Shown: positions 1 through 64,000 of the stretch, in pieces
How positions within the stretch are numbered: the stretch's first letter is position 1
Layout: each line of letters opens with the position of its first letter
DNA from: Chitinophaga horti
GTDB taxonomy: Bacteria; Bacteroidota; Bacteroidia; Chitinophagales; Chitinophagaceae
Direction of reading: 5' to 3'
Length of the DNA stretch: 64,000 bases
NCBI RefSeq assembly: GCF_022867795.2
Contig: NZ_CP107006.1
Span: 558,001-622,000 of the forward strand
The notes under the pieces: generated by a model
What the model was told of the DNA's origin: nothing
Databases searched by the model: none
The model's input: only the letters and a program-made list of their open reading frames with translations
Program-made: the position numbers and the translations under genes

Positions 1-1476
1 GAGAACGACGACGACCGTTTCGCTATGTATGTAAATGCGATTACCACTACGATGGACCCGCATACCGACTACATGCCGCCGGCGGATAAAAGATATTTCC
101 AGGAGATGATGGCCGGCAAGTTCTACGGCATCGGCGCACAGCTGCTGGAAGAAGACGGCAGGATCAAGATTACGAGCATCGTAACCGGTAGTCCCAGCTG
201 GAAGCAAGGTAAACTGAAAGCGGGCGACGTGATCATGAAGGTAGCCCAGGGCGATAAAGAGCCGGTGGATATTACCGGTTACGCCGTAGAAGACGCGGTG
301 AAACTGATCCGTGGTGCGCAGGGTACCGAAGTGAGAATGACCGTGAAAAGCACCGACGGTACGGTGAAAGAAGTAGCGATCATCCGCGACGAGATCATCC
401 TCGACGAAACATTTGCAAAGTCTGCCATCATCAACGGCGAACATAAAATCGGCTACATCTACCTCCCGGATTTCTATGCTGACTTCAATGACCGCGACGG
501 CGCATCCTGCGCGAAAGACGTGGCCAAAGAAATCAAGAAACTGAAAGCCGAGAATGTAGAAGGCATTATCCTCGACCTGCGCTTTAACCCGGGGGGTTCA
601 TTGCCAGATGTGGTAGAGATGGCCGGCCTGTTCGTTCCGGACGGCCCGATGGTACAGGTTCGCTCCCGTGGCGGCCGCGTACAGGTGCAGAGCGATCGCG
701 ATAAGAGTGTGCAGTACGACGGCCCGCTCGCGATCATGGTAAACGAATACAGTGCTTCCGCTTCCGAAATCATGGCTGCGGCTATGCAGGATTACAAACG
801 TGCGGTGATCATCGGCAGCACCAGCTTCGGTAAAGGTACCGTGCAAAGGCTGCTGGAACTGGACGGTTTCGTTAAAACAGACGCCCTGGGCAGCCTGGGT
901 GGCCTGAAGCTGACCGTACAGAAGTTCTATCGCATTAACGGTGGTTCTACCCAGCTGAAAGGTGTGGAAGCTGACATCCAGCTGCCAGATCCTTACTACG
1001 AAGTAGGCGAACGTAAAGATAAAGACGCGCTGAAGTGGGACGAGGTGCCTAAAGCGAACTACGCTACCTGGGGCTACCCTGTGGACGTGAACGCGCTGAA
1101 GAAGAAAAGTGAGGCACGCGTAGCGAACAACGAAGCGTTCAAAATGATCAAAGAAAATGTGGGTACGTTGAAGAAGCTGGACCAGCAGAAGGATTACTCT
1201 CTCAACCTCCAGACCTACAAATCAGAACAAAAGGCGAATGCCGCCGCACTGAAAAAGTACGATACGGCGAATGATAAGGTAAAAGACCTGAACATCACCA
1301 GCCTCAAACAGGACCTTGACCGCCTGTCGGGAGACTCCGCCAAGCTGGCACGCAACAAGGACTGGTTGCGCCTGCGTACCAAAGACGTGTACCTGGACGA
1401 AGCCGTGAACGTAATGAACGACCTGATCGGCATTTCTTTTCCTAAGCTGAAACCAGCTACCTCCGCAGCAAACTAA
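1..1476 (+). CDS. S41 family carboxy-terminal processing protease (Prc/Tsp type), 5' end missing
   Basis: The frame is open from base 1, so the N-terminus lies outside the window; 491 residues are visible. A PDZ domain (about residues 45-120, with YGIGAQL at its start) precedes the S41 protease core. The catalytic serine is in NEYSASASE and the lysine of the Ser-Lys dyad in SFGKGTVQ. The last 150 residues are a helical, lysine-rich region as in the C-terminal domain of Prc/Tsp. Family members are periplasmic or secreted proteases that cut misfolded or tagged proteins at their C-termini and process cell-wall enzymes or lipoproteins. A strong hairpin terminator follows. The family call is firm; the substrate is unknown. 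Confidence 0.93.
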   Translation, partial: ENDDDRFAMYVNAITTTMDPHTDYMPPADKRYFQEMMAGKFYGIGAQLLEEDGRIKITSIVTGSPSWKQGKLKAGDVIMKVAQGDKEPVDITGYAVEDAVKLIRGAQGTEVRMTVKSTDGTVKEVAIIRDEIILDETFAKSAIINGEHKIGYIYLPDFYADFNDRDGASCAKDVAKEIKKLKAENVEGIILDLRFNPGGSLPDVVEMAGLFVPDGPMVQVRSRGGRVQVQSDRDKSVQYDGPLAIMVNEYSASASEIMAAAMQDYKRAVIIGSTSFGKGTVQRLLELDGFVKTDALGSLGGLKLTVQKFYRINGGSTQLKGVEADIQLPDPYYEVGERKDKDALKWDEVPKANYATWGYPVDVNALKKKSEARVANNEAFKMIKENVGTLKKLDQQKDYSLNLQTYKSEQKANAAALKKYDTANDKVKDLNITSLKQDLDRLSGDSAKLARNKDWLRLRTKDVYLDEAVNVMNDLIGISFPKLKPATSAAN

Positions 1477-1504
1477 GCGTATTTTAGGTTTAATCATAAG
1501 AAAA

Positions 1505-1541
1505 GAGGCTGTCTCATTGGATGAACAGCCTCTTTTTATTT
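1505..1541 (+). terminator. Rho-independent terminator after the S41 protease
   Basis: GAGGCTGT and ACAGCCTC form a stem around a 12-nt loop, followed by TTTTTATTTT. It lies between the convergent protease and oxyR genes and could serve both. The arm GAGGCTGTCTCA resembles the ends of the inverted-repeat element at 32046. Confidence 0.8.
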
Positions 1542-1547
1542 TGTGGG

Positions 1548-2495
1548 TTATTTCTCTGCGATAATATCTACCACCTTCTTCGTTTTCTTCACCTTCATCT
1601 TATCTGGCACGCTGTCGAGTATTTCTTTCTTAAAGGCCTCGATTACCGCCTGTTTTATAAAGTAGCGGTGCGTTACCAGGCTGATTTCCCTCACGGGCTC
1701 CGGCGCCTTAAAAAAGCGTACCATATTCATTTGCCGGGAGCTTAATTCCTGTAAAGATAATTCGGGCAGGATGGTATAACCTTCATTCAGTTCCACCATC
1801 TTCTTCAACGTTTCCACACTACCGGTGTTGTATTCCAGGTTGCGGAACTCGCCCATCGTAAACTTATCGCGGCAGATGTTGAGTACCTGGTTGCGCATGC
1901 AATGGCCTTCATTCAGCAGCCAAACCTCTCGGATGTCCAGCTCTTCGGCGCTTACCACCTTCTTTTCGGACAGTTTGTTGTTCTTGGCTGTGAACACCAC
2001 GAAGTTTTCATAGAACAGCGGATGTTCTTCCAGGTGCTGGTTGTGAAGCGGCGTGGCGAGCAGGCCGCAGTCCAGCTGCTCCTGCCGCAACAGCTGAATG
2101 ATCTGTTCTGTAGGGTATTCCCATATTTCCAGCTTTACCTTCGGGTATTTCTTCATGAAAGCCGTGAGTACGCGGGGCAGCAGGTAAGGCGCCAGGGTAG
2201 GGATGATGCCTACCTTCAGGATGCCTTGAATTTCTTTTTTCTGGTCGGATATAATTTCCCGGATGCGGGCGTTCTCTTTAATGATGGTGCGCGCCTGGGT
2301 GATAACGGCGGTGCCGATCTCGGTGGGTACCACCGGCAGCTTACTGCGGTCGAACAGTTTGATGCCCAGTTCATCTTCCAGCTTTTGTATCTGCATGCTT
2401 AACGTGGGTTGGGTAACGAAGCATTTCTCAGCGGCAGTCACAAAGCTGCGATAGGTATCTACGGCGACGATGTATTCTAATTGTACGGTAGTCAT
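1548..2495 (-). CDS. oxyR: OxyR-type LysR transcriptional regulator (hydrogen peroxide sensor)
   Basis: A 315-residue LysR protein: winged helix-turn-helix in residues 1-60 (FVTAAEKCFVTQPTLS is the recognition region), then a periplasmic-binding-like effector domain. The segment GHCMRNQVLNIC matches the OxyR redox-cysteine block (E. coli GHCLRDQAMGFC, C199 and C208), which separates it from generic LysR members. OxyR forms a disulfide in response to peroxide and activates catalase, Dps and peroxiredoxin genes; none of those targets is adjacent. The start at 2495 gives the standard N-terminus with Tyr8 and Ala-rich helix. A TACCTTTG box (2503-2510, minus strand) lies so close to the ATG that the leader would be very short or absent. 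Confidence 0.92.
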   Translation of the reverse strand: MTTVQLEYIVAVDTYRSFVTAAEKCFVTQPTLSMQIQKLEDELGIKLFDRSKLPVVPTEIGTAVITQARTIIKENARIREIISDQKKEIQGILKVGIIPTLAPYLLPRVLTAFMKKYPKVKLEIWEYPTEQIIQLLRQEQLDCGLLATPLHNQHLEEHPLFYENFVVFTAKNNKLSEKKVVSAEELDIREVWLLNEGHCMRNQVLNICRDKFTMGEFRNLEYNTGSVETLKKMVELNEGYTILPELSLQELSSRQMNMVRFFKAPEPVREISLVTHRYFIKQAVIEAFKKEILDSVPDKMKVKKTKKVVDIIAEK

Positions 2496-2502
2496 GGTCT
2501 TA

Positions 2503-2510
2503 CAAAGGTA
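2503..2510 (-). promoter_or_regulatory. Bacteroidota -7 promoter box of oxyR
   Basis: Minus-strand TACCTTTG fits TAnnTTTG. It ends 7 nt before the oxyR ATG, implying a near-leaderless transcript. No convincing -33 TTG was seen, so this is a motif match only. Confidence 0.4.
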
Positions 2511-2542
2511 TTGATGAAATCTATTACTTTGCCACCGCCTAT

Positions 2543-2577
2543 AAAGAAAAACGCCTGCTGTGTGTACAGCAGGCGTT
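2543..2577 (-). terminator. Rho-independent terminator of the 2599-3723 gene
   Basis: AACGCCTGCTGT and ACAGCAGGCGTT form a perfect 12-bp stem with a 4-nt loop. On the minus strand it is followed by TTTTCTTTAT, immediately downstream of the stop codon at 2599. Confidence 0.85.
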
Positions 2578-2598
2578 AAACAATTATTTACCAGGCGA

Positions 2599-3723
2599 TT
2601 ATAATACGCGGTAGCGGTATTTGATCTTTTCCACGTTCGTGTACAGTTCGCGGATGTTGATAGAGGCCTGTATCTCGTTCACAGCTTCATTTTTGAGGCC
2701 GCGGAACTCATTCTGCTTTGTTTCGATGATGCCCTTCTCTGCCAGGCCGTTATCCTGCGCCAGTTTGAGTGAGTTATTCACCTTCGTATGGTAACTGTCG
2801 AGCATACTGAAGTACTCATTGTACAGGTTCTCGAAGCGTTTGGTTTGCAGTACCAGGTCTTCCAATTGGTTGTTCGCCTCTTTCAGGCTGGCATTTTCCT
2901 GCAGTAGTTTTTCGTAGTTCAGCTTACCCCTGCTGGTGTACTTCTCTTCCAGTTTGGTAAAGTAGTCGATCACCTTTTCCTTTTTGAAGTCGATGAAAAA
3001 CTCGTTCAGCGTTTCGGCAATGGTTTTATTGCCACGGTTAGGCGGCGTCATTTTCAGGGCCGTAACGGTGAACAGGAGGTGATCGTAGAGGTTGTCCTGC
3101 AACAGGTTCAGCTGGTCTTTATTGAAGTTCAGTCCGAACTCGAACTTCTGGTTCGCGTCGTTCAGGGCTGTGTAATAGATAACATATTTATTCAGTTCCT
3201 TTCCGAAGTCCTGCAGCGACTTTTTATTGATCGCTTTGTTGCTTTGCGCCACGCTGTGTAAAAACGTCATCACTGAGTTAGCGATGGCCAGGGGAGGCGT
3301 AAGCGAGGTAAAGCTTTTGAAGATCGGGCTGTTGATGATCGACTTGGTAGACTCGATAATGCCACCGTTACGGTCATTTTTATCGGCCTTACCCTTCAGG
3401 ATGATCTTTTCTACCAGTTCCACGATGCGGTCGCTGAGCGAAAAGCCCAGTTCTTTACTCTCCGGGTTGTTGAGGGAAGTAATGAACACGTCCAGGTTAT
3501 TGGTCGTGGTACGCGATTTCAGGTCAATTATCTTTTTGTTAAGCAGGTAGTAAGTTTCGCTTGCATTGATAATATTATCCTTGATGAGGGTGTATTTCGT
3601 CTGGTTATCGATTTCGCGGCTCTGCATTAATACCTGTATCGTATTGGAGTTCTGCTTATCGCTGTCGGCCACCTTCTGTAATTCTTCAAGGATTTTCTTG
3701 ATGGTAGTATCCTGCGCCTTCAT
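2599..3723 (-). CDS. Unrecognised coiled-coil protein, body of a secreted protein split by a frameshift
   Basis: I do not recognise this 374-residue protein. It is lysine- and asparagine-rich and mostly helical. A leucine-rich helical region (about residues 265-300, ENASLKEANNQLEDL) looks coiled-coil. Its first ATG overlaps the stop of a short upstream frame (3720-3836) that encodes a textbook signal peptide. One extra base in the G5 run at 3745-3749 would join the two frames as signal peptide, TTTTPP linker and this domain, about 412 residues in all. The natural product is therefore probably periplasmic or outer-membrane-facing. As written, the protein starts at an internal Met without an export signal. 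Neighbours are oxyR and a glycosyltransferase and give no functional hint. Confidence 0.75.
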   Translation of the reverse strand: MKAQDTTIKKILEELQKVADSDKQNSNTIQVLMQSREIDNQTKYTLIKDNIINASETYYLLNKKIIDLKSRTTTNNLDVFITSLNNPESKELGFSLSDRIVELVEKIILKGKADKNDRNGGIIESTKSIINSPIFKSFTSLTPPLAIANSVMTFLHSVAQSNKAINKKSLQDFGKELNKYVIYYTALNDANQKFEFGLNFNKDQLNLLQDNLYDHLLFTVTALKMTPPNRGNKTIAETLNEFFIDFKKEKVIDYFTKLEEKYTSRGKLNYEKLLQENASLKEANNQLEDLVLQTKRFENLYNEYFSMLDSYHTKVNNSLKLAQDNGLAEKGIIETKQNEFRGLKNEAVNEIQASINIRELYTNVEKIKYRYRVL

Positions 3724-3836
3724 AACCGGCGGTTTGATCTCACCGGGGGCGTAGTAGTGGTGGGATCTTGTGCCATTGCCGCCATGGAAGTGAAGAACAG
3801 CAGTAGTACCGGTAATACGAATCGAGATAATTTCAT
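3720..3836 (-). CDS. Signal-peptide fragment, 5' part of the frameshifted secreted protein
   Basis: 38 codons starting at ATG 3836: a Lys/Arg n-region, a hydrophobic core (VLPVLLLFF) and a signal peptidase I site after AMA, then QDPTTTTPP. The frame ends in TGA that overlaps the ATG of the next frame (ATGA). The +1 frame continues without a stop as GEIKPPV into the 2599-3723 protein, so this is almost certainly its N-terminus. An ATGA overlap could in principle be translational coupling of a leader peptide, but a cleaved signal peptide on its own makes little sense. A TATCTTTG box sits at 3994-4001 on the same strand. Confidence 0.65.
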   Translation of the reverse strand: MKLSRFVLPVLLLFFTSMAAMAQDPTTTTPPVRSNRRL

Positions 3837-4180
3837 GTGTTGTATTTTGTTCAGACTTGGTTTTTCGTGCGACCCTGATGTAGTTACTAAGGTATTCAAC
3901 ATCAATGTTTCCGCTGGTTTATGGAAAAGCATGAAATCAGGCCTTTTAAAGTTTCAAAAGTTAAGAAAATATGATGCCAAAAACTTCAAGCCACAAAGAT
4001 AAGAATTAATACTACTGCATAAGCGTTTCTCTGCAAATCATTAATGTGACGGGCGGCGAACCGTGCGGATGTCCGGGCAGCAGTCAGCTAATAATATGTA
4101 AGATTTTGGAGCTGAGGGATAAATTACTTCTTCCTTTGAAGCCTTTTCTTATTTTTGTTGCCTAAAATGAAAAATCCTGC
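3837..4180. other. Intergenic region between divergent genes
   Basis: 344 bp with no supportable gene. It holds a minus-strand TATCTTTG (3994-4001) facing the secreted protein and a plus-strand TATTTTTG (4150-4157) facing the glycosyltransferase. A GC-rich stretch at 4046-4085 shows no clear structure. Confidence 0.5.
4150..4157 (+). promoter_or_regulatory. -7 promoter box for the glycosyltransferase gene
   Basis: TATTTTTG fits the Bacteroidota -7 consensus TAnnTTTG, 23 nt before the ATG at 4181. No clear -33 element at the ideal distance. Confidence 0.45.
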
Positions 4181-4921
4181 ATGTTAAATAACAAAAAGGT
4201 AGTCGTAGTACTACCTGCCTACAACGCCGCCCTTACCCTAGAGAAAACCTGGAAAGAAATTCCGTTTGATATTGTTGACGAAGTAGTACTGGTAGATGAT
4301 GCAAGTAAGGATAACACCGTAGAAGTTGGCCGTCAGCTCGGTATTAAACACATCATCCGCCACGACAAAAACAAAGGTTACGGTGGCAACCAGAAGTCCT
4401 GCTACAACAAAGCGCTGGAGCTGGGAGGCGATATCGTGATCATGTTACATCCTGATTATCAATATACGCCGAAGCTGATCATCGCGATGACCAGCATTAT
4501 TGCCAATGATTTGTACCCGGTAGTTTTTGGCTCCCGCATCCTGGGTAAAGGTGCCCTGAAAGGCGGCATGCCCATGTATAAGTACATTGCCAACAGGGTA
4601 TTGACCGCGACGCAGAACATGCTGCTTGGTCAGAAATTAAGCGAGTACCACACGGGCTACCGGGCGTTTTCTGCGGAAGTGTTGCGTAACGTAGACTATA
4701 TGGCTGCAAATGACGACTTTGTGTTCGATAATGAAATGGTATCGCAGATCTTCATGAAAGGTTATGAGATCGCCGAAGTAACCTGCCCTACGAAGTATTT
4801 CGACGAGGCATCGAGCATCAACTTTAAACGCAGTGCGATTTACGGTTTAGGCGTATTACGTGTATCGCTGCAGCACCGTTTGCATAAGTGGGGACTGATC
4901 AAGGCGAAGATTTACAAGTAA
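4181..4921 (+). CDS. Family 2 glycosyltransferase (dolichol-phosphate mannose synthase-like)
   Basis: 246 residues with a complete GT-A fold of family GT2. VVVLPAYNAA opens the nucleotide-binding strand, VDDASKDNT carries the first acidic motif, and IVIMLHPDYQY occupies the position where most GT2 enzymes have a DxD-type metal motif. KGYGGNQKSC is the loop seen in DPM1-like members. There is no transmembrane segment, so the enzyme is cytosolic and probably transfers a sugar from a nucleotide donor to a lipid carrier or polysaccharide. The methyltransferase gene starts 10 bp after the stop, so the two are likely co-transcribed; together they suggest decoration of a surface glycan or lipid. The substrate cannot be told from sequence. 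Confidence 0.85.
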   Translation: MLNNKKVVVVLPAYNAALTLEKTWKEIPFDIVDEVVLVDDASKDNTVEVGRQLGIKHIIRHDKNKGYGGNQKSCYNKALELGGDIVIMLHPDYQYTPKLIIAMTSIIANDLYPVVFGSRILGKGALKGGMPMYKYIANRVLTATQNMLLGQKLSEYHTGYRAFSAEVLRNVDYMAANDDFVFDNEMVSQIFMKGYEIAEVTCPTKYFDEASSINFKRSAIYGLGVLRVSLQHRLHKWGLIKAKIYK

Positions 4922-4931
4922 AAAAGAGATA

Positions 4932-5726
4932 GTGAGTATACAGCACCAGATTGATCTTGCGAAGAAATACCTCCGGTACTACCTGAGCGCCGGCAACCGG
5001 CACGACGTGCATTCCCCTTTCGTGTTTTCGCTGATAGAAGAGGTTTTGAATAAGAAGGCTGCCCGTCCCGAGTACGCACCCATGGAAACACTGCGGGAAC
5101 AACTGCTGCAAAGTAAGGATATCGTAAACGTAACCGACCTGGGTGCCGGCTCCCTCACGGGGGCAGGCACCGAGCGTAAGATCAGCGACATCACCCGCCA
5201 TGCGGCTAAACCGCCGAAGTTCGGTCAGTTGTTTTACAGGCTGGTACAGTACTTTAAACCGGCCTACGTGCTGGAATTGGGCACCTCTATGGGAATGAGC
5301 ACTGCCTACATGGCCAAAGGCCGCCCGGAATCAACGATCTACACCATCGAAGGCTGCCCTAACATCACCGCGAAGGCGAAGGCAAACTTCGCATCGCTGG
5401 GGTTAACGAATGTGCGCCAGTTTACAGGCAACTTTGACGACGTATTACCGCAGGTGCTTGCACAGGTAACACCCGATTTCGTGTACATTGACGGTAACCA
5501 CCGCAAGGAGCCAACACTCGATTACTTCCGCCAGTGTGCCGCAAAAGCCTCCGAACATGCCGTATTCATTTTCGACGATATTCACTGGACGCCCGGCATG
5601 GAAGAAGCCTGGAAAACCATCCAGGACGATGAGCGTGTAACGCTAACGATCGACCTGTTTTTCATCGGGCTCGTCTTCTTCCGAAAAGATTTTAAAGTGA
5701 AGCAACACTTCACCATCAAGTTTTAA
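4932..5726 (+). CDS. Class I SAM-dependent methyltransferase (O-methyltransferase-like)
   Basis: 264 residues starting at GTG (4932). The preceding AAAAAGAGAT is a plausible ribosome-binding site, and no earlier ATG is available without running into the glycosyltransferase. The SAM-binding motif I is VLELGTSMGMST (about residue 113), motif II lies around YTIEGCP, and VYIDGNHRKEPT resembles the DxDH region of catechol O-methyltransferase-like enzymes. The acceptor substrate is unknown. It follows the GT2 gene by 10 bp and is closed by a strong terminator, so the pair form a two-gene operon. Confidence 0.82.
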   Translation: MSIQHQIDLAKKYLRYYLSAGNRHDVHSPFVFSLIEEVLNKKAARPEYAPMETLREQLLQSKDIVNVTDLGAGSLTGAGTERKISDITRHAAKPPKFGQLFYRLVQYFKPAYVLELGTSMGMSTAYMAKGRPESTIYTIEGCPNITAKAKANFASLGLTNVRQFTGNFDDVLPQVLAQVTPDFVYIDGNHRKEPTLDYFRQCAAKASEHAVFIFDDIHWTPGMEEAWKTIQDDERVTLTIDLFFIGLVFFRKDFKVKQHFTIKF

Positions 5727-5763
5727 CAAATGCCGGTCAGTAAGTTGACCGGCATTTGTTTTT
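5727..5763 (+). terminator. Rho-independent terminator after the methyltransferase gene
   Basis: CAAATGCCGGTCA and TGACCGGCATTTG form a 13-bp stem with a 6-nt loop, starting right after the TAA and followed by TTTTT. Confidence 0.88.
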
Positions 5764-5847
5764 AGTATAGTACCTGGAGTTTTCAACGATAGCCATCGAA
5801 GCCGCCCGTCGGAACTATTTAAGGTGAGTAACAATTACTAAAATAAA

Positions 5848-5879
5848 AAAGGGGCTGCTTTCTTAAAAGCAACCCCTTT
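5848..5879 (-). terminator. Terminator hairpin downstream of the TPP riboswitch (expression platform)
   Basis: Read on the minus strand, AAAGGGGTTGCTTT and AAAGCAGCCCCTTT pair (one G-U, loop TAAG) and run into TTTTTATTT. The stem begins 1 nt after the 3' strand of riboswitch helix P1, the usual spacing of a transcription-terminating riboswitch. Confidence 0.85.
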
Positions 5880-5880
5880 G

Positions 5881-5967
5881 CTGTTTCTTTTCCTTCGCCG
5901 GCATTACCCGGATCAGGTGTTAAAGGTTTAATCTCAGGCTTGTTACAGCCACCCTTGAAAGAAACAG
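5881..5967 (-). promoter_or_regulatory. TPP riboswitch (THI element) with no downstream gene
   Basis: On the minus strand this 87-nt segment has the full TPP aptamer signature: P1 strands CTGTTTCTTT (5958-5967) and AAAGAAACAG (5881-5890) pair perfectly over 10 bp. The conserved blocks CCTGAGAT, ACCTGATCC and GGTAATGCCGGCGAAGG occur in the right order, binding the pyrimidine and pyrophosphate halves of thiamine pyrophosphate. A terminator follows directly. Normally such an element precedes thiamine synthesis or transport genes. Here the next 120 bases on this strand hold no ORF and then run antisense into the convergent methyltransferase gene. It begins 23 nt after the stop of the DUF4142 gene, so it could also lie in that gene's 3' UTR. 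Confidence 0.9.
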
Positions 5968-5990
5968 TGTTCTGCACTAGCGTTGATTAA

Positions 5991-6620
5991 TTATTTTTTC
6001 GCGTCCAGCTTTTCTTTCAGCGTTTTAGCATGTTCCAGGTGTTTGCGCAGTTCTGGCAATGCATCTGTAAATGCTTTCTTTACATCAGGATCTTCGGCTT
6101 TTTCTGATGATTTCTCGAACATGTCGATAGTTTTCTCGTGTTTATCGATCAGATCATCTACATACGCTTTGTCAAAATCCAGTCCAGATTTCTCTGCTAC
6201 CTTGTCGATGTCGTTCTGCTGGCCCTGATCAACGCTTTCAGGCAGTGTGAACGATTTCTTAGCAGCCAGGTCACGCAGCTGTTTGTTCAGCTTAGTGTGT
6301 GCAGTTACCATCATAGCAGCTGCTTTTTTAACGTCTGCATCGGTGGCTTTAGCTTTCGCACCTTCAGAAGCTTTTACTTCATACAGGCCGGAGGCGTACG
6401 CCTTAACTACCCTTTTAGAATCATCTTCCAGGGAGTCAGTCGCAAATTTGTCCTTATTCATATCTATCGCGTCACTTTTAGTAACGGCAGAATCAGGAAT
6501 CTCGGTGTTTGCGCTGTCCGAGTTGTTTGTTGTGGTGCCGGAGTTACATGCATTTACCATCACAAAAGAACCAATGATCAATGCCATGCCGGGGAGCGTC
6601 TTCAATTTCAGAGTTTTCAT
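5991..6620 (-). CDS. DUF4142 domain lipoprotein
   Basis: 209 residues. The N-terminus is a lipoprotein signal with lipobox VNAC (Cys25), followed by a Ser/Thr/Asn-rich spacer. Residues about 65-205 are a four-helix, ferritin-like DUF4142 domain (KAYASGLYEVKASEGA, then AAMMVTAHTKLNKQL, then HEKTIDMFEKSS). The family is periplasmic or lipid-anchored and common in Bacteroidota and Proteobacteria; its biochemical role is not established. It stands alone on the minus strand, with a TPP riboswitch starting 23 nt after its stop codon. Whether the riboswitch shares its transcript cannot be told here. Confidence 0.88.
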   Translation of the reverse strand: MKTLKLKTLPGMALIIGSFVMVNACNSGTTTNNSDSANTEIPDSAVTKSDAIDMNKDKFATDSLEDDSKRVVKAYASGLYEVKASEGAKAKATDADVKKAAAMMVTAHTKLNKQLRDLAAKKSFTLPESVDQGQQNDIDKVAEKSGLDFDKAYVDDLIDKHEKTIDMFEKSSEKAEDPDVKKAFTDALPELRKHLEHAKTLKEKLDAKK

Positions 6621-6870
6621 GGTGTCCGATTTTTTCAGGAGTAGGGTTGAAAAGATTGTGCCAATGATGTAACCCCTTCATATTCTAACCTTTACCGGCA
6701 AAAGTTGTGGATGTGTATCCCCGATGCGGTGCCTCATGTGCATAAAAAAGCTGTGGAAATCCCAGATAAGTGCAGGTTAGATTAACTATTATTTATATAT
6801 TTATGCCTGTTTCAGATTATCCTTATTACCGATACTATTTATCCTTTTATCCGGCCGAAGAGCAACACCT

Positions 6871-7662
6871 ATGAAAACCGCCTTCACCATCGCCGCATTG
6901 CTGGTAGTGCAGTTATTGCATGCCCAGGGACCGCACATTAAAGCCGAAGCGCCGCTTCCGATACAGGAGAAGCTGGGCGTGGCATCCTGGTTATGTACTT
7001 ACGACAGCGTAGCTACATTTATATCTGATATTGCGATGACGATGCCTTACGATCAAAGGCAACGTATTGGTCGTCACTGGTTTTGCTACCAGGGAGTCGA
7101 TCGCCTGTGGCATGCCGTATTCGGCAAGTTTAATGGTAGCCAGTACGATGTGGTGAGCCATTATAAGATCATTGATACCACTTTTATAGACCAGGTGTGT
7201 GAGCAGGATTCTGCATTGCTGATCAGCTATTCCCGCGTGATTGATAAAGCGTATGCAGAAGCAGCGAAGATATTAGGGCCGTCGCAGGTACGGTTTAATA
7301 AGTTCCTGAAAAGTAATGCCGACAGTACGATCAGCATCTGGCTAATGCCTTCTGTACAATCAGCAGACATTGCGATGTACGGTGGGGAGTTTTACTATAA
7401 ATTTGATAAGCAGGGCAACGAAATACTTGATCGCACCGAATACTTCAGCGGGCGGTTCAGGGGTTTTAAGGTAGGTAGTCCGAGAGAGATCCATCTCGAC
7501 TACAGCCAGGACGATTCGCCTACACTCGGAGCAGTATATTTTGCATGGCGCAACCGGAAAGTTTTTGGTGACATCCACATCCAGAACAGGGCAAGCAGTA
7601 TGGTATTATCCTATAATGAGGATAAAGGGTACCATTGGGTTACGACCGGCAGGAAGAAATAG
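6871..7662 (+). CDS. Secreted protein of unknown function
   Basis: 263 residues with a short signal peptide (KTAFTIAALLVVQLLHAQ, cleavage after HA). I do not recognise the domain. The mature part is rich in aromatic residues and beta-prone stretches, with four cysteines (CTY, FCYQ, VCEQ and the region around residue 42), and no catalytic motif that I can name. It is monocistronic in appearance: about 250 bp of non-coding DNA upstream and 157 bp downstream to the next gene. The start at 6871 is chosen because it gives the clean signal peptide. Likely periplasmic or surface-located. Confidence 0.7.
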   Translation: MKTAFTIAALLVVQLLHAQGPHIKAEAPLPIQEKLGVASWLCTYDSVATFISDIAMTMPYDQRQRIGRHWFCYQGVDRLWHAVFGKFNGSQYDVVSHYKIIDTTFIDQVCEQDSALLISYSRVIDKAYAEAAKILGPSQVRFNKFLKSNADSTISIWLMPSVQSADIAMYGGEFYYKFDKQGNEILDRTEYFSGRFRGFKVGSPREIHLDYSQDDSPTLGAVYFAWRNRKVFGDIHIQNRASSMVLSYNEDKGYHWVTTGRKK

Positions 7663-7819
7663 CAGAAACATATATTCGTTGAACCATTTACGTTATTGGT
7701 GAAAGACAGGTATCTTGTTCGCCGGACAACTGTCGTGTTGTATGTTGTATGTAATGTGCCTGGTATAGATCAAATGTTTTTTTCATTGGTAGTATGCCAC
7801 TTATTAAACGGGTTTTTAA

Positions 7820-9418
7820 ATGTTACACTGGATCAAAAGCATACTTGGCGCCAATCCCAGCCCTAAATACAACTGGGTAACGGCCAATTCACTTTTCCAG
7901 TTTGTTAGCGACCATATAGATCTCTCCGGCAAGTTGGATGAGAAAGCGCTCGTATTGCCCGACGAGGAGCCGCTGGCGGATACCGACTTACGCTACGCCG
8001 CCGGTTTGAAAGATGCTTTGGCTACCTCCACTGAAGACAACATGATCATTGAAGAAAAGGTTGCAGCCGTGGTACGCCTCGTGCAAAAGGTAGCCGCCCG
8101 TGGCGACTTAACGGCAGGTAATCAACTTTTCGAATTCCTGGTGGCCAACGGTGATCTGATGAACTATATCGATCCGGTGCTGGAGCAGATCGTAGATCTC
8201 AATATTGAAATAGAACCCCATTTATATCCATTCGCTAAAAGGCTCACGTTCGAATGCGCGCACCGCAACGGCGTAAAGTTCGGTATGGCCTTACTTGGTC
8301 TTTGCCGGCGTGATGAAGTATTGCCCATGTTACGCATGTTAGGTCTGCACGACGAGTTCACGATTTACAGTACTATCGCCATCATTTATTTATCTCCCGA
8401 TCCGGAAACAGACCTCTGGAACCTGGCACGCCAGGTGCAGGGCTGGGGCAGGGTACAGGTAGTCGATCGCCTGGCTGCGCTGGTAAAGGACGAAGTGGTG
8501 AAAGACTGGCTGATACGCGAAGGGTACAAGAACAGCATCATGTATGAATATCTCGCCTACACCTGTGCGGTGCACGGCGGGTTGCATGAACGGCTGGAAG
8601 TCTTCACTATTGACCGACAACTGTTTGCTGCTGCCGGCGACCTGATAGAAGCGATGATCATGGGCGGACCGGCTGAGGATATTGATGCGTACGAGCATGC
8701 AGCCAGTACGGTGGAACATTACGTTCGCCACGCAAGCACCTGGGCGGCCGATGTGCATGACTTTTACATTCTGCACGCTGTAGGCAACTATATCGCCCTC
8801 GAAAGCCGGGACTGGAACCTGCTGCGTAGGAATGGCTGGTCGCAGGACCTTCGCTCTAACATTCTCATCGATATTATGGGCATTATCCAGCAACCAGGCT
8901 GGCATTCACGCGTTATACGTGGCCTGCAAAGCGAGGATACGCTGGAATACTACCAGGCCAAGGAAGCTGCTAAAATACTTCGCATCAATACCGAAGACAT
9001 CTTCTGGCACCGCCTGCGGCTGGAGCCTACGAACAGTAACTATTGGCACGACGTGTTAGATCATGCCAACGGCGCCCACATCGACGATGCCATTCGTTTC
9101 GCAATGGAGATGTTGCTTCGCCGCCCTTCGGGCAATGAGGGCATACAGGTGCAGGCCGGTTTGTCGCTCGACTTTTTAGTGAGTGCACTGGCCAAACATC
9201 CGGGTAAGGGAGAAGCATTGCTACTGGCGGCCTTACAGAGCGGGCAATTGCGCAATCGCAGTATGGCTGTGCGTACGTTAAGCGTGTGGGAGCAGGACGA
9301 ATGGACGCCCGCGCTGAGAGAGGCTTTGCTCCGTTTAGGAGCTACCGAATCATATGAAGGTTTGCGGAGCGATATTCGTAAGGTACTTGGCGGTGAGATA
9401 TTAGATGAAGAGGACTAA
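7820..9418 (+). CDS. Large cytosolic helical-repeat-like protein of unknown function
   Basis: 532 residues, no signal peptide and no membrane segment. The sequence is a run of amphipathic helices with many Leu, Ala and Trp positions (AAVVRLVQKVAARGDL, RFAMEMLLRRPSGNEG, LLLAALQSGQLRNRSM), which looks like HEAT or TPR-type alpha-solenoid repeats. I cannot assign it to a named family. The C-terminal part (ALREALLRLGATESYEGL) is HEAT-like. Such scaffolds usually mediate protein binding. It stands alone. Ten bases after its stop comes the first copy of the GTGTGCGACGCAA repeat. Confidence 0.75.
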   Translation: MLHWIKSILGANPSPKYNWVTANSLFQFVSDHIDLSGKLDEKALVLPDEEPLADTDLRYAAGLKDALATSTEDNMIIEEKVAAVVRLVQKVAARGDLTAGNQLFEFLVANGDLMNYIDPVLEQIVDLNIEIEPHLYPFAKRLTFECAHRNGVKFGMALLGLCRRDEVLPMLRMLGLHDEFTIYSTIAIIYLSPDPETDLWNLARQVQGWGRVQVVDRLAALVKDEVVKDWLIREGYKNSIMYEYLAYTCAVHGGLHERLEVFTIDRQLFAAAGDLIEAMIMGGPAEDIDAYEHAASTVEHYVRHASTWAADVHDFYILHAVGNYIALESRDWNLLRRNGWSQDLRSNILIDIMGIIQQPGWHSRVIRGLQSEDTLEYYQAKEAAKILRINTEDIFWHRLRLEPTNSNYWHDVLDHANGAHIDDAIRFAMEMLLRRPSGNEGIQVQAGLSLDFLVSALAKHPGKGEALLLAALQSGQLRNRSMAVRTLSVWEQDEWTPALREALLRLGATESYEGLRSDIRKVLGGEILDEED

Positions 9419-9428
9419 CAAGGTAGAA

Positions 9429-9441
9429 GTGTGCGACGCAA
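9429..9441 (+). repeat. GTGTGCGACGCAA repeat, copy 1 (core only)
   Basis: The 13-base core GTGTGCGACGCAA occurs here, at 45837 and at 57532, each time after the stop codon of a plus-strand gene. In this copy the similarity fades after the core, continuing as GGATGTTGAATAG. The core contains the near-palindrome TGCGACGCA. Confidence 0.7.
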
Positions 9442-9474
9442 GGATGTTGAATAGTCATACCTGCGTTGACAACA

Positions 9475-9505
9475 TAAAAAAAGCTGCCCCATTTACGAGG
9501 CAGCT
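9475..9505 (-). terminator. Terminator of the haem operon
   Basis: On the minus strand AGCTGCC and GGCAGCT pair around a 10-nt loop and are followed by TTTTTTTATG, 32 bases after the hemL stop. Confidence 0.82.
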
Positions 9506-9536
9506 CAGGATTGGAACGCTACGTTCCGTTCGTTAA

Positions 9537-10823
9537 CTATATGATCGACTGCATTGCCGATTTTGCGGCGTTGACAGTAAACTCGATATCTTCTGTAGTT
9601 AGCGCATTACTTACGAACCAAGTTTCGAAAGCAGATGGCGGCAAGTATACACCGCGCTCCAGCATGGCATGGAAGAAGCGGCGGAACAGCTCATTGTTTG
9701 CTCCCGAAGCAGACGTGAAGTCGACGATCGGGTACTCTGCAAAGTGTACGCTGATCATGGAACCGATCTGGTTGATCTGGTACACCACGCCAGCCGCGCC
9801 AAACGCTTCGCGCAGGCCGTTTGCCAGCAGGGTGGTCTTCTCTTCCAGCTGGCTGTAGATCCGTGGATTGTCGTTCAACGCATTCAGCAAAGTATAACCG
9901 GCGATCATCGCGATCGGGTTACCGCTAAGCGTACCCGCCTGGTAAACTTTACCAGCAGGTGCGATGTGTTCCATCAGCTCGCGGCGACCTGCGAAAGCGC
10001 CTACAGGCATGCCGCCACCGATGATTTTACCAAACGTTACGAGGTCGGCCTTGATGTTCAGTAGCTCCTGTGCGCCGCCACGGGCCAGGCGGAAGCCTGT
10101 CATTACTTCGTCGAGGATCAGCAGGATGCCGTGCTCGTCGCACAGTGCGCGTAAACCTTCGAGGAAGCCTGGTTGCGGCAGTATACAGCCCATGTTACCC
10201 GCCACCGGTTCGATGATGATCGCGGCGATCTGGTCGGGATTGTCAGCAATGAGTTGTTGCACGGCAGGCAGGTTGTTGTAGGGCGCAGTGAGCGTATCTT
10301 CCGCTACAGTGGCCGTTACACCTGGTACCGATTGTATACCTAAAGTAGCCACGCCACTGCCTGCACTTACTAAAAATGCATCGGCGTGACCGTGGTAGTT
10401 ACCTTCAAATTTGATGAACTTGTTTCTGCCGGTGTAGCCGCGTGCCAGCCTTAACGCTGTCATACAGGCCTCGGTGCCGGAGTTGACCATACGCACCATG
10501 TCGATGTTAGGCACCATGCTGATGATCAGTTCTGCTACTTTAATTTCCAGCTCCGTAGGCGCGCCGAAGGAAGTGGAGTAAGTGGCGTATTCCTGGATGG
10601 CATTCACCACCGGTTCGTAGGCGTGACCCAGTACCATTGGGCCCCAGGAGTTGATATAGTCGATATAACGGTTGCCGTCCACATCATACATATACGCACC
10701 TTTTGCCGACTTCATGAACACGGGTGTACCACCCACGCTGCGGAATGCACGAACGGGAGAGTTTACGCCGCCGGGCATCAGCGTTTGCGCTTTTTCGAAT
10801 AATGATTTGCTTTGGTCAAACAT
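9537..10823 (-). CDS. hemL: Glutamate-1-semialdehyde 2,1-aminomutase
   Basis: 428 residues, full length for a class III PLP aminotransferase of the HemL type. It converts glutamate-1-semialdehyde to 5-aminolevulinate, the second step of the C5 pathway. The PLP lysine is in VTFGKIIGGGMPVGA, the N-terminus has the family block LMPGGVNSPVRAF, and LILDEVMTGFR carries the cofactor-contacting aspartate. It is the last gene of the minus-strand haem operon, 29 bp after hemB, and a terminator follows. Having it next to hemA confirms the C5 rather than the Shemin route. Confidence 0.97.
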   Translation of the reverse strand: MFDQSKSLFEKAQTLMPGGVNSPVRAFRSVGGTPVFMKSAKGAYMYDVDGNRYIDYINSWGPMVLGHAYEPVVNAIQEYATYSTSFGAPTELEIKVAELIISMVPNIDMVRMVNSGTEACMTALRLARGYTGRNKFIKFEGNYHGHADAFLVSAGSGVATLGIQSVPGVTATVAEDTLTAPYNNLPAVQQLIADNPDQIAAIIIEPVAGNMGCILPQPGFLEGLRALCDEHGILLILDEVMTGFRLARGGAQELLNIKADLVTFGKIIGGGMPVGAFAGRRELMEHIAPAGKVYQAGTLSGNPIAMIAGYTLLNALNDNPRIYSQLEEKTTLLANGLREAFGAAGVVYQINQIGSMISVHFAEYPIVDFTSASGANNELFRRFFHAMLERGVYLPPSAFETWFVSNALTTEDIEFTVNAAKSAMQSII

Positions 10824-10852
10824 GGCTTTATTTGTTCGTCAGATTGATTTAA

Positions 10853-11824
10853 TTAACCGAGCAGTTTTACAGCATCTTTCGCGAAGTAAGTGGCGATAAG
10901 ATCGGCACCTGCGCGGCGAATGCTGGTAAGACTTTCGAGTACTGCCTTTTCTTCGTTCAGCCAGCCCATTTTAGCAGCCGCTTTGATCATGGCGTACTCG
11001 CCGCTCACATGATACGCGCTTACGGGTACGGTTACACTGTCTTTAATAAGACGCATAATATCGAGGTAGGCCATTGCTGGTTTCACCATTACAATGTCTG
11101 CTCCCTCGTCAATGTCCATCAGGGTTTCCTTAATGGCTTCGCGGGCATTGGCGTAGTCCATCTGGTAGGTTTTTTTATCACCAAAGCCAGGGGCAGAGTC
11201 TAATGCATCGCGGAAGGGGCCGTAAAAGCAGGACGCATATTTAGCGCTGTAGGCCATGATGCCCGTCTTCGTAAAATTGTTTTCTTCCAACGCCTCGCGG
11301 ATGGCCAGTATGCGGCCGTCCATCATATCGCTGGGCGCTACAATGTCCGCACCGGCTTCCGCATGGCTTACACTCATAGCGGCCAGCACTTCCACGGTGG
11401 CGTCGTTTACGATCTCTTCGCCTTCTACAATGCCGTCGTGGCCGTAGCTGGAGAAGGGGTCGAGCGCTACGTCGGTCATAACGACCATCGCAGGCACGGC
11501 GTCTTTCACGGTTTTAATGGCACGTTGCATGAGGCCGTTCGGGTTCAGTGCTTCGGTGCCTTTGTTATCTTTCAGGTGATCTTCACACTTTATAAAAAGT
11601 AATACGCTCTTAATACCAAGGTCCCACAGTTCTTTCACCTCTGTTTTCAGCAGATCGAGCGTATACCGGTAATAGCCGGGCATAGAAGATATTTCTTCCT
11701 TCTTATTGCTGCCTTCGATTACGAACAGCGGGGCAATAAAATGCTCGGGCCTTAAAATCGTTTCCGCCACCATAGCGCGGATAGCGGGCGATTGTCTGAG
11801 TATCCTGTTTCTTCTGATCATCAT
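10853..11824 (-). CDS. hemB: Porphobilinogen synthase (delta-aminolevulinate dehydratase)
   Basis: 323 residues; condenses two 5-aminolevulinate molecules to porphobilinogen. The Schiff-base lysines are in AYSAKYASCFYGP and MVKPAMAYLD. The active-site metal loop reads DVALDPFSSYGHDG: the three zinc cysteines of the animal and E. coli enzymes are replaced by Ala/Asp/Ser-type residues, so this belongs to the zinc-independent, magnesium-responsive class. It sits 25 bp after hemF and 29 bp before hemL in the operon. Confidence 0.97.
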   Translation of the reverse strand: MMIRRNRILRQSPAIRAMVAETILRPEHFIAPLFVIEGSNKKEEISSMPGYYRYTLDLLKTEVKELWDLGIKSVLLFIKCEDHLKDNKGTEALNPNGLMQRAIKTVKDAVPAMVVMTDVALDPFSSYGHDGIVEGEEIVNDATVEVLAAMSVSHAEAGADIVAPSDMMDGRILAIREALEENNFTKTGIMAYSAKYASCFYGPFRDALDSAPGFGDKKTYQMDYANAREAIKETLMDIDEGADIVMVKPAMAYLDIMRLIKDSVTVPVSAYHVSGEYAMIKAAAKMGWLNEEKAVLESLTSIRRAGADLIATYFAKDAVKLLG

Positions 11825-11849
11825 CTCTCCTTTATTTAAGATTGCTAAT

Positions 11850-12770
11850 TTACTTTATATTGATCCAATCCTGCGGCTTTAAATGTTCTATCAGTTCAGC
11901 CTCGGCACTGCCTGCTGCAGGATGGTAGTCGTACTCCCACCTTGCACGCGGCGGAAGGCTCATCAGGATTGATTCTATGCGTCCGTTGGTCTTTAAACCG
12001 AACAGGGTGCCTCGGTCGTGGATCAGGTTAAACTCCACATATCGGCCACGACGATATTCCTGCCAGTCGATGTGTTGCTGCCCGTAAGGCAAGTCCTTCC
12101 GCTTTTCCACGATCGGCAAATACGATTGAATGAACGCATTCCCGTTCGCCATCGAAAAGGCAAGAACGTCTTCCGCCTTTTGATCCGCGTTCGGGCGCAG
12201 GTAATCGTAAAAGATGCCACCAATACCACGGGCTTCATCACCACGATGTTTGTTGATGAAGTATTCGTCGCACACTTTTTTGTACTTCGGATACAGCGCT
12301 GTATCAAACTGATCGCAGGCGTTTTTGAAAGTCGTATGAAAGTGTTTGCCGTCTTCTTTGAACAGGTAGTAAGGAGTAAGATCTGCTCCACCACCAAACC
12401 AGCTGTCGATGAATGTACCGTTCTGATCGTACAGTTCAAAGTAGCGCCAGTTGGCATGCACGGTAGGCACAAAAGGGTTCAGCGGGTGTATAACCAGCGA
12501 GATACCGGCTGCCAGGAAGTTACAGTCTTCCTGCACGCCAAAGTGTTTGATCATGGCAGGCGCCAGACGACCGTGTACCACGGAAGTGTTCACACCGCCT
12601 TTCTCAAACACATTACCCCCACTAATGACGCGCGTAATACCGCCGCCACCTTCTTCGCGCACCCATTTATCTTCACGGAACTTAGCCTTGCCGTCGATCT
12701 GTTCCAATGCAGCGCAGATGTCGTTTTGCAAGCCGTGAATGAATGATATGAACTGATCTTTTATTGCCAT
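11850..12770 (-). CDS. hemF: Oxygen-dependent coproporphyrinogen III oxidase
   Basis: 306 residues, the usual length for HemF. It oxidatively decarboxylates two propionates of coproporphyrinogen III to give protoporphyrinogen IX, using O2. Family blocks include PTVHANWRYFEL, WFGGGADLTPYY and YVEFNLIHDRGT with the conserved histidines and the GRIESILMSLPP stretch. Dependence on O2 points to an aerobic organism; no hemN or hemZ is seen here. Only 2 bp separate it from the hemE stop, so the two are probably translationally coupled. Confidence 0.97.
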   Translation of the reverse strand: MAIKDQFISFIHGLQNDICAALEQIDGKAKFREDKWVREEGGGGITRVISGGNVFEKGGVNTSVVHGRLAPAMIKHFGVQEDCNFLAAGISLVIHPLNPFVPTVHANWRYFELYDQNGTFIDSWFGGGADLTPYYLFKEDGKHFHTTFKNACDQFDTALYPKYKKVCDEYFINKHRGDEARGIGGIFYDYLRPNADQKAEDVLAFSMANGNAFIQSYLPIVEKRKDLPYGQQHIDWQEYRRGRYVEFNLIHDRGTLFGLKTNGRIESILMSLPPRARWEYDYHPAAGSAEAELIEHLKPQDWINIK

Positions 12771-12772
12771 GA

Positions 12773-13802
12773 TTAAATGCTGTATTCTTTAACGGCGTCT
12801 ACAAAAGCACGGGCATGATCTACCGGAACGTGCGGTAATATACCATGACCCAGGTTCGCGATGTAACGTTGGGTGCCAAAGTTGTCGATCATGGTTTTCA
12901 CCGACTGTTTGATCACCGGGATAGGCGCCAGCAGTTTAGCCGGATCGAAGTTACCCTGCAAGGTGATGTTATTACCAGCAAACTGGCGTGCCAGCTGTGG
13001 TTTGATTGCCCAATCCACGCCCAGACCAGCAGCGCCGGTAGCGGCCATTTCCTCCAGTGCAAACCAGGCACCTTTGGCAAATACGATCACCGGGCAAACG
13101 TCTTTCAACGCAGCCACGATCTGGCGGATGTATTTAAGCGAGAAGTTCTCGAAGTCTTCGGGGCTTAACAGTCCGCCCCAGCTGTCGAACACCTGCACGG
13201 TATCTGCACCTGCTCTCACTTGTTCTTTCAGGTAAGCGATGGTGGTGTCGGTTACCATTTGCAATACCTGGTGTGCCGTTTCGGGTTGCGTGTAGCAAAA
13301 CTCTTTAGCGGCGTCGAAGGTTTTAGAACCTTTACCTTGTACCATGTAGCAGAGCAGCGTCCATGGAGCGCCGGCGAAACCGATCAACGGTACGCGGCCG
13401 GCGAGTGTTTTTTTTGTAAGTGCCAGCGCATCGAATACATATTGCAGTGATTCGTTCACGTTAGGCACGTGGATACGTTTTACGTCTGCCGCAGTCTTGA
13501 TCGGCTCTGGCAGCAGCGGGCCGAGTTTTTCCACCAGCTGTACTTCCATGCCCATGGCCTGTGGCACGACCAGAATGTCGGAGAAAATGATCGCGGCGTC
13601 CACACCCACCTGGTCAACCGGCATAACGGTAATTTCGGTGGCCAGTTCGGGGTTCTGGCAGCGCTCGAAGAAGGAATACTTTTCGCGCAGTTTGATGTAG
13701 TCGGAGGTAACGGCCTGCCTGGCGCATCATCCATACCGGTACGCGTTCTGTTTTTTCACCCTTCAGGGCCCTCAGCATGAGATCATTCTGTAATCCGCTC
13801 AT
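12773..13802 (-). CDS. hemE: Uroporphyrinogen decarboxylase, disrupted by a 2-nt frameshift
   Basis: Two frames together make one HemE. Residues 1-28 (start 13802, [17 protein letters not shown], then MMRQAGRYL) are in one frame. The rest, from [15 protein letters not shown] onward, is in another and runs to 12773. The break is at about 13701-13706, where 2 nt appear to be missing: TACCTCCGACTAC would need LPD between the tyrosines. Corrected length is about 343 residues, normal for the family. The Arg-containing substrate loop MRQAGRYL and the Asp of FSDIL are both present. HemE decarboxylates four acetates of uroporphyrinogen III. All other genes of the operon are intact, so a sequencing or assembly error is as likely as a true mutation. 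As read, the longest intact frame is 12773-13624, which lacks the catalytic N-terminus. Confidence 0.88.
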
Positions 13803-13805
13803 TCT

Positions 13806-14516
13806 TTACGATTGATTGTTGAAATAATGTATGGCTGTGTTGACAAGCCCGTCCGCCGTAGCGGCTTTGCTTACAACGATTGTGTTTTTTGTGTATTCGC
13901 GCAGTACGCCGGCCGTAGTATCACCGATCGCGAAGCAAATTACTTCGGGGGCGGGCGTATTGGCGGTGAAGTAACTGCGTATCCCACTCGGACTGTAAAA
14001 CAGTATCCCGTCGTATTGTCCTATGACGGTGTTTTGCAGTTCTGTCGTTTCATACACCGTTACCTCTTCGAAAGGCTGCTGGTGTTGTGTCAGCAGCGTA
14101 GGAAGCTCGTCGCGGCGGATGTTGCCGCAGAAAAATACGATATCCGTTGCTTCCTTTTGCAGTAGTATCGTAGCCAGTACGGCGCTGCTGGGTGCATGGG
14201 CGATTACCCGGCTGTTCGGGAAGTACTCCTGTACGGCGTCGATGGTGGCGCCGGGCAGGCAGTAGAGGTCCCAGGTGGCCGTGGTGGTATCGCCTAATGC
14301 GGCTACTGCTTTTACGGCATTGGCGCTGGTAAATACCGCGCTGATGCGGCGGGGCAGTAATGTTGCAAGACGGCTGCGCAATTCGGGCGTATCCTTGTAA
14401 TCGACGCTGATAAAAGCGCGGGGGATTATAAGGATGCCGTTATCCGCGGCTGCCTGCAGCAGCGCGGCGTCAATTCTTTTGGTACTGAGTACGCGGTATT
14501 TATAAGGCGCCAGCAT
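13806..14516 (-). CDS. hemD: Uroporphyrinogen-III synthase
   Basis: 236 residues from the ATG at 14516 (MLAPYKYRVLSTKR); an upstream ATG at 14573 lies deep inside hemC and gives a less natural N-terminus. HemD is poorly conserved, but the two-domain pattern is visible: VFTSANAVKAV in domain 1, and FYSPSGIRSYF with FAIGDTTAGVLREY in domain 2. It closes hydroxymethylbilane to uroporphyrinogen III with inversion of ring D. It overlaps the hemC end by 17 bp and lies 3 bp before hemE, which supports the call. Confidence 0.9.
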   Translation of the reverse strand: MLAPYKYRVLSTKRIDAALLQAAADNGILIIPRAFISVDYKDTPELRSRLATLLPRRISAVFTSANAVKAVAALGDTTTATWDLYCLPGATIDAVQEYFPNSRVIAHAPSSAVLATILLQKEATDIVFFCGNIRRDELPTLLTQHQQPFEEVTVYETTELQNTVIGQYDGILFYSPSGIRSYFTANTPAPEVICFAIGDTTAGVLREYTKNTIVVSKAATADGLVNTAIHYFNNQS

Positions 14517-15426
14517 TCCTGATTTGTTCAACGATGTGCGCACCGCCCTGTTGCAGTACTTCCTGTGCGGCATCCTGGCCCAGCGTAGCGGTTTGGGCTA
14601 CGGGCAGGGTCCTTTCTACGGTGTAAGACACCAGGCCGTCCAGGCTGCACAGGTTACCCTCGAACCACAGCGTATCGCCTTCGATGCGGGCAAATGCGCT
14701 GATCGGAGTAGTGCATCCGCCCATCAACGTCCGCAGGAAGTCGCGCTCGATCTTCGTACACAGGGCCGTGGTATCGTGGTTAATGGGGGTGATGGCTTCG
14801 CGGCAGTAATCGTCGTTGTCGCGGCAAACCACTACAACGGCGCCTTGTGCGGGGGCGGGCAGCATCCAGTCCAGTTCTACGGACTCCGGAGGTCGTACCC
14901 CGATCCTTTCCAGTCCTGCAGCCGCGAAGATGGCGCCATTCCAGTTTTCGGCCGACAGTTTCTGCAGGCGGGTGTTTACGTTACCGCGCAGGTTGTGCAG
15001 CTCGTGGTTCGGGAAACGACGCAGCCACTGTGCCTTACGGCGAATGCTGCTCGTCGCAATATGTGCAATGCCCTCCTGGTCGTCCAGGAAGGAAAGGTCG
15101 TTTTTATATACCAGTAAATCCTTAACAGGACCGCGCTCCAATACCGCAGCCTGCATAATACCCTTAGGCAGTTGAGTAGGAACGTCTTTGAGAGAGTGTA
15201 CGGCAATATCTATTTTACCGGCCAGCAAGGCAATGTCCAGGCTTTTAGTGAAGATGCCCTGTACGCCGATCTCGTATAACGGGGTTACGAGATCGATATC
15301 GCCATCGCTTTTTATGGGAACCAGTTCTGTTGCGTATCCTTGTTGTGTAAGCAGGTCTTTTACCTGGTTAGCCTGCCACAAGGCGAGCTGGCTTTCCCGG
15401 GTACCTATTCTGATCGTTTTTTGCAT
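14500..15426 (-). CDS. hemC: Hydroxymethylbilane synthase (porphobilinogen deaminase)
   Basis: 308 residues. It polymerises four porphobilinogens to hydroxymethylbilane on a dipyrromethane cofactor. The N-terminal signature IGTRESQLALWQA, the SLKDVPTQLP block and the cofactor-binding cysteine in TLMGGCTTPISA are all present. It starts 7 bp after the hemA stop and overlaps hemD. Confidence 0.97.
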   Translation of the reverse strand: MQKTIRIGTRESQLALWQANQVKDLLTQQGYATELVPIKSDGDIDLVTPLYEIGVQGIFTKSLDIALLAGKIDIAVHSLKDVPTQLPKGIMQAAVLERGPVKDLLVYKNDLSFLDDQEGIAHIATSSIRRKAQWLRRFPNHELHNLRGNVNTRLQKLSAENWNGAIFAAAGLERIGVRPPESVELDWMLPAPAQGAVVVVCRDNDDYCREAITPINHDTTALCTKIERDFLRTLMGGCTTPISAFARIEGDTLWFEGNLCSLDGLVSYTVERTLPVAQTATLGQDAAQEVLQQGGAHIVEQIRNAGAL

Positions 15427-15433
15427 GAGCTTA

Positions 15434-16687
15434 TTAATCCTGATGAACGCCAGTCTCGAAAATATCGTTGATCATGGCTATGTACTGGTCGCTCTTGTCT
15501 GTTTCTTTCCGCACTTTACCCGCCATGAGGTTGATCATTTTCTGGATAATGCGGGAAGATACTTCTTCCACATCTTCCAGTTTATACGCATTGCCGTTCT
15601 TTTGCTGCGCGATTTCACGTGTGTGAATCTCCTGCAGTTTATCTTTCACCGCTTTTAACACCACGGCGTGTTTACGCATTTTATGCCAGTACAAAAACTC
15701 CTGCATATGCTCATCGATGATGGATTGCGCTTTCGGTACTTCCGTTAACCTGTTCTGCAGGGTTTCGTCCTGTACCTTGGAGAGTTCGTCTACGTTCACC
15801 ACTTCTACGTGCGACAATTCATTTACATCGTTCGCTACGTTAAACGGAATGGAAAGGTCGATCACCAGTTTGGGAGATGTGTTTTCCAGTTGTGATTTAA
15901 CGATGGTAGGTTGGGTGGCATTGGTGGCTACAAGGATTACGTCGGCATCTTTTAACGCGCCGCCCAGTCCGTCGAACGGTACATATTGCAAACCATGTGC
16001 GGTGGCAAATTGTTCCGCCGCAGCAATGGTGCGGTTTACGAGTAAGATGTTGCGGGTGCCGAGGTAGTCCATCATGTTTTTCGCAGTGTTGCGGCCTATC
16101 TTGCCTACACCGAGTAACACGATCTTTTTATCTTTGATATCGGTGATCTTACGTTCGAGCAACCTTACAGCGGCAAAGGCCACAGATACGGTGCCGGAGC
16201 TAAGGCCGGTTTCATTCTTGATTAATTTAGATACCTGCAATACGCTGTTTACCAATCGCTCCAAAAAACTTCCGATGCAGCCATTTGCTTTCGCAAACTT
16301 AGCCGCAGTTCTGATCTGCCCCACGACTTCATAGTCGCCGAGGATCTGCGAATCCAGACCGGTACCTACCTGGTAAAGATGCCTGATGGCCGCTTCGCCG
16401 GATTTAACGTAGGCTACCTGTTTGAAGGAATCGAGTGAACCTGCTGTTTGTGTACAGAGTAACGCCATCAACTGTTCCGGGTCCGTTGCAAAGCCATAAA
16501 CTTCGGTCCTGTTACAAGTTGACAGAATGAAAAGGTCATTCAACCGCGCACTTTTCGCTTCTTCCAGAACGTGTTGATATTGTTCCTGGTTAACCGCGAA
16601 TAATCCTCTGATGGCAGCGTCTGTTTTCTTATAGTTGAGTCCAACGATATGAAAATGTGATATGTCTCTAGGGTAGTTGACCTGCAT
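15434..16687 (-). CDS. hemA: Glutamyl-tRNA reductase
   Basis: 417 residues. It reduces glutamyl-tRNA(Glu) to glutamate-1-semialdehyde with NADPH, the first committed step of the C5 pathway. The nucleophilic cysteine is in LSTCNRTEVYG, the Rossmann segment is VLLGVGKIGRNTAKN, and a C-terminal dimerisation helix region follows. It is the first gene of the haem operon; a TATTTTTG box lies 26 nt upstream. HemA is usually the control point of the pathway. Confidence 0.97.
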   Translation of the reverse strand: MQVNYPRDISHFHIVGLNYKKTDAAIRGLFAVNQEQYQHVLEEAKSARLNDLFILSTCNRTEVYGFATDPEQLMALLCTQTAGSLDSFKQVAYVKSGEAAIRHLYQVGTGLDSQILGDYEVVGQIRTAAKFAKANGCIGSFLERLVNSVLQVSKLIKNETGLSSGTVSVAFAAVRLLERKITDIKDKKIVLLGVGKIGRNTAKNMMDYLGTRNILLVNRTIAAAEQFATAHGLQYVPFDGLGGALKDADVILVATNATQPTIVKSQLENTSPKLVIDLSIPFNVANDVNELSHVEVVNVDELSKVQDETLQNRLTEVPKAQSIIDEHMQEFLYWHKMRKHAVVLKAVKDKLQEIHTREIAQQKNGNAYKLEDVEEVSSRIIQKMINLMAGKVRKETDKSDQYIAMINDIFETGVHQD

Positions 16688-16712
16688 TTTATTTTTTCTA
16701 AGCTTCCGGGTG

Positions 16713-16720
16713 CAAAAATA
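16713..16720 (-). promoter_or_regulatory. -7 promoter box of the haem operon
   Basis: Minus-strand TATTTTTG, fitting TAnnTTTG, 25 nt upstream of the hemA ATG. No well-spaced -33 TTG is obvious. Confidence 0.45.
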
Positions 16721-16873
16721 CTGGCATACACTTCAAAAGCGGGCAGCACGACGTCATTAGTGTGTCATTTCTCCAATGGTGGCGGATCTTACGAAAAAAT
16801 GACTTTCATCATCTTTAAAAAAAGATTAGTGTACATGTGCAGGTAAAATTCCTTTTATTCAACAATTATATGA

Positions 16874-16889
16874 CATATCTTAGGATATG
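16874..16889. promoter_or_regulatory. Palindrome CATATC-TTAG-GATATG upstream of hemH
   Basis: Two perfect 6-bp arms around a 4-nt spacer, ending 17 bp before the TAGCTTTG box of hemH, where the -33 region is expected. Position and symmetry suggest a dimeric regulator site, but this is inference. Confidence 0.35.
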
Positions 16890-16906
16890 GTGCGGTGAAA
16901 TGAGAG

Positions 16907-16914
16907 TAGCTTTG
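16907..16914 (+). promoter_or_regulatory. -7 promoter box of hemH
   Basis: TAGCTTTG fits TAnnTTTG, 32 nt before the hemH ATG at 16947. Confidence 0.45.
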
Positions 16915-16946
16915 CATCTTCAAATCTAAAGGTCAGTATTAAGGTC

Positions 16947-18002
16947 ATGAGCTCAACTTCTGAAACAGGAATCATATTGATGAACCTGGGATCTCCCGAT
17001 TCCACCGCCGTTCCCGACGTAAAACGTTATTTATCTGAATTTCTGATGGACAAAAGGGTGATCGATTATCCCTGGCTGATCCGTAAGATCGTGGTAGATG
17101 GTCTTATCGTTCCCCGTCGTTCACCCAAATCGGCGGAAGCTTACAAATCAATATGGTGGGAAGAAGGTTCTCCGTTGATCGTACTGACAAAACAATTACA
17201 GGCGGCCGTTGCTTCGGTAGTGAAAGATATGCCGGTAGAGATCGCGATGCGGTACGGGCATCCTTCGCCGCAGTATGCCTTCGGCAAAATGCTGAAAGAA
17301 AACCCAGACCTGAAAGAAGTCGTGTTGCTGCCATTGTACCCGCACTACGCTATGTCCAGCTACGAAACGGCGGTAGAATATGCAAAAGATATCTATCAGA
17401 AGAAACAATATCCGTTTAAGCTCACGATCATTAAACCGTATTATAATGACGAAGCTTATATCGATGCACTGGCCGACAGTATGCGTCCGTACGTAGAACA
17501 GGAATACGATCACCTGCTGTTCAGCTACCACGGCGTACCGGTAAGGCACATCCGCAAAGGAGATATTACCGGTCAGCATTGCCTGAAGGTGAATGATTGC
17601 TGCAACGTGGCGAGCGAAGCGCATAAACAATGTTACCGTCACCAGGTTATCACTACATCGATGCTGGTAGCGCAAAAACTTGGCATCCCGAAAGATAAGT
17701 GGAGCGTATCCTTCCAAAGCCGCCTGGGCCGCGAGGAGTGGATTCAACCTTATACCGCCAACGAGTTCCTCGAACTGCCTAAACGTGGTAAGAAGAAACT
17801 GCTGGTGGCTTGTCCCGCCTTCGTAAGTGACTGCCTGGAAACATTGGAGGAGATTGGCGAAGAAGGTAAACACTCCTTCCTGGAAGCGGGGGGCGAAAGT
17901 TTTACCATGATCCCGTGCCTGAATACGCACCCTGCCTGGGTTAACACCGTGGCGAAATGGGGTACGGACATTCGCGAGGGGCAACGTGAGATGGCGGTGT
18001 AA
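16947..18002 (+). CDS. hemH: Ferrochelatase
   Basis: 351 residues. It inserts Fe(II) into protoporphyrin IX, the last step of protohaem synthesis. MNLGSPDSTAVPDVKRYL is the family N-terminus. The metal-site histidine is in FSYHGVPVRHIRKGD and the acidic residue in SDCLETLEEIGEE. A cysteine-containing loop (KVNDCCNVASEAHKQC) is seen in several bacterial members. It is divergent from hemA with a 259-bp shared control region and ends at a two-way terminator facing the sulfatase operon. No protoporphyrinogen oxidase gene (hemG, hemY or hemJ) is found in this window. Confidence 0.97.
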   Translation: MSSTSETGIILMNLGSPDSTAVPDVKRYLSEFLMDKRVIDYPWLIRKIVVDGLIVPRRSPKSAEAYKSIWWEEGSPLIVLTKQLQAAVASVVKDMPVEIAMRYGHPSPQYAFGKMLKENPDLKEVVLLPLYPHYAMSSYETAVEYAKDIYQKKQYPFKLTIIKPYYNDEAYIDALADSMRPYVEQEYDHLLFSYHGVPVRHIRKGDITGQHCLKVNDCCNVASEAHKQCYRHQVITTSMLVAQKLGIPKDKWSVSFQSRLGREEWIQPYTANEFLELPKRGKKKLLVACPAFVSDCLETLEEIGEEGKHSFLEAGGESFTMIPCLNTHPAWVNTVAKWGTDIREGQREMAV

Positions 18003-18024
18003 CGCATCTGCATAAAGAAATTAA

Positions 18025-18060
18025 AAAGGCTGTTGCAATGTCGCAACAGCCTTTTTTGTC
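18025..18060. terminator. Bidirectional terminator between hemH and the sulfatase operon
   Basis: AAAGGCTGTTGC and GCAACAGCCTTT form a 12-bp stem with a 6-nt loop; there is a T run on the plus strand and TTTTTAATTT on the minus strand. Confidence 0.85.
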
Positions 18061-19677
18061 TTAAGATCCTCGTTTGGGTAACAACGGACTGGCCGGCTTA
18101 ATCTTATCGTAATCCACCACATCGTTCTTCTTCGCCCAATCGAAATACGCGGCGGATAATTCATTCACCACCTGCGGATATCGGGATGCCACGTTCTGCG
18201 TTTCGGCGCGATCGTTGGCAATGTTGTACAATTCCCATTGGTAGGAGGGATAGATAGACACCAGTTTCCATTCGCCGCGACGTACCGCACGATTACCGGC
18301 GCGCTCCCAGAAGATGGGTTGCTGACGGCTTACCGGCGTTTGATGCAGCAAGAGGTTCACCAGGCTCACACCAGGCAATGGCGTTACCGCCTGTCCTTTA
18401 TTGGCCGCCGGGTACTTTGCACCCGCGATTTCATACAAAGTAGGCGCAATGTCAATCAGGTGTGCAGTGCCTGTTTCCAGCGCGTTAGCTTTGATCTTAC
18501 CCGGGAACCAGGCGATGAACGGTGAGCTGATACCGCCTTCGTATGCATTACCTTTAAACGAACGGAAAGGTGTGTTACTCACATACGACCAGTTTTTACC
18601 CTGCGCTTCAAAAGAACCTGCGGTGCCTACCGGACCGCTATTACGTCCTGCCCGCACGCCGAAGTGGGCTACGTCTTCCGCCGGTGCACCGTTATCAGAA
18701 ATGAAGACGATCAGGGTGTTCTCGTCTTGCTTTAATGCCTTTAAGGCTTGCAGGAGCTGGCCAATGCCCTGGTCCACATGGTCGAGCATGGCTGCATATA
18801 CTTCCATTTTTGCTTTCCAGAGTTGTTTTTCGTTCCAGCCAAGGTTGTTCCATTCCGGAACGCTGGAGTCGCGCGGCGCCACATTTTCCTTACCGGTAAA
18901 CAAGCCCAGCGCCTTCTGACGCGCGAGCCTTTCGGTACGGAGCGAATCCCAGCCAATATCGTAACGGCCTTTGTATTTGGCAATGTCTTCCGGTAACGCC
19001 TGTAGCGGCCAGTGAGGCGCATTGTAAGCCAGGTAAAGGAAAAACGGTTGCTCCGTTTTCTGCTCTTCTTCAATGAAACGAATCGCATGTTTAGTGATTT
19101 CATCGGTGAAGTAATAAGAGTTCGCGGCCGGACGAATACGCTGGTTATCTTCCAGCAGTACTACGGGGTAAGCCCTGCCGCCTAGAGGCATCGGCTCTGC
19201 ATCGAAGTAGTTGGCGCCACCGCCGATGACGCCATAGAACCTGTCGAAGCCACGCTGTCTGGGCCATGAAGCGCTATCGTTCCCCACATGCCATTTGCCG
19301 GACAAGTACGTACGATAATTCGCTTGTTTCAATACCTCGCCCAATGTAAGCGACGATTGATTTAAGAAGCCCTGGTAAGCGGGTAGTCCGAGATTCACAT
19401 CAAAATACCCAATGCCCGCTTTGTGCGGATACTGCCCTGTCAGCAACGATGCGCGTGTAGGGGCACAGATGGAGTTGTTATAAAATTCCTTCAGTCGCAG
19501 ACCTTCGCGGGCGAGTTTGTCGATGTTGGGTGTTTTGATTTCGGAACCATAGGCGCCGAGGTCGGAGTAGCCCATATCATCTACCATCACGAGAATGATG
19601 TTCGGCTGTTTTGTTTTTTGTGCTTGCAGCGGCAGCGCGAACAGGCTGGCCGCCAATGCGAAATATGTTGTTTTCAT
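18061..19677 (-). CDS. Sulfatase, type S1 (Cys-type arylsulfatase), copy A
   Basis: 538 residues with a signal peptide (FALAASLFALPLQAQ). The nucleophile motif is CAPTR (Cys71), the C-X-P-X-R sequence that is oxidised to formylglycine, so a maturase encoded elsewhere is needed. Metal residues are in MVDDMGYSDLGAYG and FISDNGAP; SGKWHVGND supplies the next Lys and His. The enzyme hydrolyses sulfate esters, probably on a glycan, in the periplasm. It is the last gene of the susC-susD-sulfatase-sulfatase operon and closely resembles the preceding sulfatase over its whole length, so the two are tandem paralogues. The exact substrate is not predictable. Confidence 0.93.
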   Translation of the reverse strand: MKTTYFALAASLFALPLQAQKTKQPNIILVMVDDMGYSDLGAYGSEIKTPNIDKLAREGLRLKEFYNNSICAPTRASLLTGQYPHKAGIGYFDVNLGLPAYQGFLNQSSLTLGEVLKQANYRTYLSGKWHVGNDSASWPRQRGFDRFYGVIGGGANYFDAEPMPLGGRAYPVVLLEDNQRIRPAANSYYFTDEITKHAIRFIEEEQKTEQPFFLYLAYNAPHWPLQALPEDIAKYKGRYDIGWDSLRTERLARQKALGLFTGKENVAPRDSSVPEWNNLGWNEKQLWKAKMEVYAAMLDHVDQGIGQLLQALKALKQDENTLIVFISDNGAPAEDVAHFGVRAGRNSGPVGTAGSFEAQGKNWSYVSNTPFRSFKGNAYEGGISSPFIAWFPGKIKANALETGTAHLIDIAPTLYEIAGAKYPAANKGQAVTPLPGVSLVNLLLHQTPVSRQQPIFWERAGNRAVRRGEWKLVSIYPSYQWELYNIANDRAETQNVASRYPQVVNELSAAYFDWAKKNDVVDYDKIKPASPLLPKRGS

Positions 19678-19701
19678 GAAATCGTTTATCTGTGTTGATC
19701 A

Positions 19702-21396
19702 TTAGTTTCCTGCACCGCGTCTTACCGGTTGTACTGTTGCGCCGCCGCTGCTTCTGCCGCCGGCACCGCCACTTCCGGGTCCGCTACCGCCGGTGCCTGG
19801 CAGTCCCTGGAAGGCCGGACGCAGTTTCTCAAAAGGTTCTACGTCATTTGCTGCCGCCCATTTCGCATAATCATCTGCCAGCTCTTTCACCACTTCCGGA
19901 CGGGCAGCTGCGAGGTTCTTCGTTTCACCCCTGTCGGTAGCAATATCATACAGCTCCCAGGTTTTTTCCGGGAAGGTAGATACCAATTTCCATTGACCTT
20001 TACGCACTGCGCGATTGCCCGCACGTTCCCAGAAGATCGGCGTACCGCGGTCGATCGGTGTGCCGTTGAACAACAGGTGGCTGAGACTCACACCCGGTAG
20101 CGGGTTGGTGTTAACACCTTTGAACGAAGCGGGGTATTTGGCGCCGGCCACATCGTAGAACGTGGGGGCGATGTCAATGAGATGTGCGGTGCCCTGCGCA
20201 ATGGTGCCCGCTTTGATCTTCTTCGGGAACCAGGCGATAAACGGCGCGCTGATGCCGCCTTCGTGCATATTGTTTTTGTAATTGGTATGTGGCGTGTTGC
20301 TTACATACGCCCAGCCCTGCTCCTGGTATTCGTAGGAGCCTGCTGTGCCGATAGGGCCTGAATTACGTTGTTTACGTCTTGCGCCCGATGTGGCAAAGCC
20401 GCCCTGTGCACCGTTATCGGAGATGAACACGATGAGCGTGTTATCGTCTTTTTTCAACTGTTTGAGGGTAGCGAGCAATTTGCCGATGTTCTCATCCACA
20501 CGATCCAACATTGCGGCATATACTTCCATCTTTTTCTCCCAGAGAATTTTTTCATCGTAGGTTAAACTCTCCCAGTAAGGCACAATGCTGTCTCTTTTCG
20601 CAATGGCTTGGGCCGGATTGGCAATACCCAATTGCCGTTGTCGCGCAATCCTTTCATTACGCAGCGAGTCCCAGCCAATGTGGTATTTCCCTTTGTACTT
20701 CGCGATGTTTTCCGCAGGTGCCTGTAGCGGCCAGTGCGGCGCATTGTAGGCGAGGTACAGAAAAAACGGTTTAGAATTTTTCGCCGATTCGTTGATGTAC
20801 GTAATCGCGTGATCGGTGATTTCGTCGGTGAGGTATTTGTCCGGTGCGAGCTGTATTTTTTTGTTGTTCTCTACCAGTTCCACCGGAGGAGCTTTGTCGG
20901 TGTAATTACCGATGTCGTAATAGTTGCTCGCGCCACCGATGAAGCCGTACGACTTATCAAACCCGCGCTGCGCGGGCCAGTAAGCGCTATCGTCGCCTAC
21001 ATGCCATTTGCCGCTGATGATGGTGTTATAACCGGCTTGCTTCAATACCTCTGCAAACGTGAGTGATTGCTGGTTCAGGTAGCCCTGGTAGGCCGGCAAA
21101 CCCAGGTTCACGTTGAAATAACCGATGCCGGCTTTGTGCGGGTACTGTCCGGTTACGAGCGAGGCGCGGGTAGGGGCGCAAATAGAGTTGTTGTAAAACT
21201 CGCGCAGGCGCAGGCCTTCATGCGCAAGTTTGTCGATGTTGGGCGTGTGTATCTCAGAGCCGTAAGCGCCAAGGTCGGAGTAGCCCATGTCATCAACCAT
21301 CACAAGAATGATGTTCGGTTTCTTTTGTGCATGGGCAGGCAATACACCAAGCGCGTATAGTAACAAAAGGAGGGCGATATTACGTGTTGCGTACAT
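19702..21396 (-). CDS. Sulfatase, type S1 (Cys-type arylsulfatase), copy B with Gly/Ser-rich tail
   Basis: 564 residues from the ATG at 21396 (MYATRNIALLLLLYALG), which gives a clean signal peptide ending PAHAQ; an ATG at 21420 overlaps the susD stop. CAPTR (Cys73 in this numbering) is the formylglycine site, and MVDDMGYSDLG with FISDNGAQGG carry metal ligands. It parallels copy A through most of its length. It differs by a C-terminal extension rich in Gly, Ser and Arg (GGSGPGSGGAGGRSSGG) that copy A lacks and that is probably a disordered tail. It lies 11 bp after susD and 24 bp before copy A. Confidence 0.92.
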   Translation of the reverse strand: MYATRNIALLLLLYALGVLPAHAQKKPNIILVMVDDMGYSDLGAYGSEIHTPNIDKLAHEGLRLREFYNNSICAPTRASLVTGQYPHKAGIGYFNVNLGLPAYQGYLNQQSLTFAEVLKQAGYNTIISGKWHVGDDSAYWPAQRGFDKSYGFIGGASNYYDIGNYTDKAPPVELVENNKKIQLAPDKYLTDEITDHAITYINESAKNSKPFFLYLAYNAPHWPLQAPAENIAKYKGKYHIGWDSLRNERIARQRQLGIANPAQAIAKRDSIVPYWESLTYDEKILWEKKMEVYAAMLDRVDENIGKLLATLKQLKKDDNTLIVFISDNGAQGGFATSGARRKQRNSGPIGTAGSYEYQEQGWAYVSNTPHTNYKNNMHEGGISAPFIAWFPKKIKAGTIAQGTAHLIDIAPTFYDVAGAKYPASFKGVNTNPLPGVSLSHLLFNGTPIDRGTPIFWERAGNRAVRKGQWKLVSTFPEKTWELYDIATDRGETKNLAAARPEVVKELADDYAKWAAANDVEPFEKLRPAFQGLPGTGGSGPGSGGAGGRSSGGATVQPVRRGAGN

Positions 21397-21407
21397 GGGA
21401 GTTGATT

Positions 21408-22844
21408 TTAGTTTTTCCACAAGTCTTGTTGTTCCAGCTTTTTATTGAGGTCGATCTCCCGTTGTGGGATCGGGTAGAGGTAGTGTTTCTGCGCCGCATT
21501 TGGCTTACCCTGGCGGTGTAATTCCGTGAGCAGTTTGCCAGTGCGGATCAGATCGAACCAGCGCTGGTGTTCGTACACGAACTCCAGGCGGCGCTCGAGG
21601 TAAATGGAGTCGCGGAACTGCGACTGGCTAAGGTTTTCGAAGTAGGGTAAGCCTGCCCGCTTACGTACGCGGTTGGCGGCATTGTAGGCTTCCGTATTAG
21701 GGCCTACATCTTCATTTACCGCTTCTGCATACATCAGTAACACATCCGAAAAGCGTAGTATAGGAAAGTTTACACCCGACTCAGAAGGATTGGTATACAC
21801 CGCCGGATCACGGTACTTGCCGAATTGCGGTGCAAAGGTGTATGTCTTATTATCGGTCGGACTCACGAGTGTCGTGTAAAACGTAACCGCCTTCCGTTTG
21901 TCGGTATCGCGGAACAAAGCATATACGCCTTCGTTCGGAATATCTGCATTATCACCATTAATACCCGGAACGCCGTTCGGTGTAGAACGCCCTGCAAGCG
22001 AGTTGCCACGGCTGTTTGAATTACTTTTGAATTGTGCGCTGAAGATATGCTCCTTGCCGTTTTCCGTTGCCGTATTAAACACATCCTGGAAGTTGTCGAA
22101 GAGGTCGTAACCGTAAGGCCCCGTTATCACTTCAGATGCTTTGGCAGCGGCTTTTTTCCAGTCTTTACGGGTGAGGTATACTTTGGCCAGCAACGCTTTC
22201 GCGGCCCCGCCGGTAGCGCGGCCGGCATCTGACGCGCCGTAGGATGGTGGCAGGTTGGACGCATCTTCCAGGTCGTCGATGATTTGCTGATACACTTCCG
22301 CTTCGGGTGTACGGACCACCAGTATGCCATCGCCACCAAGTGTGGTAGGTTCATGTAGCACGAGCGGCACCGCACCATACAAACGAACGAGATTGAAGTA
22401 ATATAATGCCCGAAGGAACTTAGCCTCATTCACCAGCCGCGTACGAATGGTCGCATCGAAATCAATACCGGGGATCTTGTCGATCGCTACGTTGGCCCTA
22501 TTGATGGCGGCGTAGTGTTGTTTCCAGATTTCTTCCACGCGGTCGTTGGTCGGCGTGTAGTTCAGCGCAGCGAGTGCCCGCACATTTGCATTACGCGCAC
22601 GGGGACCAGGCAGCGCATCGTCTGAAGCAATGTCTACACCGATCTGGAAAAGGCTGTTGTAAATCGTTTGTCCGCTCGCGTTAAGTGCGGTGTACACGCT
22701 GTTAACAGCTGCCTTTGCATCGTTTTCGGTCTGATAAAATTGTTCGCCGGTAAGCAGTGCCGGCGGATTTTCATCCAGGCTGGTGCAGGCGCTTAGCAGG
22801 ATTATCGTTGATAAAAGATAGGTGATCTGTTTCATCTGTTCCAT
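21408..22844 (-). CDS. SusD/RagB family surface glycan-binding lipoprotein
   Basis: About 478 residues from ATG 22844 (or 475 from 22835, MKQITYLLS); the longer frame starting at 22907 runs back into susC and is unlikely. The lipoprotein signal has lipobox LSAC followed by SusD-like TSLDENPPALLTGEQFYQT. TPR-like helices fill the body, and the C-terminal block RLEFVYEHQRWFDLIRTG is the SusD signature. SusD-type proteins sit on the cell surface as a lid over the SusC channel. Here the ligand is probably a sulfated oligosaccharide, inferred from the two sulfatases downstream. Confidence 0.93.
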   Translation of the reverse strand: MEQMKQITYLLSTIILLSACTSLDENPPALLTGEQFYQTENDAKAAVNSVYTALNASGQTIYNSLFQIGVDIASDDALPGPRARNANVRALAALNYTPTNDRVEEIWKQHYAAINRANVAIDKIPGIDFDATIRTRLVNEAKFLRALYYFNLVRLYGAVPLVLHEPTTLGGDGILVVRTPEAEVYQQIIDDLEDASNLPPSYGASDAGRATGGAAKALLAKVYLTRKDWKKAAAKASEVITGPYGYDLFDNFQDVFNTATENGKEHIFSAQFKSNSNSRGNSLAGRSTPNGVPGINGDNADIPNEGVYALFRDTDKRKAVTFYTTLVSPTDNKTYTFAPQFGKYRDPAVYTNPSESGVNFPILRFSDVLLMYAEAVNEDVGPNTEAYNAANRVRKRAGLPYFENLSQSQFRDSIYLERRLEFVYEHQRWFDLIRTGKLLTELHRQGKPNAAQKHYLYPIPQREIDLNKKLEQQDLWKN

Positions 22845-22845
22845 T

Positions 22846-25800
22846 TTAAAAAGTGATGCCAATGCCTGCAACCCATGATTTTGCAGAAGGATACGCGCCG
22901 TAATCAACGCCCTGTGTAAGCGTCGCCTGTTCGTTACGACTTACTTCCGGATCATAGCCGCTGTAGTTCGTCCAGGTGAACAGGTTGCTGGCGGTTACAT
23001 AAAAGCGTAACTGGTGCAGGTGTACACGGTTCAATAAGGAGAGGGGGAGGGTGTAACCGAACGTCAGGTTTTTTAGTCGCAGGAAAGACGCATCTTCCAC
23101 ATAACGGCTTTCTACAATCGGGGCCGGATCTTCTTTTGCACGTTGTATGGTCGTGTTTTCGTTGGTGGCCGTCCACCTGTTTAATGCGCTTGTAGAAACG
23201 TTCTGCTGACCGGAAAACAGCTCCAGTTGTTGTTTGTTCTGGTTAAACAACCTGTTGCCGTAAGAGGTATACAGGAAGAACGACAGATCAAATCCTTTGT
23301 AGGCAAAGTTGTTGATCAAACCTGCGAGGAACTTGGGTTGCGCACTGCCGATGTAATTACGGTCCGCTGCCTGTGTGATGGAGCCATCGCCGCTCACGTC
23401 CACATACTTACGGTCGCCGGGTTTGGTAACAGTCGGGCCGAGGTAGGTAGGCAGGGATTCTATCTTATCGGTGCTTTTAAATACGCCATCGGAGATGAGC
23501 CCGTAGAAGGAGCCGAGTGGCTGTCCTACCGCGGCAATCGACGGATCGCTGATCAGGTATTGTACGCCTTCGCCCAGACTGATCACTTTATTGCGGTTCA
23601 GAGAAAAAGTGAGGGTGCTCGTCCAGCTCACTTCCTTATCCACCAGGTTCTGTGTATTCAGAGCCACTTCTACGCCTTTGTTCTCCACGGTGCCGTAGTT
23701 CTTTAACGCCGTGCTGTAGCCGGTCGTATAAGGCACGGGAACGGTGAGTAACAGGGCGCTGGTACGTTTCAGGTACGCATCCACCGTAAGACTGATCCTG
23801 TTATTGAGGATGCCCACATCAACACCTGCATCATACTGAGTCGTTTTTTCCCAGCCCAGTTGCGGGTTGGCTAGATTCGACGGATAGAAGCCGGTCGTGA
23901 GATTATTACCAATGATGTATACGCTGTTGGTGAGGGTGCTGAGTGATTTATACTGACCAATTTCCTGGTTGCCTGTAATCCCAGCACTTACGCGCAGTTT
24001 CAGGTTGTCTATCCAGGTGACGTCCTGTAAAAAGTTTTCGCGGCTGAGGGTCCAGGCCAGGGCAGCAGAGGGGAAGAAGCCCCACTTGTTATCCTTCCCG
24101 AAACGGGAAGAGCCGTCTGCACGGGCGGTAACGGTAACGTAGTAACGCTGATCGTACGAATAGTTCACCCTGCCCAGGTAAGAGTTTAACGCCCATTCAG
24201 CCCCGCCGGATGAAGGTATAACGAGTATCGATCCGCTGGACAGGTTATTATACGTGAGCTTGTCGCTTACGAAGCCTTGCCCGCCCGCTATCACGCTTTC
24301 GTTACTGTACGATTGCTGCGTGAAGCCTGCTACTGCATTGACGTTATGTTTTCCGAAAAGTTGCTGGTAAGTAAGTGTGTTTTCGTTCAGCCAGGTGTTC
24401 ACGAATTTCGAACCGACAGATGCAGAGCCATTGGTTTGTTGTGCCTCATATAAAGTAGATGGAATATAGCGGTTCTGTTTGTTGGCAATGATATCCGCCC
24501 CCACCGAAACCCTTGCTGTGAGGTGTTTACCAAGACTCAGATCGCCATACACATTACCGAGTACGCGGTAAGTATTGGTACGATTGATCTCCTGGTCCAG
24601 CGTAGCGATTGGGTTGCCGAGCGATACTTCAAACGGGCTGCGCCTGATATAATCTCCGTTCTCGTCGCGGATCGCCACGGTAGGCGGTAATAGTAACAGG
24701 GTGCTGACGATATTGGAGTTGGCTTCCTGCGCAGATGTCTTGCTCGCAGTGAGGTTCACGCCGGCTTTAAATCGGCTCGTTACATTCCTGTCCAGGTTGA
24801 TGCGCAGCGCATAACGCGAGAAGTCGGTATTCTTCACCACGCCATCCTGCAGGAAGTAATTCAGGCCGATGCTGTAGCGCGTTTTATCATCGCCACCACT
24901 GATGTTGAACTGGTGATTTTGTTGCGCCGCTTTACGAAAAGCAGCGTCCTGCCAGTCGGTACCACCGGTTAAAGCGGCGAGGTCCGCATCTGAGTAATAG
25001 GGTGCCTTGCCCGCGTTGATCAGCGCTTCGTTCTTCAACAATGCCCAGTCTCGTGAAGAGGTTAACACATCTATCTTTTTGATCACATCCTGCTGGCCGT
25101 AATAACCTTCGTAAGTAACAGTGTTTTGTCCGGCCCGGCCTTTCTTCGTCGTGATGATCACCACACCATTCGCACCGCGGCTTCCATACACTGCAGTCGA
25201 AGAAGCGTCTTTTAGTACATCGATACTCTCAATGTCTCCCGGGTTCAAACTCGCCAGGGCATTGATGCTTGGGCCACTGGTAACGCCGGCACTGGCATCT
25301 GAGTTATCGTTGTACACGGGGAAGCCATCGATTACATACAGCGGTTCATTACCCCCTGTAATCGAATTGCCGCCACGAATGCGGATGCTCACAGCTGCAC
25401 CCGGTTGCCCGGAAGTCTGCGTTACCTGCACGCCGGATACAGCGCCCTGCAACACCCGGTCGAACGAGCTGCCGACACTTTGCTTAATGATCTTGCTGTT
25501 CACGGAGCTAACCGATCCCGTGAGGTCGGATTTCTTTTGCGTGCCGTAACCTACCACCACTACATCGTTGAGCTGACTACTCCCTTCTGTTAAACTGATC
25601 TGGATGTTCAGCGGATCGCTGGTGATGAGGATTTCCTTGGTTTGATACCCGTTTAGGCTGACGTTAAAAACGACGGGCAGCCGTTGCCCGGTGAGGAACT
25701 TGAATTGTCCCTTTACATCTGTCCGTACTTCGTGTGTTGTGTTCTGGATGTGAATGAGCACGCCAGCCAGCGGAATGCGCGTTTTTGAATCCACCACTTT

Positions 25801-25908
25801 ACCGGCGAGGTCGATATTGTCCTGCTGCGCCTGTGCCGCCAGCGGCAGGGTAGTGGTAAGCAGCAGTACGGCGAGTAAGCGGCTGCGTAATTGGTAAATA
25901 GTATGCAT
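22846..25908 (-). CDS. SusC/RagA family TonB-linked outer membrane transporter
   Basis: 1020 residues. Order: signal peptide (LAVLLLTTTLPLAAQAQ), CarboxypepD_reg-like domain (about residues 33-110, LAGKVVDSKTRIPLAGV), the SusC motif VVVVGYGTQKKSDLTGS, plug domain (RGGNSITGGNEPLYVIDGFP), and the beta-barrel ending in GIGITF. It imports oligosaccharides across the outer membrane using TonB energy. It is first in the operon, 1 bp before susD. No sigma/anti-sigma pair, hybrid kinase or glycoside hydrolase accompanies it in the window, so this is a small sulfatase-type polysaccharide utilisation locus. Confidence 0.95.
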   Translation of the reverse strand: MHTIYQLRSRLLAVLLLTTTLPLAAQAQQDNIDLAGKVVDSKTRIPLAGVLIHIQNTTHEVRTDVKGQFKFLTGQRLPVVFNVSLNGYQTKEILITSDPLNIQISLTEGSSQLNDVVVVGYGTQKKSDLTGSVSSVNSKIIKQSVGSSFDRVLQGAVSGVQVTQTSGQPGAAVSIRIRGGNSITGGNEPLYVIDGFPVYNDNSDASAGVTSGPSINALASLNPGDIESIDVLKDASSTAVYGSRGANGVVIITTKKGRAGQNTVTYEGYYGQQDVIKKIDVLTSSRDWALLKNEALINAGKAPYYSDADLAALTGGTDWQDAAFRKAAQQNHQFNISGGDDKTRYSIGLNYFLQDGVVKNTDFSRYALRINLDRNVTSRFKAGVNLTASKTSAQEANSNIVSTLLLLPPTVAIRDENGDYIRRSPFEVSLGNPIATLDQEINRTNTYRVLGNVYGDLSLGKHLTARVSVGADIIANKQNRYIPSTLYEAQQTNGSASVGSKFVNTWLNENTLTYQQLFGKHNVNAVAGFTQQSYSNESVIAGGQGFVSDKLTYNNLSSGSILVIPSSGGAEWALNSYLGRVNYSYDQRYYVTVTARADGSSRFGKDNKWGFFPSAALAWTLSRENFLQDVTWIDNLKLRVSAGITGNQEIGQYKSLSTLTNSVYIIGNNLTTGFYPSNLANPQLGWEKTTQYDAGVDVGILNNRISLTVDAYLKRTSALLLTVPVPYTTGYSTALKNYGTVENKGVEVALNTQNLVDKEVSWTSTLTFSLNRNKVISLGEGVQYLISDPSIAAVGQPLGSFYGLISDGVFKSTDKIESLPTYLGPTVTKPGDRKYVDVSGDGSITQAADRNYIGSAQPKFLAGLINNFAYKGFDLSFFLYTSYGNRLFNQNKQQLELFSGQQNVSTSALNRWTATNENTTIQRAKEDPAPIVESRYVEDASFLRLKNLTFGYTLPLSLLNRVHLHQLRFYVTASNLFTWTNYSGYDPEVSRNEQATLTQGVDYGAYPSAKSWVAGIGITF

Positions 25909-25970
25909 ACATTAAGTTTAGTCGCGGTTAAACGACGGTCGAAAAACACCAGTAATGCACCTACAATCTT

Positions 25971-25978
25971 TATATTTG
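25971..25978 (+). promoter_or_regulatory. -7 promoter box of the structured RNA candidate
   Basis: TATATTTG matches TAnnTTTG and lies a few bases before the proposed RNA 5' end. No -33 TTG at standard spacing. Confidence 0.5.
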
Positions 25979-25983
25979 TAGCT

Positions 25984-26098
25984 GCGTAATAGCAAAATGA
26001 GGTCCCCCGGAAAGCTGCATAAGCAGTTTTCCCAATACAACCAAGGGCCTTGTTTCCAGGCCGGAACTGCTCCACCAGTTTTCCGGCCTATTTTATTT
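25984..26098 (+). ncRNA. ssrS: Structured small RNA, 6S-like (candidate 6S-Flavo family)
   Basis: About 115 nt with a -7 box just upstream and a terminator at the 3' end, and no ORF. The whole RNA can fold as one rod. CCGGAAAGCTG (26007-26017) pairs with CAGTTTTCCGG (26076-26086), and AGCAGTTTTCC (26022-26032) pairs with GGAACTGCT (26063-26071). GGCCT/AGGCC (26046-26050/26058-26062) forms the apical stem, leaving a central loop. A closed rod with an internal bubble is the plan of 6S RNA, which binds the housekeeping RNA polymerase. The same arms also form two local hairpins, so two folds compete. The family name is my inference; a covariance-model search would decide. Confidence 0.5.
26058..26098 (+). 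terminator. Terminator hairpin at the 3' end of the structured RNA
   Basis: AGGCCGGAACTG and CAGTTTTCCGGCCT pair with a two-base bulge around loop CTCCAC and are followed by ATTTTATTT. Confidence 0.65.
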
Positions 26099-26384
26099 GG
26101 CTAAGTAAAGTGTTGGTGATGGTCCTGCGCGGGCGTGCCTGCGGCATATGCGCAATCGAATTATTTGGTCCGGCATGTAAATATATTTAGCATGATGATG
26201 ACGACTTGCTACTTAGGTTCTTCAATGAATGTGCGGCTGCGATGGATTGATATATTACTGGCGACAGCGCGCCATATTGCTGCGACAACAACAAGTAAGA
26301 AGGGTGTATGTGTGTGACGATTGCATCGATCGATTTTGGTTGTGTGATGTTTTACAATGCGAAGTAAATGTAGTGATATTTGTT

Positions 26385-26416
26385 TAGTCCACAAAACAAG
26401 TGGACTATTTATTTTA
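26385..26416 (+). terminator. Terminator-like hairpin upstream of pntA
   Basis: TAGTCCAC and GTGGACTA form a perfect 8-bp stem around a 7-nt loop, followed by TTTATTTTATT. No gene ends immediately upstream on the plus strand, so what it terminates, or whether it is a leader structure of pntA, is unclear. Confidence 0.45.
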
Positions 26417-26505
26417 TTGCTGATGAGGGGAAGTAAAAAATAATACGGGTTCTGCCGTCTTTGTATCACTTTTTCAATTAAATTCACATTATAAATCTCC
26501 TTAAG

Positions 26506-27624
26506 ATGATTCTGGGTGTCTTAAAAGAGCAGGCAGGCGAAAACAGGGTATCGTTGGTACCGGATGTAGTTAAACAGTTTGCGCAATTAAAAGTGCGGGT
26601 GCTGGTAGAGCCGGATGCTGGTGTAACGGCGTTTTACAGTGACGGTGCTTACCAGGAGGCGGGCGCGGAGATTACTTCCCGTACGCAGATCCTGCAACAG
26701 GCAGACGTGCTGTTAAGTATACACCCGCCAACTGCCGATACCTGGCAGCAGGCGCGTAGTCAGGCTACGTGGACGGGTATATTTCAACCGTTATTTAATA
26801 CTGCGCTCATGCAGGACTGGGCCGCTAAAGGTTTTACCGTGTTCAGCCTGGATACGATTCCCCGTACCACCCGTGCGCAGAGTATGGACGTGCTGAGTTC
26901 GCAGGCAAACATTGCCGGGTATAAGGCAGTGCTGCTCGCAGCGTATAGCTATAGCCGTTATTTCCCGATGTTCACGACCGCGGCAGGCAGTATTCCGCCC
27001 GCCAAGGTGTTGGTACTGGGCGCAGGCGTCGCCGGTTTACAGGCGGTGGCTACAGCACGCAGGCTGGGGGCAGTAGTAGAGGTGTTTGATACACGGCCTG
27101 CTGTAAAAGAAGAGGTGATGAGCCTGGGTGCGAAGTTCGTGGAGGTAGAAGGTGCGGCAGATGCGTCGAAGGCAGGCGGTTATGCGGTTGAACAATCAGA
27201 AGAATATAAACAGAAACAGGCGCAGAAGATCGCGGAGAGTGCTGCGAAGGCAGATATCGTGATATCGACGGCACAAATCCCCGGCAAAAAAGCCCCCACA
27301 TTAATACCGGCTACTACGCTGGATAAAATGAAGCAAGGCTCCGTCATCGTTGATCTGGCCGCATCCACCGGCGGTAATACAGAAGTAACGAAGAATGATG
27401 AAACGGTGCAATATAAAGGGGTGACGGTCATCGGCAATTCTTCCCTGCCTTCGCAAATGGCGTGTGACGCAAGTAAGTTGTACGCGAAAAACGTACTCAA
27501 CTTCCTGAAGCTGGTGATCGACAAAGAAGGTAACCTGCACCTGAATTTTGAAGACGATATCGTAAAAGGTGCCTGCATTACGCACGGCGGCGACATTGTA
27601 AACGAACGTGTAAAACAGTCATGA
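26506..27624 (+). CDS. pntA: NAD(P) transhydrogenase subunit alpha part 1 (NAD-binding domain I)
   Basis: 372 residues. It forms the soluble NAD(H)-binding dI component of proton-translocating transhydrogenase, which couples hydride transfer from NADH to NADP+ to inward proton flow. The N-terminus MILGVLKEQAGENRVSL is typical of the alanine dehydrogenase/PntA fold; the Rossmann motif is VLVLGAGVAGLQAVATA. The mobile-loop region lies around residues 220-240. As in many bacteria outside the enterics, the alpha chain is split, and the membrane part is the next gene, overlapping by the ATGA at 27621. Confidence 0.95.
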   Translation: MILGVLKEQAGENRVSLVPDVVKQFAQLKVRVLVEPDAGVTAFYSDGAYQEAGAEITSRTQILQQADVLLSIHPPTADTWQQARSQATWTGIFQPLFNTALMQDWAAKGFTVFSLDTIPRTTRAQSMDVLSSQANIAGYKAVLLAAYSYSRYFPMFTTAAGSIPPAKVLVLGAGVAGLQAVATARRLGAVVEVFDTRPAVKEEVMSLGAKFVEVEGAADASKAGGYAVEQSEEYKQKQAQKIAESAAKADIVISTAQIPGKKAPTLIPATTLDKMKQGSVIVDLAASTGGNTEVTKNDETVQYKGVTVIGNSSLPSQMACDASKLYAKNVLNFLKLVIDKEGNLHLNFEDDIVKGACITHGGDIVNERVKQS

Positions 27625-27944
27625 TCATGGATACGCTCTTAAATTTTTTATCGGACCATATTGAGCTGGTGTACATCGTGATCCTTTCCATCTTTCTCGG
27701 GATAGAAGTGATCGGTCGTGTACCATCTGTACTGCATACGCCGCTGATGAGCGGCGCCAACGCCATTCACGGCGTGGTGATCATTGGTGCGATCATCGTG
27801 ATGGGCAAGGCGGAGAGTGATAATTACGCGGCGCTCATCCTCGGCTTTCTTGCGGTGATACTCGGTACGCTCAATGTTGTCGGCGGTTTCATGGTCACCG
27901 ACCGCATGCTCGAAATGTTCAAAGGAAAAAAGGACCGGAAATAA
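27621..27944 (+). CDS. pntA2: NAD(P) transhydrogenase subunit alpha part 2 (membrane domain)
   Basis: 107 residues, the separate membrane piece of the alpha subunit (dII part). Three or four hydrophobic helices are visible (LVYIVILSIFLGIEVIG, IHGVVIIGAIIVMG, AALILGFLAVILGTLNVVGGF). Either ATG 27621, which overlaps the pntA stop, or ATG 27627 is possible. It helps form the proton channel with PntB. Confidence 0.92.
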   Translation: MIMDTLLNFLSDHIELVYIVILSIFLGIEVIGRVPSVLHTPLMSGANAIHGVVIIGAIIVMGKAESDNYAALILGFLAVILGTLNVVGGFMVTDRMLEMFKGKKDRK

Positions 27945-27954
27945 TATCGATTCT

Positions 27955-29508
27955 ATGGCTTACAGTCTGCTTCACCTTGCTTATCTTATTGGTTCCATCA
28001 CTTTTATCGTTGGGCTTAAAATGTTAAGTCACCCGGCTTCCGCGCGTAAAGGCAACCTGATTGCGGCGGCAGGTATGGCGATCGCGATATTCGGAACGAT
28101 CTTTCTCTACGAGGATACGTCAGATATTCATGCGGACGGGCATTTGCGTAACTACGCCTGGATATTTTCTGGGCTGGCGATCGGCTGTGTCGTTGGTGTG
28201 CTGGCGGCAAAGAAGGTGAAGATGACAGCCATGCCGGAGATGGTAAGCCTCTTCAACGGTATGGGCGGCGCTTGTGCCATGCTGATATCGATAGTGGAGT
28301 TCAATCATTTGTTAGGTCCAGTTTCTTTTACGATTTCACTGAATGATACCATTGGCTGGAGCAACAATGCGAATAACTTGCTTCAATCGTTACAACATCT
28401 GATCAACGGCGTATCCCCGGCAAATGCCGCCGGTAAGCTGGTGATCATTATGCTCGGTATGCTGATCGGCACCGTGTCGTTTACAGGCAGCGTGATCGCC
28501 TGGGGCAAACTAAATGGGCGTATTAAAGATGCGTCGTTTAAAGGGCAGCATATCATTAACCTCTCGCTGCTCGGACTGCTGCTCGTATTAGTCATCTACG
28601 CTGTAGCGGCGTACTACAAAATGGTGGACATGTCATCCTCCAGTACCAATCCGCAACTCGTGATCCGGCTGCTGTTCTACAGTGTATTGGTATTGTCTGC
28701 TCTCTACGGCATCCTTTTCGTGATGCCGATCGGTGGTGCAGATATGCCGGTAGTCATATCGCTCCTGAACTCCTTTACCGGTGTAGCCGCGGCTTTCGGC
28801 GGATTCCTGTACGATAACCCGGTAATGCTTACCGGCGGTATTCTCGTTGGTTCTGCCGGCACGATCCTCACCATCCTGATGTGTAAGGCCATGAACCGCT
28901 CTCTGAAAAATGTACTGATAGGCTCCTTCGGTGGCGGTGCTGCGGCTTCCAACGGCGGCGCATCCAAAGAACAAGGTCACTATAAAGAAATCTCTTTGCC
29001 AGATGCCGCTGTGGTGTTATCATACGCCAACCGCGTGATCATCGTACCCGGTTACGGATTGGCGGTAGCACAGGCCCAGCACGCTTGTCACGACCTGGAA
29101 AAGTTACTGGAAGATAAGGGGGTTGAAGTGAAATATGCCATTCACCCCGTAGCCGGACGCATGCCCGGACATATGAACGTATTACTCGCGGAAGCCGATG
29201 TGCCGTACGACAAGCTCGAAGAAATGGAACAGGCGAACGACCAGTTTGCCACCACCGATGCGGTGTTGATCCTCGGTGCCAACGACGTGGTAAATCCTGC
29301 GGCGAAAAGTGATCCGGGCAGCCCGATCTATGGTATGCCCATCCTCGAAGTGGAACTGGCGAAAACAGTGATCGTGAATAAACGAAGCATGAAGCCGGGA
29401 TATGCTGGCATTGAAAACGAGCTGTTCTTCCAGCCCAAAACATCCATGCTTTTTGGCGATGCGAAGAAGGTACTGCAACAGCTGGTGGACGAAATCAAAC
29501 AGATCTGA
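27955..29508 (+). CDS. pntB: NAD(P) transhydrogenase subunit beta
   Basis: 517 residues from ATG 27955; an earlier in-frame ATG (27874) lies inside pntA2 and gives a cysteine/serine-rich N-terminus foreign to the family. About nine membrane helices (dII) are followed by the soluble NADP(H)-binding dIII from about residue 335, with VIIVPGYGLAVAQAQHA as the NADP loop and VLILGANDVVNPAA, VVNKRSMKPGYAG as C-terminal signatures. It lies 10 bp after pntA2. It is longer than many PntB proteins because of an extended loop around residues 115-140. The complex supplies NADPH for biosynthesis. Confidence 0.95.
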   Translation: MAYSLLHLAYLIGSITFIVGLKMLSHPASARKGNLIAAAGMAIAIFGTIFLYEDTSDIHADGHLRNYAWIFSGLAIGCVVGVLAAKKVKMTAMPEMVSLFNGMGGACAMLISIVEFNHLLGPVSFTISLNDTIGWSNNANNLLQSLQHLINGVSPANAAGKLVIIMLGMLIGTVSFTGSVIAWGKLNGRIKDASFKGQHIINLSLLGLLLVLVIYAVAAYYKMVDMSSSSTNPQLVIRLLFYSVLVLSALYGILFVMPIGGADMPVVISLLNSFTGVAAAFGGFLYDNPVMLTGGILVGSAGTILTILMCKAMNRSLKNVLIGSFGGGAAASNGGASKEQGHYKEISLPDAAVVLSYANRVIIVPGYGLAVAQAQHACHDLEKLLEDKGVEVKYAIHPVAGRMPGHMNVLLAEADVPYDKLEEMEQANDQFATTDAVLILGANDVVNPAAKSDPGSPIYGMPILEVELAKTVIVNKRSMKPGYAGIENELFFQPKTSMLFGDAKKVLQQLVDEIKQI

Positions 29509-29509
29509 T

Positions 29510-29517
29510 TATTTTTG
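29510..29517 (+). promoter_or_regulatory. -7 promoter box before the rRNA methyltransferase gene
   Basis: TATTTTTG begins 2 nt after the pntB stop and ends 14 nt before the TTG start at 29532, so the next gene may have its own promoter with a very short leader. Confidence 0.4.
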
Positions 29518-29531
29518 CCGGAAAAAGAAAT

Positions 29532-30947
29532 TTGCCGGCACTACCTTCCATACTACTCGACTCCCTGCAAAATGCGCCTGGTTTTAACCGGGATGCATTT
29601 GCCAAAGTGCATGCAGAAGCGCATAAACTTACGTCTGTCCGCCTGAACCCCGCGCGTTTAACACCGTCGCAGCAGGAGGAATTGCTAGCAGCATGGGCGC
29701 CCATCACCGCAGCAAAAGTGCCCTGGAGCCAGGCGGGCTACTATTTATCAGCACGCCCATCTTTCACATTCGATCCGCTTTTTCATGCTGGCGCGTATTA
29801 TGTGCAGGAAGCATCTTCCATGTTCCTCGAGCATGCAGTGAGATCGGTATGTAATTTGCAAGAACCGCTGAAAGTGCTGGACCTCTGCGCCGCGCCCGGT
29901 GGTAAAACAACGCTGCTACAATCCATCATTTCAGGAGATAGTTTGCTGATCGCCAACGAAACGATACGTGCAAGGGCCGCCCTGCTGGCGGATAATATCA
30001 CCAGGTGGGGCGCGACTAATGTCGTGGTCAGCAACAACGATCCGCGCGACTTCGCCAGGCTGGAAGGTTATTTCGACCTGATGGTGGTAGACGCTCCCTG
30101 CTCCGGCTCGGGCCTCTTTCGCCGAGATCCGGAACTGGTAGTGGAGTGGTCGCCAGAAAATGTTGCGCTCTGTTGCCAGCGCCAGCAACGCATTTTAGCC
30201 GAAGCCATTCCCGCACTGAAAGAGAACGGGGTACTCATCTACTCCACCTGCTCTTACTCGCAGGAAGAGGATGAAGAGATTATGCAATGGCTGATGAGCA
30301 ACTTTGAAGTAGAGAACCTGCCGCTTGCGATCGATCCCTCCTGGGGCATCGTTACAACGAAGGTGGATGGCGCGGAAGGTTATCGTTTTTACCCGGACCA
30401 GGTACAGGGAGAAGGCTTCTTTATCACCTGTTTCCGGAAAAAGAACGGCGCCGAGTTTTATCGCAAACAGAAAGATGTACTGGCGCGCCTGCCCAAAAAA
30501 GACGTCGAGCGCCTTGCGAACTGGGTTACAGACGCAGACCAATACGCTTACACCGATCACCAGGGCACCGTGCTGCAACTGACGCCGCTACTGGCGAGTG
30601 AACTCACGATCCTGCAGAAGTCACTTTACATCCGCAAAGCCGGTGTAGCATTGGGACAATTGACGCCGAAGGAACTGATACCTGATCACCAGCTGGCATT
30701 GAGTGTATCGGTAAACAAAGACCTGCAGGCCGTGGAGCTGGAGCCGGAACAGGCGATCAAGTATCTTCGTAAAGAAGATGTGGCGCTTAACGTGGCATAC
30801 AAAGGTTGGGCATTGATGCGTTTTAAAGGCATGAACCTCGGCTGGGCGAAATTACTGCCCAATCGAATGAACAATTATTACCCGAAAGAATTACGTATAC
30901 TCAAGGCTACAGACGGTAACAGGGGCAATGCCGGCGAAGAGGAGTAA
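29532..30947 (+). CDS. rsmF: RNA cytosine-C5 methyltransferase, RsmF/NOL1-NOP2-Sun family
   Basis: 471 residues. The start is TTG at 29532: no ATG occurs early, and LPSILLDSLQ with FAKVHAEAHKLTSVRLNP is the family N-terminus. SAM motif I is LDLCAAPGGKTT. The two catalytic cysteines of m5C enzymes are in DAPCSGSGLFRR and YSTCSYSQEEDEE. The C-terminal 160 residues form a PUA-like, RNA-binding extension as in RsmF, which methylates C1407 of 16S rRNA in E. coli. The enzyme type is sure; the exact rRNA position is inferred. Confidence 0.88.
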   Translation: MPALPSILLDSLQNAPGFNRDAFAKVHAEAHKLTSVRLNPARLTPSQQEELLAAWAPITAAKVPWSQAGYYLSARPSFTFDPLFHAGAYYVQEASSMFLEHAVRSVCNLQEPLKVLDLCAAPGGKTTLLQSIISGDSLLIANETIRARAALLADNITRWGATNVVVSNNDPRDFARLEGYFDLMVVDAPCSGSGLFRRDPELVVEWSPENVALCCQRQQRILAEAIPALKENGVLIYSTCSYSQEEDEEIMQWLMSNFEVENLPLAIDPSWGIVTTKVDGAEGYRFYPDQVQGEGFFITCFRKKNGAEFYRKQKDVLARLPKKDVERLANWVTDADQYAYTDHQGTVLQLTPLLASELTILQKSLYIRKAGVALGQLTPKELIPDHQLALSVSVNKDLQAVELEPEQAIKYLRKEDVALNVAYKGWALMRFKGMNLGWAKLLPNRMNNYYPKELRILKATDGNRGNAGEEE

Positions 30948-30970
30948 GGAAAAAATCATTTATAACATTT

Positions 30971-30978
30971 ATATTCGT
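30971..30978 (+). promoter_or_regulatory. Weak -7 box before the LysM gene
   Basis: TATATTCG differs from TAnnTTTG at one position and lies 21 nt before the ATG at 30999. Confidence 0.3.
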
Positions 30979-30998
30979 CCCTTAAAGTATTAGAGATT

Positions 30999-32042
30999 AT
31001 GTTAAAGTCAGTAATGTTTGGTGTGTTGTTAACCTGTTCAACGCCGCTGTTCGCGCAGGACACGCTGCTCGTGCAGGGGAGTGGGCCTGATCTGCATGTT
31101 GTACATACCGTGAAGAAGGGAGAGAATTTTTACAGCCTGTCCCGCGCTTACGGTCTGCCGCCCAAAGAAATTGCCGCCAAAAACCATATTTCTATGGAGC
31201 AGGGTTTGCAGTTGGGACAAAAAATCAATATCCCCCTAAGTAAAACCAACTTCTCACAGGGCAAAGATATTCCAGCCACTGGCTACCGCCCCGTGTACCA
31301 CGTGGTAACCGAAAAAGAAACGCTCTACCGCATCAGCACCAATTATAATAAAGTAGCGATCGACAACATCCGCCAGTGGAATAACTTTTCCGGCGACGGA
31401 GTTAAAAAGGACGCCTACCTGGTAGTAGGATGGGTAAAAGGAGCAGGCGCTGCGCCCGTTATGGCCAAAGCCACGCCGGCTGCAACAGCTGCACCTGCAA
31501 CGCCGGTAGCGCCACCACCGCCTCCGGTTGAAACGACCGCTCCGGTTACAGCTCCCGTTACACCGCCGCCTGCAGAAGGTTTGCCGCCCGTTCCCATTGT
31601 TGGCGATGCCGCGCCGGTAAAAGAGACACCTAAAACGGAAGCGCCGAAAACCGAGGCTCCTAAAACGGAAACGCCTAAAGAAAGCGCCCCTGTTGTAAGC
31701 AATGTAATATTACCCGCCCCGCCCGATGAGTCATTCGAAAGAATCTACGACCAGCAAACAGAAGGCGGCCGCGACGTAACCAGCGAAAAAGGTCCGGGTA
31801 CCTGGTTTCGCGCCAACGCTCAGAATAAATACTACGCCCTGCATAAAAGCGCCCCTCGCGGTACGATCATCAAGGTCACCAACCCGCTGAACGGCCGCTC
31901 CGTGTACGCCAAAGTGCTGGATGCCATCCCGCAGTCCAAAGGCAATGCAGGTGTGATCGTGAAACTAAGTAATAGTGCGCAGGAGGCACTCGGTATCACC
32001 GAAGCCCGCTTCTTCTGCGAGTTACACTACGAAGGACAATAG
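30999..32042 (+). CDS. Secreted LysM protein with RlpA-like double-psi barrel
   Basis: 347 residues: signal peptide (MFGVLLTCSTPLFAQ), LysM repeat 1 (about 30-72, HTVKKGENFYSLSRAYGL), LysM repeat 2 (about 95-142, HVVTEKETLYRISTNYN), then a Pro/Ala/Thr-rich linker of about 90 residues with repeated KTEAPKTE units. A C-terminal double-psi beta-barrel follows (GTWFRANAQNKYYALHKSAPRGTII to the end). LysM repeats bind peptidoglycan. RlpA-like barrels bind or cut denuded glycan strands, but the catalytic residues cannot be confirmed here. Likely periplasmic, wall-associated. An inverted-repeat element starts 3 bp after the stop. Confidence 0.87.
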   Translation: MLKSVMFGVLLTCSTPLFAQDTLLVQGSGPDLHVVHTVKKGENFYSLSRAYGLPPKEIAAKNHISMEQGLQLGQKINIPLSKTNFSQGKDIPATGYRPVYHVVTEKETLYRISTNYNKVAIDNIRQWNNFSGDGVKKDAYLVVGWVKGAGAAPVMAKATPAATAAPATPVAPPPPPVETTAPVTAPVTPPPAEGLPPVPIVGDAAPVKETPKTEAPKTEAPKTETPKESAPVVSNVILPAPPDESFERIYDQQTEGGRDVTSEKGPGTWFRANAQNKYYALHKSAPRGTIIKVTNPLNGRSVYAKVLDAIPQSKGNAGVIVKLSNSAQEALGITEARFFCELHYEGQ

Positions 32043-32045
32043 TCG

Positions 32046-32161
32046 AAAAGGGGCTGTCTCAAAAGTAGTTTGATGGTCATGAGAATCGCGTAAACGAAAA
32101 ATTTCTCCATCAGGTACCCGTATAAAAACGGGTAGAAATTACTTTTGAGACAGCCCCTTTT
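32046..32161. mobile_element. 116-bp MITE-like element with 22-bp terminal inverted repeats
   Basis: The ends are perfect 22-bp inverted repeats: AAAAGGGGCTGTCTCAAAAG plus TA at 32046-32067, and its reverse complement at 32140-32161. The match continues inward with one mismatch. The interior is non-coding and includes a second small palindrome (ACCCGT...ACGGGT, 32116-32133). GGGCTGTCTCAAAAGT is of the kind seen at insertion-sequence ends in Bacteroidota. No clear target-site duplication is visible. The structure, followed by TATTTTTG, can also terminate the LysM gene that ends 3 bp before it. Confidence 0.55.
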
Positions 32162-32225
32162 ATTTTTGTAGCCATCCTTCGTTCATTTCACATGCTGGTC
32201 TTATGAAAGCTGCGCGCTGCTGAAT

Positions 32226-32254
32226 AAAAAACAGGCCCCATGTTCCGGGGCCTG
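32226..32254 (-). terminator. Terminator of fmt
   Basis: CAGGCCCC and GGGGCCTG pair around a 7-nt loop. On the minus strand the hairpin is followed by TTTTTTATTC, 24 bases after the fmt stop. Confidence 0.85.
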
Positions 32255-32277
32255 CGTAAGGGAGGAGTATAATGCGT

Positions 32278-33213
32278 TTATTGCAACCGGAATCCCCGCA
32301 GGAACTCCTGTACGTTCATGCGCTTCTTACCTTCCAGCTGGATCTCCTCAAGGGAGATGTAACCTCCGTCTGCGGCAAACTTCAGGTAGGTTTTGTGGTC
32401 GGTGAACACTTCGCCGGGCTGTGCGTTATGCGCGGCTAATTCTTTCGTCGCTTTAAAGATTTTTAACGTCTTCCCGTTCAGCACGGACCATGCAGTCGGG
32501 TAGGGACTTAATCCGCGGATGAGGTTGTATACGTTGGAAACAGGCTGCGTCCAGTCGATTTTGCAGTCGTCTTTAAAGATCTTGGGCGCGTGTTTCAGCG
32601 TGCTTTCGTCCAGGTGCGCTTGCGGCGTGCCCTGGAGATTATCTTCGGCCAGCGCGGTGACTGTCTTTACGAGCAGTTCGGCGCCTGTAGCCATCAGTGT
32701 ATCGTGCAGTTCGCCGGCGGTTTCATCTTCGCGGATGGGAACTTCGGCGGAAAAGAGGATGTTGCCCGTATCGATCGCGTGCTGCAATTTGAACGTGCTC
32801 ACCCCCGACACCTTCTCACCGTTGATCACCGCCCAGTTGATGGGGGCAGCGCCACGATAGTTCGGCAGCAGGGAAGCGTGCACGTTGATCGTACCCAGCG
32901 GCGGCATGTTCCACACCACCTCGGGCAGCATGCGGAAGGCGACTACTACCTGCAGATCGGCTTTCCAGGCGGATAACGCCTCCAGGAACTCTGGGTTTTT
33001 AAGCTTCTCCGGTTGCAGTAATGCCAGGTTATTCGCCACGGCGTATTGTTTCACGGCACTTTGCTGTAACTGTAAGCCACGGCCCGCAGGTTTGTCCGGC
33101 GCAGTAATAACACCCACTACATTATAGCCGGCCTTCACCAGCGCATCCAACGATGCTACGGCGAAATCGGGCGTGCCCATAAATACGATCTTCAAATCTT
33201 TCCTTGCTGTCAT
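32278..33213 (-). CDS. fmt: Methionyl-tRNA formyltransferase
   Basis: 311 residues. It formylates initiator Met-tRNA with 10-formyl-tetrahydrofolate. The N-terminus KIVFMGTPDFAVASL, the SLLPNYRGAAPINWA motif with the catalytic His/Asn region, and the C-terminal OB-like domain (GEVFTDHKTYLKFAADGG) are all present. It is followed by a terminator and preceded, 17 nt upstream, by a TATATTTG box. The def gene is not adjacent. Confidence 0.97.
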   Translation of the reverse strand: MTARKDLKIVFMGTPDFAVASLDALVKAGYNVVGVITAPDKPAGRGLQLQQSAVKQYAVANNLALLQPEKLKNPEFLEALSAWKADLQVVVAFRMLPEVVWNMPPLGTINVHASLLPNYRGAAPINWAVINGEKVSGVSTFKLQHAIDTGNILFSAEVPIREDETAGELHDTLMATGAELLVKTVTALAEDNLQGTPQAHLDESTLKHAPKIFKDDCKIDWTQPVSNVYNLIRGLSPYPTAWSVLNGKTLKIFKATKELAAHNAQPGEVFTDHKTYLKFAADGGYISLEEIQLEGKKRMNVQEFLRGFRLQ

Positions 33214-33230
33214 GCTATAAAACTAAGCTT

Positions 33231-33238
33231 CAAATATA
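33231..33238 (-). promoter_or_regulatory. -7 promoter box of fmt
   Basis: Minus-strand TATATTTG matches TAnnTTTG and lies between the upstream namZ stop and the fmt ATG, so fmt probably has its own start of transcription. Confidence 0.45.
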
Positions 33239-33245
33239 GGGTCAA

Positions 33246-34400
33246 TTACTCAAAATCCTTGTACAGCAGGTATTTCTTGCGAATGGACTTGAACTTTGAC
33301 AATGCCGGTTCCCAGCTCTTCCTGATCTCGGCTTCGCTTTTACCAGCTTTGATCTGCGCCTGTAAAGCGCTGTTACCGGCCAGGGTGTTGAAGAACTTCG
33401 TGAAGAACTGGTCTTTCTTCGGGAATAGCTGATAAGCCTTTAATACAGGCTGCAAATCCAGTTTGGCGGCAGGTTTCACGGCCGAAAGGTCATATCCGTA
33501 GCAAAGCTTGTTCAGCAACGGCGGGTTCTTGGCGCCGGGTACACTGCGGGGTGTAAACTGGTATAAGTTTTTAGGCAGATCCGGATGCCCGTACACCTGG
33601 AAAGGCTTGTCCGTACCACGCCCCAGGCTCAACGGTGTACCTTCGAAAAAGCAGGTGCCGGGGTACAGGTAGATGGACTGCATGTTCGGTAAGTTAGGCG
33701 ATGGCTTTACGGGAAGTTTGTACATCGTGTTATGGGTATACCCTGTGCAGGTAATCACTTTCAACTCGCAACGCTGCCCGTTGTTCAACCAACCTTCGCC
33801 ATTCAGCATCTGCGCGTACTCGCCAACAGTCATACCATGTACCACGGGGATCGGCTGCATGCCCACGAACGACCGGAAAGCGGTGTCCAGTACAGGGCCA
33901 TCAACGTAGTGTCCGTTTGGATTAGGGCGGTCGAGCACGATAAGCAGCTTATTGTTATCTGCGGCGGATTCCATCAACTCCTGTAAAGAAGAAATGTAGG
34001 TATAGAAACGTGTGCCTACATCCTGTATGTCGAAGATCAGTACGTCTACGTCTTTCAGATCGGCTGCATCTGCTTTGCGGTGTTTGCCGTACAGCGACAC
34101 GATCGGCAAACCGGTAGCGGCATCTTTGCTGTCGCCCACCTTTTCACCCGCGTCCGCATTACCGCGAAAGCCGTGTTCGGGACTGAAGATCTTTGTGATC
34201 TTTACTTTAAGTTTCAGCAGGGAATCTACCAGGTGTGTTTGCCCGATAGTAGCGGTCTGGTTAACGAGTAAGGCTACGCGCTTTCCCTGTAAAAGCGGCA
34301 GGTAATCTTTGGTACGGGCCGCTCCGGTGGTAACAGACGTGGTTTGGGCCTGTGCTGCAAAGCTGATCAGCAACAGGACGAAAGCAATGGTTTTCTTCAT
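33246..34400 (-). CDS. namZ: NamZ-like exo-beta-N-acetylmuramidase (DUF1343)
   Basis: 384 residues with a signal peptide (IAFVLLLISFAAQAQ). The DUF1343 family includes the Bacillus and Tannerella NamZ enzymes, which release MurNAc from the non-reducing ends of peptidoglycan fragments. Family blocks: VALLVNQTATIG, IFSPEHGFRGNADAGE, LIFDIQDVGTRFYTYI, VLDRPNPNGHYVDGP and EGTPLSLGRGTDKPF. It acts in the periplasm in cell-wall recycling or in use of peptidoglycan as food. It lies 32 bp upstream of fmt on the same strand. Confidence 0.88.
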   Translation of the reverse strand: MKKTIAFVLLLISFAAQAQTTSVTTGAARTKDYLPLLQGKRVALLVNQTATIGQTHLVDSLLKLKVKITKIFSPEHGFRGNADAGEKVGDSKDAATGLPIVSLYGKHRKADAADLKDVDVLIFDIQDVGTRFYTYISSLQELMESAADNNKLLIVLDRPNPNGHYVDGPVLDTAFRSFVGMQPIPVVHGMTVGEYAQMLNGEGWLNNGQRCELKVITCTGYTHNTMYKLPVKPSPNLPNMQSIYLYPGTCFFEGTPLSLGRGTDKPFQVYGHPDLPKNLYQFTPRSVPGAKNPPLLNKLCYGYDLSAVKPAAKLDLQPVLKAYQLFPKKDQFFTKFFNTLAGNSALQAQIKAGKSEAEIRKSWEPALSKFKSIRKKYLLYKDFE

Positions 34401-34499
34401 GTCTTAAAGTTGGGAAATATCCCGAATAATCCCAAATCGGCCGTGAATCCTAACTTTTACTTACCTTAGCGCGTATTAATTAACATTTAAATCGATTTT

Positions 34500-34958
34500 A
34501 TGCAAGCAGTTAAAAGCGGAGATACCGTAAGGGTGCATTATCATGGTAAGCTGACAAACGGTACCACGTTCGATTCATCCGCTGGCCGCGAACCCCTGGA
34601 ATTTCAAGTTGGCGCAGGTATGGTGATCAAAGGTTTCGATAACGGCGTGCTGGAGATGAAAGTAGGCGATAAAAAAACCGTGAATATCCCCGTAACCGAT
34701 GCATACGGTCCTAAAAACGAGGAAATGATCATGGAGTTCCCACTCTCTAATATTCCTCCGGACCTGAACCCACAGGTAGGTATGGAGCTGCAGATGAGCA
34801 ATCCGCAGGGCCAGGTATTCCCTGTTAAAGTAGCTGCTGTAGGTACAGAGTTCATCACCCTGGACGCTAACCATCCGCTGGCTGGTGAAGACCTGGTTTT
34901 TGACATCGAGCTGGTAGAAATTAAGCCCGGTGCATCTAAAATCATCACCGATTTTTAA
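34500..34958 (+). CDS. SlyD-like FKBP-type peptidyl-prolyl cis-trans isomerase
   Basis: 152 residues, no signal peptide, so cytosolic. The FKBP core starts VHYHGKLTNGTTFDSS, and the insert-in-flap chaperone domain of SlyD lies at about residues 70-125 (VTDAYGPKNEEM to FITLDANHPLAGEDL). NHPLAGEDLVFDIELVEI is the typical end. The His/Cys-rich metal tail of E. coli SlyD is absent. It is a folding helper; no operon partner, and a terminator follows. Confidence 0.92.
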   Translation: MQAVKSGDTVRVHYHGKLTNGTTFDSSAGREPLEFQVGAGMVIKGFDNGVLEMKVGDKKTVNIPVTDAYGPKNEEMIMEFPLSNIPPDLNPQVGMELQMSNPQGQVFPVKVAAVGTEFITLDANHPLAGEDLVFDIELVEIKPGASKIITDF

Positions 34959-34989
34959 TCCGCTTTACTCAGATTGAAAATATAGAAAA

Positions 34990-35022
34990 GATCAGGCCCG
35001 CTTAAAGCCTGGTCTTTTTTTT
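34990..35022 (+). terminator. Terminator of the SlyD-like gene
   Basis: GATCAGGC and GCCTGGTC pair (one G-U) with a 9-nt loop, then TTTTTTTT. Confidence 0.85.
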
Positions 35023-35040
35023 AATCATACCCGAAAAGAT

Positions 35041-36294
35041 ATGTTCTCAGATTATACTTTTACCGCTGCCCACCGATTTATGGAGTATGTGCAGGTAGAT
35101 ACGGAATCGGACCCGTTAAGCAACACTTTCCCATCCACCGAAAAACAAAAGAATCTCGCGGGCATACTGGTGGCCGAGCTACAGGATATGGGCATTACGG
35201 ATGCGCATATGGACCAACACGGTTATGTATACGCCACGGTGCCTTCCAATGTAACCCATGACGTTCCTGTGATCTGCCTTTGCTCACACATGGACACGTC
35301 CAGCGATTGCAGCGGTCATGGTGTGAAGCCCATCGTACACAAAAACTATGATGGCAGCGACATTGTTCTCCCCGACGATACTACGCAAATATTACGCGCC
35401 TCCGATCATCCTTACCTGAAAGAAAAAATTGGCAACGATATTATCACCGCAAGCGGCACCACCCTGCTGGGTGCTGATAACAAGGCCGGTGTAGCAGAAA
35501 TCATGGACGCGGTACATTACCTCACCACGCATCCGGAAGTAAAACACGGCGCCATCCGCATCCTGTTTACGCCCGATGAGGAAATTGGTCAGGGTGTGAA
35601 ATATGTAGACATGCAGAAGCTGGGCGCGCAATTCGGCTATACGCTGGATGGCGGCGAACTCGGCTCGCTCGAAGACGAAACTTTCTCTGCCGATGCGGCA
35701 AAGATCATCATAGAAGGCATCAGTACCCATCCCGGCATGGCAAAAGGCAAACTGGTAAGCGCCATCAAACTCGCTGCCGAAATCGTGGACAGTCTGCCGA
35801 AAGATGCCCTGAGCCCTGAAACGACTGAAGACCGTGAGGGTTTTGTACATCCCGTGCGTATGCAGGGTGTCGTGGAAAAAGCGGAGATAGACTTTATTGT
35901 TCGCGACTTCACCACCGATAAACTGCAGCAGCACGAAGCCTTCCTGCAACAGCAGATGGATAAAGTGGTGGCGAAGTATCCCGGCGCAAAAGGCACTTTG
36001 CAGATCACGGAGCAGTATCGCAACATGAAAGAAGTGCTGGACCAATATCCGCAGGTGAGTGCTTATGCAGAAGAAGCTATCCAACGCGCCGGCGTAACAC
36101 CCTTGAAAATGAGCATTCGCGGTGGCACCGATGGCTCCCGCCTGTCCTTTATGGGATTACCTTGCCCGAACATCTTTACCGGTGAAATGGCTTTTCACAG
36201 CAAGCTGGAATATGTAAGTATACAGGATATGCAGAAGGCCGTGGAAACGGTGGTTCACCTGGTAATGATCTGGGAGGAAAAGAGCCGTTCATAA
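35041..36294 (+). CDS. pepT: Peptidase T (tripeptide aminopeptidase)
   Basis: 417 residues, M20B zinc peptidase. Metal and catalytic residues: SHMDTSSDCSG (His and Asp), LLGADNKAG (bridging Asp), FTPDEEIGQG (catalytic and metal Glu), TLDGGELG, and the C-terminal His in AFHSKLEYVS. RGGTDGSRLSFMG is the substrate-side loop. It removes N-terminal residues from tripeptides in the cytosol. Apparently monocistronic. Confidence 0.95.
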   Translation: MFSDYTFTAAHRFMEYVQVDTESDPLSNTFPSTEKQKNLAGILVAELQDMGITDAHMDQHGYVYATVPSNVTHDVPVICLCSHMDTSSDCSGHGVKPIVHKNYDGSDIVLPDDTTQILRASDHPYLKEKIGNDIITASGTTLLGADNKAGVAEIMDAVHYLTTHPEVKHGAIRILFTPDEEIGQGVKYVDMQKLGAQFGYTLDGGELGSLEDETFSADAAKIIIEGISTHPGMAKGKLVSAIKLAAEIVDSLPKDALSPETTEDREGFVHPVRMQGVVEKAEIDFIVRDFTTDKLQQHEAFLQQQMDKVVAKYPGAKGTLQITEQYRNMKEVLDQYPQVSAYAEEAIQRAGVTPLKMSIRGGTDGSRLSFMGLPCPNIFTGEMAFHSKLEYVSIQDMQKAVETVVHLVMIWEEKSRS

Positions 36295-36367
36295 TAATTT
36301 GCGACCGCCGCCGTTCTTAGTTTAGCAATTAATGCTTACTTTAATCCCTTGTTGCAGCTGAAATTAA

Positions 36368-36375
36368 TACATTTG
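36368..36375 (+). promoter_or_regulatory. Promoter of exbB-exbD
   Basis: TACATTTG (-7) with TTG at 36349-36351 or 36352-36354 upstream; start codon at 36396. Spacing of 16 bp is on the short side. Confidence 0.5.
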
Positions 36376-36395
36376 CAAGGTTTAAAATTTTATAC

Positions 36396-37115
36396 ATGTT
36401 ATTAGGACTTGTTACGCTTATACAGGATTCATTACTCACACCAAGGCCCGATACCGTAATCGCCGGGGGCACAGCTACCGCACCGCCGGTAGATCAACAG
36501 ATCCACCTGCTGGACATGCTCATGAAAGGTGGTGTGCTGATGATCCCGCTGGCCATCCTCTCGCTTATCGCGGTGTACTTCTTCGTTGAGCGTTATATTA
36601 CGATTTCAAAAGCAGGCAAAATTGAAGATAACTTCATGCCGATGGTGCGCGACCACATTACCAGTGGCAACATCGTGGCCGCCCGCTCGCTTTCTAAAAA
36701 TACCAATAACCCGATCGCCCGTGTAATCGACAAAGGCATTCAACGCATCGGTAAACCGATCGAAAGCATCGAGAAGTCGATGGAAAATGTTGGTAAACTC
36801 GAGATCTATAAGCTGGAAAAAAACCTGGTGGTACTCTCCATCATCGCCGGTATCGCCCCGATGTTCGGGTTCCTTGGTACCATCGCCGGTATGATCCAGA
36901 CCTTCTTCAACATTTCCATTACATCAGACATTACGCTGAGCGCCATCGCGAGCGGTATCTATGTAAAGATGGTAACTTCCGCAACTGGTCTGATTATCGG
37001 CCTGGTGGCATACGTAGGTTACAGCTACCTGAACGCGCAGATCGATAAGGTGGTGAACAAAATGGAAGGTGCATCAGCGGAGTTTGTAGACATCCTGCAG
37101 GAGCCTACCCGCTAA
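36396..37115 (+). CDS. exbB: ExbB/TolQ-type proton channel subunit
   Basis: 239 residues of the MotA/TolQ/ExbB family with three membrane helices. The first (residues about 45-67, GVLMIPLAILSLIAVYFFVE) and the last two (VVLSIIAGIAPMFGFLGTIAGM, then ATGLIIGLVAYVGYSYL) are clear; the conserved LGTIAGMIQTF and TSATGLIIGL stretches line the proton path. With ExbD it turns the proton gradient into mechanical force for TonB or Tol-type systems, needed for SusC-like transporters. exbD follows 31 bp later; no tonB or tolA homologue is next to them. Confidence 0.93.
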   Translation: MLLGLVTLIQDSLLTPRPDTVIAGGTATAPPVDQQIHLLDMLMKGGVLMIPLAILSLIAVYFFVERYITISKAGKIEDNFMPMVRDHITSGNIVAARSLSKNTNNPIARVIDKGIQRIGKPIESIEKSMENVGKLEIYKLEKNLVVLSIIAGIAPMFGFLGTIAGMIQTFFNISITSDITLSAIASGIYVKMVTSATGLIIGLVAYVGYSYLNAQIDKVVNKMEGASAEFVDILQEPTR

Positions 37116-37146
37116 TCATTACAATCAGCATTAATTATATCATTGC

Positions 37147-37554
37147 ATGAATTTAAGGAGGCGAAATAAGCGGCATGTGGAGATGCACAACTCAGCACTG
37201 AACGATATCCTGTTCATCCTGCTGTTGTTCTTCCTCATCGTGTCTACGCTGGCCAACCCGAACGTGATCAAACTCACGCTGCCCAAGGCAACCAGCAATA
37301 CCAAAGCCACGCAAACAGTGGTCGTGAGTATTGACCAGTCGCGCCAGTTTTTTGTAGGCACCGGCAAGGTTGATTTTGCCCAGCTGCGCGAAGCACTCAT
37401 GCCACGACTGGCCAACGCGGACGTGAACAATACGATCGTGATCAACGCGGAAAAGAGTGTGCCTATTGAGGACATTGTGTCCGTAATGGAAATTGCCCGC
37501 GAGCTGAATGCCAAGGTGGTATTGGGTACCGCTAAACCAGGGACTAACAGGTAA
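37147..37554 (+). CDS. exbD: ExbD/TolR-type biopolymer transport protein
   Basis: 135 residues: a short basic cytosolic start (NLRRRNKRHV), one membrane helix with the essential aspartate (LNDILFILLLFFLIVS), and a periplasmic domain ending VVLGTAKPG. It pairs with ExbB upstream; the operon ends in a terminator right after. Many Bacteroidota operons carry two ExbD genes and a TonB, and this one does not. Confidence 0.92.
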   Translation: MNLRRRNKRHVEMHNSALNDILFILLLFFLIVSTLANPNVIKLTLPKATSNTKATQTVVVSIDQSRQFFVGTGKVDFAQLREALMPRLANADVNNTIVINAEKSVPIEDIVSVMEIARELNAKVVLGTAKPGTNR

Positions 37555-37573
37555 TTTACTTTTATAGAGATAT

Positions 37574-37606
37574 AAAAGGCCGGGCTGTGAAGTCCGGCCT
37601 TTTTAT
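37574..37606 (+). terminator. Terminator of exbB-exbD
   Basis: AAAAGGCCGG and CCGGCCTTTT pair with a 10-nt loop; T run follows the stem. Confidence 0.83.
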
Positions 37607-37635
37607 GCTTATAACCCGAGTAAAGTTGGGTTGCT

Positions 37636-37884
37636 TCAGCATTCGGAGTAGTCGGCAGAGAAGGTGCCGTTCACCGCATATAGTTTGTCGATCGGTATCT
37701 CCGTATCACCATTCACCTGCATCCATTGCCTGCCGTCTTTCTCGTACATCGCGGTAATGAGGCCATTGGCGCGGGTAACGCCATTGTCTTCGTATAACAG
37801 GGAGGCGTTTTTCTTCTGCTCAAACAGTTCAAGTACAAGCGGGTAGAAAGTGCCGCCGGTGGGGATGGTTATTCTCTGGTCCAT
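37636..37884 (-). CDS. Small protein of unknown function
   Basis: 82 residues (MDQRITIPTGGTFYPLV at the start), no signal peptide. It looks like a small beta-rich cytosolic protein with a predicted turn at QVNGDTEIP, ending in Cys. I do not recognise a family. The composition is protein-like, the frame is full-length between the exbD terminator and free intergenic DNA, and no longer frame competes, so I take it as real. Confidence 0.6.
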   Translation of the reverse strand: MDQRITIPTGGTFYPLVLELFEQKKNASLLYEDNGVTRANGLITAMYEKDGRQWMQVNGDTEIPIDKLYAVNGTFSADYSEC

Positions 37885-38118
37885 GTTGTGAGATTTATGA
37901 GATAAAGGTAAGGATTAAATGGGGCTGCAGGAGTAGGGGCGATAGGGTGTACGAGAGGATCGATGGGATGTACATTTTGCAGGCTGCCTGGAACCATTAC
38001 GGTTCTGTACATACCAGCACTAAGCTGTAAGAGCCCTTTATGCTTGTATATGAATGGCTACGCTTAGCTACCTGCGCCATTTAGTGGTTTATACACCCGC
38101 GCCCGAATGTGCCTGTAT

Positions 38119-38149
38119 AAAACAAAAAGCCGCCCTGTTACAGGCGGCT
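38119..38149 (-). terminator. Terminator of the TlpA-like gene
   Basis: AGCCGCC and GGCGGCT pair around an 8-nt loop; on the minus strand the stem is followed by TTTTTGTTTT, shortly after the stop at 38172. Confidence 0.8.
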
Positions 38150-38171
38150 CTCTATCAATATTTAAACCTGA

Positions 38172-39284
38172 TTATCCTTTCTTGAATACTTCTTCCAGCT
38201 TCTTCTCCAGGTCTTCGCCACGCAGGTTTTTACCTACAATCTTACCGGTTGGGTCGATGAGCAGGTTAGCAGGTACGGAACGGATGCCGTATTGCACCGC
38301 TACCGCGTTTTCCCAGAACTTCAGGTCAGATACATGGTACCAGTCCAGCTGATCGTCAGCAATAGCTTTGATCCATTTGTCTTTTTCACGGTCCAGGGAA
38401 ACGCCCAGGATGGTGAAGCCTTTGTCTTTATAAGCGTTGAAAGCTTTTACCACGTTCGGGTTTTCTGCGCGACACGGTCCGCACCAGCTTGCCCAGAAGT
38501 CAACCAGTACATATTTACCGCGGAAAGAAGCCAGGCTTACGTCTTTATCATTCTGGTCTTTCTGGGTGAAGTCCATCGCTTGTTTACCAACACTGGTTTT
38601 TTCTGCCAGTTCCAGTGCTTTTCCGATCGCTTTACCGGTAGCAGTACCTTTTACTTTAGTGGAAAGCGCGGTGTATAGCGGGTTTATTTTTTCAAAATCC
38701 GGGCTGCCGCCTGCAATCTGGCTCAGGTAGTACATGCTCGCATAAGAATCAGGATTTGCTTTGATGGTCGCCAGCTGTGACTCCTGCACTTTTTCATACA
38801 GGCCCATATAAGTATCGCGCAGGGCGTCCATGCTATCTTTAGGCGCGTTTTCGCCCATAGCCATTGCGCGGGTGCGCAGTGCGTCCATTTCCGCCATCAG
38901 GCTTTTGTTACCTTTTTCGGTAGCCGTAAAAACAGCATGCGAAGGTGCGTTTTTCACTTCCGCATTAGAGATAGAATCTTTTACTACCAGCACGATACCA
39001 GAAGGTTCTGCAAACAGGCTAAGGCTGTTAGCGCGGCGGGTGCCGGGCGTTTTTACAGATACGTTTACCAGTTTAGGTTCAGGCATTTTCGTTTTTACTT
39101 CGAAAGCACCTTTCACGATCAGGGCGGAGTCAACGACTACTTTAGACCTGCTCATTTGGGTAACGTATGCATAAGAATTGGCCGGAGCGTTTTTGTAGGT
39201 GCCCTTGATAACCACTGTAGCGCTATCCTGCGCCATGGCACACAATGGGAGCAGTGCAATGCTGCTGAAAAGGAGTTTTTTCAC
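38172..39284 (-). CDS. TlpA-like thioredoxin-fold protein with N-terminal DUF4369-type domain
   Basis: 370 residues: signal peptide (LFSSIALLPLCAMAQ), a beta-sandwich region of DUF4369 type (about 23-130), a helical linker, and a C-terminal thioredoxin-fold domain (about 235-370). The redox motif is CGPC in FWASWCGPCRAENP, and SVPANLLIDPTGK holds the cis-proline. These periplasmic proteins reduce or exchange disulfides; in Bacteroidota they are numerous and their clients are mostly unknown. Monocistronic, with its own terminator. Confidence 0.9.
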   Translation of the reverse strand: MKKLLFSSIALLPLCAMAQDSATVVIKGTYKNAPANSYAYVTQMSRSKVVVDSALIVKGAFEVKTKMPEPKLVNVSVKTPGTRRANSLSLFAEPSGIVLVVKDSISNAEVKNAPSHAVFTATEKGNKSLMAEMDALRTRAMAMGENAPKDSMDALRDTYMGLYEKVQESQLATIKANPDSYASMYYLSQIAGGSPDFEKINPLYTALSTKVKGTATGKAIGKALELAEKTSVGKQAMDFTQKDQNDKDVSLASFRGKYVLVDFWASWCGPCRAENPNVVKAFNAYKDKGFTILGVSLDREKDKWIKAIADDQLDWYHVSDLKFWENAVAVQYGIRSVPANLLIDPTGKIVGKNLRGEDLEKKLEEVFKKG

Positions 39285-39354
39285 GTGTTGTCTTTTATGA
39301 TTGGTGATTGATTACTGTAAAAATAAGGGAATGGGAGAGATATTCTGTTACCGT

Positions 39355-40206
39355 TTATCCTTTGGTGGCGCTCACCATCCGGTGTTTGCCGAACAAGTCG
39401 GCGCGAAGGGTAACATCTGTAAAACCCTGTGATTGAAGTAGTTCCACCACTTCGTTGCCCAACGCCTCGTTGATCTCGAAGTAGAGTTTACCCCCTGTTG
39501 GCAGCTTTTGCAGGGCAAGTGTACCGATGTAGCGGTAAAACAGCAGTGGATCGTTATCGGGTACGAACAGCGCAAGCGATGGCTCATAGTCGACCACCTG
39601 GTGCTGCATGTCCGCCTTTTCGCGCTGGCGGATGTATGGCGGGTTGCTTACGATGATGTCGAAGGGGGGTAACTCCGCCGTGGCAGCGGTATCCAACGCA
39701 CTCATGACTGCGAATTGTACAGGCGTTTGTTGCCGGGTAGCATTACTTTGCGCAACGGCCAGCGCATCTTCACTAATATCAATACCCCACACCTTTGCCT
39801 GCGGCAGTTGCTTTTGCAGGGCGATGGGGATACAGCCGCTACCCGTACCAATATCCAGGATGTGCGCCTGTGGGTTTGTGTTTTCGCTCAGTATCCACTC
39901 TACCAGTTCTTCTGTTTCCGGGCGGGGGATGAGCACGTGTTGGTTAACGAGCAGTTCCATACCATAAAACCAACTGCTGCCGATGATGTATTGGATGGGA
40001 CGTTTAGCCAGCAAAGCCTCGATGCCTGCCTGCAAACCCGCCAGCTGCGTATCGTCCAGCGGTTTGTCTTTGTACACAATGCGGTCCATCTTACCCATGC
40101 CCGTAATGTGCTCCAGCAGCATGTGCGCAATGTTGGCCGCTTCCCTTTCTTCATAAAGCGGTTGAATTGATTTGATAATATGTGCAAATGCTGCCTGTAT
40201 GGTCAT
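39355..40206 (-). CDS. prmC: Release factor glutamine methyltransferase
   Basis: 283 residues from the ATG at 40206 (MTIQAAFAHIIKSI). The open frame extends upstream to 40704, but that part is the shadow of ribD. PrmC methylates the glutamine of the GGQ loop in RF1 and RF2. SAM motif I is ILDIGTGSGCIPIAL, the catalytic NPPY is in IIVSNPPYIRQ, and the N-terminal helical domain contacts the release factor. Divergent from ribD with a 54-bp gap. Confidence 0.95.
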   Translation of the reverse strand: MTIQAAFAHIIKSIQPLYEEREAANIAHMLLEHITGMGKMDRIVYKDKPLDDTQLAGLQAGIEALLAKRPIQYIIGSSWFYGMELLVNQHVLIPRPETEELVEWILSENTNPQAHILDIGTGSGCIPIALQKQLPQAKVWGIDISEDALAVAQSNATRQQTPVQFAVMSALDTAATAELPPFDIIVSNPPYIRQREKADMQHQVVDYEPSLALFVPDNDPLLFYRYIGTLALQKLPTGGKLYFEINEALGNEVVELLQSQGFTDVTLRADLFGKHRMVSATKG

Positions 40207-40227
40207 GGTTATATGAAAGATGAAAGA

Positions 40228-40235
40228 TACTTTTG
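40228..40235 (+). promoter_or_regulatory. -7 promoter box of ribD
   Basis: TACTTTTG fits TAnnTTTG and lies in the prmC-ribD gap, 25 nt before the ribD ATG at 40261. Confidence 0.45.
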
Positions 40236-40260
40236 CAAACATATCATTTTCAAACGCTTC

Positions 40261-41295
40261 ATGGACGGCACTCACGAAATATTTATGCAACGCTGCCTGC
40301 AGCTGGCCAGCCTCGCCAGCGGCTTTACTGCGCCAAACCCAATGGTAGGCGCTGTATTGGTTCACAACGGCCGCGTGATCGGGGAAGGGTTTCACCAGAT
40401 TTACGGCCAGGCCCATGCGGAAGTTAACTGTGTGAACAGCGTATCGCCTGAGGACAGGCAGTTGATCCCCGAAGCGACCATGTATGTAAGCCTGGAACCT
40501 TGTGCTCATCATGGTAAAACGCCGCCCTGTGCAGATCTCATCATACGGGAGCGTATTCCGCAGGTGGTGATCGGTTGTGTAGATACGTTTTCTGCGGTAT
40601 CCGGCAAAGGTATTGAGAAGCTGGAAGCCGCCGGGGTAAAGGTAGTAACGGGTGTGCTGGAGCAGGAATGCCGCGAACTGAACAAACGTTTCTTCACGTA
40701 TCACGAGAAAAAACGCCCGTATATTGTACTAAAGTGGGCGCAATCGCCGCAAGGGTATATAGCACATGATAACGCGCCGGCCATGATATCGAACGAGGTC
40801 ACGAACCGACTCGTACACCGTTGGCGCAGTGAAGAAATGAGCATCATGGTGGGCACCCGCACCGCCCTCATCGATAATCCGCATCTTAACAACCGGCTAT
40901 GGACGGGCCTGTCGCCCATCCGCCTGATACTCGATCCGCATCTGAAAGTGCCGGCAGATTATAACGTGCACGACATGAATGCACTTTCCTTTTTTATTAC
41001 AGACAAGCAAACACCTGTACCAGACAGGGTGAATGTAATCCCACTCGACTTTACCGCAGCATTGATCCCGCAACTGATGGAAGTACTTCATCAAAGGCAG
41101 ATATTGAGCGTGCTGGTAGAAGGCGGCGCTAACCTGCTGCAACAGTTTATCGACGCAGGCTGTTGGGACGAAGCACGGGTCATTACCGGTAAGCGGGGCC
41201 CGCAATCGGGTTTACGCGCACCACAATTGAAGCAGGGCGTCCCCGGCGAAATCATTACGCTTGATGGCGACGCGATCATCACTTACAGAAATTGA
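40261..41295 (+). CDS. ribD: Bifunctional riboflavin biosynthesis deaminase/reductase
   Basis: 344 residues from ATG 40261; a longer frame from 40180 crosses the promoter and the prmC start. The N-terminal cytidine-deaminase-like domain (1-145) has the zinc ligands HAEVN and PCAHHGKTPPC. The C-terminal reductase domain (about 150-344) has LKWAQSPQGYIA and VEGGANLLQQFI. It catalyses steps two and three of riboflavin synthesis after GTP cyclohydrolase II. It is followed after 10 bp by the YigZ gene on the same strand. No FMN riboswitch is seen upstream, and the other rib genes are elsewhere. Confidence 0.95.
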   Translation: MDGTHEIFMQRCLQLASLASGFTAPNPMVGAVLVHNGRVIGEGFHQIYGQAHAEVNCVNSVSPEDRQLIPEATMYVSLEPCAHHGKTPPCADLIIRERIPQVVIGCVDTFSAVSGKGIEKLEAAGVKVVTGVLEQECRELNKRFFTYHEKKRPYIVLKWAQSPQGYIAHDNAPAMISNEVTNRLVHRWRSEEMSIMVGTRTALIDNPHLNNRLWTGLSPIRLILDPHLKVPADYNVHDMNALSFFITDKQTPVPDRVNVIPLDFTAALIPQLMEVLHQRQILSVLVEGGANLLQQFIDAGCWDEARVITGKRGPQSGLRAPQLKQGVPGEIITLDGDAIITYRN

Positions 41296-41305
41296 GACAA
41301 CTTTT

Positions 41306-41908
41306 ATGGAGGTATTTTACACGATAGAGAAGAAAGCTAACGCGGAGTTTAAAGACAAAGGCAGCAAATTCCTGGCTTACGCTTTCCCCGTGAAATCGAC
41401 GGAAGAGGTGAAGGAATACCTTGCGGAAGTTAAAAAAGAACACCCGAAAGCCACGCATCACTGCTACGCCTACCGCCTCGGCACCGATGGTACACAGTTC
41501 CGTGCCGTAGACGACGGCGAACCCGCAGGATCGGCCGGTAAACCCATCCTGGGGCAGATCGACAGCAAACAACTCACCGATACGGCAGTCATCGTGGTAC
41601 GTTATTTCGGCGGCACCTTACTCGGTGTACCCGGACTGATCAACGCCTATAAAATGTCGGCGGCGATCGTGTTGCAGCTGGTGCCGTCGGTACAAAAGAA
41701 CGTGGAAACGGCCTATGACCTCACCTTTGATTATACCATCCTGAATGAAGTAATGACGGTGGTGAAGCAGCAGAACTGCACGGTGGCGTCGCAGGAGCTG
41801 CAGTTGTTCTGCACCATGCGCATCGGCATCCCGAAGGCGAATGAAGAATTATGCCTGTTACGTTTAAAAGATATTTACGGGCTGGAAATTGCGAAGGTTA
41901 AAAAGTAG
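41306..41908 (+). CDS. YigZ/IMPACT family protein
   Basis: 200 residues from ATG 41306 (MEVFYTIEKKANAEF). The UPF0029 N-terminal domain carries KGSKFLAYAFPV, FRAVDDGEPAGSAGKPIL and VRYFGGTLLGVPGL, the family hallmarks. The C-terminal part is the DUF1949-like ferredoxin-fold domain. Relatives bind nucleic acid or ribosomes (eukaryotic IMPACT); the bacterial function is unproven. It lies 10 bp after ribD and overlaps the convergent lipoprotein gene by 11 bp. Confidence 0.9.
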   Translation: MEVFYTIEKKANAEFKDKGSKFLAYAFPVKSTEEVKEYLAEVKKEHPKATHHCYAYRLGTDGTQFRAVDDGEPAGSAGKPILGQIDSKQLTDTAVIVVRYFGGTLLGVPGLINAYKMSAAIVLQLVPSVQKNVETAYDLTFDYTILNEVMTVVKQQNCTVASQELQLFCTMRIGIPKANEELCLLRLKDIYGLEIAKVKK

Positions 41909-42824
41909 CATCCAGCTGTTTCATTGTAACACCAAAGATCTTTTTCATTACCGGCTCCAGCCGTTTAGGCGTGCCGGACAAATGAATGGTACGATGGAAG
42001 TGTTGTAAACCGGCGCCAGGTTTCAGCTTACTGAAAGGTGACCGGCTGCCGAGTACCAGGGCGTTTTCGTTCCGCGCATCTATCGCCGGCCCGTTGTAAG
42101 TAACTTGCCCGCCAGGCATCGTAAATTGAATAATTGTCAGCACTTCCTGTTCCGCATCGTAATACCCGAAATAGTTCGCCGCATTATTAAACATTACCCC
42201 GGTTACTTTCCCCGGAGAAAAGATGTTAAACCGTTTCGCCGCCTTATCCGGCAACAACACCCGTATATCATCCGTCGCCGGGAACCGGCCGCTGATTTGT
42301 ATAAACACGGAATCTGCAGCCGTTGCGCCTTTATTAACAATGTTATTCTCCGATTCAAATGCAATGGCCTGTATGCTTCTATGGAGCGTTTGCCCGCCCA
42401 GGTAATTAGGAATATCGCGCCGCGCGATGAGGCGTATACGGCGTTGTAGTGTAAAGTTTCCACTATCTTTTTCCAGCAGGATGCTGTGCTTCGATACCGA
42501 TATCTGCCTGAACTGGCCGCTGTTCGGATGATCTTCACCATCCTCTTGCGTATACCCGGCAGCGTGATGCGCGTCTTCTTTCTCATTTACCGTGCAGGCG
42601 ATCACCTGTGCGTTCCAGTCTGGTGTGATCACGATAGCGCCTTTGCTGGTGCTGTCTTTGAATACGAGGATCTTTGTTTGTCGCGATAAATGTTTGACGA
42701 GGTTATTGAATTTACGCAGACTATCGCCTTTAGTGACGGGCGTATGGTGATACCTGGCGTTATGCCGGGGCCTGCCGGTGCAGGCAAGCAACAGGAGCAG
42801 CAGTGGCAGCAGATATGGTTTCAC
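41898..42824 (-). CDS. Lipoprotein, DUF6786-like
   Basis: 308 residues if translation starts at GTG 42824, giving VKPYLLPLLLLLLAC, a standard lipoprotein signal with lipobox LLAC. An ATG at 42857 would add 11 residues but lies inside the hairpin at 42846-42875. The mature part is beta-rich (RRIRLIARRDIPNYL, FIQISGRFPATDD, YYDAEQEVLTIIQF) and resembles DUF6786 proteins, beta-sandwich lipoproteins found in Bacteroidota; I am moderately sure of that name. Function unknown. Its end overlaps the YigZ gene tail to tail. Confidence 0.72.
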   Translation of the reverse strand: MKPYLLPLLLLLLACTGRPRHNARYHHTPVTKGDSLRKFNNLVKHLSRQTKILVFKDSTSKGAIVITPDWNAQVIACTVNEKEDAHHAAGYTQEDGEDHPNSGQFRQISVSKHSILLEKDSGNFTLQRRIRLIARRDIPNYLGGQTLHRSIQAIAFESENNIVNKGATAADSVFIQISGRFPATDDIRVLLPDKAAKRFNIFSPGKVTGVMFNNAANYFGYYDAEQEVLTIIQFTMPGGQVTYNGPAIDARNENALVLGSRSPFSKLKPGAGLQHFHRTIHLSGTPKRLEPVMKKIFGVTMKQLDATF

Positions 42825-42845
42825 GATCGGTGTATTTGCATCAGG

Positions 42846-42875
42846 GGGGCTGACCAAAAAGTAATGGTCAGCCCC
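42846..42875. terminator. Perfect 11-bp hairpin between hbd and the lipoprotein gene
   Basis: GGGGCTGACCA and TGGTCAGCCCC pair around an 8-nt loop. Neither side has a strong T tract, so it may be a weak terminator for hbd or an mRNA structure at the lipoprotein start. Confidence 0.5.
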
Positions 42876-42965
42876 TGTTTATTCAGATAGCGGATGGAGA
42901 TCATCCTGGTTTTAAGCAATTCTCAAAGCCTTCATTTGACTTTGGTCAGTTCCCTGCAAAAGTTA

Positions 42966-43856
42966 TCAGGAGTCGAAGCGTGGGCTTACTACCAGGTCTT
43001 TACTGCCGGCCTGGTATTTGTAAAATCCTTCCCCGCTTTTTACGCCAAGGAAGCCCGCATTCACCATGTTCACCAGCAGCGGACATGGCGCATATTTCGG
43101 GTTGCCCAGTCCTTCGTGTAAGACCCGCATAATGTACAGGCATACGTCCAGGCCTATGAAGTCGGCCAGTTGTAAAGGCCCCATCGGGTGCGCCATACCC
43201 AGTTTCATCACCGTATCGATTTCGGCTACGCCGGATACGCCTTCGTGCAGGCTGATGATGGCTTCATTGATCATTGGCATGAGAATACGGTTGGCCACGA
43301 AGCCCGGGTAATCGTTTACCACGCAAGGGACTTTGCCGAGCTGGCGGGAAAGTTCCGTGATTTTATCAGTTACGCTTTTATCCGTCGCATAACCGTTGAT
43401 AATTTCCACGAGCTTCATCACCGGCACCGGGTTCATGAAGTGCATGCCAATCACCTGTGCAGGGCGTTTGGTAGCGGCGGCGATTTGTGTGATGGAAATG
43501 GAAGAAGTATTGGTAGCGAGGATCGCATCGGCCGGAGCCAGGCGGTCCAGGTCGGCAAAGATCTTTAGCTTGAGTGAAAGGTTTTCGGTGGCAGCTTCTA
43601 CGACGAGTGAAGTGTTTTTAACACCTTCCGCCAGTTCGGTGAAAGTGGTGAGGTTCGCAAGCGTTTGTGCTTTTACCTCGGCCGTAATACTTTCTTTGGC
43701 CAGTTGCCTGTCCAGGTTTTTCTCAATCGTGGCCAGCGCTTTTTCCAGGGCAGGGGCAGATACGTCGATCAGGTTTACTTTAAAGCCGCCTTGTGCAAAA
43801 ACGTGGGCAATGCCGTTACCCATGGTACCGGCGCCAATGATGGCTACTTGTTGCAT
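42966..43856 (-). CDS. hbd: 3-hydroxybutyryl-CoA dehydrogenase (3-hydroxyacyl-CoA dehydrogenase family)
   Basis: 296 residues. The NAD-binding Rossmann motif is VAIIGAGTMGNGIAHVFA. VIGMHFMNPVPVMKLVEII contains the catalytic His, and ATNTSSISITQIA and DYPGFVANRILMPMINEA are family blocks. It oxidises (S)-3-hydroxybutyryl-CoA or short homologues with NAD+, in fatty-acid or butanoate metabolism. There is no enoyl-CoA hydratase domain, so it is the short monofunctional type. Single gene; gcdH at 50.5 kb could feed the same crotonyl-CoA pool. Confidence 0.93.
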   Translation of the reverse strand: MQQVAIIGAGTMGNGIAHVFAQGGFKVNLIDVSAPALEKALATIEKNLDRQLAKESITAEVKAQTLANLTTFTELAEGVKNTSLVVEAATENLSLKLKIFADLDRLAPADAILATNTSSISITQIAAATKRPAQVIGMHFMNPVPVMKLVEIINGYATDKSVTDKITELSRQLGKVPCVVNDYPGFVANRILMPMINEAIISLHEGVSGVAEIDTVMKLGMAHPMGPLQLADFIGLDVCLYIMRVLHEGLGNPKYAPCPLLVNMVNAGFLGVKSGEGFYKYQAGSKDLVVSPRFDS

Positions 43857-43927
43857 AATTCGTGGTTGTTTTTGGTGAACCGCTCACTGGCGGATCAGGC
43901 AATTTAAAGATTTATGCGTAACAGGCC

Positions 43928-44566
43928 TTAATCTTTATTCTTGAAGTCGCCCCGCTTCCAGGACTGTATAAACTGTGCCCATGCCAGCGGGTTGAAGATG
44001 TTTTGCGGCGGCACCTGGCCGGCGTAGTACAGCGATTGCTGTTGTTTCTTCATGTAGGAATTATATGCTTCACCGCCATCTGCAGGCGTAACACGTTGCA
44101 GCGCGCGTAAGTGGTTGGCCTCGGTGTTTTTACGGGCGATCTCGTATTGATCGTTCGGAATATCCATGCTGACGAACATTTTCTCAAACTCTTCCCGGGT
44201 GGGGTAAGGTTTGATGATCGTTACCGGCAGATAGGTGGTATCCTCTACGAGCAGCTGGATCATAGAAAAGTTATTGCCTCTCAGGTCAGGCGGGATTTTA
44301 TATTCTTTTTTACGGAAACCTACCGCACTAAAGGAAAGTGTATCGCCTTTAAATGCTACGATGGAAAAAATACCCTGGCTATTGGAGATCGTACCGCGGT
44401 TTTGCCCGCGAACAAGAATACTTACTGCCGGAATGGCACGAAGACTATCGGCCGTCATCGTTACCCCAGAGATCTGTATCACGCTGTCTTTGAACGCAGT
44501 GAGCTGAGCTTTAAGTAAAAATGGCAGGCATAGCAGTGCAACAAGTATGTAGATTTTTTTGATCAT
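43928..44566 (-). CDS. Secreted CarboxypepD_reg-like domain protein
   Basis: 212 residues from ATG 44566 (MIKKIYILVALLCLPFLLKAQ, signal peptide); the ATG at 44605 gives an unusual N-terminus. A carboxypeptidase-regulatory-like beta-sandwich follows (ISGVTMTADSLRAIPAVSI, GTISNSQGIFSIVAFKGDTL, FSAVGFRKKEYKI), the same kind of domain as at the front of SusC proteins. The C-terminal 90 residues are helical (MKKQQQSLYYAGQVPP). Exported, function unknown; conserved alone in Bacteroidota. Confidence 0.82.
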   Translation of the reverse strand: MIKKIYILVALLCLPFLLKAQLTAFKDSVIQISGVTMTADSLRAIPAVSILVRGQNRGTISNSQGIFSIVAFKGDTLSFSAVGFRKKEYKIPPDLRGNNFSMIQLLVEDTTYLPVTIIKPYPTREEFEKMFVSMDIPNDQYEIARKNTEANHLRALQRVTPADGGEAYNSYMKKQQQSLYYAGQVPPQNIFNPLAWAQFIQSWKRGDFKNKD

Positions 44567-44611
44567 GCGTCCGACGAAGATAAACAGCATCAAATTAAAC
44601 ATCAATTAGGT

Positions 44612-44619
44612 TAACTTTG
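44612..44619 (+). promoter_or_regulatory. -7 promoter box of the Mrp gene
   Basis: TAACTTTG fits TAnnTTTG, 30 nt before the ATG at 44650. Confidence 0.42.
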
Positions 44620-44649
44620 CAGAACGGAACTCATTTTTAACAACAATTT

Positions 44650-45747
44650 ATGATGACGAAAGAGCAGATAATTCACGCCCTGAGCCATGTTGAGGAGCCT
44701 GACCTGGGAAAAGACCTGGTGACGCTTAACATGGTGAAGGACATAGAGATAGATGGCGAAAAAGTAAGTTTCACGGTAGTGCTCACCACACCTGCCTGCC
44801 CGTTAAAGGACCTGATCCGTAACGCCTGTATCAACGCGGTAAAACACTTTGTAAATAAGGAAGCGGTAGTAACCGTTAACATGACCGCCAACGTAAACTC
44901 CACCCGTAAAGACGCGAAAACCGTGTTGCCCGGCGTGAAAAACGTAATTATGGTGGCTTCCGGTAAAGGAGGGGTAGGTAAATCTACCGTAGCGGCTAAC
45001 CTGGCAATTTCGCTCGCCCAGGGTGGTGCGGAAGTAGGTTTGATGGATGCCGACATTTACGGCCCATCTGTACCCATTATGTTCGGCGTACGCGGCGAAC
45101 GCCCGATGATGGTTTCGGTAGATGGTAAAGGTAAGATCGCTCCCATGGAGAAGTTTGGGATCAAGTTTATGTCTATCGGCCTGCTGGTAGATGAAAAACA
45201 AGCCATCGTATGGCGCGGCCCCATGCTGAGCAGCGCTTTGCGCCAGTTCGTAACCGACGTACACTGGGGCGACCTCGATTACCTCATCATCGACATGCCG
45301 CCCGGCACCGGCGACGTGCAGCTTACACTGGTACAAACCGTTCCGGTAACAGGCGCTGTAATCGTCACTACGCCACAGGAAGTGGCCCTGGCAGATGCGA
45401 AGAAAGGTATTGCGATGTTTGCCAGCCCCGCGATCAATGTACCGGTAATTGGCCTGGTAGAGAATATGGCTTATTTCACACCGAAAGAACTGCCGGACAA
45501 TAAATACTATATTTTCGGCCGCGAAGGTGGTAAACGCCTCGCCAGCGAACTGGATATTCCATTTCTCGGACAAATTCCGCTGGTACAGGGCATCCGCGAA
45601 GGTGGTGACTACGGTCAGCCGGCGATCACCGGCGATGACGAGATCACTAAAAAAGCATTTATCGACTTTGCCGGTGCTACTGCGCGCGGCATCGCGATGA
45701 GGAATGCGAACCTTGCGCCTACGAAGATCGTAGAGGTGATGGTGTAG
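44650..45747 (+). CDS. mrp: Mrp/NBP35 family Fe-S cluster carrier ATPase
   Basis: 365 residues: an N-terminal MIP18/DUF59 domain (about 1-90, IIHALSHVEEPDLGKDLVTL with TTPACPLKD), then a P-loop ATPase with the deviant Walker A SGKGGVGKST and LIIDMPPGTGDV. It binds and transfers [4Fe-4S] clusters to apoproteins in the cytosol. A CxxC-type cysteine pair near the C-terminus, present in many ApbC/NBP35 proteins, is not visible here. After its stop comes repeat copy 2. Confidence 0.93.
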   Translation: MMTKEQIIHALSHVEEPDLGKDLVTLNMVKDIEIDGEKVSFTVVLTTPACPLKDLIRNACINAVKHFVNKEAVVTVNMTANVNSTRKDAKTVLPGVKNVIMVASGKGGVGKSTVAANLAISLAQGGAEVGLMDADIYGPSVPIMFGVRGERPMMVSVDGKGKIAPMEKFGIKFMSIGLLVDEKQAIVWRGPMLSSALRQFVTDVHWGDLDYLIIDMPPGTGDVQLTLVQTVPVTGAVIVTTPQEVALADAKKGIAMFASPAINVPVIGLVENMAYFTPKELPDNKYYIFGREGGKRLASELDIPFLGQIPLVQGIREGGDYGQPAITGDDEITKKAFIDFAGATARGIAMRNANLAPTKIVEVMV

Positions 45748-45836
45748 CAGACGCGCCTTTGTTGACCTTGTTCATCGGGTAATGCGTTCGCGCGTAAAAG
45801 TGATGAGAAAAGCTGATTTGTAAGCCCGCGGCTGAA

Positions 45837-45865
45837 GTGTGCGACGCAACGGCGGCTGAACAGCG
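45837..45865 (+). repeat. GTGTGCGACGCAA repeat, copy 2
   Basis: 29 bases, GTGTGCGACGCAACGGCGG then CTGAACAGCG, differing from copy 3 at 57532 at only two positions. It lies 89 bp after the Mrp stop, in non-coding DNA. Confidence 0.8.
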
Positions 45866-45899
45866 GGTTACAGACGGGCTCATAATAAAAGCAATCAGG

Positions 45900-45945
45900 A
45901 GAGGTGTATATACCGTTCAGCATATGGCGCGGTGTATACACCTCT
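45900..45945. promoter_or_regulatory. 11-bp inverted repeat upstream of the PaiB-like gene
   Basis: AGAGGTGTATA (45900-45910) and TATACACCTCT (45935-45945) are perfect complements separated by 24 bp. The right arm ends 8 bp before the -7 box. It could be an operator, or, followed by TTCTTTAATAATTTT, a terminator for mrp. Confidence 0.4.
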
Positions 45946-45953
45946 TTCTTTAA

Positions 45954-45961
45954 TAATTTTG
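45954..45961 (+). promoter_or_regulatory. -7 box immediately before the PaiB-like ATG
   Basis: TAATTTTG fits TAnnTTTG and ends 4 nt before the ATG at 45966, which would give a leaderless mRNA. Confidence 0.4.
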
Positions 45962-45965
45962 CGCT

Positions 45966-46586
45966 ATGTATACTCCAAAAAAATACCAGGAAACAGACTG
46001 GCAACTGATTTCCGGCTTTGTACGGGAGAACAGTTTTGGTATGCTGGTGAGTGTGCTGGACGGTCGGCCCGCGGGTACCCACCTGCCGCTTGAGCTGCAG
46101 GAGAAAATGCCCGGTGAATGGGTGCTGGAAGGGCACCTTTCTGCCGCTAATCCCCAACGGCACACGTTTGCGAGCGGGCAACCCTTCCTGGCTGTGTTTA
46201 CCGCTGCACACAGCTATATTTCGTCTTCCTGGTACGAAAAAGAAAAGATCCCCACCTGGAATTATATGGCCGTGCATATTTACGGCCAACTGCGCATACA
46301 GACCGAATCGGAATTACGCGCGTCGCTGGAGCGGCTAATGGATACCTACGAAGCTGCATCCCGTTGCCCGGTGCATATTTCGGACGTAGATCCAATCGAG
46401 CTACAGAAGAATATAAAAGGGATTGTGGGGTTTGAACTGAAAGTGGAAGAAGTGCAAAGCACCTTTAAACTGAGCCAGAACCGGCACGATGCCGATTACT
46501 TTTCTGTGGTGACCCACCTGAAAGCCAAGGGTGACGAGCATTCGCGCCGAATTGCCGAAGAAATGGAGAACCGGCGCCCACAGTAA
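45966..46586 (+). CDS. PaiB-like FMN-binding protein
   Basis: 206 residues, PaiB/FMN-binding split-barrel family. MYTPKKYQETDWQLI is the conserved opening, and GTHLPLELQEK, GHLSAANPQ, YISSSWYEKEKIPTWNYMAV and KLSQNRHDADY are family motifs. Bacillus PaiB is named a negative transcriptional regulator of sporulation and protease genes, but most homologues are only known to bind flavin and may act on small molecules. No DNA-binding domain is visible here. Monocistronic, with an inverted repeat and a promoter box right in front. Confidence 0.9.
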   Translation: MYTPKKYQETDWQLISGFVRENSFGMLVSVLDGRPAGTHLPLELQEKMPGEWVLEGHLSAANPQRHTFASGQPFLAVFTAAHSYISSSWYEKEKIPTWNYMAVHIYGQLRIQTESELRASLERLMDTYEAASRCPVHISDVDPIELQKNIKGIVGFELKVEEVQSTFKLSQNRHDADYFSVVTHLKAKGDEHSRRIAEEMENRRPQ

Positions 46587-46591
46587 ACAAA

Positions 46592-46615
46592 CAGGCCGGC
46601 ATGGGAGCCGGCCTG
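46592..46615. terminator. Hairpin between the PaiB-like gene and the oxidoreductase gene
   Basis: CAGGCCGGC and GCCGGCCTG form a 9-bp stem with a 6-nt loop. On the minus strand TTTGTTTACTG follows; it serves the convergent genes. Confidence 0.75.
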
Positions 46616-46639
46616 CGTTAGTTCTCAAGGATGTGGCAT

Positions 46640-48001
46640 TTATAAGGTAAAGACTTTTCCACCCACCATTACATCTTGTTTCGCTTCGTCGAAGGTCGCC
46701 TTCATACCGGTGCGGTATGCCGCATTACCCATGATGAGCGCGATGGAGTGAGAGTAGGCCGCTTCGATAGGCGCGTTTGTTTCCTTACGGTCACGTACAC
46801 ACTGCATCCAGTTGCGCATGTGTGAGTAAGTAAGCGGATCGCCGCCGGTATTGGCCGACGTAGCAGCCGCTTCACCATCCAGTGACATCGCAGGCAGCAG
46901 GTTTGCATGCAGTCCCATCGCCTTGCCTTCATTTTCTGTCATACCGCCGGTGGGTGATATTTTATTGGTGCTCATGTCAATCATGCCGCCGTTAGAGAAA
47001 TACAGCTCTTTTGTGCCGCCAGCCGAGTTGTGGAAGCGGGAGCTGTACATCACCTGGAAGCCGTTGTTCGGATCGTTCGCCGGACCGTAATCAAATACAG
47101 CCGTTAACGTATCCGGGTTGGTACGGCCATCTTTCCACTGGTAGATGCCGCCGTTAGCTACCGCGCTGCGCGGATGTTTGAGGCCCGAGAACCAATGTAC
47201 CGTATCGATCTGGTGTGTCATCCACTGACCGAAAATGCCGGAGGAGTATGGCCAGAACAGGCGGTACTCCAGGTATTTACGTGGGTCCCAGTTATCTTTC
47301 GGCCTGTTTACGAGGAAGCGTTTCCAGTCAACGTCCGATTCGCGGATGTCCTTCACCAGGGCGGGACGTCTCCAGCGGCCCGGCTGGTTTACGTTCCAGG
47401 TCATTTCCACCATAGTGATATTACCAAACTTACCTTCTTTAATAAATTTGGCAGCGGCGTGGTAACCAGGGCCGCTACGGCGCTGTGTACCTACCTGGAA
47501 TATCTTTTTAGACGCTTTCACGGCTTTCAACGCAGCACGTGCATCGCCCATCGTTTCTGCAAAAGGCTTTTCGCAGTATACGTCACAGTTAGCGGTAACC
47601 GCCTCAATTGTATGGTAAGCGTGCTGGAAGTCCGCGGTAGCAATGATTACAGCATCGATATCCTTATTGCGATACAGCTCGTCGTTATTGGCATAAGCAG
47701 TTACATCGTGGCCCAGTTTGCCGGAAAGCACCTTTTTACCTTCGTCCCGACGACGGTTCCAGATGTCGGACACGCCGATGATATCGAAGTTGAGTTCCTG
47801 GCGATTGGCGAGGAAGGTAGGCATGAGTGCCTCCCGGAAGCGGTCGGAAAAGCCGACTACGCCTACGTTCACACGGTCGTTGGAGCCCATAATACGGGCA
47901 TAGCTGCTGGCGGGTAGTCCCATCGCACTGATAGCAACTCCCGCACCACCCAAAACAGACTGTTTCAGAAATGCACGGCGGGATTTAGTGGAATGCGTCA
48001 T
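46640..48001 (-). CDS. Gfo/Idh/MocA family oxidoreductase with Tat signal
   Basis: 453 residues from ATG 48001 (MTHSTKSRRAFLKQ). SRRAFLKQSVLGGAG is a twin-arginine signal, so the protein is exported folded, with its NAD(P) cofactor. The Rossmann domain (VNVGVVGFSDRFREAL) is followed by EKPFAETMGDA, with the catalytic-type Lys-Pro, and the C-terminal alpha/beta domain. WMTHQIDTVHWFSG resembles members acting on glycosides. The neighbouring TIM-barrel isomerase overlaps the upstream side by only a few bases, so the two form an operon, probably for a sugar or inositol derivative. Confidence 0.88.
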   Translation of the reverse strand: MTHSTKSRRAFLKQSVLGGAGVAISAMGLPASSYARIMGSNDRVNVGVVGFSDRFREALMPTFLANRQELNFDIIGVSDIWNRRRDEGKKVLSGKLGHDVTAYANNDELYRNKDIDAVIIATADFQHAYHTIEAVTANCDVYCEKPFAETMGDARAALKAVKASKKIFQVGTQRRSGPGYHAAAKFIKEGKFGNITMVEMTWNVNQPGRWRRPALVKDIRESDVDWKRFLVNRPKDNWDPRKYLEYRLFWPYSSGIFGQWMTHQIDTVHWFSGLKHPRSAVANGGIYQWKDGRTNPDTLTAVFDYGPANDPNNGFQVMYSSRFHNSAGGTKELYFSNGGMIDMSTNKISPTGGMTENEGKAMGLHANLLPAMSLDGEAAATSANTGGDPLTYSHMRNWMQCVRDRKETNAPIEAAYSHSIALIMGNAAYRTGMKATFDEAKQDVMVGGKVFTL

Positions 48002-48006
48002 AAAAT

Positions 48007-48867
48007 TCAAGGTTTTGTATTGTAAGCTTGGTTTAACTGAGTAACGAGATATTCACGCGCGGCCAAAGCCTGCGTGGGCAAGTCTTTCCAACGGCATTCG
48101 ATGCTGAGGAGGCCCTTGTAATTGATCTCCTTTAATGCTTCGAAGTAGGGTACGAAATTCTCCTGGTTCGTACCCGGAACGGCGCGGCCTTCTTTTTCGG
48201 CAATGTGGCAATGCACCAGGTTTTTACGCGCATTGATGATGCTTTCCGGCGACTCGTTTTCCATCAGCATATGATAGATGTCGGCCGTTAGTTTGAAGTT
48301 TTTATGATTAATACGCGTAGCCAGTTCATTTGCAAAGGCTAAAGTAGTAATGAAATTATCTTCTGTCTTATTCAGACTCTCCATTGCGATGGTGATATCG
48401 TGTTTTTTTGCTACCTCGGCCATTTTGCGACCGATGTATACAAATTCTTCGATGGCTTTGTTGCGGTCATAACCCTCCGGCAGCCTGCGGGAGGCGGAGC
48501 TGCCCAGTACGATGATATTTACACCGGCTTGTTTGGCATGGCGGAACACGGTATCCACATAACCTACTACCCAGGCTTCGTTTACATGCGGACCAATGAG
48601 CATGAGGCCGGGCGGAAGGAAGGAGTTAGCTGCTTTTACCGGGCGGCGCGTCTTTTTCAGCTTTGCGAGGTTTTTAGCGAAGGCGCTGTCGGACATATGA
48701 AACAGTTTCCGGGTATTTTCTTCAATATAATCGTAGCCAGTGGCGGCCAGCAGACTGTCGTTATCCATGGAAGTGTTCACGCCGATACGTATCGGCAGCT
48801 TTTGTGCATTCGATTGCACTACGCTTGCAATCAGGAGGAATGTAACCAGGTATAATGTCTTTTTCAT
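48007..48867 (-). CDS. Secreted sugar phosphate isomerase/epimerase-like TIM-barrel protein
   Basis: 286 residues from ATG 48867 (MKKTLYLVTFLLIASVVQSNAQ, signal peptide); the frame can start at 48930, but that N-terminus is less natural. AP endonuclease 2-like TIM barrel: DYIEENTRKLF, INIIVLGSS-like strand, TIAMESLNKTEDNF, LTADIYHMLM and HCHIAEKEGRAVPG carry the metal-binding Glu, Asp and His positions. These enzymes isomerise or epimerise sugars, or cleave modified glycosides. It precedes the Gfo/Idh/MocA gene by 5 bp, a common pairing in Bacteroidota. Confidence 0.86.
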   Translation of the reverse strand: MKKTLYLVTFLLIASVVQSNAQKLPIRIGVNTSMDNDSLLAATGYDYIEENTRKLFHMSDSAFAKNLAKLKKTRRPVKAANSFLPPGLMLIGPHVNEAWVVGYVDTVFRHAKQAGVNIIVLGSSASRRLPEGYDRNKAIEEFVYIGRKMAEVAKKHDITIAMESLNKTEDNFITTLAFANELATRINHKNFKLTADIYHMLMENESPESIINARKNLVHCHIAEKEGRAVPGTNQENFVPYFEALKEINYKGLLSIECRWKDLPTQALAAREYLVTQLNQAYNTKP

Positions 48868-49006
48868 CAACGGGAACCAGTTTTTTATCAGAGGAAGGAC
48901 AAAAATTAAGAACTTAATTCGGAAATTCAAAATTCCCGGTTTGGAAAAAATGGTAGAACTTTAAAAGGAGGGTGAATCAACCGAATATTACCGTCAACTA
49001 TTTCAC

Positions 49007-49014
49007 TAACTTTG
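49007..49014 (+). promoter_or_regulatory. -7 promoter box of pyrF
   Basis: TAACTTTG fits TAnnTTTG, 19 nt before the ATG at 49034. Confidence 0.45.
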
Positions 49015-49033
49015 CGCCCCTAACAATAATTAT

Positions 49034-49843
49034 ATGAACAGACAGGAACTGGTGAACTTAATCCGGGAACGGAAATCGTATTTGTGCGTTGGTCTCGATA
49101 CCGATATTCAGAAAATCCCCAAGCATTTGCTGTCGCTCCCGGACCCGATCTTTGCTTTTAACAAGGCGATCATCGATGCCACAAAAGACCTGTGTGTGTC
49201 TTACAAGATCAATACTGCCTTTTACGAGTGCCAGGGCATTCGTGGCTGGGAAAGCCTGCAACGTACGGTGGAGTATATACCGAAAGGCATTTTTACCATT
49301 GCAGATGCGAAGCGCGGTGATATCGGCAACACATCTACCTATTACGCTAAAACTTTCTTCGATACCTATGGGTTTGATTCTGTGACGGTTGCGCCTTATA
49401 TGGGCCGCGATAGCGTGACGCCGTTCCTCGGTTTTTCAGAGAAGTGGGCGATCGTACTGGGACTCACCTCTAACGAAGGCAGCCAGGATTTTCAGCAACT
49501 ACAGACTTCCGAAGGACTTTTATATGAACAGGTGATGAAAACCACCGCCAGCTGGGGCAGCCCGGATAATATGATGTTCGTAGTAGGTGCTACCCAGGCA
49601 GATTCTATTGCTGCTATCCGCCGCATACTGCCGGATCACTTCTTTCTGGTGCCAGGAGTAGGAGCCCAGGGCGGTAGTTTAAAAGAAATTTCAGAGAAAG
49701 GGTTGAATAAAGATGCCGGTTTGTTAGTGAACGCCAGCCGTGCGATCATTTATGCGGGTAACGACGAGCGTTTTGCAGAAGATGCGCGTGAAGCGGCAAA
49801 AGCTTACCAGGCGGAGATGGCAGAATACCTGTCGGCATTGTAG
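49034..49843 (+). CDS. pyrF: Orotidine 5'-phosphate decarboxylase, long (type 2) form
   Basis: 269 residues, the longer bacterial class. The catalytic DxKxxD is in FTIADAKRGDIGNTS, and CVGLDTDIQKIP opens the barrel; LVPGVGAQGGSLKE is the phosphate-binding strand. It converts OMP to UMP, the last step of pyrimidine synthesis. Monocistronic with a terminator. Confidence 0.96.
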   Translation: MNRQELVNLIRERKSYLCVGLDTDIQKIPKHLLSLPDPIFAFNKAIIDATKDLCVSYKINTAFYECQGIRGWESLQRTVEYIPKGIFTIADAKRGDIGNTSTYYAKTFFDTYGFDSVTVAPYMGRDSVTPFLGFSEKWAIVLGLTSNEGSQDFQQLQTSEGLLYEQVMKTTASWGSPDNMMFVVGATQADSIAAIRRILPDHFFLVPGVGAQGGSLKEISEKGLNKDAGLLVNASRAIIYAGNDERFAEDAREAAKAYQAEMAEYLSAL

Positions 49844-49866
49844 CCTTCAAATATTATTTGGACGAG

Positions 49867-49895
49867 AGGCACTCCGTACGGGGTGCCTTTTTTTG
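49867..49895 (+). terminator. Terminator of pyrF
   Basis: AGGCACTCC and GGGGTGCCT pair (one G-U) with a 4-nt loop, then TTTTTTT. Confidence 0.85.
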
Positions 49896-49936
49896 TAATA
49901 AGAAACGATATACAGTTACAGGATAGTGAGGTTGGC

Positions 49937-50365
49937 CTATTTAGTCTGGCCGTTGTTCATGGCGTACCAGCGTTTCAGCTCGTAGCTGTAAATACCGGTT
50001 GTAATGGCGGTGTCGCGTTGCATCAATTGATCTGCCTCCAGGCTGTCCATCGCGTTAAGGACAAAAATTTCCTGTAAGTCCGGGTTTTTGTCAGCAAATG
50101 GACCGGCGGCCAGCGCGTTGCCATTTAGCGTAAGTTGCTGAACCTGATGGAAATGTGCCTTAAGAATGCCATTGGTTTGTTGTGTGGTGAACGACTGGTT
50201 AGGGCCTTTCGTCAGCAACACCAGCCAGCATTGTTTAAACTGAGGTTGGGCAGAGCGTTTCGCTGGCTGGGACGAATTGATGGCTACCGAAGTGCGGGGC
50301 GGAACGACGGCCATTATCAGCACCATGAAGGAAAATAATAAAAACGCGGGTAGCAGTTTTGTCAT
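49937..50365 (-). CDS. Secreted YCII-domain protein
   Basis: 142 residues from ATG 50365 (MTKLLPAFLLFSFMVL, a signal peptide or anchor); a longer start at 50431 is less likely. The YCII-like ferredoxin-fold domain spans about 50-140: CWLVLLTKGPNQSF, FHQVQQLTLNGNALAAGPF, and DSLEADQLMQRDTAI near the end. YCII proteins are small dimers of uncertain enzymatic role. Function unknown. Confidence 0.78.
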   Translation of the reverse strand: MTKLLPAFLLFSFMVLIMAVVPPRTSVAINSSQPAKRSAQPQFKQCWLVLLTKGPNQSFTTQQTNGILKAHFHQVQQLTLNGNALAAGPFADKNPDLQEIFVLNAMDSLEADQLMQRDTAITTGIYSYELKRWYAMNNGQTK

Positions 50366-50517
50366 AGTTGATCTTTTGGTTCCGGGCCCGAAGGTAAACA
50401 GTTTCGCCATACTTGCGGACGTTTGCGGCATAATTTAGTATCTTGCTAATGGTGTGCCTGTGCTGAAATGTTTGACAGTGAAGGTTTTTAGCCCGAATAT
50501 ATAATTAAACGAAATAT

Positions 50518-51696
50518 ATGCGACAAGACCTGTTCCAATCGCCCGATTACTACCAGGTAGACGATCTGCTGTCAGAAGAACATAAGTTAGTCCGTGAGGC
50601 GGTGAGACAATGGGTGAAACAATCGCTCAGCCCGATCATCGAAGAACATTGCCAGCGCGCCGAGTTCCCGAAACATTTATTACCCGGATTAGGCAGTTTA
50701 GGCTGCTTCGGCCCCACTATTCCCACCGAATACGGCGGCGGCGGGCTGGACCAGATTGCGTACGGGCTCATGATGCAGGAGCTGGAGCGGGGGGATAGCG
50801 GGATACGTTCTACTGCTTCGGTACAGGGTTCGCTGGTGATGTACCCGATTTTGCAGTACGGCAGCGAGGAACAGAAACGTAAATATCTTCCTAAACTGGC
50901 TACGGGCGAGATGATGGGCTGCTTCGGCCTCACAGAGCCAGATTTCGGCTCCAACCCCGCCGGTATGCTTACTTACTTTGATGAAGACGGCGACCATATT
51001 ATCCTCAACGGCGCGAAGATGTGGATTTCCAATGCGCCCTTTGCAGATATAGCTATTGTGTGGGCCAAAGACCCCGATCGCAAAGTGCGTGGCGTGATTG
51101 TGGAGCGCGGCATGGAAGGCTTCTCGACCCCGGAAACAAAAGGTAAATGGAGCCTGCGGGCGAGCGCCACCGGCGAACTGGTGCTTGATAATGTACGCAT
51201 CCCTAAATCCAACATATTAGCGGAGGCCCGCGGGTTAAAGGCGCCGCTGTCCTGCCTGGACGCTGCCCGCTACGGCATTGCCTGGGGCGCTATCGGTGCG
51301 GCGATGGATTGTTACGACACGGCTTTACGTTATGCGCAGGAGCGGGTGCAGTTCGACAGGCCTATAGCGGGCTTCCAATTAACACAAAAGAAACTGGCCG
51401 AAATGGTGACCGAGATCACCAAGGCGCAGCTCATGAACTGGCGGTTAGGCGTGTTGAAGAACGAAAACAAAGCGCGTCCCGAACAGATATCCATGGCTAA
51501 ACGAAATGCCTGCGAAACCGCGTTGAAGATTGCACACGATGCCCGTCAGATACTGGGTGCCATGGGCATTGCGGGCGAGTATCCCATCATGCGGCACCTC
51601 ATGAACCTGGAGAGTGTGGTGACTTATGAAGGCACCCACGAAATTCATTTACTGATCACCGGTATGGATATTACCGGCCAAAATGCGTTTAAATAG
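50518..51696 (+). CDS. gcdH: Glutaryl-CoA dehydrogenase-type acyl-CoA dehydrogenase
   Basis: 392 residues, FAD flavoprotein of the acyl-CoA dehydrogenase family. Two features point to the glutaryl-CoA type: the arginine in SGIRSTASVQGSLVM, which binds the distal carboxylate, and the catalytic glutamate in TYEGTHEIH. GCFGLTEPDFGSNPAG and KMWISNAPFADI are FAD and substrate loops. It oxidises and decarboxylates glutaryl-CoA to crotonyl-CoA in lysine and tryptophan breakdown. ApbE follows with a 14-bp overlap, probably by chance of packing. Confidence 0.9.
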   Translation: MRQDLFQSPDYYQVDDLLSEEHKLVREAVRQWVKQSLSPIIEEHCQRAEFPKHLLPGLGSLGCFGPTIPTEYGGGGLDQIAYGLMMQELERGDSGIRSTASVQGSLVMYPILQYGSEEQKRKYLPKLATGEMMGCFGLTEPDFGSNPAGMLTYFDEDGDHIILNGAKMWISNAPFADIAIVWAKDPDRKVRGVIVERGMEGFSTPETKGKWSLRASATGELVLDNVRIPKSNILAEARGLKAPLSCLDAARYGIAWGAIGAAMDCYDTALRYAQERVQFDRPIAGFQLTQKKLAEMVTEITKAQLMNWRLGVLKNENKARPEQISMAKRNACETALKIAHDARQILGAMGIAGEYPIMRHLMNLESVVTYEGTHEIHLLITGMDITGQNAFK

Positions 51697-52696
51697 ACTG
51701 ATGTTCCGCGCTTTCCTTTTAATCGCCTGCCTGTGCGGCAGCCTGCACAGCCATAGCCAGCGACTAGTCACGTTCGAGGGTCAGGCACAGGGTACTTATT
51801 ACATTGTAAAATATCTTTCGGAGGATACTGTTTCGCTGCAACCACAGGTGACTGCCTTGTTCCGGGAGATCGATGCTTCGCTTTCGCTATGGCAGCCGGC
51901 ATCTTTGATCAACCGCTTTAACGAAAGCGAGCGTGGGGTGTTGATGGATGCGCATATGCGTACGGTGGTCAAACGTGCGCAGGAAGTGAGCAGGGCGACA
52001 AAGGGCGCATTCGATATTACCGTTAAGCCACTGGTAGATCTCTGGGGATTTGGGGTGATACGGCATCAGCGTAAGCCATCGGCCGATAGTATTCGTTACG
52101 CGCTGCAATTCACCGGTTACAAGCTTTTACAGGTGAAAGGCGATTCGTTGATAAAAAAGAAAGCGCAGGTGCAGATCGATGCAAATGGTGTGGCACAAGG
52201 GTATACAACAGATTGTGTGGCTCGTTTGCTGGAAAGCTGTGGAATTGCGAATTACCTGGTAGATGTGGGAGGGGAGCTGCGTGCCAAGGGTGTGAATGCC
52301 CGCGGTAATAGCTGGAGTGTGGGCATCGAACGCCCGTCCGGCGCAGCCGCCCGTCCGCAACAGGCACTCCTGTACCTCGCGCAAAAATCCATTGCGACCA
52401 GTGGCAACTACCGCCGCTTTTTCGATGAGGGCAAAACAAGATATGCGCACACGATCGATCCCAAAACGGGTATTGCGTTGCATAGTAACGTGATCAGTGT
52501 AACAGTGGTGGCCGACGATTGCATCACTTCCGACGCATTTGATAATGCATTGATGCTCTGGGGGCCGGAGAAGGGGTTGAAGTTTATTCGCCAACACCCG
52601 GAACTACGTCTTGAAGCGGCTTACATCTTCACCAAAAAAAAGGGCGAAACGAAAGAAGCGTATTCGCCCGGTTTCCTGGAGATGATGAAAAAATAA
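51683..52696 (+). CDS. apbE: FAD:protein FMN transferase (ApbE)
   Basis: 337 residues (start ATG 51683, overlapping gcdH, or ATG 51701) with a signal peptide (FRAFLLIACLCGSLHSHSQ). It attaches FMN to Thr/Ser of target proteins in the periplasm, for example in the Na+-pumping NADH:quinone oxidoreductase. Family motifs: AQGTYYIVKY, DINANGVAQGYTTD-like DANGVAQGY, VDVGGELRAKG, IATSGNYRRFF and HTIDPKTG. Target flavoproteins are not in this window. Confidence 0.94.
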   Translation: MRLNRLMFRAFLLIACLCGSLHSHSQRLVTFEGQAQGTYYIVKYLSEDTVSLQPQVTALFREIDASLSLWQPASLINRFNESERGVLMDAHMRTVVKRAQEVSRATKGAFDITVKPLVDLWGFGVIRHQRKPSADSIRYALQFTGYKLLQVKGDSLIKKKAQVQIDANGVAQGYTTDCVARLLESCGIANYLVDVGGELRAKGVNARGNSWSVGIERPSGAAARPQQALLYLAQKSIATSGNYRRFFDEGKTRYAHTIDPKTGIALHSNVISVTVVADDCITSDAFDNALMLWGPEKGLKFIRQHPELRLEAAYIFTKKKGETKEAYSPGFLEMMKK

Positions 52697-52746
52697 GCGC
52701 AATGTAATGTAAAAAATGAGGTCACTCTCATGCGATGAAAAAATGA

Positions 52747-52775
52747 GGCCGCCCCTTTTCGGGAGCGGCCTTCCG
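52747..52775 (-). terminator. Hairpin downstream of the outer-membrane barrel gene
   Basis: AGGCCGC and GCGGCCT pair, with extra C-G pairs in the loop; on the minus strand CATTTTTTCAT follows. It lies between the convergent apbE and barrel genes. Confidence 0.65.
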
Positions 52776-52825
52776 CCATTCTCACACTTCACTATTGGAA
52801 AACAGTCCTGTGTATGCTAAGTTTT

Positions 52826-53452
52826 TTAATGGATATGTACTTTGATACCTATATTTCCTTGCAACGAATTGAAGCCGCTGATCTCGCTGAAGTTGTACGG
52901 CGCATAGTTATACTGTACGCTCGCATTGAACATCACCGGTGAGTATTTACCGAAAGGCACGTTAATACCCAGTTCCGGACTCACCAGGAACGACCATTTG
53001 TTCGATTTGTCCACGAACTCGCCCCAATATTTTTCGTAATTCATGTTCGCCGCACCAATGCCCAGGCTACCATAAGGAATCACCTTTGCGTCTGCTTTCG
53101 CGAAATTATATTGACCTACAGCCTGTATCGGCAACACCTGCAGCGTACGTTGCTGCACCGCGGAAATGTCGGATCCTTTATCGGGATACACCATACGGTC
53201 AGTTTTTTCGTAGAAGTCGTTAAAACCAAAGCCTAAACCCAGGCTGAACCGGTCGTTCAGCGAGTAGTTGATGCCTGCCTTCCAGCCGCGGAAGCTGGTG
53301 TTGCCGGCATAATCGCTGAGGGAGCCGTTAGGTTGTGCGATGGAATAATTGAAGTTTACGGATAACGGAGACCTGCTCTGCGCGGCGGCTTTGTGAAGAC
53401 CGGCACCAGCGGTAACGAGCAGTAACATTATTGCGATCTTTTTCATCTTCAT
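52826..53452 (-). CDS. Outer-membrane beta-barrel protein (porin-like fold)
   Basis: 208 residues: signal peptide (LLLVTAGAGLHKAAAQ), then alternating beta-strands (SLGLGFGFNDFY, VIPYGSLGIGAANM, VMFNASVQYNYAPYN) ending in the outer-membrane pattern GNIGIKVHIH. This is the OmpA-barrel/OMP_b-brl type common in Bacteroidota. Function unknown. It lies 7 bp after the DUF4136 gene, so they are probably co-transcribed. Confidence 0.82.
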   Translation of the reverse strand: MKMKKIAIMLLLVTAGAGLHKAAAQSRSPLSVNFNYSIAQPNGSLSDYAGNTSFRGWKAGINYSLNDRFSLGLGFGFNDFYEKTDRMVYPDKGSDISAVQQRTLQVLPIQAVGQYNFAKADAKVIPYGSLGIGAANMNYEKYWGEFVDKSNKWSFLVSPELGINVPFGKYSPVMFNASVQYNYAPYNFSEISGFNSLQGNIGIKVHIH

Positions 53453-53459
53453 CCTTTTT

Positions 53460-54101
53460 TTAATTGAGTGTTTGCAGGTAAGCCGACTGGTCGAACACTG
53501 CTTTTACCATACTGCTGATATTATTGCTGCTCCATACCCCACTGCCACGCAACATAGCGTTCCATACGGCGGTCAGCTGGTTGCCTTCCTTACCGGCGCT
53601 GTTTTTCAGGTCAAGCATATCGATGCTGACAGAACGTTCGCGGTTTTGGAAAACCGTGTAGTAAGAAGGCCAGTAGTAGCCATAGCCAGGGAAGCCCCAG
53701 TAGCCGGTGTCCCAATAGCCGGGCCAGCCGCTCCAGTAGCCGGGTGTCCAGGCGGCGGAGTAAGAAGTATTATCGATGCGGCTAAGGTTTACCGCAAGGT
53801 CTGGTTTAGCTTCTTTGCCCACGGCCGTATAGCCGCGCGCTTCCAGCTGTGCTTTTACCGCTGCGATCAATTGCTGATCATAACTGGTCAGTTCTTTTTT
53901 CGCCCCGGCGTTGCTGATCACCGCTACAGAGTCGACGATGCTGAACGTTGCATACGTTTTAAAGTCAGCTGTTTCGTCATGGTTGGTGATGTAAATTCTT
54001 GATTCCTCTTCTGTGAGATTGTCCAGCGGTTGCTTTCTGCAACTGGCGAGCAGAACTGTTGCCACTACCGCCAAACTCATAAACATGGTTACTCTTTTCA
54101 T
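53460..54101 (-). CDS. DUF4136 domain lipoprotein
   Basis: 213 residues with lipobox LASC (Cys21). The DUF4136 domain covers most of the mature protein (FKTYATFSIVDSVAVI, AQLEARGYTAVGKEAKPDLAVN). A Gly/Tyr/Trp-rich loop (GYWSGWPGYWDTGYWGF) is typical of the family. Anchored in the outer or inner membrane facing the periplasm; role unknown. First gene of a pair with the beta-barrel protein downstream. Confidence 0.86.
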   Translation of the reverse strand: MKRVTMFMSLAVVATVLLASCRKQPLDNLTEEESRIYITNHDETADFKTYATFSIVDSVAVISNAGAKKELTSYDQQLIAAVKAQLEARGYTAVGKEAKPDLAVNLSRIDNTSYSAAWTPGYWSGWPGYWDTGYWGFPGYGYYWPSYYTVFQNRERSVSIDMLDLKNSAGKEGNQLTAVWNAMLRGSGVWSSNNISSMVKAVFDQSAYLQTLN

Positions 54102-54268
54102 ATATCAGGCGTTTTTTAATCCACGCCTATTAGATATAGAAAGAAATGCCAGGTTTACTGGGGTTTTGTTAATGTAATTCTAAAGTTTTGTTAAGGAAGC
54201 TTGCGAAAATGAGGAAAAGTATAAGCGATAAATGTCCTGGTGGCAGTGAAGCCACCGCGACCGCTTTA

Positions 54269-55135
54269 TCAGAAGATCGTTTCTTTGAACAACTGTAGCG
54301 TACGCGCCCACGCCTTTTCCGCAGAAGCCTTGTCATAACGCGGCCCTGCGGTATCGTTATGAAAAGCATGTTGCGCGCCGCCATAAATGAATACTTCGTA
54401 GTTGATGTTAGCCGCTTTTAGCGCCTCCTCGTAGGCCGCAATGCCCGCATTCACCCGCTCGTCTTTTTCGCCATAATGCAATTGCAAGCGCGCTTTGATC
54501 TTCGGCACATCTGCCGCAGCGGGTTGCATGCCGTAAAAGGCAGCACCTGCGTCGAGGGTAGGATCGTTTACTGCCAGCTGATTGGTGAGCGCGCCGCCCC
54601 AACAGAAGCCAACAGCGGCTGTTTTGCCGTTGCTTTCTGGGAGCGCTTTCAGGTAATCGAACCCTTTGATGAAGCTGTTCAGGTTCTGTTTGGCGTCCAG
54701 CTTGCCAAACAGTCCGCGGGCCTCATCTTCATTGGCCGGCGTACCGCCGAAGGGCGACAGTGCATCCGGTGCCAGCGCGATGTAACCGGCGGCGGCTACG
54801 CGACGGGCAACGTCGCGGATATGCGGGTTGAGGCCGCGGTTTTCGTGGATGACGATAACGGCGCCGCGTTTTTCACCAGCTTTGAGGTTATCTGGTTTAA
54901 CGAGGTAACCTTTCATGGTCACATTATCGCCCGGGTACGTAATATCTTCTGCGGTGATGCCTTTGAACGTATCCGGAACAGTGGCGGCATGTGCGTAATT
55001 AGCCTCCAGCAAGGGGAGTATGGTCATAGCCGCGGCCACGCTGCCGGTGATTTGCGCCAGGCGGCGGAGGAAGTCCTCCCGTTTGAGCGGCTTATGGGTA
55101 TATTCATCAAAAAGGTTGATAATTTTCTGGTCCAT
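54269..55135 (-). CDS. Dienelactone hydrolase family protein
   Basis: 288 residues. The N-terminal 50 residues (REDFLRRLAQITGSVAAAMTILP) look like an export signal, possibly a Tat type with the RR pair, though weak. The alpha/beta-hydrolase domain has the nucleophile cysteine in VGFCWGGALTNQ, the Asp in YGEKDERVNAG and the His in GAQHAFHND. HENRGLNPHIRDVARR is the DLH oxyanion block. Hydrolyses lactones or esters; substrate unknown. Divergent from proB. Confidence 0.88.
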   Translation of the reverse strand: MDQKIINLFDEYTHKPLKREDFLRRLAQITGSVAAAMTILPLLEANYAHAATVPDTFKGITAEDITYPGDNVTMKGYLVKPDNLKAGEKRGAVIVIHENRGLNPHIRDVARRVAAAGYIALAPDALSPFGGTPANEDEARGLFGKLDAKQNLNSFIKGFDYLKALPESNGKTAAVGFCWGGALTNQLAVNDPTLDAGAAFYGMQPAAADVPKIKARLQLHYGEKDERVNAGIAAYEEALKAANINYEVFIYGGAQHAFHNDTAGPRYDKASAEKAWARTLQLFKETIF

Positions 55136-55244
55136 GTGATGGGGAATTTAGCTGAATAGAAAGATACGAATTTTTAAAGATGACGGAACGCTAAGAAAAA
55201 CCGCGCTTTTTCAATATTTTGTTGGCTCTAAATGAATGTGAACT

Positions 55245-56273
55245 TTGAACAAGCCTATTGTAGTTATTAAGTTTGGGACCGCCTCCATCACCAAAGAAAA
55301 CGGTGAACTCAACGAAGCCGTGATCGCCGAAGTGGCGCGGCAGGTAGCAGCTATTCATGCGCAGTACAATGTAGTGCTGGTCTCATCCGGCGCGGTGGCT
55401 GCAGGCAAACGTTTCATCCGCGATTATGGCGGCACCATCAGCGAGCGTAAGGCCGCCGCATCTATCGGTAATCCTATCTTACTGAATAAATATTCCAGGT
55501 ACTTCGAGCCGTACGGTATTTCCATTGCACAAAGTCTTTGCGAGCGTCAACACTTTTCTAACCGCGACCAGTTTTTGCAGTTACACAAAACATACGAGGA
55601 GCTGTGGGCCAGCGGCATCATTCCCATTGCGAATGAAAATGATGTGGTGAGCAGCCTGGAACTAAAGTTTTCCGATAACGACGAGCTGGCGACCCTCATC
55701 GCGGTTGGTTTTGGTGCATCGATGCTGTTGTTCAGTACTTCTGTGGCGGGTGTGCTGGATAAGGAAGGCAACATCGTACCGCAGATCGATGTAATCGACA
55801 AAGCTGCGTTTTCGCTGGCAGATAAAAGGAAGTCATCGCTCGGATTGGGCGGGATGGTGTCTAAACTCACCTTCGCGCGTTTAGCCACTAATATGGGTAT
55901 ACAGGTGGTGATATTTGGTGTAAGCACGCCAGACGGCATTTTGAAAGCGATCGAAGGCAAAACAGGTACACTGTGCCTGCCGCAGCCCAATAATATGTCG
56001 GCCCGCCGTAAATGGCTCGCCAGTGGCAGCCTCGCGATTGGCAAGGTGCAGGTGGACAGCGGCGCACAAAAGGCATTGGAGAAACGACATAGCCTGCTGG
56101 CGGTGGGCGTAAAAGCCGTATTGGAGAAGTTTGAATGCGGTGAAGTAATCGAAATTGTAAATGAAGATAACGCGGTAATCGCCGTAGGCAGGGCCAAAGT
56201 GGCTTCGGATGCGGTGGACAGCAAAGCACAGAACCTGGAAGTTGCGCACGCCGACGAGATCGTATTATTGTAG
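55245..56273 (+). CDS. proB: Glutamate 5-kinase
   Basis: 342 residues. The start must be TTG 55245 because TGA stands two codons earlier in frame and MNKPIVVIKFGTASIT is the family N-terminus. The amino-acid kinase domain (VVLVSSGAVAAGKR, IANENDVVSSLE, GLGGMVSKLTFA) is followed by a C-terminal PUA domain (RRKWLASGSLAIGKVQVD to the end). It phosphorylates glutamate in the first step of proline synthesis. proA begins 3 bp after its stop. The TTG start may keep expression low. Confidence 0.93.
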   Translation: MNKPIVVIKFGTASITKENGELNEAVIAEVARQVAAIHAQYNVVLVSSGAVAAGKRFIRDYGGTISERKAAASIGNPILLNKYSRYFEPYGISIAQSLCERQHFSNRDQFLQLHKTYEELWASGIIPIANENDVVSSLELKFSDNDELATLIAVGFGASMLLFSTSVAGVLDKEGNIVPQIDVIDKAAFSLADKRKSSLGLGGMVSKLTFARLATNMGIQVVIFGVSTPDGILKAIEGKTGTLCLPQPNNMSARRKWLASGSLAIGKVQVDSGAQKALEKRHSLLAVGVKAVLEKFECGEVIEIVNEDNAVIAVGRAKVASDAVDSKAQNLEVAHADEIVLL

Positions 56274-56276
56274 CAT

Positions 56277-57521
56277 ATGTCTATTCAACTTTTACTGGAA
56301 CAGGCCCAGGCCGCCACAGCCGCCATACGCGCGCTGGAAGACGGCAAACGCCAGCAACTGCTGCGCCATTTGTCGGCGCGCATCCTGGAACAAACCGAAG
56401 CCATTATCATCGAAAATAAAAAAGACCTCGACCGCATGCCGGATGCCGATCCTAAAAAGGATAGGTTATTACTGGATGCAAGCCGTATAGCCGGACTGGC
56501 GACGAGTCTTAACGAGGTAGCCGACCTGCCGGATCCCGCTAACCAGGTGTTGCTGGAGCGCCGGATGGACAATGGCCTGTTTATCCAGAAGAAATCCGTG
56601 CCATTGGGCGTCGTGGGCGTTATTTACGAATCGCGCCCGAACGTGACGGTGGATGTGGCGGCCTTATGTATTCGCTCGGGCAACGTATGTTTATTACGCG
56701 GCGGCTCCGACGCATTTGATACCAACACCATCCTGGTAAGTCTCATTCGCGAAAGTTTGGGTTTATTTGGGGTGGATACGAATGCGGTACAACTGTTGCC
56801 GCCCGACCGCAGCCTGGTGGCCGACCTGCTGGCAGCGGAGAAGTACGTGGATATTATCATTCCGCGTGGCTCCCAGCAGCTGATCGAGTATGTGCGTGAA
56901 AACTCGCGTGTGCCCGTGATCGAGACCGGGGCAGGCGTTTGCCATACTTACGTGGAAAAGACAGCCGACCAGGAAAGGGCCGCCGCCATTGTAACGAACG
57001 CGAAAGTTTCCCGTCCGTCGGTGTGCAATGCGTTGGATACCGTGCTGGTGGATGAGGCCGTAGTGGCGGATTTTTTGCCATTACTCGCGCCGCAGCTGGC
57101 CGCCTGGAACGTGGAGATCTACGCAGACGAAATCGCTTATCCCTTGCTAAAGGCAGCGGGGTATGAAAAGCTGTTTCCCGCCACGCCGGAGGATTTTGGC
57201 CGTGAGTTCCTGGATTTTAAATGTTCCATTAAAGTGCTGAACGGGCTGGACGAGGCGCTGGCACATATCCGCCGGTATTCTTCGAAGCATTCGGAGGCCA
57301 TCGTGTCGCAGGATGCGGCGTTGAGTGAGCGGTTTTTGAATGAGGTGGATGCGGCAGCGGTGTACGTAAATGCCTCCACCCGGTTTACCGATGGCGGTGT
57401 ATTTGGGTTAGGAGCGGAGATTGGTATCTCCACCCAAAAGCTGCATGCCCGCGGACCGTTTGCGTTGGAAAAGCTGGTAACCGAAAAATGGTTTGTGAGG
57501 GGAGAAGGCCAGGTGCGTTAA
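56277..57521 (+). CDS. proA: Gamma-glutamyl phosphate reductase
   Basis: 414 residues, aldehyde-dehydrogenase-like. It reduces gamma-glutamyl phosphate with NADPH to glutamate-5-semialdehyde. GVVGVIYESRPNVTVDVAAL is the signature, and the catalytic cysteine is in KVSRPSVCNALDT. VNASTRFTDGGVFGLGAEIG is the C-terminal block. Second gene of proBA. Repeat copy 3 and a terminator follow. Confidence 0.95.
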   Translation: MSIQLLLEQAQAATAAIRALEDGKRQQLLRHLSARILEQTEAIIIENKKDLDRMPDADPKKDRLLLDASRIAGLATSLNEVADLPDPANQVLLERRMDNGLFIQKKSVPLGVVGVIYESRPNVTVDVAALCIRSGNVCLLRGGSDAFDTNTILVSLIRESLGLFGVDTNAVQLLPPDRSLVADLLAAEKYVDIIIPRGSQQLIEYVRENSRVPVIETGAGVCHTYVEKTADQERAAAIVTNAKVSRPSVCNALDTVLVDEAVVADFLPLLAPQLAAWNVEIYADEIAYPLLKAAGYEKLFPATPEDFGREFLDFKCSIKVLNGLDEALAHIRRYSSKHSEAIVSQDAALSERFLNEVDAAAVYVNASTRFTDGGVFGLGAEIGISTQKLHARGPFALEKLVTEKWFVRGEGQVR

Positions 57522-57531
57522 TACGGTTGAT

Positions 57532-57560
57532 GTGTGCGACGCAACGGCGGATGAAGAGCG
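57532..57560 (+). repeat. GTGTGCGACGCAA repeat, copy 3
   Basis: 29 bases, GTGTGCGACGCAACGGCGG then ATGAAGAGCG, starting 11 bp after the proA stop. It matches copy 2 except for two bases. Confidence 0.8.
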
Positions 57561-57591
57561 TGATGAGGCTAAGGCCAAAAGAAGAAATAAA

Positions 57592-57626
57592 AAAAGCCAT
57601 CTTGATGACAAGATGGCTTTTAAACG
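57592..57626. terminator. Bidirectional terminator after proBA
   Basis: AAAAGCCATCTT and AAGATGGCTTTT form a perfect 12-bp stem with a 6-nt loop; a T run lies on the minus strand (TTTTTATTT) and a short one on the plus. Confidence 0.85.
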
Positions 57627-57644
57627 ATATACTATTACAGAAAA

Positions 57645-57842
57645 CTATTTATACTTTGGATTGTATAAGGTGCTTTCAGGGATTGTTACTTTGGGTTTGC
57701 CTTTATAACGGTGCGTGAACAGGCCATAGCAGCCGCCCAGAGACATTGCAACGATACAACCGATCATCACATAAAAAAAGAAACGGGAAGATGTTACCCA
57801 GTTGGTCGTAATGTCCTTGCTATTTTCAACTGTATTCTCCAT
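57645..57842 (-). CDS. Small single-span membrane protein
   Basis: 65 residues: polar start (MENTVENSKDITTNW), one hydrophobic helix (FFFYVMIGCIVAMSLGGCY) and a basic tail (FTHRYKGKPK). Complete frame with its stop 24 bp from the proBA terminator, which suggests a real gene. I do not recognise a family. Confidence 0.6.
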   Translation of the reverse strand: MENTVENSKDITTNWVTSSRFFFYVMIGCIVAMSLGGCYGLFTHRYKGKPKVTIPESTLYNPKYK

Positions 57843-57889
57843 ATAATTATTTTTCGCGTTGCAAACTTACAAAGGAAAATTTTGAATCC

Positions 57890-58930
57890 CTACTTTTTTT
57901 TGCCTGCCAGGTCAGAAAATTTATTGCGCCCGAGGAAATAGTAGCGCCAGATCATGATGCCCGGGAAAACGCCGTTGAGGCTCAGCAGCCTGGGGCGGGG
58001 CAATCCATCGTCCTCGTACCCCGGCCATACCTTACGCCGCCAGCTGCGATAATGACGATACGCCCTGAAAATGGCCCTCGCATCGTTCGGTTTGCCCGCG
58101 GCCAGACTTTTAGCCGCCGCCAGCAGATCGAGGAAAAAGCGCTGGGGTAAAATGATCACCTTATCGCCCGCGTGCAGGTTTTTATACAACATGATGAGGT
58201 TGTTCCGGAAATTGAGGTACAGCTTACGCGGGTTGCCCTGCGGCAAACTGCCTCCCCCCACATGGTACACGCGGGATTCCGCACAATAGCAGACCCGGTA
58301 ACCGGCGCGTTGCAGGCGCCAGCAGAGATCTACCTCTTCCATATGCGCAAAAAAGAATGGGTCGAAACCGCCTACCTCGTGAAAACAGGCGGAGCGGATG
58401 AACAGCGCGGCACCCGTAGCCCAGAACACATCCTGGTCGTCGTCGTACTGTCCGTAATCTTTTTCGGTTGTATAAAGAATGCGGCCGCGGCAGAACGTGT
58501 AACCGAGAACATCCATCCAACCGCCGGCAGCGCCTGCATACTCGAACTCGTCTTTGCTGGCGTAGGCGCGCAGTTTAGGTTGACAGGCGGCGATTTTTGC
58601 GTCGCTTTCCATCAGTTTGATGACTGGTTCGATCCAGTTGGGTTCCACTTCCACGTCCTGGTTCAGCAGCACGTAATAATCCGATTTTACCAGCTGCAGG
58701 GCCTCGTTGTAGCCACCTGCAAAACCGCTGTTTTTTTCATTGCGAATGATCTCTACCTGTGGGAAGTGCTGCATGGTAAACGCAACGCTGTCGTCTGTAG
58801 AGGCATTGTCGGCCAGTATGATGCGCAGGTTACCGTACGTGGATGCACATACCGAGGGCAGGAAGCTTTCGAGGAAGCTTCTGCCGTTCCAGTTAAGAAT
58901 AACTACCGCTACTGATGGCAATACAGGCAA
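57890..58930 (-). CDS. Family 2 glycosyltransferase (rhamnosyltransferase-like)
   Basis: 346 residues starting at TTG 58930, since no ATG occurs near; VAVVILNWNGRSFLESFL is the typical opening, LADNASTDDS the first acidic motif and LLNQDVEVEP the DxD-like motif. MEEVDLCWRLQRAGYRV is the catalytic ED block of GT2 rhamnosyl- or glucosyltransferases. No membrane helix except a weak hydrophobic stretch. It likely adds a sugar to lipopolysaccharide, capsule or exopolysaccharide; the substrate is unknown. No other glycan genes are adjacent. Confidence 0.87.
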   Translation of the reverse strand: MPVLPSVAVVILNWNGRSFLESFLPSVCASTYGNLRIILADNASTDDSVAFTMQHFPQVEIIRNEKNSGFAGGYNEALQLVKSDYYVLLNQDVEVEPNWIEPVIKLMESDAKIAACQPKLRAYASKDEFEYAGAAGGWMDVLGYTFCRGRILYTTEKDYGQYDDDQDVFWATGAALFIRSACFHEVGGFDPFFFAHMEEVDLCWRLQRAGYRVCYCAESRVYHVGGGSLPQGNPRKLYLNFRNNLIMLYKNLHAGDKVIILPQRFFLDLLAAAKSLAAGKPNDARAIFRAYRHYRSWRRKVWPGYEDDGLPRPRLLSLNGVFPGIMIWRYYFLGRNKFSDLAGKKK

Positions 58931-59070
58931 ACGTTTGATCGTTTAACGCGTGAAAAAGGATTTTTAGCGCTGCAAATATGCAACAAAGCCATTTAATAAT
59001 GCAATTAAGTTCCGGGGCTCCCGCGAAAATATTCCTATATTTAAAACGTTAAAGAACCTGTATACACAGC

Positions 59071-60219
59071 ATGTTTAAACAATACCTGGGATGGAAGTTC
59101 ATACTGGTGGCCGTAGCCGCCGCCATTATTGCCGCTACCATCTGGTTTGCCACCAACCTTTCCGAAAAGATACAGCAGGAAGAAACGAAGAAAGTAGCCA
59201 ATTGGGTGGAAGCCAATAAAGAGCTGCTACAGGCCTCGTCAGACGCGAACCTGAACCTGGCCGTAGAGATCGTGACCAATAATACCACCATTCCCCTCAT
59301 ACTTACCGACGAAAAAGGCAATATCCTCGACCATCGTAACCTGGACTCCAACGCCGTGGTGCAGCAACCAAACTACCTGAAGGAACAGCTGATCATTTTC
59401 CGCAAGCAGCACCAGCCCTTCGCTATGCAGATGGACACCGCGCAAAAAATGTACAGTTACATCTATTATGGAGATTCGCTCATCCTGAAGCAGGTGCGGT
59501 ATTATCCTTACATACAACTGATGGTGGTGGCACTGTTCATTGGCGTAGTATGGTTTGCGCTATCCTCCACCAGTAAGGCCACGCAAAACCAGGTGTGGGT
59601 AGGCATGGCCAAGGAAACCGCGCACCAGTTGGGAACGCCCTTATCCTCGATCGAAGCCTGGCTGGAAATCTTGAAGGACAAGGAAGAGAACCGCGCATTT
59701 GTGGTAGAGCTGACAAAAGACGTGGATCGCCTGAAACTGATCACCGACCGCTTTTCGAAGATAGGCAGCGTGCCGCAGCTGGAAGAACGCGACGTGGTGC
59801 AACAGATCACGAACATGCTCGACTATATCCGCAAACGCGCCTCGCAGAAGATACAGTTCACCATGGAAAGCAGTGCACCCGACATTCCGCTGATGATATC
59901 GCCGCCGCTGTTTGACTGGGTAATAGAGAACCTGTTGAAGAACGCATTGGATGCGATGGAAGGCAAGGGAAGTATACATGTGCGCATCGATAATCACCCG
60001 GCGCATGTGGTGATTGATGTGAGCGATACCGGTAAAGGCATCCCGAAAGGCTATCATGAAAAAGTTTTTCGGCCCGGTTTCAGTACAAAAAAGCGGGGCT
60101 GGGGATTAGGTCTTTCGCTGGCGAAACGTATAATAGATGAGTATCACAAGGGACGATTGTTCGTAAAATCGTCGGAAGTAAACAAGGGTACGACGTTCCG
60201 GATTTTGCTGCGGAAATGA
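59071..60219 (+). CDS. Sensor histidine kinase (orphan)
   Basis: 382 residues. Membrane helix 1 (FILVAVAAAIIAATIWFA), an extracytoplasmic region of about 110 residues, helix 2 (LMVVALFIGVVWFAL), no clear HAMP, then the dimerisation domain with the phosphorylated His in KETAHQLGTPLSSIE. The ATP-binding domain has N box ENLLKNALDAME, G1 DTGKGIP, F box PGFSTK and G2 GWGLGLSL. It autophosphorylates in response to an unknown envelope signal. No response regulator gene is adjacent, so its partner is unknown. Confidence 0.9.
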   Translation: MFKQYLGWKFILVAVAAAIIAATIWFATNLSEKIQQEETKKVANWVEANKELLQASSDANLNLAVEIVTNNTTIPLILTDEKGNILDHRNLDSNAVVQQPNYLKEQLIIFRKQHQPFAMQMDTAQKMYSYIYYGDSLILKQVRYYPYIQLMVVALFIGVVWFALSSTSKATQNQVWVGMAKETAHQLGTPLSSIEAWLEILKDKEENRAFVVELTKDVDRLKLITDRFSKIGSVPQLEERDVVQQITNMLDYIRKRASQKIQFTMESSAPDIPLMISPPLFDWVIENLLKNALDAMEGKGSIHVRIDNHPAHVVIDVSDTGKGIPKGYHEKVFRPGFSTKKRGWGLGLSLAKRIIDEYHKGRLFVKSSEVNKGTTFRILLRK

Positions 60220-60247
60220 GACAAATTTCAAAAAAGTTAAAAACAAA

Positions 60248-60278
60248 TTTGCTGGTTATAAAAAACAGTTTATTTTTG
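60248..60278 (+). promoter_or_regulatory. Promoter of tRNA-Leu
   Basis: TTTG (60248-60251), a 19-bp spacer and TATTTTTG (60271-60278): the cleanest match to the Bacteroidota -33/-7 consensus in the window. The tRNA starts 16 nt after the -7 box. Confidence 0.8.
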
Positions 60279-60294
60279 CACACCCTAATCAGCC

Positions 60295-60378
60295 GCGGAG
60301 GTGGCGAAATTGGTAGACGCGCTACTTTGAGGTGGTAGTGCCCGAAAGGGCTTGAGAGTTCGAATCTCTTCTTCCGCA
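60295..60378 (+). tRNA. tRNA-Leu, anticodon GAG
   Basis: 84 nt, class II. The acceptor stem is GCGGAGG/CTTCCGC (one G-U); the anticodon stem CTACT/GGTAG encloses TTGAGGT, giving anticodon GAG (60329-60331), which reads CUC and CUU. The long variable arm TGCCCGAAAGGGC and the T arm with TTCGAAT are present; discriminator A at 60378 is expected for leucine. CCA is not encoded and must be added. A promoter and a terminator flank it. Confidence 0.95.
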
Positions 60379-60390
60379 CAACGGTATTAC

Positions 60391-60415
60391 AAACCCGCTC
60401 TTAGAGCGGGTTTTC
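60391..60415 (+). terminator. Terminator of tRNA-Leu
   Basis: AAACCCGCTC and GAGCGGGTTT pair over a 3-nt loop, followed by a T stretch. Confidence 0.82.
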
Positions 60416-60594
60416 CGTTTTATATACCCTACGGGGACGGAAAAGGGACAACGCTAAGTTTCAAAGTGCAGCGCCGGGTATGAATAGTCAACTTGACAGA
60501 TTTTTAAGAGACTACTCGTCTAAATAATAGATCAACGACGAGTACAGTGATTATCAATCGATGAAACATAAGACACTTCCAAGGCGGTGAATAT

Positions 60595-61029
60595 TTAATC
60601 CTGCGGAAGGTCATCTGACGGACCGCCACCCTTTTTCTGTTTCGCGTTTTTACCCGCAAAGTAACCACCGCCACCGCTAAGAATTGCGGTCGATACGACT
60701 TCTAGGATGCGCATAGCAATATCGGCCTTACCCAGATAAACGCAATATCCCATAAATCCGACTACAATTAAAAGTATGATGGTGAAGAAACCTAACACCA
60801 GAAAATTCCGCTTGAGAAGATGTCGGGGTGCATCTTTCATATATTCAGCCTGAAGCTTTAGGTTTTCTTTTGCCAGCTCGAAAGTTTTCTGGTTTTCATC
60901 CTTTTGGATTTCGAGTTCTAATTGCTTCGTTTTTTGTTCTTCTTTTTGATTCTGCAGCCATTGCTGCATGATTTCGGTAGTAGGGAGGTTATTGTTGCCG
61001 TTATTTGGTTTTGAGCTTTGTGAAGTCAT
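60595..61029 (-). CDS. Two-helix membrane protein with coiled-coil N-terminus, unknown
   Basis: 144 residues: a Gln/Lys/Glu-rich N-terminus (QQWLQNQKEEQKTKQLELEIQK is coiled-coil-like), two membrane segments (FLVLGFFTIILLIVVGFMGY, then VVSTAILSGGGGYFAG) and a basic, Gly-rich tail. Not recognised. The Asn/Gln-rich composition differs from the surrounding housekeeping genes, suggesting recent gain. It overlaps the end of the upstream small gene by 29 bp, so the two form an operon. Confidence 0.65.
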   Translation of the reverse strand: MTSQSSKPNNGNNNLPTTEIMQQWLQNQKEEQKTKQLELEIQKDENQKTFELAKENLKLQAEYMKDAPRHLLKRNFLVLGFFTIILLIVVGFMGYCVYLGKADIAMRILEVVSTAILSGGGGYFAGKNAKQKKGGGPSDDLPQD

Positions 61030-61219
61030 AGTTTACGCGCGGTTTTTGCTTGAATTTAACTCGCACATAACCGGCAATATTCTCACTTCCAAGTTTAGGA
61101 GCAATGAATTTGGCAGATTCAATAGCATGTCTGTCACGCTCAAACAGCTTTACAAAAGCCGCAGCTGACAATATACGCTCATCATCGAGCTTAGGGAGGC
61201 TTGGCTTAATTTCAATCAT
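61001..61219 (-). CDS. Small protein of unknown function
   Basis: 72 residues from ATG 61219 (MIEIKPSLPKLDDERIL); a start at 61258 is also possible. Soluble, charged, ending FKQKPRVNYDFTKLKTK. No recognisable domain. It overlaps the membrane protein gene downstream by 29 bp and has a minus-strand TATATTTG box at 61267-61274, supporting a real two-gene unit beside tRNA-Leu. Confidence 0.55.
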   Translation of the reverse strand: MIEIKPSLPKLDDERILSAAAFVKLFERDRHAIESAKFIAPKLGSENIAGYVRVKFKQKPRVNYDFTKLKTK

Positions 61220-61266
61220 AACAGTTCGATTCAACTTGTTCGGATGTAATAATAGCAAATTGTGTG

Positions 61267-61274
61267 CAAATATA
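61267..61274 (-). promoter_or_regulatory. -7 promoter box of the small two-gene operon
   Basis: Minus-strand TATATTTG, 47 nt before the ATG at 61219; fits TAnnTTTG but no -33 element is clear. Confidence 0.4.
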
Positions 61275-61370
61275 AATATAGTTATGGTTTATTTTTATAA
61301 CATGTTTTGGTTTTAACCATCCTATTACAGTTTTATGGTGTTTGTTAAATTCCCGTAAGAAATTAGTTGG

Positions 61371-61922
61371 TTAGTCAAGAAGTTTTTTCTTTTGGTCATC
61401 GTATTCCGCTTGCGTAATCGCGCCAGCATCCAGAAGTTCTTTGAGCTTTTTTAGTTCGTCGGCCACTGATCCTCCGGTCGAGGGCGACTTTTCTTTGTTT
61501 TTAGCAAATTCAGCAGGAATCAGGATTTCTTCATCTTCAATTGCATTATCTATCTCTACCCAGTAATTGACCATCATTGCTACATTAATTACAAGGATGA
61601 CTGAAAATCCTGATCGTTTGGAGCCATTGTATGTGATGTTCCTTACAGTCGCAGATTTGCCTGACCAGTTGCGTTCCATTGGGGTCTTACTTAAGTCGAG
61701 GGCTAATCCCGGAGCATTATAGATATATGCAAAGCGCTTCTCGCCAGTAGCCGGTTTTCCAATATTTATTCTGTCTCCTTCCCTGATAACCCAGCCTGAC
61801 TTAGTTTTATAACCATTCTTTGTAGCCTCCTTCGCTTCTTTAAGCGTAGGGAAGTTTTGAGTTTGAGCTACTGTATTTACCGATGCCACGAGAAGAGATA
61901 ATACTGCAACAATTTTTTGCAT
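61371..61922 (-). CDS. Secreted protein with C-terminal SHOCT domain
   Basis: 183 residues from ATG 61922 (MQKIVAVLSLLVASVNTVAQ, signal peptide); the ATG at 61961 adds an unlikely N-terminus. The central part is not recognised. The C-terminus DELKKLKELLDAGAIT then EYDDQKKKLL is a SHOCT motif, a short helical hairpin common at protein ends and thought to aid oligomerisation. The gene is AT-richer than the housekeeping genes. Function unknown. Confidence 0.75.
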   Translation of the reverse strand: MQKIVAVLSLLVASVNTVAQTQNFPTLKEAKEATKNGYKTKSGWVIREGDRINIGKPATGEKRFAYIYNAPGLALDLSKTPMERNWSGKSATVRNITYNGSKRSGFSVILVINVAMMVNYWVEIDNAIEDEEILIPAEFAKNKEKSPSTGGSVADELKKLKELLDAGAITQAEYDDQKKKLLD

Positions 61923-61961
61923 AGTCTGAGGTTTAAGAATGATATTTATTGTGTGTGACAT

Positions 61962-62311
61962 ATGCTGTCACGATAAGCAAACTCGCAATTTGCTTTCGTT
62001 ATGAAAACGGTATTGTCGGAGGGGAAACGGTCTTTTGGGTTGGCCCTAAAGGGTGCTGTTGTAGCCCTTAATTAATAGGCCTTTATGAAGCTCGTTTTCG
62101 AAAAATTGGAGGCTTCAAAGATAGCTATTTAGAGTATATGAGCCAAATGCCTACCATCGTTAGTATTTGATTCGCTCTTTAATTAAGCGTATCTCATCGC
62201 TCCTTTATACAAGATTTATTTTCAATCCCATTTTGCTTTACCTTTACCACATGCGCAAATACAATGCGCTAACTGTGCCTAGTTTTAAATTGCTTTTAAC
62301 ATCATGTGAAT
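61962..62311. other. Intergenic region upstream of the DUF2130 gene
   Basis: About 350 bp of AT-rich DNA with no ORF, and no promoter or structure that I can support beyond short weak palindromes. Confidence 0.4.
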
Positions 62312-63595
62312 ATGGGAACTTCAATAACCTGTCCTAATTGCAAACATCACTTTGTAATGGAGGATGCATTTGCGGCTGATATAGAAAAGGAGATGCGTGG
62401 CAAAATGGAAGCCGAATGGAGACGACGCACAGATGCGCTGAACCAGGAAAAACAACAGCTTGCCCAGAAGCAACAACAACTCGAACAGGAACGCCTGAAA
62501 CAAAGCGAAGACTTTAGCCGTAAACTACAAACCGAACTACAACTCGAGAAACGCCGCCTGCAGGAAAGTCTGTCGGAGGATATTCGCCGTACCATGGCAG
62601 CGGATTTCGAGAACCAGTTGCAACTACTTAAACAATCCAATCACGATAACGAGGAGAAATTAAAAGAGGCCAGGCAAAAGGAACTGGATTTCCTGCGCAA
62701 GGAGCATGAACTGAAAACGAAGGAAGAAGAGCTGGAACTGACGCTTCAGAAAAAGATGCTGGAGGAGCGCGGGCATCTTTCGGAAAAAATACGCCGTGAA
62801 GAAGCGGAGCGTACTGCCTTGCGGGAAACAGAGTTCCAGATGCGGTTAAAGGAAATGGAAAAACAGCTGGACGATCAGCGTAAGCTGGCCGAAGAGATGA
62901 AGCGGAAGGCGGAACAAGGCTCCATGCAGTTACAGGGAGAGGTGCAGGAACTGGCACTGGAAGATATGCTGCGTGCAGCTTTCCCTTTTGATACCGTAAG
63001 TGAAGTGGGTAAAGGTGTGAAAGGGGCCGACTGTTTCCAGACGGTGCGCAACCAGTTCGGGCAGGAGTGTGGAAAGATCATCTACGAGAGCAAACGCACC
63101 AAGGAGTTTTCGCCCCAGTGGGTAGAAAAATTAAAGGCCGATATGCGTAGCCAGGGAGCCGACGTAGCCGTACTCGTTACACAAACTATGCCCCGTGATC
63201 TCGATCGCTTTGGGGAGAGAGAGGGTGTTTGGATTTGTACGTTCGCCGAGGTGAAAAGCCTGGCGTACGTATTGCGTGCGGGCGTGCTAAAGGTATTCGG
63301 TGTGCAGAAAACACAGGATAACAAGGGAGATAAAATGCACTTGTTATACCATTACCTCACGAGCAGCGAGTTCGCAGAACAATGGAAAGCGATCCGCGAG
63401 GGTTTCATGGCCATGAAAATATCGATCCAGAAGGAAAGGGATGCGATGGAGAAACTGTGGAAGGCCCGCGAGAAGCAACTGGAGAAGGTGTTGCTTAACG
63501 CCGCCCACATTAAAGGCTCCATCGAAGGCATTGCCGGTACTGATTCAGTGGATCTGCGACTGCTCGAAGATGCTTCCGAAAACTACCTCGATTAA
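62312..63595 (+). CDS. DUF2130 domain protein
   Basis: 427 residues from ATG 62312; GTG 62306 is a possible earlier start. A CPNC pair (CPNCKHHF) opens the protein, then a long coiled coil (about residues 25-215, Gln/Glu/Lys/Leu-rich), then the DUF2130 core (EDMLRAAFPFDTVSEVGKG, RTKEFSPQWVEKLKADM, VLVTQTMPRDLDRF). The core resembles restriction-endonuclease-like folds (GADVAVLVTQ, with an Asp and Lys arrangement), but nuclease activity is unproven. Widespread and often single-gene; role not established. Confidence 0.87.
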   Translation: MGTSITCPNCKHHFVMEDAFAADIEKEMRGKMEAEWRRRTDALNQEKQQLAQKQQQLEQERLKQSEDFSRKLQTELQLEKRRLQESLSEDIRRTMAADFENQLQLLKQSNHDNEEKLKEARQKELDFLRKEHELKTKEEELELTLQKKMLEERGHLSEKIRREEAERTALRETEFQMRLKEMEKQLDDQRKLAEEMKRKAEQGSMQLQGEVQELALEDMLRAAFPFDTVSEVGKGVKGADCFQTVRNQFGQECGKIIYESKRTKEFSPQWVEKLKADMRSQGADVAVLVTQTMPRDLDRFGEREGVWICTFAEVKSLAYVLRAGVLKVFGVQKTQDNKGDKMHLLYHYLTSSEFAEQWKAIREGFMAMKISIQKERDAMEKLWKAREKQLEKVLLNAAHIKGSIEGIAGTDSVDLRLLEDASENYLD

Positions 63596-63614
63596 ATCTA
63601 TTTAACATTATTTT

Positions 63615-63658
63615 CAATGCCGCTTTTTTGATCCTTCGAAAGCGGCATTGTATTTTTA
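63615..63658 (+). terminator. Terminator after the DUF2130 gene
   Basis: CAATGCCGCTTT and AAAGCGGCATTG form a perfect 12-bp stem with a 12-nt loop, followed by TATTTTTA. Confidence 0.8.
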
Positions 63659-63662
63659 GAAC

Positions 63663-64000
63663 ATGGAGCATAAAACATATCACACCATCATCTTCGATCT
63701 TGGGGCAGTACTCGTGGACTGGAACCCCAGGTATCTCTACAAAAAGATATTTACAGACGAAAAGGAGATGGAACACTTCCTCGCGAACGTGTGCACTTCC
63801 GATTGGAACGAGGAGCAGGATGGCGGCCGTCGCTTGCAGGAAGCCACAGACCTGCTGGTAGCGCAGCACCCAACGTTCGAGACGCAGATACGTGCGTTTT
63901 ATGGCCGCTGGCCCGAAATGCTGAACGGCGCGCTGGAAGGTACGGTGGAGATATTCAGGCAGCTGAACGAAAGTGGTAAGTATAAGATTTATGCGCTCAC
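63663..64000 (+). CDS. HAD family hydrolase, truncated by the window end
   Basis: The first 112 residues are visible and the frame stays open at the window end. The HAD motif I is IIFDLGAVLVDW; the second Asp of DxD is replaced by Gly-Ala as in YihX-like members, and the cap domain begins at NPRYLYKKIF. Likely a sugar-phosphate phosphatase or epoxide-hydrolase-like HAD enzyme. The rest lies outside. Confidence 0.85.
   Translation, partial: MEHKTYHTIIFDLGAVLVDWNPRYLYKKIFTDEKEMEHFLANVCTSDWNEEQDGGRRLQEATDLLVAQHPTFETQIRAFYGRWPEMLNGALEGTVEIFRQLNESGKYKIYAL

Follow-up and report, generated by a model that had tools for sequence, protein, structure and literature searches.

A candidate class of TPP-aptamer RNAs with no downstream gene to serve, present in Chitinophaga horti in the 3' UTR of a DUF4142 gene

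A TPP aptamer, the vitamin B1 sensor RNA that normally sits upstream of thiamine genes, lies on the minus strand of Chitinophaga horti between a DUF4142 gene and a convergent methyltransferase gene, within the 64,000-nucleotide stretch of DNA that was analysed (the window). A preliminary description had read this aptamer, and a terminator directly behind it, from the letters alone and had proposed an Infernal check with RF00059. In a cmscan run that took in the whole window and 4227 families, RF00059 matched positions 5966-5873 of the minus strand at 62.8 bits, above the curated gathering score of 54.3 (E 6e-10), indicating that the aptamer is real; a tRNA at 60295-60378 was the second match, and there were no further ones. 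The features of the locus are as follows, with G and L numbers denoting our genomes and loci (G000, the genome of C. horti).

5844..5970, minus strand: TPP aptamer and terminator as one RNA unit (G000:C1:563844-563970; 116.7 bits with model R1 and 109.3 bits with model R2, the window copy having belonged to the training sets of both)
5873..5966, minus strand: TPP aptamer (RF00059; 62.8 bits, cut-off 54.3)
5958..5967, minus strand: 5' arm of the P1 helix (10 bp), from folding
5881..5890, minus strand: 3' arm of the P1 helix (10 bp), from folding
5848..5879, minus strand: stem of the intrinsic terminator, 14 pairs, with a T-rich tail to about 5838; G015 and G082 retain it although their aptamer core is gone
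5991..6620, minus strand: DUF4142 gene with the aptamer in its 3' UTR (PF13628, 125.3 bits)
6648..6663, minus strand: sigma54-like -24/-12 element TGGCACAATCTTTTCA upstream of the DUF4142 gene (pattern match)
6871..7662, plus strand: divergent partner gene without a Pfam match, the marker of the orthologous locus
4932..5726, plus strand: convergent methyltransferase gene (Methyltransf_24, by Pfam scan), inconstant as a downstream neighbour

Further details of the preliminary description were also borne out. The P1 helix is perfect over 10 bp (5' arm 5967-5958, 3' arm 5890-5881); GCCTGAGATT occupies 5939-5930 and the P4/P5 block 5918-5892. The terminator stem (5879-5848) directly follows, with 14 pairs, 6 of them G-C, and T-rich sequence beyond. 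As a scan of 2401 bases gave 3 such terminators against a mean of 2.5 in shuffled sequence, the scan by itself is no proof, and it is conservation that supports the terminator. The DUF4142 stop codon (5991) stands 23 nt before P1. Downstream on the minus strand, a reading of the open reading frames gave no gene-like frame before the convergent methyltransferase gene, which has its own terminator (5725-5760, plus strand) and is separated from the RNA by about 120 nt. The minus-strand frames past the RNA's terminator, such as a TTG-initiated 63-aa frame at 5643-5834 that is antisense to the methyltransferase gene, were judged spurious, and a missed downstream gene was rejected or given little weight as an explanation. 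The list of open reading frames of at least 150 aa contained no thiamine gene in the window. Genes read by eye include a large cluster at 9537-18002, which we take to be a haem pathway (hemL, hemB, hemF, hemE, hemD, hemC and hemA, with a divergent hemH), and at 51683-52696 an ApbE-like protein, presumably a non-thiamine gene although its family formerly took its name from thiamine biosynthesis.

The genome of C. horti (6.3 Mb, one contig) has two TPP loci besides the window copy, L001 at 67.5 bits and L003 at 54.1 bits, just below the cut-off. From their sequences, we take L001 to precede a thiS-like frame and L003 a frame for a TonB-receptor-like protein. A second DUF4142 gene (L188, G000:C1:4490846-4491253, 115 bits) has none of the three TPP loci nearby.

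To follow the locus across the genus, a DNA search was made of 59 relatives, of which 14 matched, and a covariance model of aptamer plus terminator (R1), built from seven loci, was run on 79 genomes of the genus, that of C. horti included. R1 gave 50 matches of at least 75 bits, followed by one at 63.6 bits (G007, kept) and one at 61.1 bits (G087, canonical); the genus set was taken from the matches ranking above L109, itself canonical and set aside. By this search, at least 51 orphan loci are present in 48 of the 79 genomes. In the other 31, nothing scored within the orphan range under strict filters, and since multi-genome searches use such filters, absences across genomes are soft.

The synteny check recommended in the preliminary description showed that in 13 of the 79 genomes, C. 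horti included, the same DUF4142 gene stands immediately upstream of the RNA, the CTGAGA core starting 34-53 nt past its stop codon. We call these loci DUF4142-type after that upstream gene, and the evidence for them is the recurrence of the same gene together with the same divergent partner gene, which is found at all 13. At one of them (L059), the frame caller placed an antisense frame upstream, yet the DUF4142 gene is present. Beyond the terminator, the gene differs among the 13: the methyltransferase gene is next in three (C. horti, G069 and G071) and second in G021, and in 10 of the 13, automatic calling gives a first downstream gene of the opposite strand, these opposite-strand neighbours being mostly unrelated to one another. 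No thi gene was seen by eye downstream of the 13 loci, family scans having covered part of the downstream genes. Because the DUF4142 gene and its partner are constant and the downstream genes vary, the aptamer appears to be tied to the upstream gene, which speaks against a lost thi gene.

The divergent partner is present in 21 of the 79 genomes, that is, at the 13 aptamer loci and in eight more genomes, and the proteins nearest to that of the window are those of G015 and G082 (78% and 76% identity). In both of these, a P1-like remnant and the terminator are retained and the aptamer core is gone; in G079, the 5' half of the aptamer is missing at the DUF4142 locus; and in G061, G033 and G084, DUF4142 is followed by the terminator only, with no aptamer found there by eye or by model. 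Among the R1 matches listed, G015, G082 and G084 have none above 56 bits anywhere in the genome, and G061, G033 and G070 have a free-standing copy elsewhere. In G001 and G070, the stretch beside the divergent partner gave no DUF4142 match; that of G001 (L199) contains what look by eye like near-identical repeated segments. Where DUF4142 lacks the aptamer in G015, G061 and G033, its promoter-like element and terminator are both retained. Since relatives without the aptamer core still have the terminator, the terminator belongs to the DUF4142 mRNA, and the comparison presents the aptamer as an insert placed after the DUF4142 stop codon and before the terminator of the same gene, one that can be lost. 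The DUF4142-linked form is dispensable, having been lost in close relatives.

The search was then widened with a second model (R2, from 51 sequences), run on 294 genomes of other genera of the family and on 395 genomes of the class. Over all searches, at least 96 orphan loci in 88 genomes were obtained. The genus accounts for 51 of them, other genera of the family for 41 and other families of the class for 4; they represent the upper part of the best matches listed and are not a census. Apart from the 13 DUF4142-type loci, 83 are free-standing, 38 of them in the genus, outside any 3' UTR. The family set comprises 26 new loci together with 20 fetched regions, in all of which one or more matches reached about 72 bits; it omits G122, G144, G152, G314 and G178 (72-75 bits) and lower matches, and G129 corresponds to L183, which is canonical. 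L113, a duplicate of L138b, and L147, which was ambiguous, were dropped, and L145, L146, L153 and L154 were classed as canonical. Among 29 new loci in the class search, four were orphan (L158, L159, L160 and L178), in four other families, and 25 were not; of the latter, L161 (aptamer not located) and L170 (short flank) were excluded from the controls. The canonical control consists of 28 genus loci, namely the best-scoring TPP matches, mostly of the thiS type, and the two further loci of C. horti, with L045 left out, together with 27 family and class loci (n = 55).

The canonical TPP riboswitches of the same genomes (RF00059; thiS or TonB-receptor type) have the same aptamer fold and pocket as the orphans and differ from them in their surroundings. 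The next gene is on the same strand in 52 of the 55 canonical loci (27/28 in the genus, 25/27 in the wider set), whereas in the 96 orphans it is on the same strand in only 51, on the opposite strand in 44 and absent in one. A terminator just past the aptamer was found at 1 of the 28 canonical genus loci and, by a loose finder, at 10 of the 27 wider ones; among the orphans, it is present at 96 of 96, partly by construction, because R1 and R2 include the terminator. The predicted length of the free-standing RNA has a median of 133 nt (range 112-172; 76 loci measured), and 8 of the 88 genomes have two copies in the set. In L138 (G311), two free-standing copies lie about 5 kb apart, surrounded by what look by eye like glycosyltransferase and sensor-kinase genes. 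A second, weaker TPP-like match was seen 1.1-1.2 kb past the free-standing copy in L089 (783-892, 39.3 bits) and L100 (3251-3349, 32.9 bits), and in the five loci L120, L123, L124, L125 and L127 (genus g93), the P3 arm contains a long additional insert.

Alignment of the 96 RNAs showed covariation of the helices: 96.9% of the cells pair, both sides have changed at 21 of the 24 pairs, and double changes occupy 401 cells against a shuffle mean of 99, in an alignment fitted to the structure and with P1 outside the count. For P1, pairing within a locus averages -10.0 kcal/mol against -5.95 kcal/mol across loci, and for the median RNA, 89% of the swapped partners pair more weakly. The bases that contact TPP have been given as G19, G40, G42, A43, G72, C77 and G78 (PMC7824784). 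Five of these seven were mapped, by our own assignment, onto CUGAGA and GCG, and they are kept in 96 (G40), 96 (G42), 96 (A43), 95 (C77) and 95 (G78) of the 96 loci, the window copy having all five; by this mapping, the TPP pocket is nearly invariant over the set. Two loci, L101 (G064) and L108 (G007), have GTG or GCA in place of GCG and changes of the CCTGA block in or next to the pocket, and are perhaps decaying or altered in their choice of ligand. Outside the aptamer core, no conserved unpaired stretch and no conserved seed were found in the 96 RNAs, the most constant unpaired columns being single bases (for example, an A past the aptamer in 77 of 96 and a G ahead of the terminator stem in 78 of 96). 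In ligand-free folding, the terminator has a median pairing probability of 1.00 and P1 one of 0.98 (above 0.8 in 83% of the RNAs), and the thermodynamic ensemble, which ignores co-transcriptional kinetics and was computed without a known switch as positive control, gave no competition between aptamer and terminator.

A further shared feature lies upstream, in a region outside the model used for finding the loci. The motif [CT]GGCA[CT] occurs 25-62 nt before P2 in 74 of the 83 free-standing loci, in contrast to 1 of the 55 canonical loci (Fisher 1.3e-27, only a guide value because the species are related) and to 1-3 of 83 in each of six displaced windows. Three of the nine loci counted as lacking it (L085, L096 and L150) do show the element, which was missed because the anchor had been placed wrongly; the count was left at 74. 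Over these 74 loci, the required motif is followed by five bases and then by T in 72, T in 58, T in 46 and C in 33, so that the second part usually reads TTTC instead of TTGC, and a C (38/74) and an A (54/74) recur about where transcription would be expected to start. The published sigma54 promoter has TGGCAC, N5-7 and TTGCT at -24/-12 (PMC12316311), and these 74 loci show this -24/-12 layout at fixed spacing. Scored against the 12-position sigma54 pattern, 12 of the 38 genus free-standing loci reached 11-12, as did 0 of 228 control windows; 8 of the 38 scored only 8-9, and exactly 9 was reached by 52 of the 228 control windows. All 13 DUF4142 genes carry the element before the start codon, with 11 or 12 of the 12 positions. 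Across the genome of C. horti, the pattern is not enriched (8 occurrences against 9 in the reversed control); the genome has one Sigma54_DBD match, an rpoN, at 184 bits. In Flavobacterium psychrophilum, proteostasis and envelope-stress genes are described as driven by sigma54 promoters (PMC9723704).

We also examined the genes within two positions of the orphan loci, by BLAST clusters and Pfam scans of single representatives, which gives counts inflated by shared ancestry: Usp-family proteins are found at 17 loci, all in the genus, DUF4142 at 19 (18 from the cluster, with L059 in addition; 13 of the 19 are of the fused type), DUF892 at 7 and Hsp20 at 2. In G013, G035, G361 and G127, a free-standing copy has a DUF4142 gene as its divergent neighbour, so that the DUF4142 link is seen in another arrangement as well, and also beyond the genus. 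At L118 (G303), the gene divergent from the free-standing copy looks by eye like a transketolase, a TPP enzyme; this is probably chance.

Four explanations had been offered for the window locus, and two of them found no support. In one, the RNA is a TPP riboswitch whose thi gene has been lost or has moved and which is now decaying, in keeping with the absence of an adjoining thi gene, with the aptamer deletions in the close relatives G015, G082 and G079, and with an earlier survey that allows for recently orphaned aptamers (PMC2258182). However, the 13 loci have in common the same DUF4142 gene and partner and not a downstream gene, the downstream genes being varied and none thi-like by eye; the pocket is intact across divergent species and the helices covary (401 against 99, the alignment being fitted to the structure); and the promoter-like element is found at 74 of the 83 free-standing copies. 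We therefore regard a relic as improbable. The RNA also does not stand 5' of a same-strand thiamine-related gene, as a cis-acting TPP riboswitch would, with thiamine genes judged by eye. Still less probable, and in our estimate very much so, is a TPP-gated terminator that lets antisense transcription read through into the convergent methyltransferase gene. The gene begins about 120 nt downstream, the first downstream gene is called on the opposite strand in 10 of the 13 loci, and a SAM precedent is known in the antisense S-box RNA of Clostridium acetobutylicum, likewise an aptamer with a terminator facing a convergent gene (PMC2258182). Unlike that RNA, the window RNA shows no terminator/antiterminator competition in folding, with the ligand-free terminator probability near 1, and its convergent gene is inconstant: the neighbours are mostly unrelated, the methyltransferase gene is next in 3 of 13, orientation over the class is nearly even (51 against 44), and no conserved convergent target gene was found. 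As a general role, antisense read-through is thus unsupported.

The proposal of 3'-UTR control was right as to position, for the comparison of relatives with and without the aptamer places it between the DUF4142 stop codon and the terminator. That the aptamer is a cis element of the DUF4142 mRNA, in which TPP binding in the 3' UTR alters mRNA stability or 3'-end formation, would suit the near-fixed position of the core (34-53 nt past the stop in 13 loci, with the terminator just beyond) and the free-standing copies divergent to DUF4142 in four genomes; but 83 of the 96 copies are free of any coding region, promoter-like element and terminator persist without the aptamer in G015, G061 and G033, and aptamer and terminator do not compete in thermodynamic folding, so that we consider this role unlikely. 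A slightly better chance, though a small one, may be given to the RNA as a TPP sink, abundant enough to bind TPP and thereby derepress thi operons or buffer TPP under stress. Conservation of only the pocket, closing helix, terminator and promoter-like element, with no seed, agrees with it, as do the two copies in 8 of 88 genomes, whereas TPP pools are likely larger than the RNA copy number.

The reading that we favour, with moderate confidence, is that these TPP-aptamer RNAs form a conserved class without a downstream gene to serve, the window copy being its 3'-UTR form. In C. horti and in dozens of its relatives, the RNA is used on its own, behind a stress-type gene or as a small RNA with a promoter-like element, and the gene that follows is therefore probably not what it acts on. 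Among the options of the preliminary description, a trans-acting or decoy RNA appears the best supported, with 83 free-standing relatives, 74 of them with the promoter-like element. We infer from such features that the RNAs are transcribed, bind TPP and act in trans, in a manner that may be pictured as follows. In C. horti, the DUF4142 gene and the aptamer would probably be transcribed as a unit from a sigma54-type promoter. In most relatives, aptamer and terminator would make up an RNA of about 130 nt that stands free and has a sigma54-like element of its own; genes of the stress type (Usp, DUF4142, DUF892 and Hsp20) are often nearby. The RNA would fold, bind TPP and end at the terminator with or without TPP, and TPP occupancy would come into play only once transcription is over, in trans or by way of how long the RNA itself lasts; most likely, a partner would read the RNA, bound or free, as a signal, or TPP would be titrated. 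It is the conservation of the pocket, closing helix, terminator and promoter-like element, and not of the downstream gene or any unpaired stretch, that suggests a TPP-binding RNA acting in trans or on itself, rather than a cis switch. Put in full, free-standing TPP-binding small RNAs of a sigma54 stress regulon of the family, sometimes fused to a DUF4142 3' UTR, would report or buffer TPP in trans, a proposal to which we give about an even chance and in which the action in trans is a guess.

By definition, a riboswitch is part of an mRNA and acts in cis. Aptamer RNAs that work away from a cis gene have nevertheless been described, namely SreA, AspocR and Rli55 (PMC8079631). The trans-acting SAM riboswitches SreA and SreB and Rli55 of Listeria likewise consist of an aptamer RNA with a terminator that forms a small RNA; according to the same account (PMC8079631), SreA is a by-product of a cis switch before an operon, and Rli55 has an extra ANTAR-like part. 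In the orphan TPP RNAs, neither a cis target nor an extra domain was seen, and the promoter looks like a sigma54 one. The plant TPP riboswitch (PMC2258182, PMC10043782) likewise places a TPP aptamer in a 3' UTR, although it works via splicing of a 3'-UTR intron, which has no counterpart here. Barrick and Breaker (2007) noted a handful of solitary high-scoring aptamers that were not upstream of related genes and proposed trans action or orphaning for them (PMC2258182); in comparison with these, the present RNAs are a recurrent class with a shared promoter-like element, terminator and neighbours. In Agrobacterium, a TPP-leader transcript of about 110 nt has been described, with the suggestion of a search for trans targets (PMC3738593), and in Bacteroides, TPP riboswitches have been described before thiamine operons (PMC5613172). 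No published description of the orphan TPP RNA class was found in the open-licence PubMed Central literature.

Should the full proposal hold, these RNAs would be a kind of riboswitch aptamer of which no member regulates a gene in cis. A recurrent class of TPP aptamers that has a sigma54-like promoter element and terminator of its own and lacks a cis target would mean that metabolite aptamers are able to persist as stand-alone RNA genes. The old suggestion of trans-acting solitary aptamers (PMC2258182) becomes directly testable with it, and the class would link vitamin B1 status with a stress programme, either of the envelope or general.
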